Both the position numbers and the translations under genes were made by a program. The notes under the pieces are model-generated. The model was not told the DNA's origin. It did no database searches and was given only the letters and a program-made list of their open reading frames with translations. Source: a virus. Taken from it: a DNA stretch of 35,803 nucleotides. This document shows positions 1 through 35,803 of the stretch, piece by piece; positions within the stretch are counted from its first letter, which is position 1, and every line of letters starts with the position of its first letter. The stretch spans positions 1 through 35,803 of the IMG/VR virus record IMGVR_UViG_3300042476_000827; one strand, given 5' to 3'.

Positions 1-1
1 A

Positions 2-190
2 TTACTAATAATAAATAAACTAAATATTTTTCCAAAGATCATAATTCAATTATTATCTGTATTTTGTGCTATTTATGGATTATGGTGGATATTAACTCTT
101 ATTACGCCTATTCGCTGGCTAGGATTATTGCCCATATATTGTGCGTACCTTGCAACAAAATCTAAAGACGCGAGGCTTGACAACCGATAA
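2..190 (+). CDS. C-terminal end of a membrane protein (5'-truncated by window edge)
   Basis: An open frame enters from the left edge and stays open for 62 codons to a TAA at 188-190. The peptide is strongly hydrophobic, with one likely membrane segment in about residues 12-35 (rich in Ile, Leu, Val, Trp) and a second in about residues 40-53, followed by a short basic tail. It matches no family I recognise. The start lies outside the window, so length and function are unknown. The -35 box of the rIIA promoter overlaps its last codons, so rIIA probably has its own transcription start. A hydrophobic open frame could arise by chance in AT-rich DNA, hence the moderate confidence. Confidence 0.55.
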   Translation, partial: LLIINKLNIFPKIIIQLLSVFCAIYGLWWILTLITPIRWLGLLPIYCAYLATKSKDARLDNR

Positions 191-204
191 CAGTATGGTA
201 TGAT
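177..204 (+). promoter_or_regulatory. sigma70-like promoter for rIIA-rIIB
   Basis: TTGACA at 177-182 and TATGAT at 199-204 are separated by 16 nt. The predicted start, near 211, lies about 36 nt before the rIIA ATG. The same TTGAC(A/T)-16 nt-TAnnAT layout recurs at 9117 and 9830, which supports a host-sigma70 class of early promoters in this genome. Confidence 0.7.
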
Positions 205-208
205 ACGC

Positions 209-219
209 TAATCACAGGT
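209..219 (+). repeat. leader repeat copy 1 (upstream of rIIA)
   Basis: The 11-mer TAATCACAGGT occurs here, 27 nt before the rIIA start, and again exactly at 2914-2924, 18 nt before the rIIB start. Both copies sit in the 5' leader just upstream of a purine-rich ribosome binding site. A shared translational or transcriptional control element is an inference. Confidence 0.5.
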
Positions 220-246
220 CGATAACGAAACATATTGGAGAAGAAA

Positions 247-2916
247 ATGAAGTTGGCAGACAGGACGGTTGAGACTCATAGTGCTGGTGTTAAGAGCGAA
301 GCAGGATTCACTATCGCCCAAACCAGTAAAATGTTTAAGATTTTGTCAGACTCTCTTTATTCTGACAAGGTGATGGCAGTTGTTCGTGAATTGTCCACCA
401 ATGCTTATGATAGTCATATTGCTGCTGGCAATAAGAATCCTTTTAAGGTGGTGTTGCCCAGTGCTGGTAATCCTAATTTTGTAGTGCGTGATTATGGTAC
501 TGGTCTTAGTCAGACCGATATGGAGAACCTGTATACAACTTATGGTGCTAGTAACAAGAATACTAGTAACGATTTTGTTGGTTGTCTTGGTCTAGGTTCT
601 AAGAGTCCGTTTGCATATACCAAGAGTTTTACTACTAGTTCTTATTACAACGGACAAAAGTATACTTATGTTGCCGCTATTGATGATAGTGGTGTTCCTA
701 CTCTGAATCTTTTTAGTGTCAGCGAAACCGATGAGCCTAATGGTCTTGAGATTAGTTTTGCTGTAAAGCAGTATGACTTTGCCGAATTTAGCAGCAAGTC
801 TATGCGTATTTTCCACTACTTTAAGATGAAGCCTATTATCGAGGGTGGTGTTCTAACTAATCTAAAAGATCATAAATATAGCAATAAGAATATCATCTTG
901 AGCGGTGATGGTTGGAGAGTTTGCCGTCTGAATAGTGATACTAATTATTATCCTAATGTTCATCATCATATTGATAGTGGCATTGTTGCATTAATGGGTA
1001 ATATTGCCTATCCTGTTAAGGCTAGTCAGATTATTGGTGATGAAAAGCAAACCACTAATGATGCTATTCAGCGTTGGAATCGTGCTTTTCAAAAGGCCGA
1101 TATTGACAGTTGGAAAAGTTTTGTCAATGAAATTATTAATCAAAATCTTTATCTTGAACTTGATTTTGGTATTGGCGAACTTGAAATGGACGTTTCCAGA
1201 GAAGGTTTGCAGTATACCAAAGATGTAATCAGAACCTTGCGTGAAAAGACTCAAGAGATTTATCTTGAGATGAAGGAAGAATTTAGTAAGAAAATCGCCG
1301 CCGCCAAAACCAAGGTAGAAGCAATTACGCTTTATTATACCCTTAACGATCTTGCTGGTGGTTGGGGAGTTGGTGCTGAATGGACTGATAGCAAGGGTAA
1401 GAAGCACAATATTAATTCTGGACAGGATCTAGAGTATAAGATTCCTGCCGGAAAGAGTATGTACGTTTTTAATTATCGTACTGCTGGCTATCGTTCTCGT
1501 CGCATGGTTTATCAAACAAGTAGTATTCATCATAATACTCTTACTGGTAAGGGAGAATACTATTGGAATAATCAGAAAAAGACGGGCGAACTGTCATTCT
1601 TTGTTTGCGATATTAAAACAGAAGAAACAGCAAAGAAGATAGTTACTAGATATTGCAATGACAATAATTGTTTTGCGTATCTAATGATTGATACTAAGGA
1701 TCACACCAAAGCAGATGAAGGTTTTGATAGTCTAATTGCTGATGTTGGTGCTGACAAAATCAAGAAGGTTTCTGACTACAAGGATTTGATTAAGAGCAAT
1801 AGTCCTCGTAAGCAAAGTAGTCGATCTTCTAATGGTGCTGTTAGCGACCAAGATGTATTTTTTATCTATGGAGAATCTAAGGATAGCGGTAAAATTAGCA
1901 ATCCTTATAACGACGCTCCTTGTCTCAGGGTTTTGACAGAAGATGAATTGGAGGCTTTTGAAGATAGCGATGAGATTATTTATGTTCCAATCATTCGCTA
2001 TGCTAGTGCTTCTAATGAATATCCGTCGATCTCTGATTTGAACCTAATGATAAATGATGTTGCTGCAACATCTCTAGTCAAGGATTTGTTTGGGTCTAAT
2101 AAGATTTATGCTATTAAGAGTGCTTTTGTAGATAAACTCAAGAAACAGGGTTATACTCTGATAGACTTTAATACTTTCTTCAAGAATCAACTCAAAAGAG
2201 TTGCCAAAGATAGTCTGAGCAAGTTGTCAGAATATAACGGTATTGTTGAATTTAGCAAAACTCAGAACAATTATTCTGCTAAGAATAGCGATACTTACTA
2301 TGGATATGGCACTCTTGAAAAACAATTCACTTTTCATATGCTTAATATTTTTGGTTTGGACTATGACAAGCATATCAATAATAAGAAACTGGTTGATGCT
2401 ATCAATTATTGTCTAGTTATTGAGTTCTTTGTTGATACTGTTCATCGTTCTTCTTTTGATATCAAGCGATTCAAAGCGACTGATTACTTTGGTCATATGA
2501 CCAAACTATTAAGTGATATTGGAATCAATGGTCTTGATAGTCAGAAGGTTCGTAATAGTAATATTGCGTACAATTCTTTAGTATCTTATATTCAGAGTAG
2601 AATGTATATTCACAATGAAGATATGATGAAGGAGTGTCTTGGTATTATCAAGCCAGATGTTTCCAAGAAATATAATCTTCCCAAAATGGAAGATGTTAGA
2701 AAAGATATTAAAACCGAACTTGACAACAATCCCGTTTTGAAGTATATTGTTGGTAGTCGTGCCGTGTCTGGCGAACTAAGAGAACTATCTGGTTCAAATG
2801 AACCGATTAAACAACTTGATGACAGGCATTACTACAGCGGTAATACTAAAACATGGTTGACAAGTCTAAATGATGTGGAAGCATTTAGAAAGCAAATTGG
2901 TAGTTTAGTTAAGTAA
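247..2916 (+). CDS. rIIA: rIIA-like protein (GHKL-type ATPase)
   Basis: This 889-aa protein has an N-terminal GHKL ATPase domain like that of phage T4 rIIA. The N box (ELSTNAYDS) begins near residue 48, the G1 motif (DYGTG) near 82, and the glycine-rich lid (GLGSKSPF) near 115. In T4, rIIA is a membrane-associated early protein acting with rIIB in lysis inhibition and in resisting prophage exclusion (RexAB). The long C-terminal part shows no domain I can name. I place the start at the ATG at 247 rather than the in-frame TTG at 235, because GGAG at 237-240 then becomes a ribosome binding site at normal spacing. rIIB follows 26 nt downstream, as in T4-like phages. Annotation as rIIA-like is firm; the exact role here is inferred. 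Confidence 0.9.
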   Translation: MKLADRTVETHSAGVKSEAGFTIAQTSKMFKILSDSLYSDKVMAVVRELSTNAYDSHIAAGNKNPFKVVLPSAGNPNFVVRDYGTGLSQTDMENLYTTYGASNKNTSNDFVGCLGLGSKSPFAYTKSFTTSSYYNGQKYTYVAAIDDSGVPTLNLFSVSETDEPNGLEISFAVKQYDFAEFSSKSMRIFHYFKMKPIIEGGVLTNLKDHKYSNKNIILSGDGWRVCRLNSDTNYYPNVHHHIDSGIVALMGNIAYPVKASQIIGDEKQTTNDAIQRWNRAFQKADIDSWKSFVNEIINQNLYLELDFGIGELEMDVSREGLQYTKDVIRTLREKTQEIYLEMKEEFSKKIAAAKTKVEAITLYYTLNDLAGGWGVGAEWTDSKGKKHNINSGQDLEYKIPAGKSMYVFNYRTAGYRSRRMVYQTSSIHHNTLTGKGEYYWNNQKKTGELSFFVCDIKTEETAKKIVTRYCNDNNCFAYLMIDTKDHTKADEGFDSLIADVGADKIKKVSDYKDLIKSNSPRKQSSRSSNGAVSDQDVFFIYGESKDSGKISNPYNDAPCLRVLTEDELEAFEDSDEIIYVPIIRYASASNEYPSISDLNLMINDVAATSLVKDLFGSNKIYAIKSAFVDKLKKQGYTLIDFNTFFKNQLKRVAKDSLSKLSEYNGIVEFSKTQNNYSAKNSDTYYGYGTLEKQFTFHMLNIFGLDYDKHINNKKLVDAINYCLVIEFFVDTVHRSSFDIKRFKATDYFGHMTKLLSDIGINGLDSQKVRNSNIAYNSLVSYIQSRMYIHNEDMMKECLGIIKPDVSKKYNLPKMEDVRKDIKTELDNNPVLKYIVGSRAVSGELRELSGSNEPIKQLDDRHYYSGNTKTWLTSLNDVEAFRKQIGSLVK

Positions 2917-2924
2917 TCACAGGT
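2914..2924 (+). repeat. leader repeat copy 2 (upstream of rIIB)
   Basis: A second exact copy of TAATCACAGGT overlaps the rIIA stop codon. It precedes the AGGAG ribosome binding site (2931-2935) of rIIB. See the copy at 209-219. Confidence 0.5.
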
Positions 2925-2942
2925 AACAATAGGAGTTTTACA

Positions 2943-3821
2943 ATGGCTGTTCCGTTTATGTTTGTTGATGGTAATTTGACGCTGGTTCTTAATAACCAGA
3001 GTTATCAGGTTTTGCCGGATCATATTAATTACAAGATGATTCTTGAGCGTTTGCCAACAGCGACCGCTGATGAATTGCTTGAGATTGTTGATATTCAAAA
3101 AGCAGTCGCAGTATTTAGCGATGGTCTTGTGGATATTAAGGAAGGTAAGGTGTTCTACGATGGTGACGAAGTTCATGGTAGTATTAGCAAGAGAATTCTT
3201 GAGTTTATGAGTAAGGGTCTGCCATTTCAGCCTCTCGTCAACTTTCTGAATAATCTTATGGATAATCCTAGTATGCAGAGTCAGCAGGAACTTTATGATT
3301 TCCTTGAGCATGAGCATCTGCCAATTACTGAGGATGGATGCTTTCTAGCATATAAGGCTGTTCGTAGTGATTATATGGACAAGTATGCTGGAAAGTTTCG
3401 TAACAAGGTTGGTGATATTTGTAAGATGACCCGATCAAAGGTTGATGATAATCGTGGTCGCGGTTGTTCTCAGGGACTTCATGCTGGAGCATTGAACTAT
3501 GTTGCTGGTTACGGCAGCGTCGATGCTGGTGATCGTATTGTTATTGTGAAGATTAATCCTTGTGACGTTGTTAGCGTTCCTAGTGATTGTAATTGTGAGA
3601 AACTTCGTACTTGCCAATATGAAGTTGTTGGAGAGTATCAAGGCGAACTTCTCAAGCCTCTTTATTCATCTAACTTTGCCGAAGATGACTATAATGACGA
3701 TGAGGATGATTATGATCATGAATATAATTGGGCATGGAACGATGATGAAGAAGATGTGGATGAAGATTACTATGCTGATGCTGACGATGAAGATGAGGAT
3801 AATTACGACGATCAGTATTGA
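2943..3821 (+). CDS. rIIB: rIIB-like protein with acidic C-terminal tail
   Basis: This 292-aa protein matches the rIIB family. A conserved core at about residues 95-230 includes the NFLNNLMDNPS segment, LPITEDGCFLAYKAV, and a later CSQGLHAG / VKINPCDVVSVPSD region. It is the partner of rIIA in lysis inhibition and exclusion resistance in T4. AGGAG lies 7 nt before the ATG. The last roughly 45 residues form an unusual tail made almost only of Asp, Glu, Tyr and Asn, which is not part of the conserved core and could act as a nucleic-acid mimic or an interaction tail (inference). The next gene begins with a very similar acidic stretch, on the far side of the tRNA-like element. Confidence 0.9.
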   Translation: MAVPFMFVDGNLTLVLNNQSYQVLPDHINYKMILERLPTATADELLEIVDIQKAVAVFSDGLVDIKEGKVFYDGDEVHGSISKRILEFMSKGLPFQPLVNFLNNLMDNPSMQSQQELYDFLEHEHLPITEDGCFLAYKAVRSDYMDKYAGKFRNKVGDICKMTRSKVDDNRGRGCSQGLHAGALNYVAGYGSVDAGDRIVIVKINPCDVVSVPSDCNCEKLRTCQYEVVGEYQGELLKPLYSSNFAEDDYNDDEDDYDHEYNWAWNDDEEDVDEDYYADADDEDEDNYDDQY

Positions 3822-3831
3822 TCGTTAAAAG

Positions 3832-3918
3832 AAAATGGAGTCTGGTGACTAAGATCATAGCCTCTGGTTGGGAAACTCGACAAACGCTATGTGAGAAGGT
3901 TCGATTCCTTCCCATTTT
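3832..3918 (+). tRNA. tRNA-like element with enlarged anticodon arm
   Basis: The ends fit a tRNA. A 7-bp acceptor pairs 3832-3838 with 3912-3918. The T arm has stem 3895-3899/3907-3911 and the canonical TTCGATT loop. A short D-like stem pairs 3841-3843 with 3852-3854. The anticodon-position stem is perfect (CATAGC 3856-3861 with GCTATG 3886-3891), but it encloses 24 nt instead of about 7. Inside lies a further hairpin, GTTGGG 3867-3872 with CTCGAC 3876-3881, around AAA. No anticodon can be assigned safely and no CCA is encoded. It may be a tRNA carrying an insertion, a decayed tRNA, or a tRNA-like structure marking the 3' end of the rII transcript. The T-arm hairpin followed by six T residues could also act as a weak terminator. 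Confidence 0.5.
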
Positions 3919-3933
3919 TTAAGAGATAATTCA

Positions 3934-4353
3934 ATGCACGAAGATTATGACGACAATGAATATGATGAAGATGATTATGACTATGATCATCCATCATTAA
4001 ATCCTTATCATTATTACTTTAAATTTGATGTATCGGCTGATAGTCCGCTGTCAAAATGGTTAACTGATATGTTTAATGATATAGATTGGAATCAAATACC
4101 TTCTATGCCATTAAATAGTGTTCCTGGCTTTCCGTTTGTTTCGTTACCTGTGAATAGTTGGAATCCCGATACTGGCAAGGGTAACTCCTTCCAGTATTTG
4201 GGATCCAATTATGCTGGTAGTCCAATATGGAAAACCAAATACTTTGCTATTGATAAAATTAACATAGAATATAAATTACATCTACAAACTCACGCTAAAC
4301 ATTTTGTTAGTCAACCAACCTATTACAATGGATTATTCGATATCCTAAATTAA
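3934..4353 (+). CDS. hypothetical protein with acidic N-terminus
   Basis: This 139-aa protein has no family I recognise. Residues 1-20 are almost all Asp, Glu, Tyr and Asn, similar in style to the C-terminal tail of the rIIB-like protein that ends 112 nt upstream. The remainder is rich in Pro, Asn, Trp and aromatic residues, with no membrane segment or signal peptide. The ribosome binding site is weak (AGAGA). It lies directly after the tRNA-like element, and its acidic start may derive from the same sequence as the rIIB tail. Confidence 0.65.
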   Translation: MHEDYDDNEYDEDDYDYDHPSLNPYHYYFKFDVSADSPLSKWLTDMFNDIDWNQIPSMPLNSVPGFPFVSLPVNSWNPDTGKGNSFQYLGSNYAGSPIWKTKYFAIDKINIEYKLHLQTHAKHFVSQPTYYNGLFDILN

Positions 4354-4360
4354 GAATATT

Positions 4361-4801
4361 ATGAGTAAAGAATTTTTTATTATCAACAACTTAGAAGATT
4401 TTGTTAATGCGACTAGGCGATTAGTGTTTAAAAACTTTGGAACAAATCCCGATGAGGATCTAAATTTAGAAGATATAATCACAAATTCATCTCCACAAGA
4501 TGAATCAGAAATGAATAATGTTCTATCTTATTCCGAATCATGCTCAATAGTAAAATCTTTCATAAAAAAACAAACCAATAAAAAGACAAAAGAAAATAGA
4601 TATGTTTTAGACGAAGAAATTTATATGTCTATTGTAATGTCTCTAAATGATAGGCTTGTGAGTAATATACTCAATGGTTTAGTAAACAAAGGTTTGGTCG
4701 AAACAGCATATGATGATAAAACAAATGACTTTGTATTTTGGATAACAGATGAGTATAAAGAAAACATCAAAAAAGATACAGAATCGCCAGAAACCGATTG
4801 A
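4361..4801 (+). CDS. hypothetical phage protein, possible winged-helix fold
   Basis: This 146-aa protein is acidic and soluble, with alternating predicted helices. The C-terminal half has a helix, then a LVNKGLVE-type turn near residues 107-114, then a short beta-like FVFWIT strand. That pattern resembles a winged-helix DNA-binding fold (inference only). It begins 7 nt after the preceding stop and overlaps the next gene by 53 nt in another frame, so it belongs to the same transcript as the RuvA-III-like and RuvB-like genes. Confidence 0.6.
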   Translation: MSKEFFIINNLEDFVNATRRLVFKNFGTNPDEDLNLEDIITNSSPQDESEMNNVLSYSESCSIVKSFIKKQTNKKTKENRYVLDEEIYMSIVMSLNDRLVSNILNGLVNKGLVETAYDDKTNDFVFWITDEYKENIKKDTESPETD

Positions 4802-5201
4802 ATACGATATACATTTAAACTATGTATGTAAACAATGCGGTCAAAAGCATTGGTTATCAATTAATGAAGCATCAACTAAAAAATTTAAAGTTGTGTGCGA
4901 TTGCGGACATATATTTGGTGTTAAAAGAGTTACGGGTTTTAAACTCATATTTCATAAAAAAACTACTCCTCCTATAAAACAAATAGAACAGGAGCAAAAA
5001 CCCATTGATATGAAACCTAAAGTAGAGATTATACCGAATGAATTACTAGATCAAATTGTTCCAACGCTCATTACTTATGGTTTTACAAAAAAAGAAGCAA
5101 TAGATATGTCAAAAACATCATATTCTAAATGCCCACAAAACGACGCTATTGGTTTAGTCAAACAAATATTGGAATCACTAAGGAGTCAGAATGTCAACTA
5201 A
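4749..5201 (+). CDS. zinc-ribbon protein with RuvA domain III-like C-terminus
   Basis: This 150-aa protein has two recognisable parts. Residues 25-55 form a probable zinc ribbon (C27-x2-C30 and C50-x-C52). After a Lys/Pro/Gln-rich linker, residues 97-146 align by eye with domain III of RuvA: a helix ending in an L-x-x-YGF-x-x-KEA turn (RuvA LVALGYKPQEA), then a second helix pair ending in KQILESL. In bacteria RuvA domain III contacts RuvB and controls its ATPase. The next gene is RuvB-like and overlaps by 11 nt, so a dedicated RuvB partner is a strong inference. The RuvA domains I and II that hold the Holliday junction are absent. The 53-nt overlap with the upstream gene is unusually long. 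Confidence 0.75.
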   Translation: MSIKKTSKKIQNRQKPIEYDIHLNYVCKQCGQKHWLSINEASTKKFKVVCDCGHIFGVKRVTGFKLIFHKKTTPPIKQIEQEQKPIDMKPKVEIIPNELLDQIVPTLITYGFTKKEAIDMSKTSYSKCPQNDAIGLVKQILESLRSQNVN

Positions 5202-6090
5202 TGTAATCAGACCATCAAAATTTGAACATATTATCGGCCAAACAGATGTTGTCAATCGCTTAAAAATTATGGTGTGTGGCTGTTTAAATACAGACAGTGT
5301 GATGCCTCATGTTTTAATAGACGGCCCGCCGGGGCTAGGTAAAACAACCATAGCGAGTTCTATAGCCAACGAACTCAATACTAATTTATACACTCTCAAT
5401 GCCGCTAGTATTCGGAGTATTAAAAATCTTCTACCATATCTCATGGGCATAGCCCCAAGATCAGTTTTATTCATAGATGAAATTCATAGATTACCTAAAA
5501 TAGTAGAAGAATTTCTTTATCCTGTTATGGAAGATTTTGTACTCAACATTACTGTAGATTCCAAACCAGAATCTATAGATCTTCCTATGTTCACATTGGT
5601 TGGTGCGACAACTAGTGGCGGAAGTTTGAGTCAACCATTCTATGATAGATTTACAATAAAAGAGCATTTATCCTTTTATACTACAGATGATTTAGCCAAA
5701 CTAGCAGGATTGAACGCAAAAAAGTTCGGACTAATGTTACAAGATAATGATCTATTGGAAATAGCGAAAAGAAGCAAAGGCACACCGCGAATTCTTAATG
5801 CTAGACTACAATGGTACAAGAACTACACCGCATTTTGTAAAAATAAAAACATAGATATTGATGAAATTTTTAATAGTCAGGGTATTGATAGTAGAGGATT
5901 AGATGTCTATGATAGACTATATTTAGAAGTATTACAAAAATCTAGAGGAAATCCGCTAGGACTTAAAAGTATATCTTCGATGACAGGAATTGCAATAGAA
6001 ACAATCGAGAACAGCATAGAACCATACCTAATAAGAGAGAAGTTTGTTATTAGAACTCCAAAGGGTCGAATCATAGGAGATAAAAAATGA
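5191..6090 (+). CDS. ruvB: RuvB-like Holliday-junction branch-migration ATPase
   Basis: This 299-aa AAA+ protein keeps the RuvB layout: Walker A GPPGLGKT at residues 45-52, Walker B with FIDEIHRL at 94-101, sensor 1 GATT at 138-141, a DRF arginine-finger region at 152-154, and sensor 2 GTPRILNARL at 197-206. A C-terminal winged helix ends in a YLI...RTPKGRI motif close to that of bacterial RuvB. It is about 35 residues shorter than cellular RuvB (around 335 aa). AAGGAG precedes the ATG. Bacterial RuvB drives branch migration with RuvA at recombination intermediates, and a phage copy suggests its own recombination or replication-fork processing. Most phages lack RuvB. The gene just upstream may replace RuvA. 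Confidence 0.9.
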   Translation: MSTNVIRPSKFEHIIGQTDVVNRLKIMVCGCLNTDSVMPHVLIDGPPGLGKTTIASSIANELNTNLYTLNAASIRSIKNLLPYLMGIAPRSVLFIDEIHRLPKIVEEFLYPVMEDFVLNITVDSKPESIDLPMFTLVGATTSGGSLSQPFYDRFTIKEHLSFYTTDDLAKLAGLNAKKFGLMLQDNDLLEIAKRSKGTPRILNARLQWYKNYTAFCKNKNIDIDEIFNSQGIDSRGLDVYDRLYLEVLQKSRGNPLGLKSISSMTGIAIETIENSIEPYLIREKFVIRTPKGRIIGDKK

Positions 6091-6467
6091 AATCAATATT
6101 ATTAGGAATGATAATATTCTGTTTTTTAACTATTACACTAAATGCTGAACCTCCTGTTTTTGTACACGATATGTTGGATGCTATAGCATTATCAGAACAC
6201 TCTAATAAACAAATATTGGTTGTGTTTACTGCCGATTGGTGCAAACAGTGTCAAGTGATGAAAAAAGATATTACCGATAGTCCGGACATGGTTAGTGATA
6301 CAATAGTCTGTTATTTGGATCTTGATTCTAATAAAGAACTAGCAAAAGAATATCAAGTAAAAACTATTCCTGATTATTGTATTCTTAGAAAAAGAATTCA
6401 AATTAGAAGAACTCGTGGATATACAACCAAAGAAAAATTTATAAAGTGGTTTCAAAATGACAGATAA
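6087..6467 (+). CDS. exported thioredoxin-like protein
   Basis: This 126-aa protein starts with a signal-peptide-like segment (a Lys, then about 16 hydrophobic residues ending near Ala20). A thioredoxin fold follows, with the redox motif WCKQC at about residues 51-55 and the cis-proline loop TIPD near residue 93. It is probably active outside the cytoplasm as a thiol oxidoreductase, perhaps for host envelope or virion disulfides; the target is unknown. AGGAG lies before the ATG, and it overlaps the RuvB-like gene by 4 nt and the next gene by 11 nt. Confidence 0.8.
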   Translation: MKSILLGMIIFCFLTITLNAEPPVFVHDMLDAIALSEHSNKQILVVFTADWCKQCQVMKKDITDSPDMVSDTIVCYLDLDSNKELAKEYQVKTIPDYCILRKRIQIRRTRGYTTKEKFIKWFQNDR

Positions 6468-6753
6468 TACTATTATAGTTCTAATACTTTTAGTTCTGAA
6501 TTTTTTTGTTTTTGTTTTAGGATTATTGTGCGGGAGAATTTTTCTATCTGTGCAAAGCCATAATCAAACACAATCTTTCTTTCAGCAGAAAAATAAAACA
6601 GCACAAAACAATATATCTATTGATGATACAAGATACGTTGTTGATATCAAAACAGATAATCTGGAGAAAAAATATGATAAGTTGGGCGACACCACACAAT
6701 CAACCGAGCAGATATCATCTTCTATCAATAAACTAAAAAATCTTAAAAAATAG
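6457..6753 (+). CDS. small single-pass membrane protein
   Basis: This 98-aa protein has one clear N-terminal membrane helix (about residues 5-29, Ile/Leu/Val/Phe rich) followed by a polar, Lys/Gln/Asn-rich tail that may be partly coiled coil. No family is recognised. It overlaps the thioredoxin-like gene by 11 nt and has no clear ribosome binding site of its own, so it is probably translationally coupled. A joint role with the exported thioredoxin at the envelope is an inference. Confidence 0.6.
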   Translation: MTDNTIIVLILLVLNFFVFVLGLLCGRIFLSVQSHNQTQSFFQQKNKTAQNNISIDDTRYVVDIKTDNLEKKYDKLGDTTQSTEQISSSINKLKNLKK

Positions 6754-6761
6754 GCTATTTG

Positions 6762-6771
6762 TGGTGTAAAT
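6762..6771 (+). promoter_or_regulatory. TGGTGTA motif, candidate late promoter
   Basis: TGGTGTAAAT lies in the 49-nt gap 41 nt before the actin-like gene start. The same heptamer recurs at 8313, 24760 and 32193, each 40-51 nt before a start codon. A promoter for the phage sigma factor is an inference. GGTGTA with TATACC (6775-6780) can also form a small hairpin. Confidence 0.3.
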
Positions 6772-6802
6772 AATTATACCAATATTCATGAAAGGGTAAA
6801 TT

Positions 6803-7807
6803 ATGTCAAAAGGTTTAGATGTCGGAACAAGTTTTATAGTATTATCAACACACATATCCGATGGTACTGTTGAATATAAGGATTTCAGGGATGCCTTTTA
6901 TATAATCAAACCCACTACGCCAGTTGCTACAAAAATGATTGAAAAAGGTCTTGCTGGTAAAGTCTTTATCAAAGATAGCGACGGTAGTTTTATCCTCTTA
7001 GGCAAAGATGCCATTGAAAAAGCCATAGAACGTAATGATACCGCTAAAAGACCAATGTACAAGGGCGTAGTGTCCTCAAAAGAAAAAGACGCAAAAAGAA
7101 TACTGGCATTTATTTTAAAAGAAGTAGTCGGCACAGCATCAGAGCCAAATGAAAAATTAGCGTTCTGTATTCCTGCACAACCAGTAGACCAAGAGGATGA
7201 AGATTTTGACGTTGGTTATCATGAAGATGTTGTTAAAACGATTTTATCAGAATGCGGATATAATGCTCGTGCTATTAATGAAGCCGAAGCATTATGTTAT
7301 GCGGAATTAGAGAATGACGAATATACCGGCATTGCTATTAGTTGCGGGGCTGGAATGACTAATGTTTGCGTAATGCTAAACGGCGAACCAACCGTTGTCT
7401 TTAGTACAACAAAATCTGGAGATTGGGTTGATCGTATGAGTGCTGTAGCCACCGGAGAACCAGACAGCGTTGTTCAGGCAGAGAAAGAGGGCGGTGGTTT
7501 TAAAATAGGTGAGCCCAATGAAAATCCAATTTTAGGTGCCGTGTCCGCTTATTATGATAGATTAATTGATTATACCACTAAACAATTATCTATCGCATTG
7601 AATGGTCACAAATCTTTACCTAAATTTAAAAATCCTCTCACGATAGTTATTGCTGGCGGAACATCTCAAGCAGAAGGATATATTGAAAAATTTGCTGAAA
7701 AATTAGTAGCAAATAATTTTCCATTAACTATTAAAGAAGTAAAACATGCCAAAGATCCGCTTCATGCAGTATCTAAAGGATGTTTGATAGCGGCTGAAAT
7801 ATTCTGA
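6803..7807 (+). CDS. actin/Hsp70-fold ATPase (ParM/MreB-like superfamily)
   Basis: This 334-aa protein has the five-part nucleotide site of the actin superfamily: a phosphate-1 loop (GLDVGTS) at residues 4-10, a connect-1 segment with EAEALCYAEL at 160-169, a phosphate-2 loop (SCGAGMTNV) at about 180-188, an adenosine motif (VIAGGTSQAEGY) at 282-293, and a connect-2-like helix (HAVSKGCLIAA) near the end. AAAGGG precedes the ATG. Relatives segregate plasmids, shape cells, or act as chaperone ATPases. In a phage, possible jobs are genome partition or positioning, or a scaffold in the infected cell. I cannot tell a filament former from an Hsp70-like monomer by eye. It overlaps the AlkB-like gene by one base. 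Confidence 0.8.
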   Translation: MSKGLDVGTSFIVLSTHISDGTVEYKDFRDAFYIIKPTTPVATKMIEKGLAGKVFIKDSDGSFILLGKDAIEKAIERNDTAKRPMYKGVVSSKEKDAKRILAFILKEVVGTASEPNEKLAFCIPAQPVDQEDEDFDVGYHEDVVKTILSECGYNARAINEAEALCYAELENDEYTGIAISCGAGMTNVCVMLNGEPTVVFSTTKSGDWVDRMSAVATGEPDSVVQAEKEGGGFKIGEPNENPILGAVSAYYDRLIDYTTKQLSIALNGHKSLPKFKNPLTIVIAGGTSQAEGYIEKFAEKLVANNFPLTIKEVKHAKDPLHAVSKGCLIAAEIF

Positions 7808-8310
7808 TGATAGATTTATATAAGAATGGTTTGGTGTTAATACCAAATTTTTTGAATGCAACAGAAGAAGCGTTTATCCTTTCCAATATAATACCATCAG
7901 TACCTATTCATAAAACCACTAGAAATAGCATAAAAAGATACGGCTCTAATATTCCGTATAAAAATCAGTTAGAATCTGATATAATTCCAGAATATTTAGA
8001 AGTAATCTCAGATAAAATTGTATCTCATGGTTTATTAGAAACAAAACCTAATTCTGTATCTATAAATGAATACTTAATAGGCAATGCCATAGCACCACAT
8101 GTTGATAGTATTGAAAGCGGCCCAGTTATTACCATAGTCAGCTTAATATCAGATGCTATTATGGAATTTATGTTAAACGATCATAAAATACAAGTAAATA
8201 TACCAGCAAAAAGTTTGATTCAATTAAAAGATGAAATACGCTATAAATGGAAACATTCTATATTACCAGTAAAATCCAAAAGATATTCTATTGTATTTAG
8301 AAATGGATAA
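7807..8310 (+). CDS. AlkB-like 2-oxoglutarate/Fe(II) dioxygenase
   Basis: This 167-aa protein fits the AlkB/ALKBH family. H98-x-D100 and H150 would bind iron, and R159 and R165 in a RYSIVFR motif fit the 2-oxoglutarate pocket. The flanking SINEYL and GPVITIVSL strands are typical of the family. AlkB enzymes remove alkyl groups from DNA or RNA bases; the substrate here is unknown, but genome repair or RNA demethylation are the family roles. It is compact (AlkB is about 216 aa) and lacks part of the nucleotide-recognition lid. Its start overlaps the upstream stop (TGATG). Confidence 0.85.
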   Translation: MIDLYKNGLVLIPNFLNATEEAFILSNIIPSVPIHKTTRNSIKRYGSNIPYKNQLESDIIPEYLEVISDKIVSHGLLETKPNSVSINEYLIGNAIAPHVDSIESGPVITIVSLISDAIMEFMLNDHKIQVNIPAKSLIQLKDEIRYKWKHSILPVKSKRYSIVFRNG

Positions 8311-8312
8311 GA

Positions 8313-8324
8313 TGGTGTATTAAA
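8313..8324 (+). promoter_or_regulatory. TGGTGTA motif, candidate late promoter
   Basis: TGGTGTATTAAA lies in the 51-nt gap, 49 nt before the S1 protease start. It is one of four intergenic copies at similar distances (6762, 24760, 32193). Function inferred only from position and recurrence. Confidence 0.3.
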
Positions 8325-8361
8325 ATTGGTTATTAATTCCTAATCAAAGTAGGAGCTTATT

Positions 8362-9108
8362 ATGAAAACCTATTTTTTATCCATACTATCATGGTGTTTA
8401 ATATTAGGAATAGTCATAGCGGGCACGATAGATCCAACAGTTCCAGATGATAAATATCTTGATTATGGCAGTAAATTTACATATGTTGGAAAGATTTGTG
8501 GAATAGATAAAGATGGCACAAAATTTTGTGGATCCGGTGTGGCGATAGACGATCATTTTATATTAACTGCCGCCCATGTTGTAAAAGATACAAAATCATG
8601 TCATTTTATTTTAGAAAGTGGAACATATGCAGTGTCAGAAGTAACTATTCACTCAGACTTTGGATCTAAATTTGGCATAGCCGATATTGCAATAGGATAT
8701 TCCGAAAAACCACTCAATCTTAAATTTTATCCAGAATTATATGATCAGAACGATGAAGATGGTAAATTATGCTGTATATCTGGATATGGCTTAACAGGAA
8801 ATTTTAGAACAGGAGCTAAAACTAGTGATAATAAAAAAAGAGCTGGATCCAATATTGTAGATTATATTAGTGATGATATGTTAGTTTGTAGCGTTAGACA
8901 CATAGACACCCATAAAACTTCTTTAGAGTTTTTAATTGCTAGTGGGGATAGCGGTGGTGGATTATTTATCGACAATAAATTAGCTGGTATTAATTCTTGT
9001 GTTATGGCATCAGGACGTAATTCTCCTTCCTCAAAGTATGAAGAAGAAAGCGGCCATACAAGAGTATCTAAATTTATTCCATGGATCAATAAAATACGCA
9101 AAAAATAA
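8362..9108 (+). CDS. secreted trypsin-like (S1) serine protease
   Basis: This 248-aa protein has an N-terminal signal peptide (hydrophobic residues about 4-20, cleavage likely after an Ala-Gly). A complete S1 catalytic triad is visible: H72 in TAAH, D108 in GIADIAIGY, and S197 in GDSGGG. Several Cys residues (47, 56, 80, 137, 138, 176, 213) could form disulfides, which fits the exported thioredoxin-like protein nearby. AGGAG precedes the ATG. Secreted trypsin-like enzymes are rare in phages but common in Planctomycetota and animals, so acquisition from a host is likely (inference). Possible jobs are exit through a proteinaceous envelope, processing of host surface proteins, or virion maturation. 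Confidence 0.88.
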   Translation: MKTYFLSILSWCLILGIVIAGTIDPTVPDDKYLDYGSKFTYVGKICGIDKDGTKFCGSGVAIDDHFILTAAHVVKDTKSCHFILESGTYAVSEVTIHSDFGSKFGIADIAIGYSEKPLNLKFYPELYDQNDEDGKLCCISGYGLTGNFRTGAKTSDNKKRAGSNIVDYISDDMLVCSVRHIDTHKTSLEFLIASGDSGGGLFIDNKLAGINSCVMASGRNSPSSKYEEESGHTRVSKFIPWINKIRKK

Positions 9109-9116
9109 CATATCAC

Positions 9117-9144
9117 TTGACACGTCTCTCCAAACAAGTATAAT
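9117..9144 (+). promoter_or_regulatory. consensus sigma70 promoter
   Basis: A perfect TTGACA (9117-9122) and a perfect TATAAT (9139-9144) are separated by 16 nt. The predicted start, near 9151, gives a leader of about 29 nt to the small basic gene at 9180. It is the best host-type promoter in the window. Confidence 0.8.
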
Positions 9145-9179
9145 AATATCGTATTAGGTTATATTAATTTTTACATCAC

Positions 9180-9365
9180 ATGCACGACCAAGATAATAGA
9201 AAAGACTTCAGGCGACAAAAATTTGTCAATAAAAATCTTCCCAAAAGGGAAAAGATTTCTGATGAACAAAGATTTCTCTCCAAATCAAAAAAAGAAAAGA
9301 AGCAAAAGATAGAGGACTTAAGAGAAGAAGAATTGTGGGAAGATTGGAATAATGAAATATCTTGA
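9180..9365 (+). CDS. small highly charged protein
   Basis: This 61-aa protein is nearly all charged residues (many Lys, Arg, Glu, Asp), with a Lys/Arg-rich middle and an acidic, Trp-containing end. No domain is recognised. It has no obvious ribosome binding site, but it directly follows a consensus promoter with a short leader. Its end overlaps the next start by 14 nt. Small, charged products of strong early promoters in phages often bind host transcription or nucleic-acid machinery; here that is only an inference. Confidence 0.6.
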   Translation: MHDQDNRKDFRRQKFVNKNLPKREKISDEQRFLSKSKKEKKQKIEDLREEELWEDWNNEIS

Positions 9366-9591
9366 AGAATTAAATATTGGAGATTCTTTTTCTTATCAAA
9401 ACCAGGTATTTTTATTAACCAGTGATTTTAAAGCCAATGGTAATAAGCTATGCTACTCATTAAATACCGGATTTCCAACTTGGTTGAGCAGTCAGAGCAT
9501 AGTGGAACATTCTCCAATATATATCTTAGATAAAGACAATAATATTATACCACTAAATATAACTCCAAAAAATGATATTATTTCTAATTAG
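9352..9591 (+). CDS. conserved-type phage hypothetical protein
   Basis: This 79-aa protein is a compact beta-rich sequence with a GDSF...YQNQVFLLTSDF pattern early and a GFPTWL motif in the middle. I have the impression of a common phage protein of unknown function, but I cannot name it. A GGAA ribosome binding site precedes the ATG. It overlaps the upstream and downstream genes by 14 and 20 nt, so it belongs to the operon from the 9117 promoter. Confidence 0.6.
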   Translation: MKYLEELNIGDSFSYQNQVFLLTSDFKANGNKLCYSLNTGFPTWLSSQSIVEHSPIYILDKDNNIIPLNITPKNDIISN

Positions 9592-9826
9592 GCTAAAAAC
9601 CTTTATCAAATCTCTGGTATGGCATATAAGTATGGGCTTACCTAAAAGCACACAACAACAGATTAATGATCGATTTAGTATCTGCTTAACGTGCGATAAT
9701 TATGATCAGCACAATCAAGAGTGTTTACAATGCGGTTGCAATATTAATCAGAAAAGAATTTTTCTAAATAAATTAGCCTGGGCCGATCAAAAATGTCCTT
9801 TGGATAAATGGCATAGTCTGGTGTAA
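9572..9826 (+). CDS. small zinc-finger-like protein
   Basis: This 84-aa protein has Cys residues in a metal-binding arrangement: C38-x2-C41, then C50-x2-C53-x-C55, and a late C75 in a KCPLDKW motif. The first 20 residues before the internal Met at 21 are hydrophobic and basic. The true start could be the ATG at 9632, as neither start has a clear ribosome binding site. It probably binds one or two zinc ions; DNA or protein binding is possible. It ends 51 nt before the macrodomain gene, with a promoter in the gap. Confidence 0.6.
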   Translation: MILFLIRLKTFIKSLVWHISMGLPKSTQQQINDRFSICLTCDNYDQHNQECLQCGCNINQKRIFLNKLAWADQKCPLDKWHSLV

Positions 9827-9829
9827 GAG

Positions 9830-9857
9830 TTGACTTTTGGATAACGACTGATACAAT
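9830..9857 (+). promoter_or_regulatory. sigma70-like promoter for the macrodomain/glycan operon
   Basis: TTGACT (9830-9835) and TACAAT (9852-9857) have a 16-nt spacer, the same geometry as the promoters at 177 and 9117. The predicted start near 9864 is about 14 nt before the ATG at 9878, so the GGAGG ribosome binding site (9866-9870) would lie just inside the transcript, or the start may be slightly earlier. Confidence 0.6.
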
Positions 9858-9877
9858 AGGATGCTGGAGGACATTAT

Positions 9878-10402
9878 ATGAAAACACTATCAAAAAATCG
9901 GCTACCAATTTTATACGATAATCTATTTACATCTGTAGAACAAACAGTACGTGGAAAAAATGCTGGATCTAGCGTCATCGTTCCTCACGTTTGCAATAAT
10001 ATTAATGTATTTGGCGGAGGATTTACAGGCGGTATATCAAAATACTATCCGATAGTCAAAGAAAATTTTCATCTTCTTGGCAATCAGGCTCGGATGGGAT
10101 ATGTACAATATGTTGAAGTAATGAAAGATCCAATACATAACCATAGACTAATTTTTGCCAATATGATAGCACAAAATGGAATTATCTCTAAGAATAATAG
10201 CCGGCCGCTCAACTATGGATCATTGGCTATATGTATGATGTCTGTAGCATCCTATATTAAAAACAATTTTGATAAAGAAAATACTGTACAGATTCACGCT
10301 CCTAAGTTTGGTAGCGGATTGGCCGGTGGTAACTGGAATTTTATTGAAGAACTGATTAAAGATATTTGGTTAAATATACCAGTAATGATTTATAGTCTAT
10401 GA
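9878..10402 (+). CDS. macrodomain protein (ADP-ribose binding/hydrolysis)
   Basis: This 174-aa protein is a single macrodomain. A N-N-x-x-VFGGGFTGGI loop at residues 40-53 matches the adenine/ribose loop, and HAPKFGSGLAGG at 140-151 matches the phosphate-binding loop of Poa1/ADP-ribose-1''-phosphatase-type macrodomains. Such proteins bind ADP-ribose or remove it from proteins, nucleic acids or small metabolites. In a phage a plausible role is countering ADP-ribosylation-based host defence or clearing by-products of RNA ligation; neither is shown by sequence. A strong GGAGG lies before the ATG. It overlaps the RmlB-like gene by 4 nt. Confidence 0.85.
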   Translation: MKTLSKNRLPILYDNLFTSVEQTVRGKNAGSSVIVPHVCNNINVFGGGFTGGISKYYPIVKENFHLLGNQARMGYVQYVEVMKDPIHNHRLIFANMIAQNGIISKNNSRPLNYGSLAICMMSVASYIKNNFDKENTVQIHAPKFGSGLAGGNWNFIEELIKDIWLNIPVMIYSL

Positions 10403-11367
10403 GTACAAAAGTAGTATATATAACTGGATGTTTAGGTTTTATAGGATCATATGTCACTAGAAAATGTCTTGATAAAGGATGGTATGTAAAAGGTGTTGAT
10501 AAAATTACATATGCCGCCAATACAGAACTTTTACACTTATTCAATAGATATAAAAATTTTTCTTTTATTCATGCGGACATTAATGATATAGATTTTTTGT
10601 ATGATTGTGACTATATTATTAATACGGCAGCAGAAACGCATGTAGGAAATAGTATTGTAGATAGTACTGATTTTATAAAGTCTAATATCAGTGGCGTTTA
10701 TAATCTTTTAGAACTTATCAGAAGTTATCGCACAGAAACCGGTAGATTACCTATATTATTGCATTTTAGCACAGATGAAGTTTATGGAGATATAATCTCA
10801 GGATCACACACAGAGGTAGATATACTAAAACCATCCAATCCGTATTCTGCCACAAAAGCGGCGGCAGATATGCTTATTCAGGCTTGGGCTAGAACATATG
10901 ATATTCCTTATATTATAGTTAGACCCACAAATAATTATGGTATTGGCCAATATATAGAAAAACTAGTACCAAAATCAATTAAATATCTTAATCTAAAAAG
11001 AAAAATACCTCTTCACAACAATGGTACTCCAATAAGGAATTGGTTACACGCCAAAGATACAGCAAATGCAATAGACATAATTATTGAGTCTGGATTAGTA
11101 AACCAAATATATAATATCTCTGGTAATTTAGAGCAATCAAATATAGATACTGTTAAAAAAATTATACAACTTTATTTTAATAAACAAGAAATCGATCCAT
11201 CTGATCTAAAAACGTATATAGATTTTGATATAAAAAGAAGTGGACAGGATTTGCGATATGCTTTAGACGATACTAAGTTAAAGCAATTGGGATGGAAACC
11301 GATTGCAAATTTTGATAATGAACTTGAATTGATTATAGATTATTATCGAAATGAATTCATATGGTAA
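10399..11367 (+). CDS. rmlB: dTDP-glucose 4,6-dehydratase-like SDR
   Basis: This 322-aa extended SDR has the NAD-binding GCLGFIG motif at residues 10-16, the dehydratase signature TDEVYG at 125-130, and the catalytic Y149-x3-K153. An NNYGIGQYIEKLVP segment closely follows RmlB, where it shapes the sugar pocket. RmlB converts dTDP-glucose to dTDP-4-keto-6-deoxyglucose, the entry point to many deoxysugars. No RmlA, C or D is in this window, so the substrate is either host-made or made elsewhere in the phage genome. Its start overlaps the upstream stop (ATGA). Confidence 0.88.
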   Translation: MSTKVVYITGCLGFIGSYVTRKCLDKGWYVKGVDKITYAANTELLHLFNRYKNFSFIHADINDIDFLYDCDYIINTAAETHVGNSIVDSTDFIKSNISGVYNLLELIRSYRTETGRLPILLHFSTDEVYGDIISGSHTEVDILKPSNPYSATKAAADMLIQAWARTYDIPYIIVRPTNNYGIGQYIEKLVPKSIKYLNLKRKIPLHNNGTPIRNWLHAKDTANAIDIIIESGLVNQIYNISGNLEQSNIDTVKKIIQLYFNKQEIDPSDLKTYIDFDIKRSGQDLRYALDDTKLKQLGWKPIANFDNELELIIDYYRNEFIW

Positions 11368-12191
11368 AAACATTATTAATTACAGGATCTAACGGTTTTG
11401 TTGGTAAAAATCTTATCGAATTTTATCAAAATAAATATGACATTATATCCTTAACTAGAGAGGATCATATTGATGAAGTACTCTCTAAAAAACCAGATAT
11501 TATTATCAATTGTGCTGCAAGCATTTACGATCTAGATACAATGTTTAGTACCAACGTTATGCTTGTTAATAGTCTAATAGAATATGTTATAAAAACTAAG
11601 AATAAATTAATACAGATAGGTTCTTCAGCAGAATACGGGAAAAAAGATCATGCAACAAAAGAAAATGATAATCTAGAACCCGTTTCTTATTATGCCGGAA
11701 CCAAAGCGGCAGCAACCATGATGTGCAGAAGTGCTTCTTTAGAATTTAATGCACCAATTATTATTGCTAGACCGTATAGTTTATATGGTAATCATGAAAA
11801 ATCATACAGATTATTTAATAAATTATTTGATGCATTTACTCAAAATCAATACATGGTTTTATCCGCAGGTTATCATGATTTTATATATATCAAAGATTTT
11901 ATTAGAGGGATAGATCACTTAATTAATTCTGAAAATATAATTTATGGCGATATTGTAAACTTTGGAAGTGGCGTACAAACATCAAACATGGAAGTGCTAC
12001 AAAAATTTATTGATATATTTGGATTTAGTCCTACGTGTATTGAAACTAAAAATACTATGGCTAAATCTTTTGAATCTGAAACATGGGTATGCGATACCTC
12101 TTATGCAAAACAACAATATAATTTTAGCACAACATATTCTTTAGAAAATGGTATATTAGACTTTATTAATACAAAAAGGACACTATCATGA
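11361..12191 (+). CDS. NAD-dependent epimerase/dehydratase (extended SDR)
   Basis: This 276-aa protein has a Rossmann GSNGFVG motif at residues 9-15, INCAAS after the fourth strand, IGSSAEYG near 86-93, and the catalytic Y111-x3-K115. It is shorter than the first SDR and probably a nucleotide-sugar reductase or epimerase (like the RmlD/GMER group) working on the keto-sugar made by the previous enzyme. The exact substrate cannot be read. It overlaps neighbours by 7 and 4 nt. Confidence 0.85.
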   Translation: MVKTLLITGSNGFVGKNLIEFYQNKYDIISLTREDHIDEVLSKKPDIIINCAASIYDLDTMFSTNVMLVNSLIEYVIKTKNKLIQIGSSAEYGKKDHATKENDNLEPVSYYAGTKAAATMMCRSASLEFNAPIIIARPYSLYGNHEKSYRLFNKLFDAFTQNQYMVLSAGYHDFIYIKDFIRGIDHLINSENIIYGDIVNFGSGVQTSNMEVLQKFIDIFGFSPTCIETKNTMAKSFESETWVCDTSYAKQQYNFSTTYSLENGILDFINTKRTLS

Positions 12192-12886
12192 TACTAGATA
12201 TAATAGCAAGCAATCAAACTCCTCTCAAAATAGAGATAAATGAACAAAATTCAATCTCACACTTCCTTTCTCCACAATCTTATATTCACACTATTCTACA
12301 CGAACAAATTAATAGAGATAAAATATATGATTTTTTCTTTAATGGAAAGACAGATTTAACTGTTTTAGATGCCGGAGCTAATGTTGGTATTTTTTCTGTT
12401 TTTTGTTCATCGTCAAGCAAAATAGTTTATGCTATAGAACCAACCCCATCACATTTTAATATTCTATCAGAAGTAGTAAAGCCATTTGATAATATAAAAA
12501 CAATCAATGCTGCTGTGTGGAATAAAGATGAAGATATTAGGTTTTATATAGTTGATCATAATACAACATCCAATAGTGCTGTCTCTCCAACAAATAATTT
12601 TGTTACTGTGTCAGGAAAAACTCTACAAACATTAATACAGGAAAATAATATCACGCATTTAGACCTAATTAAGATGGATATAGAAGGTTCAGAGTTTGAA
12701 GTTATTAGTGATGAATTATTAGACTATATATATCCAATAGTAGATAATTGGTTTCTAGAAGTACATACGTATCCACAATATTGTAATAATTTTAGTGCTT
12801 GTAGGGAAAGAATTGCTAATATATTTCAGAAACACAAATATATAACAGAAAACAAGGGCAACGACGGACTATTCATACATAAATGA
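12188..12886 (+). CDS. FkbM-family methyltransferase
   Basis: This 232-aa protein has the SAM-binding VLDAGANVGIFSV motif at residues 59-71, the acidic EP pair at 84-85 that would hold the ribose, and the family motif LIKMDIEGSE near 160-169. FkbM-family enzymes O-methylate sugars and other small molecules and are common in polysaccharide clusters, so sugar methylation is the likely role. An AAAGGA ribosome binding site is inside the end of the upstream gene. ATGA-type overlaps lie on both sides. Confidence 0.88.
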   Translation: MILDIIASNQTPLKIEINEQNSISHFLSPQSYIHTILHEQINRDKIYDFFFNGKTDLTVLDAGANVGIFSVFCSSSSKIVYAIEPTPSHFNILSEVVKPFDNIKTINAAVWNKDEDIRFYIVDHNTTSNSAVSPTNNFVTVSGKTLQTLIQENNITHLDLIKMDIEGSEFEVISDELLDYIYPIVDNWFLEVHTYPQYCNNFSACRERIANIFQKHKYITENKGNDGLFIHK

Positions 12887-13641
12887 AAACTGCATTTTTT
12901 ACTTGGATCTCTAATAACTATAGAGATTATAATATTGATTTTCAAAGTTTTTATAAAAGCTTTAAGTATTTTCATAAAGATATAGATTTGATTATTTTTG
13001 ATGATTCTAAAATAAATCCCTTATTCAGGTCTAAACCTTGGTTAAAAACAACAAATTGTAAGGCCAGCTTTGCAAAACTTTTATATAATGATTACGATTT
13101 GTTAGTCAATGTTGATTCTGATTTTTATTTTTTTGACAGATGTAATGAGATACTTACCGGCGACTATGATATAGCGGCATGTGCTAACTATAATATAGTA
13201 CAAAATGTTTCCTTAAAGCAACAAACCATTAATGGCTATAATATTCCATATATTGATGAATTGCATTATATTCAGGGCGGCATGATAGCAAGCACAAGTA
13301 AAGAATTTTGGGATGAGTACGAGGATTTATCACGACAATTTTCTGATCAATTACCATTATATGAAAATGACGTTTTAAATATCTTATGGTCATCTGGTAA
13401 ATATCAAACAAAAATTTTAGACGGAGATTATGATTATAGATCACAAAAATTTGCATGCTATTATAATTGCACTAGTCTAGGCAGAATCAATAACTGCATT
13501 GTGCATAACGATAGAGTCTATCTGGACAACAAGCCTATGAGATGTTATCATGTAGCACATGGATGGCACAGGAGAAAAGACAGGGTACACGAATTATTTC
13601 CACCAGATGTTAGTAATTGGTTTTATTCAAAAATACAATGA
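12883..13641 (+). CDS. GT-A-type glycosyltransferase
   Basis: This 252-aa protein has a nucleotide-sugar transferase fold: N-terminal alternating strands, then VNVDSDFYF with the metal-binding DxD at D78-S-D80, a YIQGGMIAS acceptor-loop-like segment, and a late CYHVAHGWHRR motif with His residues. The family cannot be fixed by eye. It sits between the FkbM methyltransferase and the transketolase halves, with 4-nt overlaps, so it probably transfers a sugar made or modified by this operon. Confidence 0.8.
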   Translation: MKTAFFTWISNNYRDYNIDFQSFYKSFKYFHKDIDLIIFDDSKINPLFRSKPWLKTTNCKASFAKLLYNDYDLLVNVDSDFYFFDRCNEILTGDYDIAACANYNIVQNVSLKQQTINGYNIPYIDELHYIQGGMIASTSKEFWDEYEDLSRQFSDQLPLYENDVLNILWSSGKYQTKILDGDYDYRSQKFACYYNCTSLGRINNCIVHNDRVYLDNKPMRCYHVAHGWHRRKDRVHELFPPDVSNWFYSKIQ

Positions 13642-14243
13642 ATACTATAAAAAGATTAATTGATATTACATATCAAGAAAAACTAAGTCATTTAAGTAGC
13701 TGCTTATCTTCTTTACCAATCATAGAAGAAATATACGATCTAAAAAGTGATGATGAAATATTTATCTTAAGTAATGGTCATGCCGGATTGGCTTTATATT
13801 GTATTTTAGAAGAAAAATATGGCATCGATCCGGTCGCCTTATTACATAAACATGGAATACATCCTGGTAAAGATGTCGCTAATAAACTATATTGTTCCAC
13901 AGGAAGTTTAGGTAGCGGATTACCAATAGCGGTAGGTCACGCACTGGCAGATAGAAACAAGAATGTTTGGTGTTTAATATCTGATGGAGAATGCGCAGAG
14001 GGGTCTATATGGGAATCTTTAGCTTTTATACATAAATATAAAATCAATAACATAAAGATATATGTTAATATTAATGGTGTGTGTGCTTATGATTTTGTTG
14101 ATAAAAAGTATCTTATTGATCGCCTAAAAACATTTCTACCAACTATCAATATTCGTGAATCAGATATTCCTAATTACGAATTTGCTCAGGGTATTTTAGC
14201 TCATTATTATGTGTTAAAAACAGAGGACTATGAAAAATTATGA
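13638..14243 (+). CDS. transketolase N-terminal (TPP-binding) half
   Basis: This 201-aa protein is the thiamine-diphosphate domain of a transketolase. It has NGH at residues 47-49, STGSLGSGLPIAVGHA near 88-103, and the TPP/metal motif SDGECAEGSIWE at 115-126 with a later Asn-Gly pair. The ATG at 13638 overlapping the upstream stop is a better start than the TTG at 13617. Cellular N-halves are about 270 residues, so this is a minimal version. Its partner domain is the next gene (4-nt overlap). Split transketolases in sugar clusters supply or rearrange ketose units; the substrate here is unknown. Confidence 0.88.
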   Translation: MNTIKRLIDITYQEKLSHLSSCLSSLPIIEEIYDLKSDDEIFILSNGHAGLALYCILEEKYGIDPVALLHKHGIHPGKDVANKLYCSTGSLGSGLPIAVGHALADRNKNVWCLISDGECAEGSIWESLAFIHKYKINNIKIYVNINGVCAYDFVDKKYLIDRLKTFLPTINIRESDIPNYEFAQGILAHYYVLKTEDYEKL

Positions 14244-14716
14244 GAAAACTATTTGGTTCTTTGATTTTTAATGAGATGCAACAAAACAAAGACATCTTTC
14301 TTATTACTGCTGATCTTGGATTTGGTGTTCTTGATAAATGTAAAGAAATTTTTACTGATAGATTTTTTAACACCGGTGCTGCTGAACAACTCATGATAGG
14401 ACTTGGTATCGGTCTTGCTGAAAATAATAAAATACCTATTTGTTATTCCATAACCCCATTTCTTTTATATCGTCCATTTGAATTTATTCGTAATTATATT
14501 AATCATGAAAATATTCCAGTTAAATTAGTTGGCAGCGGAAGAGACAAAGATTATAGTCATGATGGTATTAGTCACTGGGCTGAAGATGATGAACAGGTAC
14601 TGTCCTCATTGCCAAATATCGAAATATTCAAACCAATATCAGAAAAAGAACTTATTGAACAATTTAAGATATTTTTGTATTCTGATAAACCAGCATATTT
14701 AAATTTAAAGAGATAA
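14240..14716 (+). CDS. transketolase pyrimidine-binding half, lacking the C-terminal domain
   Basis: This 158-aa protein carries only the pyrimidine-binding domain of a transketolase: the catalytic Glu in GAAEQLMIGLGIGLA at about residues 47-61, then DGISHWAEDDEQVL near 107-120 and NIEIFKP. The usual third, C-terminal domain (another 120 or so residues) is missing. Together with the previous gene it would make a roughly 360-residue minimal enzyme, compared with about 660 for a cellular transketolase. Both active-site halves are present, so activity is plausible. Confidence 0.87.
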   Translation: MRKLFGSLIFNEMQQNKDIFLITADLGFGVLDKCKEIFTDRFFNTGAAEQLMIGLGIGLAENNKIPICYSITPFLLYRPFEFIRNYINHENIPVKLVGSGRDKDYSHDGISHWAEDDEQVLSSLPNIEIFKPISEKELIEQFKIFLYSDKPAYLNLKR

Positions 14717-14719
14717 AAA

Positions 14720-15349
14720 ATGAGAGTAGTAATTTTTACTAATATTTCTAAAGAAATACATGATATGGCATCAATTACAATACCAAATAAACTAGAGTAT
14801 TGTTTGAGACACAATTATTCTTTTATTATTAATGATCAACCATATGATGATATTATGGTTAGAATGAATACATTAATACCGCTTTTAGAGAATTATGATA
14901 TATTATGGTATATGGATGCTGATACTATTATTACAGATATGACAAAAAAAATTGAAGATTTAAATTGTTTAGGTCCACACATAACGGTTTGTGAAGAAGG
15001 AATAGTTCCTTGGAATCATATAAACTGTGGATCAATTGTATTTCGTAATACAGACAATAGCAAAAGTATTCTGCAAGCTATCACGGATAATGTACAACAT
15101 TGGAAACCATTGGTCTGTCAATGGCAAACATGGTTATATTTACTAAAAGACCATATTGGAGATACCTTAACTATTGCACCACTCAGATCATTCAATTCTT
15201 GCGTATGGAATAAGCCTGGAAATGGGCCAGGATTACCCGGCTCTCATTGGCACGAAGGCGATTTTGTGTGTCATCCGTGTGGCATATTTCCATATTCTCC
15301 GCTAAGAGTAGAATATATTAAAGAGACGTTAACTAAAGTTATCAGATAA
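14720..15349 (+). CDS. GT-A glycosyltransferase (possibly galactosyl/mannosyl type)
   Basis: This 209-aa protein has a short GT-A core: a strand-helix start, R-x-N-x-L-I-P-L-L before ILWYMDADTII with the DxD at D66-A-D68, then NCGSIVFRN and a late GSHWHEGDFVCHPCG segment. The DAD core and the NCGSIVFRNT part resemble GT34-like (GMA12/MNN10) transferases, but assignment is tentative. It starts 4 nt after the transketolase half, in the same operon. Confidence 0.75.
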   Translation: MRVVIFTNISKEIHDMASITIPNKLEYCLRHNYSFIINDQPYDDIMVRMNTLIPLLENYDILWYMDADTIITDMTKKIEDLNCLGPHITVCEEGIVPWNHINCGSIVFRNTDNSKSILQAITDNVQHWKPLVCQWQTWLYLLKDHIGDTLTIAPLRSFNSCVWNKPGNGPGLPGSHWHEGDFVCHPCGIFPYSPLRVEYIKETLTKVIR

Positions 15350-15390
15350 TAGAGCAAACCTATTAGCTTAGGAGTACAAATTATTATACT

Positions 15391-16239
15391 ATGAATATAC
15401 AAGAATTATTACCACCATCTGAAGAATTTATCGACAGATACAACAAAAATATTGATTTGGGTAAAGTTTTTTTAGCTGATCAAAAAATAGCAATAGTTGG
15501 ACTAGCCAGAAATATTGGTTCTTCTATTGAAAATTCTGTTAATAAATTGGTTAATTTTGCTAAAAATGCCAAAGAGTATAAAATTATTATTTTTGAAAAT
15601 GATTCACAAGATAATACCAGGGAAGTTTTGGATAATCTAAAAACTGATAATGTTAATATTATAACTATTTATGAGACTAATCATAGACCTCAGTTTGGAC
15701 AAATACAAAACACAGAACGCACAATGGCTTTGGCGGAATATAGAAATATTCTGAAAGATTATGTTAAGACACACCTATCTGACTATGATTTTGTAATAGT
15801 ATCCGATATGGATTTTGTTGACTTTAGCGAACCAGGGTGCTATAATTCATTCGGATGGTTAAGTTCTCACTATCAGCAGATAGATGGTGTTGCCGGAAAT
15901 AGCTACACATATCAAGAAGTTAATTTTCCAAATCAAAAGAGCTTATGGAATTATGATAGCTGGGCATTTAGATATAATTGGTGGAATCAACTACCCCTTT
16001 TAAATTCTATGACTTATGGCCCAATGATGTGGTTCGGATTTTTTATGATGCCTGTTGGATCTCCTATTATACCTGTAAATAGTGCTTTTGGAGGCATGAC
16101 TATCTATAAAACAAAACAGTTTATTCAGGGAGCCTATAATGGTTTTGATTGTGAGCATGTGTGTTTCCATAATAGTCTAAAACAACAACTACCGTCATTT
16201 CAATTAGTGTTAAATCCTTCTCAAATAATGTTATTATGA
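15391..16239 (+). CDS. glycosyltransferase, CAP59/GT69-like
   Basis: This 282-aa protein resembles the CAP59 (GT69) group known from fungal capsule synthesis and scattered in bacteria and viruses. It has IAIVGLARNIG near residues 33-43, an FENDS-x-D-x-T motif near 68-75, RTMALAEYRN near 110-119, and SDMD at 138-141 as the metal site. AGGAG lies about 15 nt before the ATG, which is further than usual. It follows a 41-nt gap, so it may be partly independent of the upstream operon. Confidence 0.75.
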   Translation: MNIQELLPPSEEFIDRYNKNIDLGKVFLADQKIAIVGLARNIGSSIENSVNKLVNFAKNAKEYKIIIFENDSQDNTREVLDNLKTDNVNIITIYETNHRPQFGQIQNTERTMALAEYRNILKDYVKTHLSDYDFVIVSDMDFVDFSEPGCYNSFGWLSSHYQQIDGVAGNSYTYQEVNFPNQKSLWNYDSWAFRYNWWNQLPLLNSMTYGPMMWFGFFMMPVGSPIIPVNSAFGGMTIYKTKQFIQGAYNGFDCEHVCFHNSLKQQLPSFQLVLNPSQIMLL

Positions 16240-16373
16240 TTTTAATTTTAATATTGGCTATGATTATCGGTGGACTTCAAGCCTATGTATCCATTAATAA
16301 ACTAGATGGAAATACAAATAATACAGTACCTCCATCAAATAGTTTAGTAGAATTTATTTTTTTAAACAAATAA
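16236..16373 (+). CDS. small membrane protein (45 aa)
   Basis: The ATG overlaps the stop of the glycosyltransferase (ATGA at 16236-16239). The 45-residue product has one hydrophobic N-terminal helix (residues 1-20, Ile/Leu/Ala/Gly rich) and a polar Asn/Pro-rich middle. It fills what would otherwise be a 136-nt gap, and the next gene starts 2 nt after its stop. Translational coupling and tight packing suggest it is real; function unknown. Confidence 0.5.
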   Translation: MILILILAMIIGGLQAYVSINKLDGNTNNTVPPSNSLVEFIFLNK

Positions 16374-16375
16374 CG

Positions 16376-16915
16376 ATGAATAGACTAAAACAACAAAGAG
16401 TCTACTTGGCTGGTGCTATGGATCGTGTTGTAGATCGTGGTACTGGTTGGAGAAATAATATTACTCCATTTTTAGAAAATTTAGAGATTGTAGTATTCAA
16501 CCCTATAAGTAAACCTACAGATATCGGCTTAGAAGATCATGATACTCATCAAATAAAAACTAAGTTAAAGCAAATGGGTAGATATGACGAATTATCGTCA
16601 ATGATGAAAACAATACGGGCAGTTGATCTAAGATTAGTTGATATCAGCGATTTTTTAATTGTGAATCTAGATTTAGATATTCATCCATGTGGAACTTATG
16701 AAGAAATATTTTGGGCAAATAGACAGAAAAAACCTATTATAGTTCATATGGTACAGGGCAAAGGACATACGCCCGATTGGTTATTTGGAACTATACCTCA
16801 TCAAATGATTTTTTCAAATTGGGATGAAATTAAACATTATCTTGAACACATTAATACTTCTGAAAATATAGACACTCATAAAAGATGGTACTTTTTTAAT
16901 GCAAAAAATAATTAA
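16376..16915 (+). CDS. nucleoside 2-deoxyribosyltransferase-like protein
   Basis: This 179-aa protein has the fold cues of the nucleoside deoxyribosyltransferase/nucleotide hydrolase family: VYLAGAMD with a following RGTGWRNN near residues 9-27, DISDFLIVNLD near 98-108, and the GTYEEIFWA motif near 116-124 carrying the likely catalytic Glu. Relatives cleave or exchange the N-glycosidic bond of deoxynucleosides or deoxynucleotides. Its neighbour is GMP reductase, so a purine-salvage or modified-nucleotide role is likely. The 3' end overlaps guaC by 17 nt. Confidence 0.75.
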   Translation: MNRLKQQRVYLAGAMDRVVDRGTGWRNNITPFLENLEIVVFNPISKPTDIGLEDHDTHQIKTKLKQMGRYDELSSMMKTIRAVDLRLVDISDFLIVNLDLDIHPCGTYEEIFWANRQKKPIIVHMVQGKGHTPDWLFGTIPHQMIFSNWDEIKHYLEHINTSENIDTHKRWYFFNAKNN

Positions 16916-18011
16916 TGAAACTAAATTAGATTTTGATGATGTTTTGATAAGACCAAAAAGATCTTTCTTAACAAGCAGAAAACAAGTTTCTCTCGTTAGA
17001 GACTTTCATTTTGTGCATTCACCAAGACAGTTAAGTTGTACACCTATCGTAGTTGCCAATATGGATACTGTTGGCACTTTTGAAATGTCAAAAACAGTAA
17101 GTAAACATAAAAGTATAGTGTGTCTACACAAACACTATTCTATTGAATCGTTAGTAGATTTTTATGTTAACTATCCAGATCTTAGAGACTATGTTTTTTA
17201 CTCTACTGGAACATCATCAAAAGATAATGAAAAAATATTAGAAGTATTCAATAAACTAAAAACCCACAACGTCCTGCTGCCAAATATCTGTTTAGATGTT
17301 GCTAACGGATACACCGAACAATTTGTGAAAACAGCAGCCCATTTGCGTAAAACTTTTCCAGAAGTTATTATTATGGCAGGAAATGTTGTTACTCCAGAGA
17401 TGGTTGAAGAATTGATACTTCATGGCAAAGTTGATATAGTCAAGGTTGGTATAGGTTCGGGTAGCGTTTGTACAACTCGTTTAAAAACTGGTGTCGGATA
17501 CCCACAATTGAGTGCTGTGATGGAGTGTGCTGACGCCGCTCATGGTCTTGGTGGTCATATATGCAGCGATGGCGGATGCAAAGTAGTCGGAGATGTTTGT
17601 AAGGCTTTTGGTGGTAATAGTGATTTTGTAATGTTAGGTAGTATGTTCGCAGGAACCGATGAATGTGAAGGAGAGTGGCGATATGAATATCTAACAAGCC
17701 TTGGTAATTGGCAACCTTTAGATCCTAAAAATAATAATGCTAAAAGAAAAGTTTCTTTACAATATTATGGAATGAGTAGCAAGAACGCTATGGACAAACA
17801 CCATGATGGTGTCGCTAACTATAGAACGGCAGAAGGTAAATGCGTCACTGTACAATATAAAGGCTCGGCAGAAGAAATAATACAAGATATTTATGGTGGC
17901 TTAAGAAGTGCATGCACTTATATAGGAGCCAATAAGATCAAAGATTTTGGCAAAAAAACAACATTTATACAGGTCAACAATACTCACAATAAAATATATG
18001 AAAAATCTTAA
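16899..18011 (+). CDS. guaC: GMP reductase
   Basis: This 370-aa protein is in the IMP dehydrogenase/GMP reductase family and matches GMP reductase better. It has KLDFDDVLIRPKRS at the N-terminus, no CBS domain insert, and the catalytic C191 in GIGSGSVCTTRLKTGVGYP. SDGGCKVVGDV and GSMFAGTDE follow, as in GuaC. The enzyme reduces GMP to IMP with NADPH. It is about 20 residues longer at the C-terminus than E. coli GuaC (347 aa). Phage copies are uncommon; it may shift the host purine pool from G to A for an AT-rich genome (inference). It overlaps both neighbours, by 17 and 14 nt. Confidence 0.9.
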   Translation: MQKIINETKLDFDDVLIRPKRSFLTSRKQVSLVRDFHFVHSPRQLSCTPIVVANMDTVGTFEMSKTVSKHKSIVCLHKHYSIESLVDFYVNYPDLRDYVFYSTGTSSKDNEKILEVFNKLKTHNVLLPNICLDVANGYTEQFVKTAAHLRKTFPEVIIMAGNVVTPEMVEELILHGKVDIVKVGIGSGSVCTTRLKTGVGYPQLSAVMECADAAHGLGGHICSDGGCKVVGDVCKAFGGNSDFVMLGSMFAGTDECEGEWRYEYLTSLGNWQPLDPKNNNAKRKVSLQYYGMSSKNAMDKHHDGVANYRTAEGKCVTVQYKGSAEEIIQDIYGGLRSACTYIGANKIKDFGKKTTFIQVNNTHNKIYEKS

Positions 18012-19116
18012 TTTATTTTGTCCTATTAATGGGACAGGTTATGGTATTACATCCTTAAATATTACTAAAGCACTATCAAATACTGATATTAATATCTCTT
18101 TGTTTCCAATTGGAAATAATATAGAATGTAATAATGAAACAGAAAAACCTCTTATTCAAAAATTACTAGATAATAGCAATTCATTCGACTACTCCGCACC
18201 ATGCTTAAAAATATGGCATCAATACGATCTATCTGCTAGAATTGGTAATAGTCATTATTATACTTTTCCATTTTTTGAAATAGATAAATTAACAAATAGA
18301 GAGATACATCAATTAAATTATTGTGATTTTATTTTTGTTGCTTCTGAATGGGCCAAAGATATTTTGATTAATAATGGTGTTAAGCAACCCATATCTGTCT
18401 GTCCATTAGGAGTAGATGCAACAATTTTTAATATTCCTCCACATAAAATTAAATTAGAAAAACCAAATTATATTTTCTTTCATATTGGTAAATGGGAGCA
18501 TAGAAAATCTCAGGATATTTTATTACAAGCTTTTGATGCTGCTTTTGATATTAATGATAATGTAGAACTATACCTATTACCATTTAATCCTTTTCTGAAC
18601 GAACAAGAAAATCAATATTGGTTCAATTTGGTCAATAACTGTAAACTAAAAGATAAAATTAAGGTTTTTGGTAGACTACAAACTCAATATCAGGTTGCAG
18701 AATTTATAAATAATTGTGATTGTGGTGTTTTTGTTTCGAGAGCAGAAGGATGGAATAATGAAATTATAGAAACAATGGCTATGAATAAGCCTGTTATAGT
18801 AACAGACTATTCTGCCCATACACAGTATTGCAACAAGAAAAATTCATACTTGGTTGATATACGAGAAACAGAACCGGCCAATGATGGAAAATGGTTTAAC
18901 GGATTTGGTAATTGGGCTAAAATTGGACAGAATGAATTTGAACAAATAGTATCTCATATGAAATATGTGTATAATAACCGTATAGACTCTAATTTAGAGG
19001 GTGTATTAACGGCTAATCAACACAGCTGGAATAATACAGCAAATATAATCCATTCAACAATGTTAAGAAATAATAGCTATTATGCCAATACCAAAACCAA
19101 AACAAAACGAAGATAG
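17998..19116 (+). CDS. GT4-like glycosyltransferase (GT-B fold)
   Basis: This 372-aa protein has the GT-B layout of family 4/group 1 transferases. The C-terminal donor domain begins with FFHIGKWEHRKSQDILLQAF and carries the E-x7-E motif in EGWNNEIIETMAMNKPVIVT near residues 261-280. The N-terminal domain has ICPLGVD-like hinge residues before it. The start chosen is the ATG at 17998, not the upstream in-frame TTG at 17947, because it leaves only a 14-nt overlap with guaC. It is the fourth glycosyltransferase in the region. Confidence 0.85.
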   Translation: MKNLNLFCPINGTGYGITSLNITKALSNTDINISLFPIGNNIECNNETEKPLIQKLLDNSNSFDYSAPCLKIWHQYDLSARIGNSHYYTFPFFEIDKLTNREIHQLNYCDFIFVASEWAKDILINNGVKQPISVCPLGVDATIFNIPPHKIKLEKPNYIFFHIGKWEHRKSQDILLQAFDAAFDINDNVELYLLPFNPFLNEQENQYWFNLVNNCKLKDKIKVFGRLQTQYQVAEFINNCDCGVFVSRAEGWNNEIIETMAMNKPVIVTDYSAHTQYCNKKNSYLVDIRETEPANDGKWFNGFGNWAKIGQNEFEQIVSHMKYVYNNRIDSNLEGVLTANQHSWNNTANIIHSTMLRNNSYYANTKTKTKRR

Positions 19117-19750
19117 TCAAAAATTTGTTGCTCGCTGTATGGGTAACAAAACTATGACAGAAGATTATCCAGATCAAAAACAAAGAGTTGCTATTTGTCT
19201 TGGTCAAACTAGAAAAAAAGCCAAAAGCACTTTAATTGATACTGTTTTAGATATACTGGGTTTTTCACTGTCATATAATGATTGTGAATCTTGCGGTGAT
19301 GTTGAAGAAATAACATTAGCTGATATAATTCCACCAAATGTTGAGGATTATGTGGATTTTGGCGAAGATACAGAAGAACTTGAAATTCCATCCGTTGCAA
19401 AATACGAATATGTCGATCCGGTAACTTTTGAAAAATACTATTTTGAACGTAGAGGTAATTATAAAAAAGATGGCAGATATTTGAGGTATGAAGGCGAAGC
19501 AAAGGCTGCCGAGTATCAAGGTCGTAAAGTCACACTCAATAAACCATTTAGAACTTCTAATGGTCCTAAAAAATTTGCCGTATATACCAAAAACGAAAGT
19601 GGTAATGTTGTGATTGTTAGATTTGGCGATCCAAATATGAAAATTAAGAAAAATATTCCTGAGCGTCGCAAAAGTTTTAGGGCAAGACACAATTGTGATA
19701 ATCCTGGTCCTAAATGGAAAGCTCGTTACTGGTCATGCAAAGCATGGTGA
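19082..19750 (+). CDS. phage-type protein with two Cys-bearing conserved motifs
   Basis: This 222-aa protein has an N-terminal FVARCMGNKTMTEDYP...RVAICLGQ segment (residues 15-42) of a kind I recognise from phage portal and head-region proteins. It also has a C-terminal block (about 180-222) rich in Arg, with RRKSFRARHNC and PGPKWKARYWSC motifs. The two blocks are joined by an acidic middle and a KYYFERRGNYKKDGRYLR segment. The function is unknown; a virion or prohead role is a guess from the neighbours. It overlaps the glycosyltransferase by 35 nt and has a weak ribosome binding site. Confidence 0.65.
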   Translation: MPIPKPKQNEDSQKFVARCMGNKTMTEDYPDQKQRVAICLGQTRKKAKSTLIDTVLDILGFSLSYNDCESCGDVEEITLADIIPPNVEDYVDFGEDTEELEIPSVAKYEYVDPVTFEKYYFERRGNYKKDGRYLRYEGEAKAAEYQGRKVTLNKPFRTSNGPKKFAVYTKNESGNVVIVRFGDPNMKIKKNIPERRKSFRARHNCDNPGPKWKARYWSCKAW

Positions 19751-19762
19751 GGAGATAAAATA

Positions 19763-20308
19763 ATGTCAGATATAGAAGATTTATTAAATAAACAGATAGA
19801 GACTACAGAAAATAATGAAGTTGAAGCTCAAGAAGTAGAAAATTATTCTTCTAATCCAGTAATAGAAGCACTTAAAGCATCTCTAAACATTCATTGGCAA
19901 CAAACTACCTCATTATCAGCACAGGCTGTTCATCTCGAAAGATGGGGATATAAAAAATTAGCCAATATCTTAAGAGAAGATGCTAAAGAAGAACATGAAC
20001 ATGCAATGATTAATCTTCACAGACTAGAGTTTTTTGATGTGGACTATCAGCCGCTAGTTGTGGCCCCAAAAACTTGGACAAGACATGATATGGTCGCTAT
20101 GATTCAATATAATCTCGACTCTGTGAGAGAAGCCGCCGCTGCTGAAAGAGCAACCATCACCGCTGCTAGAGCAGTTGGAGATGAAATGACAGCAAATATT
20201 ATGATTCCTTTGTTGCATGGTAGCGAAGATGGTATTAAGCTTTACGAAGGTTATTTAAAACTAATAGAACAAATGGGCATAGATAATTTCCTAACACTAC
20301 AAGTATAA
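19763..20308 (+). CDS. ferritin-like (bacterioferritin-fold) protein
   Basis: This 181-aa protein has a disordered acidic start (residues 1-30) and then a four-helix ferritin-like domain. The second helix carries an EEHEHA motif (E77-x2-H80) that matches one iron-binding pair of bacterioferritin. By eye, the other ligands seem lost: the first-helix Glu aligns with His44 and the last-helix E-x2-H aligns with a Ser-Glu-Asp-Gly segment. Iron storage or oxidation is therefore uncertain. GAGGAG precedes the ATG. A structural or scavenging role in a virion-gene neighbourhood is possible. Confidence 0.75.
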   Translation: MSDIEDLLNKQIETTENNEVEAQEVENYSSNPVIEALKASLNIHWQQTTSLSAQAVHLERWGYKKLANILREDAKEEHEHAMINLHRLEFFDVDYQPLVVAPKTWTRHDMVAMIQYNLDSVREAAAAERATITAARAVGDEMTANIMIPLLHGSEDGIKLYEGYLKLIEQMGIDNFLTLQV

Positions 20309-20332
20309 CTTCCTACTTAAAGAGGCTTAAAA

Positions 20333-21232
20333 ATGGATCGTATACACGATATTCTAAATTCCGTCAATGAAACACTAGCCAATGCTGCTAAAACTCAAAA
20401 GAGTAAGGAGCCAGAAAAGAAATTAAAAGCTGAAATGGAGATGGACGATTATCAAGAAAGTTTTTATGAAATGAGTGTTGGTTCTTTAAAAGCCATAGCG
20501 GCCCATGCTCAAGATATTATTAATAATCTAGAAAATGAAACAGTAAAGAATAATCTCACAGCACCACATCTTCAGGGCATGATAGCAGTAGCCGAAGATC
20601 ATATGCGTAGTATTCATGATTTTGTAATGTATGTAGAGTTTGAACAAGAAGAAGAAGAGATGGAAGAAGAAACAGAACCAATGGAGGAAGAATCCAAAGT
20701 GGAGCCTGTAATGAAAAAACGCAAACAAAATAAAAGAGTAAGAATCAAAGATCTTCCACATTATACATTTGTTATGCCAAATTCTCCAGTAGAAGCAGAT
20801 TCTTATAATGATATTAATATGTTTGAACTTGGACCATCTACTATGAAAAATTTAGATGATCTATACGGAGATGATGAAGAAAATACTAAATTAAATGATA
20901 CTAACGCTATGAAATCTATGATGGAAATATATGCTAATATATATACTATGATAGACAATATAAGTGATCCTGTGGTAAAAAAGAAGTTGACAGATGCCAT
21001 GAAAAATGTTAGAATGACAGGCATGGTGGAGGCTATGAAGAAATTTGAAGATTTCCTAATGTTTCTACCTCTGGCTGACGATGATAAAACAATGTTTGCA
21101 GCAGAAAAGCGTCCAGGCTTATGGGAAAATATTCGTAGAAAAAGAGAACGTATGGGTAAAAAATATAAGCCAGCAAAACCTGGGGAAAAAGATAGACCAG
21201 ATCCTGAAGCATGGAAAAAAGCACAGAAATAA
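20333..21232 (+). CDS. probable prohead/scaffold-like protein
   Basis: This 299-aa protein has a helical N-terminal domain (MSVGSLKAIAAHAQDII near residues 48-64, then HLQGMIAVAEDHMRSIHDF near 80-98). A highly acidic Glu-rich stretch (about 103-122), a middle region, a second helical domain, and a basic tail (GLWENIRRKRERMGKKYK and PAKPGEKDRPDP) follow. That tail style is one I associate with scaffold-like phage proteins and small viral basic proteins, but I cannot name a family. The alternating acidic and basic blocks fit scaffolding or core function. AGAGG precedes the ATG. Confidence 0.6.
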   Translation: MDRIHDILNSVNETLANAAKTQKSKEPEKKLKAEMEMDDYQESFYEMSVGSLKAIAAHAQDIINNLENETVKNNLTAPHLQGMIAVAEDHMRSIHDFVMYVEFEQEEEEMEEETEPMEEESKVEPVMKKRKQNKRVRIKDLPHYTFVMPNSPVEADSYNDINMFELGPSTMKNLDDLYGDDEENTKLNDTNAMKSMMEIYANIYTMIDNISDPVVKKKLTDAMKNVRMTGMVEAMKKFEDFLMFLPLADDDKTMFAAEKRPGLWENIRRKRERMGKKYKPAKPGEKDRPDPEAWKKAQK

Positions 21233-21552
21233 ATTGTAGTTTTTCGGATTCTGAATTTATTGCATGGCTAAACTCCAGATTGCAAAATATTCATGGATAT
21301 GATACTAATAATAGTATTATATCTCGTTTACGAACTATAATGAATAAAATAGCAATTTATCAAAAACCATGTTCAGATGCAGATTTAGATAAAATCATCA
21401 GTAGATACTTTATAGATTTTTATCTAATTAGAGACAATACTACTACAATAGGATATACAAACGAAGAAAGAAATAATTTAAGACAATCTATTAAACACAT
21501 TATAGCTGATGTGTTAACGAATAATGTACCAAAGGATATTTTACTCAAATAG
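21211..21552 (+). CDS. hypothetical helical protein
   Basis: This 113-aa protein is mostly helical, with no membrane segment and no recognised motif. It starts inside the previous gene (22-nt overlap) and ends 9 nt before the sigma-factor gene, which makes it part of the same transcript. Its size and place fit a small head-assembly or sigma-associated protein, but that is only an inference. Confidence 0.55.
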   Translation: MEKSTEINCSFSDSEFIAWLNSRLQNIHGYDTNNSIISRLRTIMNKIAIYQKPCSDADLDKIISRYFIDFYLIRDNTTTIGYTNEERNNLRQSIKHIIADVLTNNVPKDILLK

Positions 21553-21561
21553 GAATAATTT

Positions 21562-22221
21562 ATGTTACTACAATTAAATGGTATCGGTAATCAAAAAATT
21601 AAATATAAAGATCATTCTACAATAGAATTTGATAGTCTACAAGAATATATGTTATTGGCCAAAAAATCTATCTCTAAGTTTGCTAATCAGTTTTATCAAG
21701 GTTTGTCCTCTAGGATGCTCAAAGACGAAGATGCTATTGCGTCTGTCGCTAATGCTCTTATGATGGCAGATTGGCGGTGGGATGAAAATTACCAAAATGA
21801 TAAAGGCACTAAAAAAACAAGATACTCATACAGGAACCAGTGTGCATTATGGGCTATACAAACATATATTACTAAGGATCATAGAAAAGATAAAAAATTT
21901 AGAAAAAAGGCATTATCTCTAGACCATATTACTGATGATTATGATCATATGAGTCCACACTCATTTACTCAAGACGATAAAACGCTATCACCAGAGACTA
22001 TTTTAATGGAACAAGAAAATCGTCAAGAACTATCGGATTTGATAGAATCCTTATTGTCACTAGATTGCTTAACAGATAGACAGAAAGATTATATCAGATT
22101 GTATTATTTCGAATCATATACTTTTGAAAAAATTGGTAAAAAATATGGTATAACCAGAGAAGCAGTAAGACAAGGATTAAATAAAGCTATAAATATGATT
22201 AAGGAGACTATAAATGTTTAA
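21562..22221 (+). CDS. phage sigma70-family factor (late sigma, gp55-like role)
   Basis: This 219-aa protein has a sigma region 2-like part (about residues 36-104, helices with an acidic turn and an Arg/Tyr/Trp-rich DNA-melting side). It also has a clear region 4 helix-turn-helix (about 169-215: LTDRQKDYIRLYYFE, then TFEKIGKKYGITREAVRQ). It lacks region 1 and probably region 3, like compact phage sigma factors such as T4 gp55. It most likely directs host RNA polymerase to phage late promoters. The recurrent TGGTGTA motif in this window is a candidate target. AGGA precedes the ATG. Confidence 0.82.
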   Translation: MLLQLNGIGNQKIKYKDHSTIEFDSLQEYMLLAKKSISKFANQFYQGLSSRMLKDEDAIASVANALMMADWRWDENYQNDKGTKKTRYSYRNQCALWAIQTYITKDHRKDKKFRKKALSLDHITDDYDHMSPHSFTQDDKTLSPETILMEQENRQELSDLIESLLSLDCLTDRQKDYIRLYYFESYTFEKIGKKYGITREAVRQGLNKAINMIKETINV

Positions 22222-22597
22222 TGTAAAAATACATTGTATTATTTTTGGCGTTAATGAAAAATTAAATAAACGATGCATTTTATCAGTCCGACCAGATGAT
22301 ATAGAACTTCCTTATTTAACATTAGATGAAACCAACTATTCTGATCTAAACGAAAATCTTGTCAAATTTTTAAAAGAATATATATTTGTTAATGATCTGG
22401 TTTTAATCCCACAGTTTACTACTATAAATAGTAAGATCTTGAATACTGAACCCAATACTTTAGATGTTGTTTTTGCTTTTATTGTGGACTATACGTCTAA
22501 TATTGATGATAATAAAGTATATTGGCTCAATTTTGATCCTTTAATCGAACATAAACTTAGTCCTATTATTTTTGAAGCTATGCAAAAACTAGTGTAG
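22214..22597 (+). CDS. hypothetical phage protein
   Basis: This 127-aa protein has a beta-rich start (VKIHCIIFGVNEK) and a DVVFAFIVDYTS strand in the middle, then VYWLNFD and a helix. The size and strand pattern loosely resemble a NUDIX-like fold, but no NUDIX box is visible, so no function is claimed. AAGGAG precedes the ATG, and it overlaps the sigma gene by 8 nt. Confidence 0.6.
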   Translation: MFNVKIHCIIFGVNEKLNKRCILSVRPDDIELPYLTLDETNYSDLNENLVKFLKEYIFVNDLVLIPQFTTINSKILNTEPNTLDVVFAFIVDYTSNIDDNKVYWLNFDPLIEHKLSPIIFEAMQKLV

Positions 22598-22598
22598 T

Positions 22599-22976
22599 AT
22601 GATGCAAATTCTTAAAAGATGGCTTTCATCATTTGATTCAATCAATAAAAAATCATTGAATAATCAAATTATATTTGAGATAGATAAAGATCAACAAATT
22701 AATATAAGCATTGAGTTACACGATCTTTCATCTTCTGCATCGCAAACCATGGGAGATCTTTTCTTTTTATTGAATGAGGGCTACTATGTGCAACATATAC
22801 TAGAAACATTAACGACCATTGCTAATCAAAACAAAGAAAACACAAAGTTTGTGCAAGCAGTTATAAATGTATGGTCTTCAAAAGTTTTGAGTTCGGACAT
22901 TAATACTTCTGATATAGATATTATTAATAATGAAACTCCAGTCATTAGTCCTAGTCAATTTAGTGTAGGAAAATAA
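22599..22976 (+). CDS. hypothetical phage protein
   Basis: This 125-aa soluble protein has no motif I recognise. It starts one base after the previous stop, with two ATG codons in a row (22599 and 22602). Moderately helical middle with a GDLFFLLNEGYYVQHILETL segment; acidic, Ser-rich tail. Its neighbours suggest late head or assembly function. Confidence 0.55.
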   Translation: MMQILKRWLSSFDSINKKSLNNQIIFEIDKDQQINISIELHDLSSSASQTMGDLFFLLNEGYYVQHILETLTTIANQNKENTKFVQAVINVWSSKVLSSDINTSDIDIINNETPVISPSQFSVGK

Positions 22977-22977
22977 A

Positions 22978-23412
22978 GTGCCTAATAAACCATTAATTAT
23001 GTGGGAAAAATGGGTTGATCCATTTGGTAAAGACATAGATGAAGCTAAGTGGACAGACTATAATAATGATATTGCGGATATTGACGATCTATTAGACGAA
23101 GAAGAAAAAATAGCACAAAACAAACAATTTCACAAAACAATTCATAATGATCCAATTAAGGTTATTGCATCCCCACTAGGTTTGATTCCATATAATGAAC
23201 ATACTGCAAGTGGTAAAATTTTTAATTTTTGGTTAGGACACACTAATTTCAATATTTCCAATAAAATCAAAAATATCATAGAAAATTGCAGTGGAGTAGA
23301 AATATTAGATATTTTTACACGATACAGATTTAGAATTGCTATTGGTAAATGTTTCAATGATTCTGAAACCATGGCCTTAATTAACGATAAAATTTATGAA
23401 TTTTTATCATAA
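22978..23412 (+). CDS. hypothetical phage protein with GTG start
   Basis: This 144-aa protein starts with GTG; AGGA lies 8 nt upstream, inside the end of the previous gene. The N-terminus has an acidic DDLLDEEEK stretch, followed by PLGLIPY and a beta-rich FNFWLGHTNFNI segment and a VEILDIFTRYRFRIAIGK pattern. It reminds me of a common T4-like hypothetical protein, but I cannot name it. No membrane segments. Confidence 0.6.
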   Translation: MPNKPLIMWEKWVDPFGKDIDEAKWTDYNNDIADIDDLLDEEEKIAQNKQFHKTIHNDPIKVIASPLGLIPYNEHTASGKIFNFWLGHTNFNISNKIKNIIENCSGVEILDIFTRYRFRIAIGKCFNDSETMALINDKIYEFLS

Positions 23413-23422
23413 CAAATAAACT

Positions 23423-24094
23423 ATGACATCTGTTAATAATAATACGCTACAAGATATACATACCTATAATATAGATCCTATTAATAGAGAAATCTATTTA
23501 CATTCTCATATTTCTGATAGTGAAGAAGGCGGTGTGGATTATAGATCAGCAATTGTATTTGAGAAAAATCTTAGATATTTAAATTTATTATCATTAGATC
23601 CGATATTAGTGCATATGCATTTACCCGGAGGAGATTGGCAAGATTGTTTAGGAATTTATGATGCAATTAAGGCGAGTAAAAGCAAAGTTATTATAGTAGC
23701 ATCGGCAAAAGTAGAATCAAGTAGCACTATTTTACTTCAGGCGGCCGATCTAAGAATTTTAACAAGTAATACTAATTTCCTTGTGCATTACGGCTCAATT
23801 AGTGTTGACAATGAGCATAAAGCAGCATTAAGTATGGTACAATGGAGCGAAAAAGAAAGCGAAAAGATGATTGATATATTCACTGAAAAGTGTATGAATA
23901 GTAGTATATCGAAAGAAAAAAATTGGAAAAAAATGATGGCTAGAAAACATATTGTTAGCCAATTAGCAACAAAAAGAGATTGGATTTTAACAGCTGAAGA
24001 GGCGGTTAGATATGGTTTTGCTGATGGTATTTTGGGTAGTAAAAAATATCCTAATATTGACTATATCAAAAATCTAATGAAAAAGTCTAAATAA
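23423..24094 (+). CDS. ClpP-like serine protease
   Basis: This 223-aa protein fits the ClpP/crotonase-fold protease family. It has LPGGDW at residues 67-72, a likely nucleophile S99 in VESSS, the catalytic H122 in FLVHYG and D201 in YGFADGIL. In phages ClpP-like enzymes act as prohead or capsid-maturation proteases; the surrounding late genes support that over general protein turnover. No ribosome binding site is clear. The stop overlaps the next start (TAATG). Confidence 0.85.
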   Translation: MTSVNNNTLQDIHTYNIDPINREIYLHSHISDSEEGGVDYRSAIVFEKNLRYLNLLSLDPILVHMHLPGGDWQDCLGIYDAIKASKSKVIIVASAKVESSSTILLQAADLRILTSNTNFLVHYGSISVDNEHKAALSMVQWSEKESEKMIDIFTEKCMNSSISKEKNWKKMMARKHIVSQLATKRDWILTAEEAVRYGFADGILGSKKYPNIDYIKNLMKKSK

Positions 24095-24759
24095 TGTATA
24101 TAGATTTTGCCTTAATAGATACAGATTTAGCAGATAATGATGCTAAAAAAATAATAGAAGAAATTATTCCATACTCTGTTAATAGTATTACTTCTCCTAT
24201 TTACTTAGTAAAATCTATAAAAAACTTAATTCCGAAAACAATAACGGTGTCTTGTTTAATAGATTATCCATTAGGTATTTCTGATATTAAGACTAGAAGA
24301 TTTGCTATAGAACAAGCGGCTAAAGCCGGTGCTACTGCTGTAGATATAGCTATGCCACAAAATTTAGCCGCCAATAGAAAATACGATAAAATTAGAGATG
24401 ATATTAAATCGTCAAAAGAATTTTGTGATACCAACAATATTGAAATCAGATATACTTTAGAGTATAGGATTTTTGATCACCATTGTTTAAAAAAAATTTG
24501 TGAAATTTTTGAAAATCATCAGGGTAAATATGTTTTTCCTTCAACGGGATTCTTTTTAGATAATTTGGCCGATAATATTCTAGCATCTATTTTTTTGCAT
24601 CAAAATTCTAAAGATCTGAATATAATTTCAACAGGCAATGTCTGGCACGATAAACATTTTGATACTCTATTAAAAAGTGGCTTATTTGGTTTTAGAACAA
24701 CTTCGGTTCATAGCTTGAAAAATTTCATAGTTTTCAATTCTAGTCGCAAAGACAAATAA
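24094..24759 (+). CDS. DeoC-like aldolase-fold protein, catalytic lysines missing
   Basis: This 221-aa protein matches the DeoC family early: SCLIDYPLGISDIKTR at residues 53-68 and VDIAMP at 83-88, with the family Asp at 84. The Schiff-base motif KTSTGF of deoxyribose-phosphate aldolase aligns with F148-PSTGF, so the key Lys is a Phe. The second Lys (in VKASGG) aligns with Ile in IISTGNV. It is therefore probably not an aldolase. A non-enzymatic or altered role, perhaps structural, is an inference. It follows the ClpP-like gene directly. Confidence 0.8.
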   Translation: MYIDFALIDTDLADNDAKKIIEEIIPYSVNSITSPIYLVKSIKNLIPKTITVSCLIDYPLGISDIKTRRFAIEQAAKAGATAVDIAMPQNLAANRKYDKIRDDIKSSKEFCDTNNIEIRYTLEYRIFDHHCLKKICEIFENHQGKYVFPSTGFFLDNLADNILASIFLHQNSKDLNIISTGNVWHDKHFDTLLKSGLFGFRTTSVHSLKNFIVFNSSRKDK

Positions 24760-24770
24760 TGGTGTATAAA
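24760..24770 (+). promoter_or_regulatory. TGGTGTA motif, candidate late promoter
   Basis: TGGTGTATAAA starts at the last base before the gap, 51 nt upstream of the 24811 gene. It is the copy closest to the T4 late element in look (it contains TATAAA). See copies at 6762, 8313 and 32193. Confidence 0.35.
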
Positions 24771-24810
24771 CCTGTGTCCACAAAAATCTTTTTTATTATG
24801 GAGTATAATA

Positions 24811-25380
24811 ATGGCCACAGCACAAGTAAATGGTTCAACCCTCACAAATAATGGTTATGGCTCATTTTTAGAAGCCAATAATGCCCACGGCACAATGAAG
24901 GCCAACGGCACATCAACATCTAATGTAGTAGAAAGCGTTACAACTCCTAGTCCAACAGTAGGTGTTTTTGCATCAACTGTTGTTGAAGATACTGTAACAG
25001 TTAAGGACTATGCTGGTAAAGCAGTTTCCGGAGGTGTTTTTGCTCATAATCATGTTAAGCCAATTTCTAGTTTAATAACAACAGAATTAGCTGGTCTTAG
25101 TAATACATCAATTACTACTCCGGGTAATGATGGAGATACTATTCGTAGTATCAATAAACTAGAAACTCTTCGCACCCGTAAACTAACTACAGCAATTAGA
25201 GAGAACAAATACAATCGTTATACAAATGAGTTCGATGCTGGCTATCCACAAGCCTCAGTAGACACATTGGCAACAGACGAAGCAGCCGCTCCAACCTCCA
25301 GTGTTCCTGGCGAATTGACCTATATGAGTGGTGCTAAGACTCCTTACAATGATAACTACAAGGCTAAGACCAGTTATTGA
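24811..25380 (+). CDS. probable virion protein
   Basis: This 189-aa protein is rich in Ser, Thr, Asn, Gly and Ala, with low charge, no membrane segment and no signal peptide. A GGVFAHNHVKP segment lies near residue 73. It has a good GGAG ribosome binding site, its own upstream gap with a candidate late promoter, and codons that look well used. Those signs fit an abundant virion or head-decoration protein, but no family is recognised. Confidence 0.6.
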   Translation: MATAQVNGSTLTNNGYGSFLEANNAHGTMKANGTSTSNVVESVTTPSPTVGVFASTVVEDTVTVKDYAGKAVSGGVFAHNHVKPISSLITTELAGLSNTSITTPGNDGDTIRSINKLETLRTRKLTTAIRENKYNRYTNEFDAGYPQASVDTLATDEAAAPTSSVPGELTYMSGAKTPYNDNYKAKTSY

Positions 25381-25402
25381 TATAATTATATTTTTTAAAT
25401 TA

Positions 25403-25430
25403 TTGACACAATATAAGCCAATGATACATC
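25403..25430 (+). promoter_or_regulatory. possible sigma70-like promoter, weak -10
   Basis: TTGACA at 25403-25408 and TACATC at 25425-25430 are 16 nt apart, with an extended TG at 25422-25423. The -10 is poor, and the site overlaps a strong hairpin, so either the promoter or the hairpin may be the real signal. Confidence 0.35.
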
Positions 25431-25447
25431 TTGTGTCGTTGGCTTAT
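25413..25447 (+). promoter_or_regulatory. 16-bp RNA hairpin in the gap before the coiled-coil membrane gene
   Basis: Bases 25413-25428 pair with 25432-25447 around a 3-nt TCT loop; 14 pairs are Watson-Crick and two are G-T. No T-run follows, so it is not a classical terminator. In a read-through transcript it could be an RNase III processing site or stabilise mRNA ends. Confidence 0.6.
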
Positions 25448-25466
25448 TCAATATAAAGGGCAACAA

Positions 25467-25787
25467 ATGTCAGAAACTATAATTCATTTTTGGGAAAATA
25501 TTGCAACTACTTCCATTGGAATTATAGTAACCATGCTAGGATTTTGGGTAGCCATAGGAAAAAATATGGTTACTAAAGCAGAAGTGGCCGAATTGATAAA
25601 AAATGAAAGTCCATATAATCAAGATCGTCAATTTATTATGGAAAGATTAGCAACTAATAAAGAAACCCAGGCCGCATTTGCATCAGCTTTACAGCGTAAC
25701 ACAGAAGTAATGAATGAACTAAAAGTACAAATTGCCACATTGGGGAAAACACTAGAAGCACTAGAAGATAGAATAGAAAGACACTAA
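25467..25787 (+). CDS. membrane protein with coiled-coil tail (holin/lysis-associated candidate)
   Basis: The ATG at 25467 (AAGGG upstream) gives 106 aa; an in-frame TTG at 25431 lies inside the hairpin and is unlikely. One membrane helix covers about residues 13-30, followed by a basic KNMVTKAEV stretch and a long heptad-like coiled coil to the end. The layout resembles small phage membrane proteins such as XhlA-like or spanin-like factors, but it is reversed relative to XhlA. Located at the junction of head and tail-fibre regions. Confidence 0.6.
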   Translation: MSETIIHFWENIATTSIGIIVTMLGFWVAIGKNMVTKAEVAELIKNESPYNQDRQFIMERLATNKETQAAFASALQRNTEVMNELKVQIATLGKTLEALEDRIERH

Positions 25788-25788
25788 C

Positions 25789-26193
25789 ATGGCAGCAACT
25801 CAATATAATTTTAGTATCGAACAAGGATCTTCGTTCAGACTAGCTCTAACATATAAAGATAGCGATGGTAATATAATAGACTTAACCAATTATTGTGCTA
25901 GACTAACCATGAAAATAGGTAGCGATGAATATAAAATATTTAGTAGTTTAGAAACTAATTTTGATGAATATAAATTTACTATTGATGGCCCTCAAGGAAC
26001 TATTAATCTATTAATTCCCGCAGAAGCCACCAATGACTACAACTTTAATTCTGCTAAATATGATCTAGAATTACAAAGTCCACAGGATCTATATGTTGGT
26101 GGAGGTAAATATACTATACGAGTTTTATATGGAACCATTACTATTATTAAACGATTTAGTCAATCAACAACATTACTAGACTGCGCATTATGA
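25789..26193 (+). CDS. tail-fibre or baseplate-associated beta-rich protein
   Basis: This 134-aa protein begins with a YNFSIEQGSSFRLALTYKD segment, a pattern I know from phage proteins encoded just before long fibres (BppU/fibre-anchor type). The rest is alternating strands without membrane segments. It starts 1 nt after the previous stop and overlaps the long fibre gene by 4 nt, so a role in attaching the fibre to the baseplate is likely but inferred. Confidence 0.7.
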   Translation: MAATQYNFSIEQGSSFRLALTYKDSDGNIIDLTNYCARLTMKIGSDEYKIFSSLETNFDEYKFTIDGPQGTINLLIPAEATNDYNFNSAKYDLELQSPQDLYVGGGKYTIRVLYGTITIIKRFSQSTTLLDCAL

Positions 26194-29100
26194 GCTGTTT
26201 TGATGTACAAATTTTAGATCCCAATATCAACACCATAGAAATCGAAACTTGTATTGGTGATCAGCCATCATCTATAGATATAGTTACATATGACAATACT
26301 GCACTAGTAGAAGTTTCTCATTGTATAGCATTATTGCCTTCGGATATTAGTGAGCTAATTCCTGTGCAAGATATAGTGGCTGGTAGTGGAATCTCAGTTA
26401 GTAGTATTAGTGGCATATATACTATTTCATCAAATAATAGTGATCCTGTAAGTCTATTAGAAACCGTACAAGATATTATTGGTAATAGTGGGTTATTAGC
26501 TGGAAATTATATTAATATTAATTATAACGATAATACAGGATTTACTACAATATCTGCCACTGGATTACAACCTAGTGGCAATTATGCTAATGCTATTCAT
26601 ACTCATACTAGTAGCGATATAACAGATTTTAATAGTAGTGTAAGCGGTTTGTTACCAAGTGTAACTGGCACTGGCTATGTCTCTTCGTCTTTTTCTAATA
26701 ATCTTTATACTATTTCTGTAACAGGACTACAACCTAGTGGAAATTATAGCGTTGATGGTCATACTCATACAAGCTCTAATATTACAGATTTTAACTCTAG
26801 TGTTAGCGGACTTCTTCCTGTTAAGAATATTAGTGCTGGCAGCGGCATAGGAATATCTTCAGTTTCTGGTGATTTTACAGTTAGTGTTACTGGGACTTTT
26901 GGTCTTACTGACGAAGAAGTTGATGATAGAGTAAGTAATTTATTAGTGGGTGGTAATTATGTAAATCTTAATTATAATGATTTAGGAAACAGTCTAATAA
27001 TTTCTGTTACTGGCGTTCAGCCAAGTGGAAACTATAGTTTAATTGGACACTCTCACAATACTAGTGATATAACAGACTTTAATAGCGGAGTAAGCGGACT
27101 CCTTCCTAGCGTTAGTGGCAGCGGATATATAGTATCGTCTTTCGCTAATAATATCTATACTCTTAGCGCTAGTGGGCTACAACCAAGTGGTAACTATAGT
27201 GTTGTTGGTCATTCACATGTTATAGCTGATGTTTCGGGATTGCAAAATGCTTTAGATAGTAAACAACCAAGTGGAGTTTATGCTAGTGGTATTCATTATC
27301 ATATTAGTTCTGATATCACAGACTTCAATAGTGCTGTTAGTGGATTGATTCCTCCGTCTAACTTTACTTCACTAACTGGATTAAGCGGAATAGTTGTCAC
27401 TAATAGTGGCACAAATTATTTTGTAACATTAAGTGATCCTACTATTCAACTAGCTGATATTACAGATCTATCTTCTAATGCTAGAACTTTTTTATTAACA
27501 CCGTCTAGTAGTAATCTTAATACTTTAATTAGTGATGAAACTGGATCTGGAAATTTAGTATTTAATAATAGTCCCGCTTTTAGTGGCACCCCAACTGTGC
27601 CAACAGCACCAAGCGGAACAAATTCTACCCAAATTGCTAGCACAGCATTTGTTAGAACAGAAATCAGTAACCTAATAGACTCCGCCCCATCAACACTAGA
27701 TACTCTTAATGAATTAGCAGCAGCACTAGGTGACGATCCTAATTTTGCCACCACTATTGCTAGTGGATTGGGACAAAAGGCAAATTTAAGCGGAGCTATT
27801 TTCACTGGATCAGTAACTATTCCTAGCGGAACTGGCAATTTTGATAGTTTAACAGTTGGAGGGGTGGTGGTGAGCATTAGTGGTCACTCTCACGTTACTA
27901 ATGACATCACAAACTTTAATTCATCCGTTAGTGGACTACTTCCAGTTAAAGACATATTAGCTGGTAGCGGTATTTCTGTATCATCGTCTAGTGGTATTTA
28001 TACTATTAATGCTGATATTAGTGGTGTCATAACAGAAGTTATTCAAGATAATTTAGGTAGTGGATTTTTAGTCGCTGGCACTGGCGTTCAATTAACATAT
28101 GACGATCCAGCTAATACTCTAAGATTGGATAATCTTCACACTGAAATTAATGAACTTAGTTTAGAACCTCAAGGATTTGTAAATAGACTTGATAGTGTTA
28201 TTAGCTTTAATGATAGTACCAGAACATTTACTATTGCTCCTAGTGGAGCAAGTTATGATGTTTATATTGAGGGAATTAAAGTTACTAAAACAACAAGCGA
28301 AAGTATTGTTATACCAACTGGAACTGCACTAAATTATCTTCATTTTAATACTGACACTGGATTATTGGATAATAAAACAACAGGATTTAATTTTGATACT
28401 GATGTACCGATAGCTTATATTCATTGGAATGCTGATATTAATCAAAGCACATTTTTTGGTGAAGAACGTCATGGAATCCGCATGGATAGTGTTACTCATA
28501 AATGGATACACAACACTTTCGGCATACAATATATTAATGGTCTTAGTATTGGTGGATACATCTTATTAGGTAATGGATCCTCTAACAGTCATGCTCAAAT
28601 TGATATATCTGATGGTGTTTTATATCAAGAAGATATAATTATAGATATTACTAATGATAATGGAATTAATAGTGCCAATGAATTTGTTCAAACACTTAAT
28701 CCAATAGCCTATATTCCTACCTACTATCATAGTGGTTCAACGGGACAGTGGGTAAGAGACTCTGCCACAGCGTTCCCAGTAAAATACAATGGAACACGCG
28801 CTCAGTACAATCTATTTAGTGGGGGAACTTGGACAATTCCAAACGTTACTAACGATAGATTTTTCGCAATGTGGATTGTGGCAACAAACGATATTAATGA
28901 TCCTATTCTTGCTATAGTTGGTCAAAGAGAGGATAGCAGTTTAAATAGTGCCGAGAGTCACAATAATTGGAATGATATTAATCTTACTAATATTCCAACA
29001 CAAGAAATAAGACCACTATATCGACTAATTTTTAAAACCAATTCTACCTATACAAATACGCCAAAGAGTAGCTTACAAAGTATACTAGATATACGAGTGG

Positions 29101-30458
29101 CTATTCAATCTACTGTTGCTGGTGTTGTTCAAAATGATCATGGTAGTTTATTCGGATTGGCCGATGATGATCACTCCCAATATGTGCATATTGATAATAA
29201 CAGAACCATTAGCGCACTTCATACTTTTAGTAATGGTTTGAATGCTGGTGGTCTTATTAATGCTGCTAGTGGTAGTTTTACATCATTAACTGTTAATGGA
29301 ACCGGAGTTAGTCTAAGCGGCCACACTCATACCAGCAGTGATATTACTGATTTTAATAGCACCGTTAGCGGACTATTACCTAGTGTTAGTGGAATCGGAT
29401 ATGCTACAACGTCATTTGCCAATAATATTTATACTGTAAGTGTTACTGGATTACAGCCCAGCGGCAACTACAGCGTTGTAGGCCATACCCACACCAGCAG
29501 TAATATTACGGACTTTAACAGTAGCGTAAGCGGATTGCTACCAATAACTAATATAGTTGCTGGTAGCAATGTAACAGTATCAACATCAGGAACTACCTAT
29601 ACTATATCGTCTAGTGGTACTGGTGGCGGTGGAACAACCATAACAAATTATGGTAACAATAGATTACTAACTAGCGATGGAACATCAACAGGTATAGTTG
29701 CCGAAAGTGGTATAGTTTTTAATGATTCTACAAAAATAGTGGATATTACTTACGATACTAGTATTGGAGATAGTGGTAATGTTCCAGGATTAAGAATTAC
29801 TGCTTACGATACTAATACTTCAGCTACTATGGGTGGAAGATTAATCTTTAGAAGATTTAATGGTACAGAATCCTCACCTTCTGGTTTATTAAATAACGAT
29901 ACTATTGGAGCTATAATATATGCAGCACCAAATACTAGCGGTATTGCTGAGACTGTTGGAAGAATATTAGGATCTGCGGATGGGGTTCTTGGGGGATCTA
30001 ATACTAGTCAACCATCAAAAATATCAATTATCACCAGCTCTGGTCCGAGCAGACTTGATAATGAACTAACTTTAGAATCTGATGGAGAAGTATATACTAA
30101 TGGATATATTACAGTAGATGACGGCATATCTGCTCCAACGCCTGTGTACAGTCTTGGAACAGTTAGCGGAAATACTGCTATTAGTTATGATGTAGATCGA
30201 CAAATACAAACAGTAACTCTTAATGGAACTAGTGTCAACTTTACAGAAGGTACCGGTTGGACAACAGCAAATCGAAGTGTTGATGTTGTGCTTCAAATTA
30301 CTGTAACTTCAACAACAACTGTTGCTTTTGATAGCGGGTTTGTAACAGATTGGTATAATACTTCTTTACCAACTTTCTCTTCTGGTGTTTATCTTATACT
30401 ATTACGTAGTATAGGATCGACGATTATACAAGGTCATTATATAGGCAAGAAAATTTAA
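26190..30458 (+). CDS. long tail fibre with GHTH/SSDITDF repeats
   Basis: This 1422-aa fibre is Gly/Ser/Asn/Thr-rich. It has about seven copies of a GHTHTSSDITDFNSSVSGLLP-like repeat unit (with variants IHYHISSD, GHSHVTND and so on). It also has a TAPSGTNSTQIASTAFV motif, an APSTLDTLNELAAALGDDP motif and a LFGLADDDHSQYVH motif, all typical of phage tail fibres. The N-terminus probably binds the baseplate side and the less repetitive C-terminal part the host. A beta-structured block lies at about residues 675-960. It is coupled by ATGA to the upstream gene. It is the largest gene in the window. Confidence 0.9.
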   Translation: MSCFDVQILDPNINTIEIETCIGDQPSSIDIVTYDNTALVEVSHCIALLPSDISELIPVQDIVAGSGISVSSISGIYTISSNNSDPVSLLETVQDIIGNSGLLAGNYININYNDNTGFTTISATGLQPSGNYANAIHTHTSSDITDFNSSVSGLLPSVTGTGYVSSSFSNNLYTISVTGLQPSGNYSVDGHTHTSSNITDFNSSVSGLLPVKNISAGSGIGISSVSGDFTVSVTGTFGLTDEEVDDRVSNLLVGGNYVNLNYNDLGNSLIISVTGVQPSGNYSLIGHSHNTSDITDFNSGVSGLLPSVSGSGYIVSSFANNIYTLSASGLQPSGNYSVVGHSHVIADVSGLQNALDSKQPSGVYASGIHYHISSDITDFNSAVSGLIPPSNFTSLTGLSGIVVTNSGTNYFVTLSDPTIQLADITDLSSNARTFLLTPSSSNLNTLISDETGSGNLVFNNSPAFSGTPTVPTAPSGTNSTQIASTAFVRTEISNLIDSAPSTLDTLNELAAALGDDPNFATTIASGLGQKANLSGAIFTGSVTIPSGTGNFDSLTVGGVVVSISGHSHVTNDITNFNSSVSGLLPVKDILAGSGISVSSSSGIYTINADISGVITEVIQDNLGSGFLVAGTGVQLTYDDPANTLRLDNLHTEINELSLEPQGFVNRLDSVISFNDSTRTFTIAPSGASYDVYIEGIKVTKTTSESIVIPTGTALNYLHFNTDTGLLDNKTTGFNFDTDVPIAYIHWNADINQSTFFGEERHGIRMDSVTHKWIHNTFGIQYINGLSIGGYILLGNGSSNSHAQIDISDGVLYQEDIIIDITNDNGINSANEFVQTLNPIAYIPTYYHSGSTGQWVRDSATAFPVKYNGTRAQYNLFSGGTWTIPNVTNDRFFAMWIVATNDINDPILAIVGQREDSSLNSAESHNNWNDINLTNIPTQEIRPLYRLIFKTNSTYTNTPKSSLQSILDIRVAIQSTVAGVVQNDHGSLFGLADDDHSQYVHIDNNRTISALHTFSNGLNAGGLINAASGSFTSLTVNGTGVSLSGHTHTSSDITDFNSTVSGLLPSVSGIGYATTSFANNIYTVSVTGLQPSGNYSVVGHTHTSSNITDFNSSVSGLLPITNIVAGSNVTVSTSGTTYTISSSGTGGGGTTITNYGNNRLLTSDGTSTGIVAESGIVFNDSTKIVDITYDTSIGDSGNVPGLRITAYDTNTSATMGGRLIFRRFNGTESSPSGLLNNDTIGAIIYAAPNTSGIAETVGRILGSADGVLGGSNTSQPSKISIITSSGPSRLDNELTLESDGEVYTNGYITVDDGISAPTPVYSLGTVSGNTAISYDVDRQIQTVTLNGTSVNFTEGTGWTTANRSVDVVLQITVTSTTTVAFDSGFVTDWYNTSLPTFSSGVYLILLRSIGSTIIQGHYIGKKI
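26600..29540 (+). repeat. in-frame fibre repeats (GHTH-SSDITDF type)
   Basis: Seven clear units and one partial are spread over this range, in the order ANAIHTHT, VDGHTHT, LIGHSHN, VVGHSHV (partial), SGIHYHI, SISGHSHV, LSGHTHT, VVGHTHT. The DNA copies differ by silent changes. They are spaced by fibre sequence, not by short unique spacers, so this is protein repetition and not a CRISPR. Confidence 0.85.
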
Positions 30459-30468
30459 GGAATAATTT

Positions 30469-30735
30469 ATGTATTATGATGATAAAAATAAAATTATAGT
30501 AGAAACATTACCAAAAAATAGTATTGGTCCTGATGGTAATTTCTATTTTAACTTTGATAGTGCGAACGATATTAACTTGTGGGCTAATCACAACTATTAT
30601 ACTATACGGAATGATGTGGAGTCTCCAGGTTCAGATTATTATGAAGATGTAAAAAACAGAGTGGTCACACTAGATAAACCATACGCCGATGTGGTTAGAG
30701 TATGGAAACAAAGAAATCCATCAGAAGGTGAATAA
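30469..30735 (+). CDS. small fibre-associated protein (paralogue of next gene)
   Basis: This 88-aa protein starts MYYDDKNK and shares a plan with the next gene's N-terminus: MYY-x-x-N, LP, Y-(Y/F)-x-(I/V)-R-(N/S)-D, ED-V-(K/S)-x-RVV, (L/N)-x-KPY-(A/V)-D. AAGGA precedes the ATG. Lying just after the fibre gene, it may be a fibre-tip, assembly or capping protein. It lacks the C-terminal helical domain of its paralogue. Confidence 0.65.
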   Translation: MYYDDKNKIIVETLPKNSIGPDGNFYFNFDSANDINLWANHNYYTIRNDVESPGSDYYEDVKNRVVTLDKPYADVVRVWKQRNPSEGE

Positions 30736-30737
30736 TA

Positions 30738-31232
30738 ATGTACTATAATATTAATAATCAACAATTAGTCGATAGTCTACCAACTAGCATAACTCTAGAT
30801 AATGGAACAATAATTACTGGAGAAAATCTGGATAATAGTATTCTTGCTGAAGGTGGATACTATTTTGTTCGTAGTGATAATCCACCTCAACCAGAAAATA
30901 CAGTAGAAGATGTTTCTCAAAGAGTAGTTAATATTAATAAACCATATGTTGATATTACAAGAACATGGATACCAATTCCTATTGTGGTACCAGAAAGTAT
31001 TAGCGCACGACAAGTTCGCTTATGGTTAATCGATAACGATATTAGTTTAACAAGTGTTGAGGCCGCTATTGATACTATTGTTAACGAGAAATTGAGAGAG
31101 AAAACAAGAGTAGAATGGGAATATGCTCCTTATATAGAAAGAAATCATCCTCTTATTGAAAGCCTTGGTCAATATTTAGGATTATCTCCAGAACAAATTG
31201 ATCAAGGATTTGTAATAGCGTCACAGCTATGA
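30738..31232 (+). CDS. fibre-associated protein with helical C-terminal domain
   Basis: This 164-aa protein has an N-terminal domain related to the previous gene (about residues 1-80). A C-terminal helical domain carries ISARQVRLWLIDNDISL near 95-111, WEYA near 139-142, NHPLIESLGQYLGLS and an EQIDQGFVIASQL end. That tail is of a kind found in phage fibre-region proteins of unknown role. It overlaps the next gene by 4 nt. A duplication of the small gene followed by gain of the helical tail, or the reverse loss, is the likely history. Confidence 0.7.
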   Translation: MYYNINNQQLVDSLPTSITLDNGTIITGENLDNSILAEGGYYFVRSDNPPQPENTVEDVSQRVVNINKPYVDITRTWIPIPIVVPESISARQVRLWLIDNDISLTSVEAAIDTIVNEKLREKTRVEWEYAPYIERNHPLIESLGQYLGLSPEQIDQGFVIASQL

Positions 31233-32200
31233 ATACTTTCGTAAAAAATAATAGTTTATTAACCAATTTTAAATCTATTATTTATCCCATAGGTAGTAAT
31301 ACTGTGAATTGGTATAAAACAGCAAACTGGAATGGAACAACCACACTTACTGTTCCTGGAGGCAATGTAACTACAGTAGGAACCAACGGTGGTTCTAGTG
31401 CATACGGAACTTATGATCAAAGCGGACTAGTTGAAGAATATCTAGAAAATTACCAAAGTACTATTAGTGGTATAATCTATATGTATAGACATGCCGCTTC
31501 ATTTGATGATACCGTAAATTATTTAAGATATACTGATTTATTCAATATAAATATAGTAGCAGCTGGTGTGGTTAGAGGATTCAGAGTAGCCTCTTTAAAT
31601 AATCCGCATGGATATAATAATTTCATACCAGTTTGGGATGCTAATAATGTTGCCGCACCAAACGGATATGGTTCAGTACCATATTTATTTAATGTCGCTA
31701 AATATAATGTAACAAATAATGAGTATAAAGATTTTTTAATAGCAATAGCTTCCATAGATAATGCTCCAAGTGTTCCTAGTAATGTTTATTTAAATGATAT
31801 GGCAACAAATATTTCTGGTGGTATTACTAGGACATTGATTGGAGGAAGTGGAAGTAGTAGTCAATATGTATATACTGTAAAAGCAAATATGGGCAACAAA
31901 CCAATAAATTTTGTAAGCTGGAAAATGGCAGCACGATATATCAATTGGCTACATAATGGAAAACCAAGCGGGTCTCAAAATGCCGGAACTACAGAAGACG
32001 GAGCATATGATATCAATTTAAGTATACCAATTAGAAAAGTTGGAGCCAAATATTTTTTACCAAATATTAATGAATGGACCAAGGCTGGATTTTATAAAGG
32101 TGGTTCTACAAATGCCGGATATTGGTTATATGCTACCCAAAGTAATACTGTGCCAAATAATATTACAGCAACAGCAACAGGCGATGGTATTCTGGTGTAA
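31229..32200 (+). CDS. FGE/C-type-lectin-fold adhesin, apparently circularly permuted
   Basis: This 323-aa protein matches the formylglycine-generating-enzyme (SUMF1/FGE) family, but with its halves swapped. Residues 48-122 hold the normally C-terminal part (VGTNGGSSAYGTYDQSGLVEEY, later GFRVAS). Residues 131-323 hold the normally N-terminal part (VAKYNVTNNEYKDFL, NFVSWKMAARYINWLHNG, TTEDGAY, KYFLPNINEWTKAGFY). The family's usual order is the reverse. The fold is used by phages as a receptor-binding lectin-like domain, so an adhesin is the most likely role; enzyme activity is unlikely. Close sequence style to Planctomycete and cyanobacterial FGE-like proteins suggests transfer. ATGA overlap upstream. 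Confidence 0.82.
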   Translation: MNTFVKNNSLLTNFKSIIYPIGSNTVNWYKTANWNGTTTLTVPGGNVTTVGTNGGSSAYGTYDQSGLVEEYLENYQSTISGIIYMYRHAASFDDTVNYLRYTDLFNINIVAAGVVRGFRVASLNNPHGYNNFIPVWDANNVAAPNGYGSVPYLFNVAKYNVTNNEYKDFLIAIASIDNAPSVPSNVYLNDMATNISGGITRTLIGGSGSSSQYVYTVKANMGNKPINFVSWKMAARYINWLHNGKPSGSQNAGTTEDGAYDINLSIPIRKVGAKYFLPNINEWTKAGFYKGGSTNAGYWLYATQSNTVPNNITATATGDGILV

Positions 32201-32202
32201 TA
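32193..32202 (+). promoter_or_regulatory. TGGTGTA motif, candidate late promoter
   Basis: TGGTGTAATA overlaps the stop of the FGE-like gene, 40 nt before the 32233 start. Because it spans a Leu-Val-stop end it could be chance. It is kept since the spacing matches the other three copies. Confidence 0.25.
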
Positions 32203-32232
32203 CTAAATATCCTCTAAATAAAAGGAAATAAT

Positions 32233-32445
32233 ATGGCTAATGATATAACCAAAGCAATTTCGGCTAATTCTATTAAAAATGGTACACTGCTGGTATCCTG
32301 CACCACAACAGGAGAATACAGCTTATTAAATACTTATGTTAAAAATACTCCCACCATTAGCGATATAGAAGCTAAATATGATAACAGATTTGATGATCCA
32401 GCATATTACTATGGTATTGGTAACGACACAGTAGTAGGAGGCTAA
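32233..32445 (+). CDS. small hypothetical protein in fibre region
   Basis: This 70-aa protein, soluble and slightly acidic, has no recognised motif. AAGGA precedes the ATG, and the next gene starts 1 nt after its stop. A CTTTGEYSLLNTYV-like middle and a YYYGIGN end are visible. Probably a small structural or assembly factor. Confidence 0.55.
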   Translation: MANDITKAISANSIKNGTLLVSCTTTGEYSLLNTYVKNTPTISDIEAKYDNRFDDPAYYYGIGNDTVVGG

Positions 32446-32446
32446 T

Positions 32447-32911
32447 ATGCCAATTTTAAGAATAAATGAATTTCCAGAAGGTAGCGGCAGTCTGAGTAAC
32501 GATGACGTTTTCTTATTTATGGATGATCCATCTGGTAGTGGTGTTACTAAAAAGATTAGTCTTAGTGAAATAAGTGCTGGTATTGGATATCCCACAGTAG
32601 TTCAACTTGGTAGTGTTAGTGGTACTATCAATACAGACGCTAGTCTTGGAGATATTTTTGATCTTACGTTAGCTGCTAGTGGTACTTTATCTAATCCAAC
32701 TAATCCCACAGATGGTCAAAGTTTACGCTGGAGAATCTCTCACAACGCTAATAGTTTAACTCTTAATTTTGGTAACCAATTTAAAATTCCTAGTAGTGCC
32801 ACAAGTCCACTACCTCTTAGTTCAACTAGCGGAAATATGGATATTCTTGGTGCTACTTATGATAGTAGCAGAAACAAGTGGGACATTATAGCTTTTGTAC
32901 CGGGTTATTAA
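32447..32911 (+). CDS. tail-fibre/receptor-binding component
   Basis: This 154-aa protein begins with the INEFPEGSGSLSNDDVFLFM and DDPSGSGVTKKISLSEI region that I recognise from phage tail-fibre tip or distal proteins. The rest is a beta-rich domain. A strong AGGAGG precedes the ATG. Its fibre-tail role is inferred from the N-terminal pattern and the neighbours. Confidence 0.75.
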   Translation: MPILRINEFPEGSGSLSNDDVFLFMDDPSGSGVTKKISLSEISAGIGYPTVVQLGSVSGTINTDASLGDIFDLTLAASGTLSNPTNPTDGQSLRWRISHNANSLTLNFGNQFKIPSSATSPLPLSSTSGNMDILGATYDSSRNKWDIIAFVPGY

Positions 32912-32928
32912 CAGAAAGGTAAAATGTT

Positions 32929-34089
32929 ATGGCAACTCTGTATTTCAACGGCGCGGTCGACAGCAACTGGAACACGCTCGGCAACTGGTGGAGCGATAAT
33001 GTATACTCCGTTCCTGCCACATCTTTACCTAGTAGTGCTGACGATGTTATAATGATTGCTGATTGTTTAACTAATAGCGGTAGTGGTGCTATAGTTAACA
33101 CTCTTACTTTTGATGGTGGTCCATCTAATGGCAGTGTGAGCGGCGGTACTGCAACGCTTGGCATAAATATTACGGCTATTCAAGTTTCGGAATATTATAC
33201 TATTGCAATTATAATAGATGCCTTCTTAACAGGCACACTAACCGCACACAAGGTTTATTTAACTGGAGCCTCTTATAGCGGAAATAATAATGGTATTATT
33301 AATGGTAGTGTATTATTTAATTCTCTTGGTTATAACAATGGTACTATCAATGGAAATGCTACCTTTGGTGCTGGTGGATATAATAACGGAAGCGGCTCCG
33401 TAAATGGTAACGCAATTTTTGAAGCATCGTCGGTAAACGAGGGATATATCGGAAATAATGCTACATTTATCGATATGATTAACTACGGATACGTAAATGG
33501 AAATGCTATATTTTATGGAGGTGCTGATAATTCTAATACTATCAATCAACATGCTACTTTTAATGATTATTCATACAACAACTCCGGCGGCACCGTCACC
33601 GGAGACGCCACGTTTAATGATTATTCATACATCAACGAAGGCACCGTCAACGGCGATGCGACGTTCAACGACAATTCGTACAACAACTACGGCACCTTCA
33701 CCGGAGACGCGACATTCAACGACAGTTCGTACAACTACAACGGCACGCTCGGCGTAGACGCGACGTTCAACGACAGTTCGTACAACAACGAAGGCACCGT
33801 CCCCGGAGACGCCACGTTCAACGACAGTTCATATAACAGCGGCGGCGGCATTGTTATCGGAGACGCCACGTTCAACAACAATGCGTACAACGACGGCGGC
33901 GTCAGTGGCAACGCGACGTTCAACGGCAGTTCGTACAACAGCGGCACCGTCACCGGAGACGCGACTTTCAATGACAGTTCGTACAACGGAAGCACTGGCG
34001 TTGTGAATGGCACTGAAACCTACGCCAATCGCACGCCGTTTCCGATCCCTCGCGGCATCAACGGTTCTTCCATTCTAGGAGTTATATAA
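32929..34089 (+). CDS. repeat beta-solenoid tail protein (GDATFNDSSYN repeats), mosaic codon use
   Basis: This 386-aa protein has a GNWWSD-type start, an Asn/Gly-rich middle, and about nine units of roughly 17 residues around (G/N)(D/N)ATFN(D/x)(S/Y)SYN from residue 209 to 353, ending in a short Pro/Gly tail. The pattern suggests a right-handed solenoid of a fibre or spike. The DNA from about 32950 to 32995 and from about 33580 to 34060 is GC-rich with C/G at third positions, unlike the rest of the gene and the window. Recombination with a fibre gene from a higher-GC genome is likely. Confidence 0.8.
   Translation: MATLYFNGAVDSNWNTLGNWWSDNVYSVPATSLPSSADDVIMIADCLTNSGSGAIVNTLTFDGGPSNGSVSGGTATLGINITAIQVSEYYTIAIIIDAFLTGTLTAHKVYLTGASYSGNNNGIINGSVLFNSLGYNNGTINGNATFGAGGYNNGSGSVNGNAIFEASSVNEGYIGNNATFIDMINYGYVNGNAIFYGGADNSNTINQHATFNDYSYNNSGGTVTGDATFNDYSYINEGTVNGDATFNDNSYNNYGTFTGDATFNDSSYNYNGTLGVDATFNDSSYNNEGTVPGDATFNDSSYNSGGGIVIGDATFNNNAYNDGGVSGNATFNGSSYNSGTVTGDATFNDSSYNGSTGVVNGTETYANRTPFPIPRGINGSSILGVI
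33553..33987 (+). repeat. tandem 51-nt coding repeats, AT-to-GC codon shift
   Basis: About nine in-frame units of 16-18 codons encode the ATFNDxSYN motif. Codons change near 33580 from AT-rich to GC-rich, while one unit (33613-33630) reverts to AT-rich codons. No spacers and in-frame repeats exclude CRISPR. Confidence 0.85.
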
Positions 34090-34091
34090 CT

Positions 34092-34406
34092 ATGAATCTT
34101 TCACAGCCAGTTACTATTCAACCACCAACCATTACTCGATCCACCGGAGAGGTACGTGTTCAAAAGCCTATCACTTTATCTGAATTGGACATAACCCTAA
34201 TCGACAATAACAAAAGGAAGAGATGCGAAGTTCGCATTCGCCCCTGCCCCTATTCTCTACTTTTATGGACAAACAATGATTATGATGCTATTGGCGATTA
34301 TACTCAAGCCCAAGTTGAAGCTAAGGTTTTGGAACTATTAGGTAGTGAACCAGCTAAAGTATTAGAAGGGTTATTCCTTCCACCAGCGCCTCCTGTTATA
34401 AAGTAA
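34092..34406 (+). CDS. hypothetical protein
   Basis: This 104-aa protein has a Thr/Pro-rich start, a VRVQKPITLSELDITLIDN segment, Arg/Lys/Cys-rich RKRCEVRIRPCPY near residues 42-54, and a late helix. The ribosome binding site is AGGAG within the end of the previous gene. No family recognised. Its site at the end of the fibre block suggests fibre assembly or baseplate work. Confidence 0.6.
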   Translation: MNLSQPVTIQPPTITRSTGEVRVQKPITLSELDITLIDNNKRKRCEVRIRPCPYSLLLWTNNDYDAIGDYTQAQVEAKVLELLGSEPAKVLEGLFLPPAPPVIK

Positions 34407-34432
34407 ACTTTTCTAAAAGTAGGTTATAATTT

Positions 34433-34777
34433 ATGATCAAACCAGGATACAAAACCAGTGAGTTCTGGTTCACACTAGTAAGCTTCTTATTTAGTGGACT
34501 ATATTTATTGGGTATACTAAATGATCATTCTCAAAAAGAGGATTTGATTGCAGAAACTAGTCGAGGTTTAGAAGCATTAATATTGATTATTGGTCAGCTA
34601 ACGGTGTTATTTCGATATGTAAAAGGCCGCAATGAGATTAAGAAAATTTGGTGGACTAATCAAAATGAGTCAAATAAGTTAATAGAACAACCAGAGGTAA
34701 AAAAAGATGTCAAGCCAAGAACTAATAAGAGCAGAAGTAGAAAAACTAATAGTCAACACAAAAGAAAAAGTAAATGA
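34433..34777 (+). CDS. holin-like membrane protein
   Basis: This 114-aa protein has two hydrophobic segments (about residues 11-28 and 46-60) separated by a short charged loop, then a basic RYVKGRNEIKKIWW stretch and a Lys/Arg-rich tail. The N-terminal KPGYKTSEFWFTL start is familiar from phage holin-like proteins. A two-helix protein with a basic tail near other membrane genes fits a class II-like holin; proof is lacking. Its 3' end overlaps the next gene by 71 nt. Confidence 0.7.
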   Translation: MIKPGYKTSEFWFTLVSFLFSGLYLLGILNDHSQKEDLIAETSRGLEALILIIGQLTVLFRYVKGRNEIKKIWWTNQNESNKLIEQPEVKKDVKPRTNKSRSRKTNSQHKRKSK

Positions 34778-35093
34778 AGTTAAGCGTTTTGCTCTTGGTG
34801 AAGCGTGGAAACTATTACAGCTCACAACAGCTAGTGTTGTACAAATTATAGAAGCTATTGGTAACGATTTAAGCAATCCTGATAAAAAAGCTTTGGCAAT
34901 GGATCTTTTGAATAGTTTTTATGATAAAATCTTTTTAGTGATAGATGTTCCATTTGTTCCCAATCTTGTTGAGCCTATTATACATAAGTACATCAAAAAT
35001 ATGCTCATGATTATGGTGAGTGCCACTATTGATGCTACGGTTACCATTTTTAGAAATACGGGCGTTTTTATTAAAAGAGAGGCTGGATTATGA
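34707..35093 (+). CDS. helical membrane-associated protein
   Basis: This 128-aa protein has amphipathic helices and a hydrophobic part near residues 93-112 (MLMIMVSATIDATVTIF). It begins inside the holin-like gene in another frame (71-nt overlap) with AGAGG upstream. No family recognised. Its location suggests a lysis or tail-associated membrane role. Confidence 0.6.
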   Translation: MSSQELIRAEVEKLIVNTKEKVNEVKRFALGEAWKLLQLTTASVVQIIEAIGNDLSNPDKKALAMDLLNSFYDKIFLVIDVPFVPNLVEPIIHKYIKNMLMIMVSATIDATVTIFRNTGVFIKREAGL

Positions 35094-35467
35094 ATTACAC
35101 AGAAACTTTTGAAGAATTTGCTAGTAAAGTTGGACCAATGGATTTGGCCCTATACGCTGGTGTCGGCTTAATACTATGGGTATTATTTAAGGATAAACTA
35201 AGCCCTGTGCAAACACTATTAGGTGGATTAGTGGAAAAATTTAAAAACGCATCTCCACTTAAACCAGTAACTCCTGTTGCTGTTGTTGTTCCGTCGGTCA
35301 AGCCGGTTGTTACAACTAAAGAGGATATATTTTTTAAACTGATTGTAAGCTGGAAACAAACGCGAGATTTAGCTGCCGAGTGCGGATGTGTTAAGGCCGT
35401 AGAAGTTGCTGATCAAATGTTTCCATACTTAAGTCCTGTAGTTTGTGGAGATAAGGAGTCAACATGA
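35090..35467 (+). CDS. single-pass membrane protein
   Basis: This 125-aa protein has one membrane helix (about residues 17-33, ending near a Lys-Asp-Lys) followed by a Pro/Val-rich linker and a C-terminal helical part with three Cys (99, 101, 119). ATGA overlap with the upstream gene. Role unknown; probably lysis or virion membrane piece. Confidence 0.6.
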   Translation: MNYTETFEEFASKVGPMDLALYAGVGLILWVLFKDKLSPVQTLLGGLVEKFKNASPLKPVTPVAVVVPSVKPVVTTKEDIFFKLIVSWKQTRDLAAECGCVKAVEVADQMFPYLSPVVCGDKEST

Positions 35468-35803
35468 ATACTAAAACATTATTATTAGCATTAGCTTTTA
35501 TACTAATAGGAATTGGATTATTCAAACCTGATCTTGGATCATTGGTAGATCGTCCACAACCTGTTGTTGTTGATATTGCAGAATTATCTGCACCGGTTAG
35601 AGAAGGCTTAAAAGCTAAAGCTGATGAGGTTGTTAGGGTTTTAAAAGACGGTGATCCTGATCGTAAAACTGATGGTAAAAGATTATCTAGTTTATATGTA
35701 GATTTAGCAACTCTTGTAACCTTAGATGGTGATGATGAGGTTATTAAAAATACAGAAGAAATTAGACAAGCCAACAAATTAGCGGGAACTATGCTCAAAC
35801 TGG
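35464..35803 (+). CDS. membrane-anchored protein, 3' truncated by window edge
   Basis: The ATG at 35464 overlaps the upstream stop and the frame stays open to the window end (113 codons). It has an N-terminal hydrophobic segment (residues 3-19) followed by charged and helical sequence with an acidic DGDDE piece. The C-terminus is missing, so the family cannot be told. It continues the run of coupled small membrane genes. Confidence 0.65.
   Translation, partial: MNTKTLLLALAFILIGIGLFKPDLGSLVDRPQPVVVDIAELSAPVREGLKAKADEVVRVLKDGDPDRKTDGKRLSSLYVDLATLVTLDGDDEVIKNTEEIRQANKLAGTMLKL

Follow-up and report, generated by a model that had tools for sequence, protein, structure and literature searches.

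The window analysed here, the whole 35,803-nucleotide stretch of IMG/VR virus record IMGVR_UViG_3300042476_000827, contains a gene (31229..32200, + strand, 323 aa) whose product appears to carry the two halves of an FGE domain in exchanged positions. Is this order a genuine circular permutation and, if so, how did it arise and what does a phage use it for? The reading we favour, to which we assign a probability of about 85%, is that the gene encodes a non-catalytic, circularly permuted binding domain of the FGE/C-type-lectin (CLec) fold, a member of a phage-specific family that acts as an exchangeable fibre tip.

Genomic setting of the gene

The gene, which we call the module gene, is sited among tail-fibre genes, all on the + strand. 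Upstream lies a large tail-fibre gene (26190..30458, 1422 aa) with the phage tail repeat PF12789 and matches to tail-fibre PHROGs. It is followed by a small conserved gene (30738..31232) that belongs to phrog_6034, a group of unknown function, and that overlaps the start of the module gene by an ATGA. The phrog_6034 gene also precedes the module in L010, the nearest relative, so that the gene pair is kept there. Downstream of the module gene is a tail-fibre-like gene (32447..32911) with a weak match to phrog_7760.

The sequence-only reading named an assembly artefact as one way in which it could fail. Four other IMG/VR records (L002-L005) encode the window protein at 100% identity, with two SNPs per 8.6 kb and none inside the module gene. 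Since the identical gene recurs in these records, an assembly artefact is excluded.

Some other features of the window deserve mention in their own right. Just 3' of the module gene region, positions 32929-34089 encode a 386-aa protein of imperfect repeats (GDATFNDSSYNN...). Upstream of the tail-fibre gene, at 25413-25600, identity to the otherwise near-identical records L008 and L017 drops abruptly, which is a mosaic boundary. Positions 6803-7807 encode a Volactin-family actin homologue (PF25216, E 2.5e-61), in what is a tailed phage.

Order of the two halves

The Pfam FGE-sulfatase family, PF03781, matches the window protein at 28.7 bits (cut-off 23.3), aligning residues 153-298 with profile positions 36-131, that is, with the N-terminal part of the profile only. 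All 75 of the 75 relatives examined match the same family at E 0.01 or better. We also constructed a native-only profile of 256 positions from 30 native-order sequences, drawn from planctomycete genomes and native-order records, with E-values calibrated to 20,000 sequences. Against this profile the window protein produces two matches in exchanged order: residues 19-122 align with its end (156-255, E 6.7e-6), and residues 132-315 with its start (2-170, E 6.8e-45). The same swapped pair of matches is found in 75 of 75 aligned modules; the native linear order of FGE parts thus occurs neither in the window protein nor in any of these aligned relatives.

Exchanging the halves in silico extends the Pfam match of the window protein to profile positions 36-196 and raises it to 32.2 bits. 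In a less diverged relative, the same operation converts two stretches totalling 68.9 bits into a single stretch of 84.3 bits that spans 36-253 of 255. When a profile of the permuted family is compared with solved structures, its first third matches the C-terminal parts of FGE folds and its middle matches their N-terminal parts. The native-only profile matches bear out the original observation that the C-terminal FGE half precedes the N-terminal one. The proposed boundaries at residues 122 and about 131 stand as well, but the first half begins at about residue 20 instead of 48.

The layout of the protein is then as follows. A short N-terminal extension (residues 1-21; 31229..31291), which is kept in L010, is followed by the ancestral C-terminal half (residues 22-122; 31292..31594), which carries the motifs ...GNVTTVGTNGG..AYGTYDQSG...GFRVAS and is supported by the native-only profile and by the match of the family profile to the C-termini of FGE structures in the PDB. 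A new linker, LNNPHGYNN (31595..31621), leads from the old C-terminus to the old N-terminus; across the family, the gap between the half-profiles at this point measures 5-11 aa. The ancestral N-terminal half, now last (residues 132-323; 31622..32197), contains the PF03781 match and the match to the start of the native-only profile, along with the motifs ...KYNVTNNEY...NFVSW..AARYINWLHN...NEWTKA...YATQSNTVP....

Predicted fold

Given 75 permuted modules as input, AlphaFold2 predicts a single domain for the window protein, with pLDDT 89.7 and pTM 0.90. A native-order control model reached pLDDT 44, because too few sequences were available for it, and is too poor for comparison. Foldseek is an order-dependent aligner that follows the chain, so that a permuted query can match only piecewise and weak support is to be expected from it. 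Its matches to FGE-fold structures were indeed partial, with E between 0.19 and about 5 and none below 0.001; they nevertheless ranked among the best matches, CarF (5aoh) first, with 5nxl, 8aru, 6s07 and PorK also present. A Foldseek search of BFVD returned nothing. The sequence-only reading had asked for a permuted match with one closed fold: the model supplies the closed fold, and the permuted match in the fold search is weak.

The permuted family and its native-order relatives

A query of four aligned modules brought up 198 relatives in IMG/VR. We retrieved the best 80 of these, from at least 71 virus contigs, and every one of the 80 loci holds modules in C-then-N order. The check on homologues in related phages is thereby answered: 71 or more viral contigs share the permuted junction. 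After two additional searches, one of which started from a native-order query, the totals over all searches stand at 110 distinct permuted versus 36 distinct native-order modules. All known members of the permuted family are metagenomic sequences, and a tblastn search of annotated phage records with two family members gave no match. One 151-kb phage contains ten permuted modules, five of them within a single frame of 3754 aa. It is uncommon for a family of naturally permuted domains to be large and well sampled, and in the literature searched we found no earlier description of a permuted FGE or C-type-lectin domain. Annotation that accepts one hit sees this sizeable set of putative phage host-recognition domains as half an FGE or as a PHROG 'kinase'.

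Of the native-order relatives found, the closest are FGE-like PEP-CTERM proteins secreted by Planctomycetota and similar bacteria. They differ from the permuted modules in having native order and in lying off viral stalks; many of them have an N-terminus like a signal peptide and a tail of the PEP-CTERM type. PEP-CTERM-like tails accompany 28 of 32 non-redundant native-order modules and none of the permuted ones; judged by these tails, nearly all the native-order relatives look cellular. Three native-order modules (L043, L090 and L210) are instead part of long, fibre-like proteins that lack these tails. In L043 (1784-3541; the same protein as in L089), a permuted and a native-order module adjoin in one viral protein, in the order C-N-N-C. 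Two short IMG/VR records, L094 and L096, hold runs of three to five native-order FGE genes whose products have signal-peptide-like N-termini and tails of the PEP-CTERM type; both records are probably cellular DNA filed as virus.

Among 392 Planctomycetota and 399 Pseudomonadota genomes we found no permuted modules besides those on two contigs of one MAG; all other matches were in native order. One of the two contigs (L085; the MAG is alphaproteobacterial) shares 98% identity with a viral contig, and we rejected this sole apparent case of a cellular permuted form. The contig (L085, L286) represents mis-binned phage and possibly points to the host. Viruses thus carry the permuted form almost exclusively, and cells the native one. 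The coexistence of both forms, once within one protein (L043), amounts to a natural experiment on why permutation is favoured.

Coupling between the halves

The strongest coupling of all pairs of module positions, at rank 1 with z 12.4, connects the halves. It joins residue 88 (31490..31492), the Arg of RGG in most relatives and His in the window protein, to residue 280 (32066..32068), the Glu of PTExEW in most relatives and Ile here. Arg and Glu are both present in 61 modules and both absent from 25, with 7 discordant. The equivalent pair is also common among native relatives; we therefore regard it as a native contact that has been kept across the permutation.

The coupling of rank 6 involves residues 31 (31319..31321) and 311 (32159..32161), Thr and Asn in the window protein, each of which is Cys in about half of the relatives. 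Both cysteines occur in 37 modules and neither in 50; the remaining 3 are discordant, with a cysteine displaced by two or three residues or an end cut short (87 of 90 modules agree; Fisher 1e-21). On a tree built without the two cysteine columns, each position undergoes about 17 changes. Five independent comparisons are well supported, and in all of them the two positions go the same way, never in opposition. Native relatives have no cysteine at the equivalent positions. That the two cysteines flank the break, and are present or absent together, suggests a disulfide staple that closes the new ends. From this covariation, a disulfide probably joins Cys31 and Cys311 in about half of the family, which makes a clear testable prediction: a disulfide that bridges the two ends of the module. 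The window protein has neither the Cys pair nor the Arg/Glu pair; L010 has both cysteines, as does the L020 module at 4334-5215.

Origin of the permutation

Independent profiles, the closed-domain prediction, the coupling between halves and a junction common to so many viral contigs all back the proposal that the permutation is natural. Most likely, the family goes back to one ancestral permutation event, in a native FGE-like domain akin to the secreted planctomycete-type proteins. In the permuted modules, a loop of about 9 aa links what were the N- and C-termini (beta1 and beta5), and the break in the chain falls in the loop that separated the NEWYKA helix / YATQS segment from the GNVTTVG segment. 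The opening site would be the place at which FGE-type CLec proteins carry 'insert 2', as we infer from PMC6328139. The two halves would still pack as one closed domain in the style of a native FGE and, in about half of the family, a cysteine at each new end would close the break by a probable disulfide. The permutation would also re-site the stalk, which would no longer attach at the base of the fold but on a different side. This relocation may be the reason that fibres favour the permuted form, through a putative benefit in orientation.

In a tree of the concatenated halves, all permuted modules group together with a FastTree support of 0.89. By the AU test a single permuted clade is not rejected (p 0.79), the constrained tree being better than the free one, but a tree of the N-terminal half alone does not recover this clade. 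A single permutation at the origin of the family is thus likely, as judged from these trees, and not proven. An origin by tandem duplication and trimming, as the sequence-only reading suggested, is plausible, though the ends of the modules are clean, with no leftover duplicate. We also considered a 12-bp direct repeat, AGTAATACTGTG, at 31295 and 32141, which is the only repeated 12-mer in the module gene, as the source of the rearrangement. We rejected this candidate: because relatives have clean, non-overlapping module ends, the repeat is taken as chance. On balance we incline to the broader proposal that one FGE permutation founded a large phage-only adhesin family and re-sited the stalk relative to the variable face, with the staple gained and lost repeatedly as a pair.

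Alternative explanations

The most serious alternative is a domain-swapped oligomer, in which the C-terminal half of one chain completes the N-terminal half of another and no closed permuted monomer exists. Fibre proteins are often trimers, and couplings between halves look the same whether the contacts are within or between chains. We nevertheless consider a swap unlikely, given that AlphaFold2 closes the monomer with high confidence, that only 5-11 aa link the halves, and that modules stand alone between flexible Thr/Pro linkers, as suits a self-contained domain. C-N-stalk-C-N arrays, which do exist, could alternatively be read as native tandem arrays with stalk linkers inserted inside each domain, so that the C-N order is only apparent. 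This can hardly be correct, however, when as a rule the modules, the window protein included, are lone C-N units that have no partner half on either side, and when the arrays themselves lack end halves. The 12-bp repeat near both ends of the gene could also hint at an assembly artefact or a recently rearranged pseudogene, a notion that becomes negligible once the same junction is seen in four identical independent records, in a 65% identical relative and in more than 100 homologues.

Two further alternatives concern the function of a domain that is truly permuted. The family resembles FGE, EgtB, SenA and PvdO models, and might comprise working enzymes of the formylglycine-generating or sulfoxide-synthase type; yet the window protein contains no cysteine, and the position of the FGE catalytic cysteines lands in the hypervariable segment, which makes an enzyme extremely improbable. 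The module gene might instead be the target of a diversity-generating retroelement (DGR), as are genes for other phage proteins of the FGE-type CLec kind: DGRs commonly act on this class of fold (PMC6328139), and the variable segment is found where theirs is. A search for reverse transcriptase (RVT_1) in 20 related virus records, however, gave no match, and a DGR target is unlikely on that account. Moreover, the variable segment is identical across five records of the window phage and lies in mid-gene instead of at the 3' end, so that we hold this alternative to be very improbable.

Proposed adhesin role and exchange of tips

We return to the permuted module as a putative non-catalytic binding domain. 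With no cysteine at all, the window protein lacks the catalytic cysteine pair of FGEs, and FGE catalysis is therefore excluded. The PF03781 family, including FGEs/SUMF (1y1e, 2aft, 1y4j), CarF (5aoh) and PorK/GldK, has the motifs of both halves and the Arg-Glu contact in common with the permuted modules. The modules differ from PF03781 and the solved FGEs in their swapped halves and their predicted location on phage fibres, and the window protein also in its lack of catalytic cysteines.

Residues 73-116 (31445..31576) form a hypervariable segment that matches in position the variable beta3-beta5 region of CLec proteins of the FGE type. Mean column entropy is 3.0-3.2 bits at residues 73-88 and 96-116, versus 0.9-2.2 bits at most other module positions. 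In CLec proteins of the FGE type, the corresponding face binds the ligand (PMC6328139). DGR variable proteins of the FGE/CLec subtype (Mtd, TvpA 2y3c, TaqVP) likewise combine the FGE-type CLec fold with a variable beta3-beta5 face; the permuted-family profile matches TvpA, and the window protein shares the variable segment and, by prediction, this fold. Unlike the permuted modules, these proteins have native order, with the variable region at the extreme C-terminus, and a reverse transcriptase serves them. A CLec domain is also displayed on a phage protein in tentaclins and other phage receptor-binding proteins that bear one (PMC10743442). There, the CLec domain is DUF6273-like, with Ig stalks, and the paper makes no reference to circular permutation.

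On phage fibres the domain would act as a tip or bead that can be exchanged, in many cases carried by a Thr/Pro-rich stalk, and its hypervariable beta3-beta5 segment would touch a ligand on the host surface. Stalks rich in Thr, Pro and Ser flank modules upstream in 38 of 100 cases and downstream in 37, and 28 of 100 modules run to the stop codon. Gene position, stalk linkers, the hypervariable segment and a pair of phages with different tips lend indirect support to the adhesin role first proposed from the letters of the gene. The 'new fibre tip surfaces' that were to result are better described as a move of the attachment point: the stalk would join elsewhere, with the variable face remaining the usual FGE/CLec one. 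From its variability and the exchange of tips, the permuted module is predicted to bind a receptor on the host surface.

The phage pair in question, L020 and L085, offers the strongest hint at function. Its flanks are 98-99% identical and it has a stalk gene in common, with different ends: the Thr/Pro stalk terminates in a permuted FGE module in one (L020, 3941-5236) and in an unrelated Asp-box-like repeat domain in the other (L085, 307-1650). This is a natural tip swap, as expected for exchangeable receptor-binding tips.
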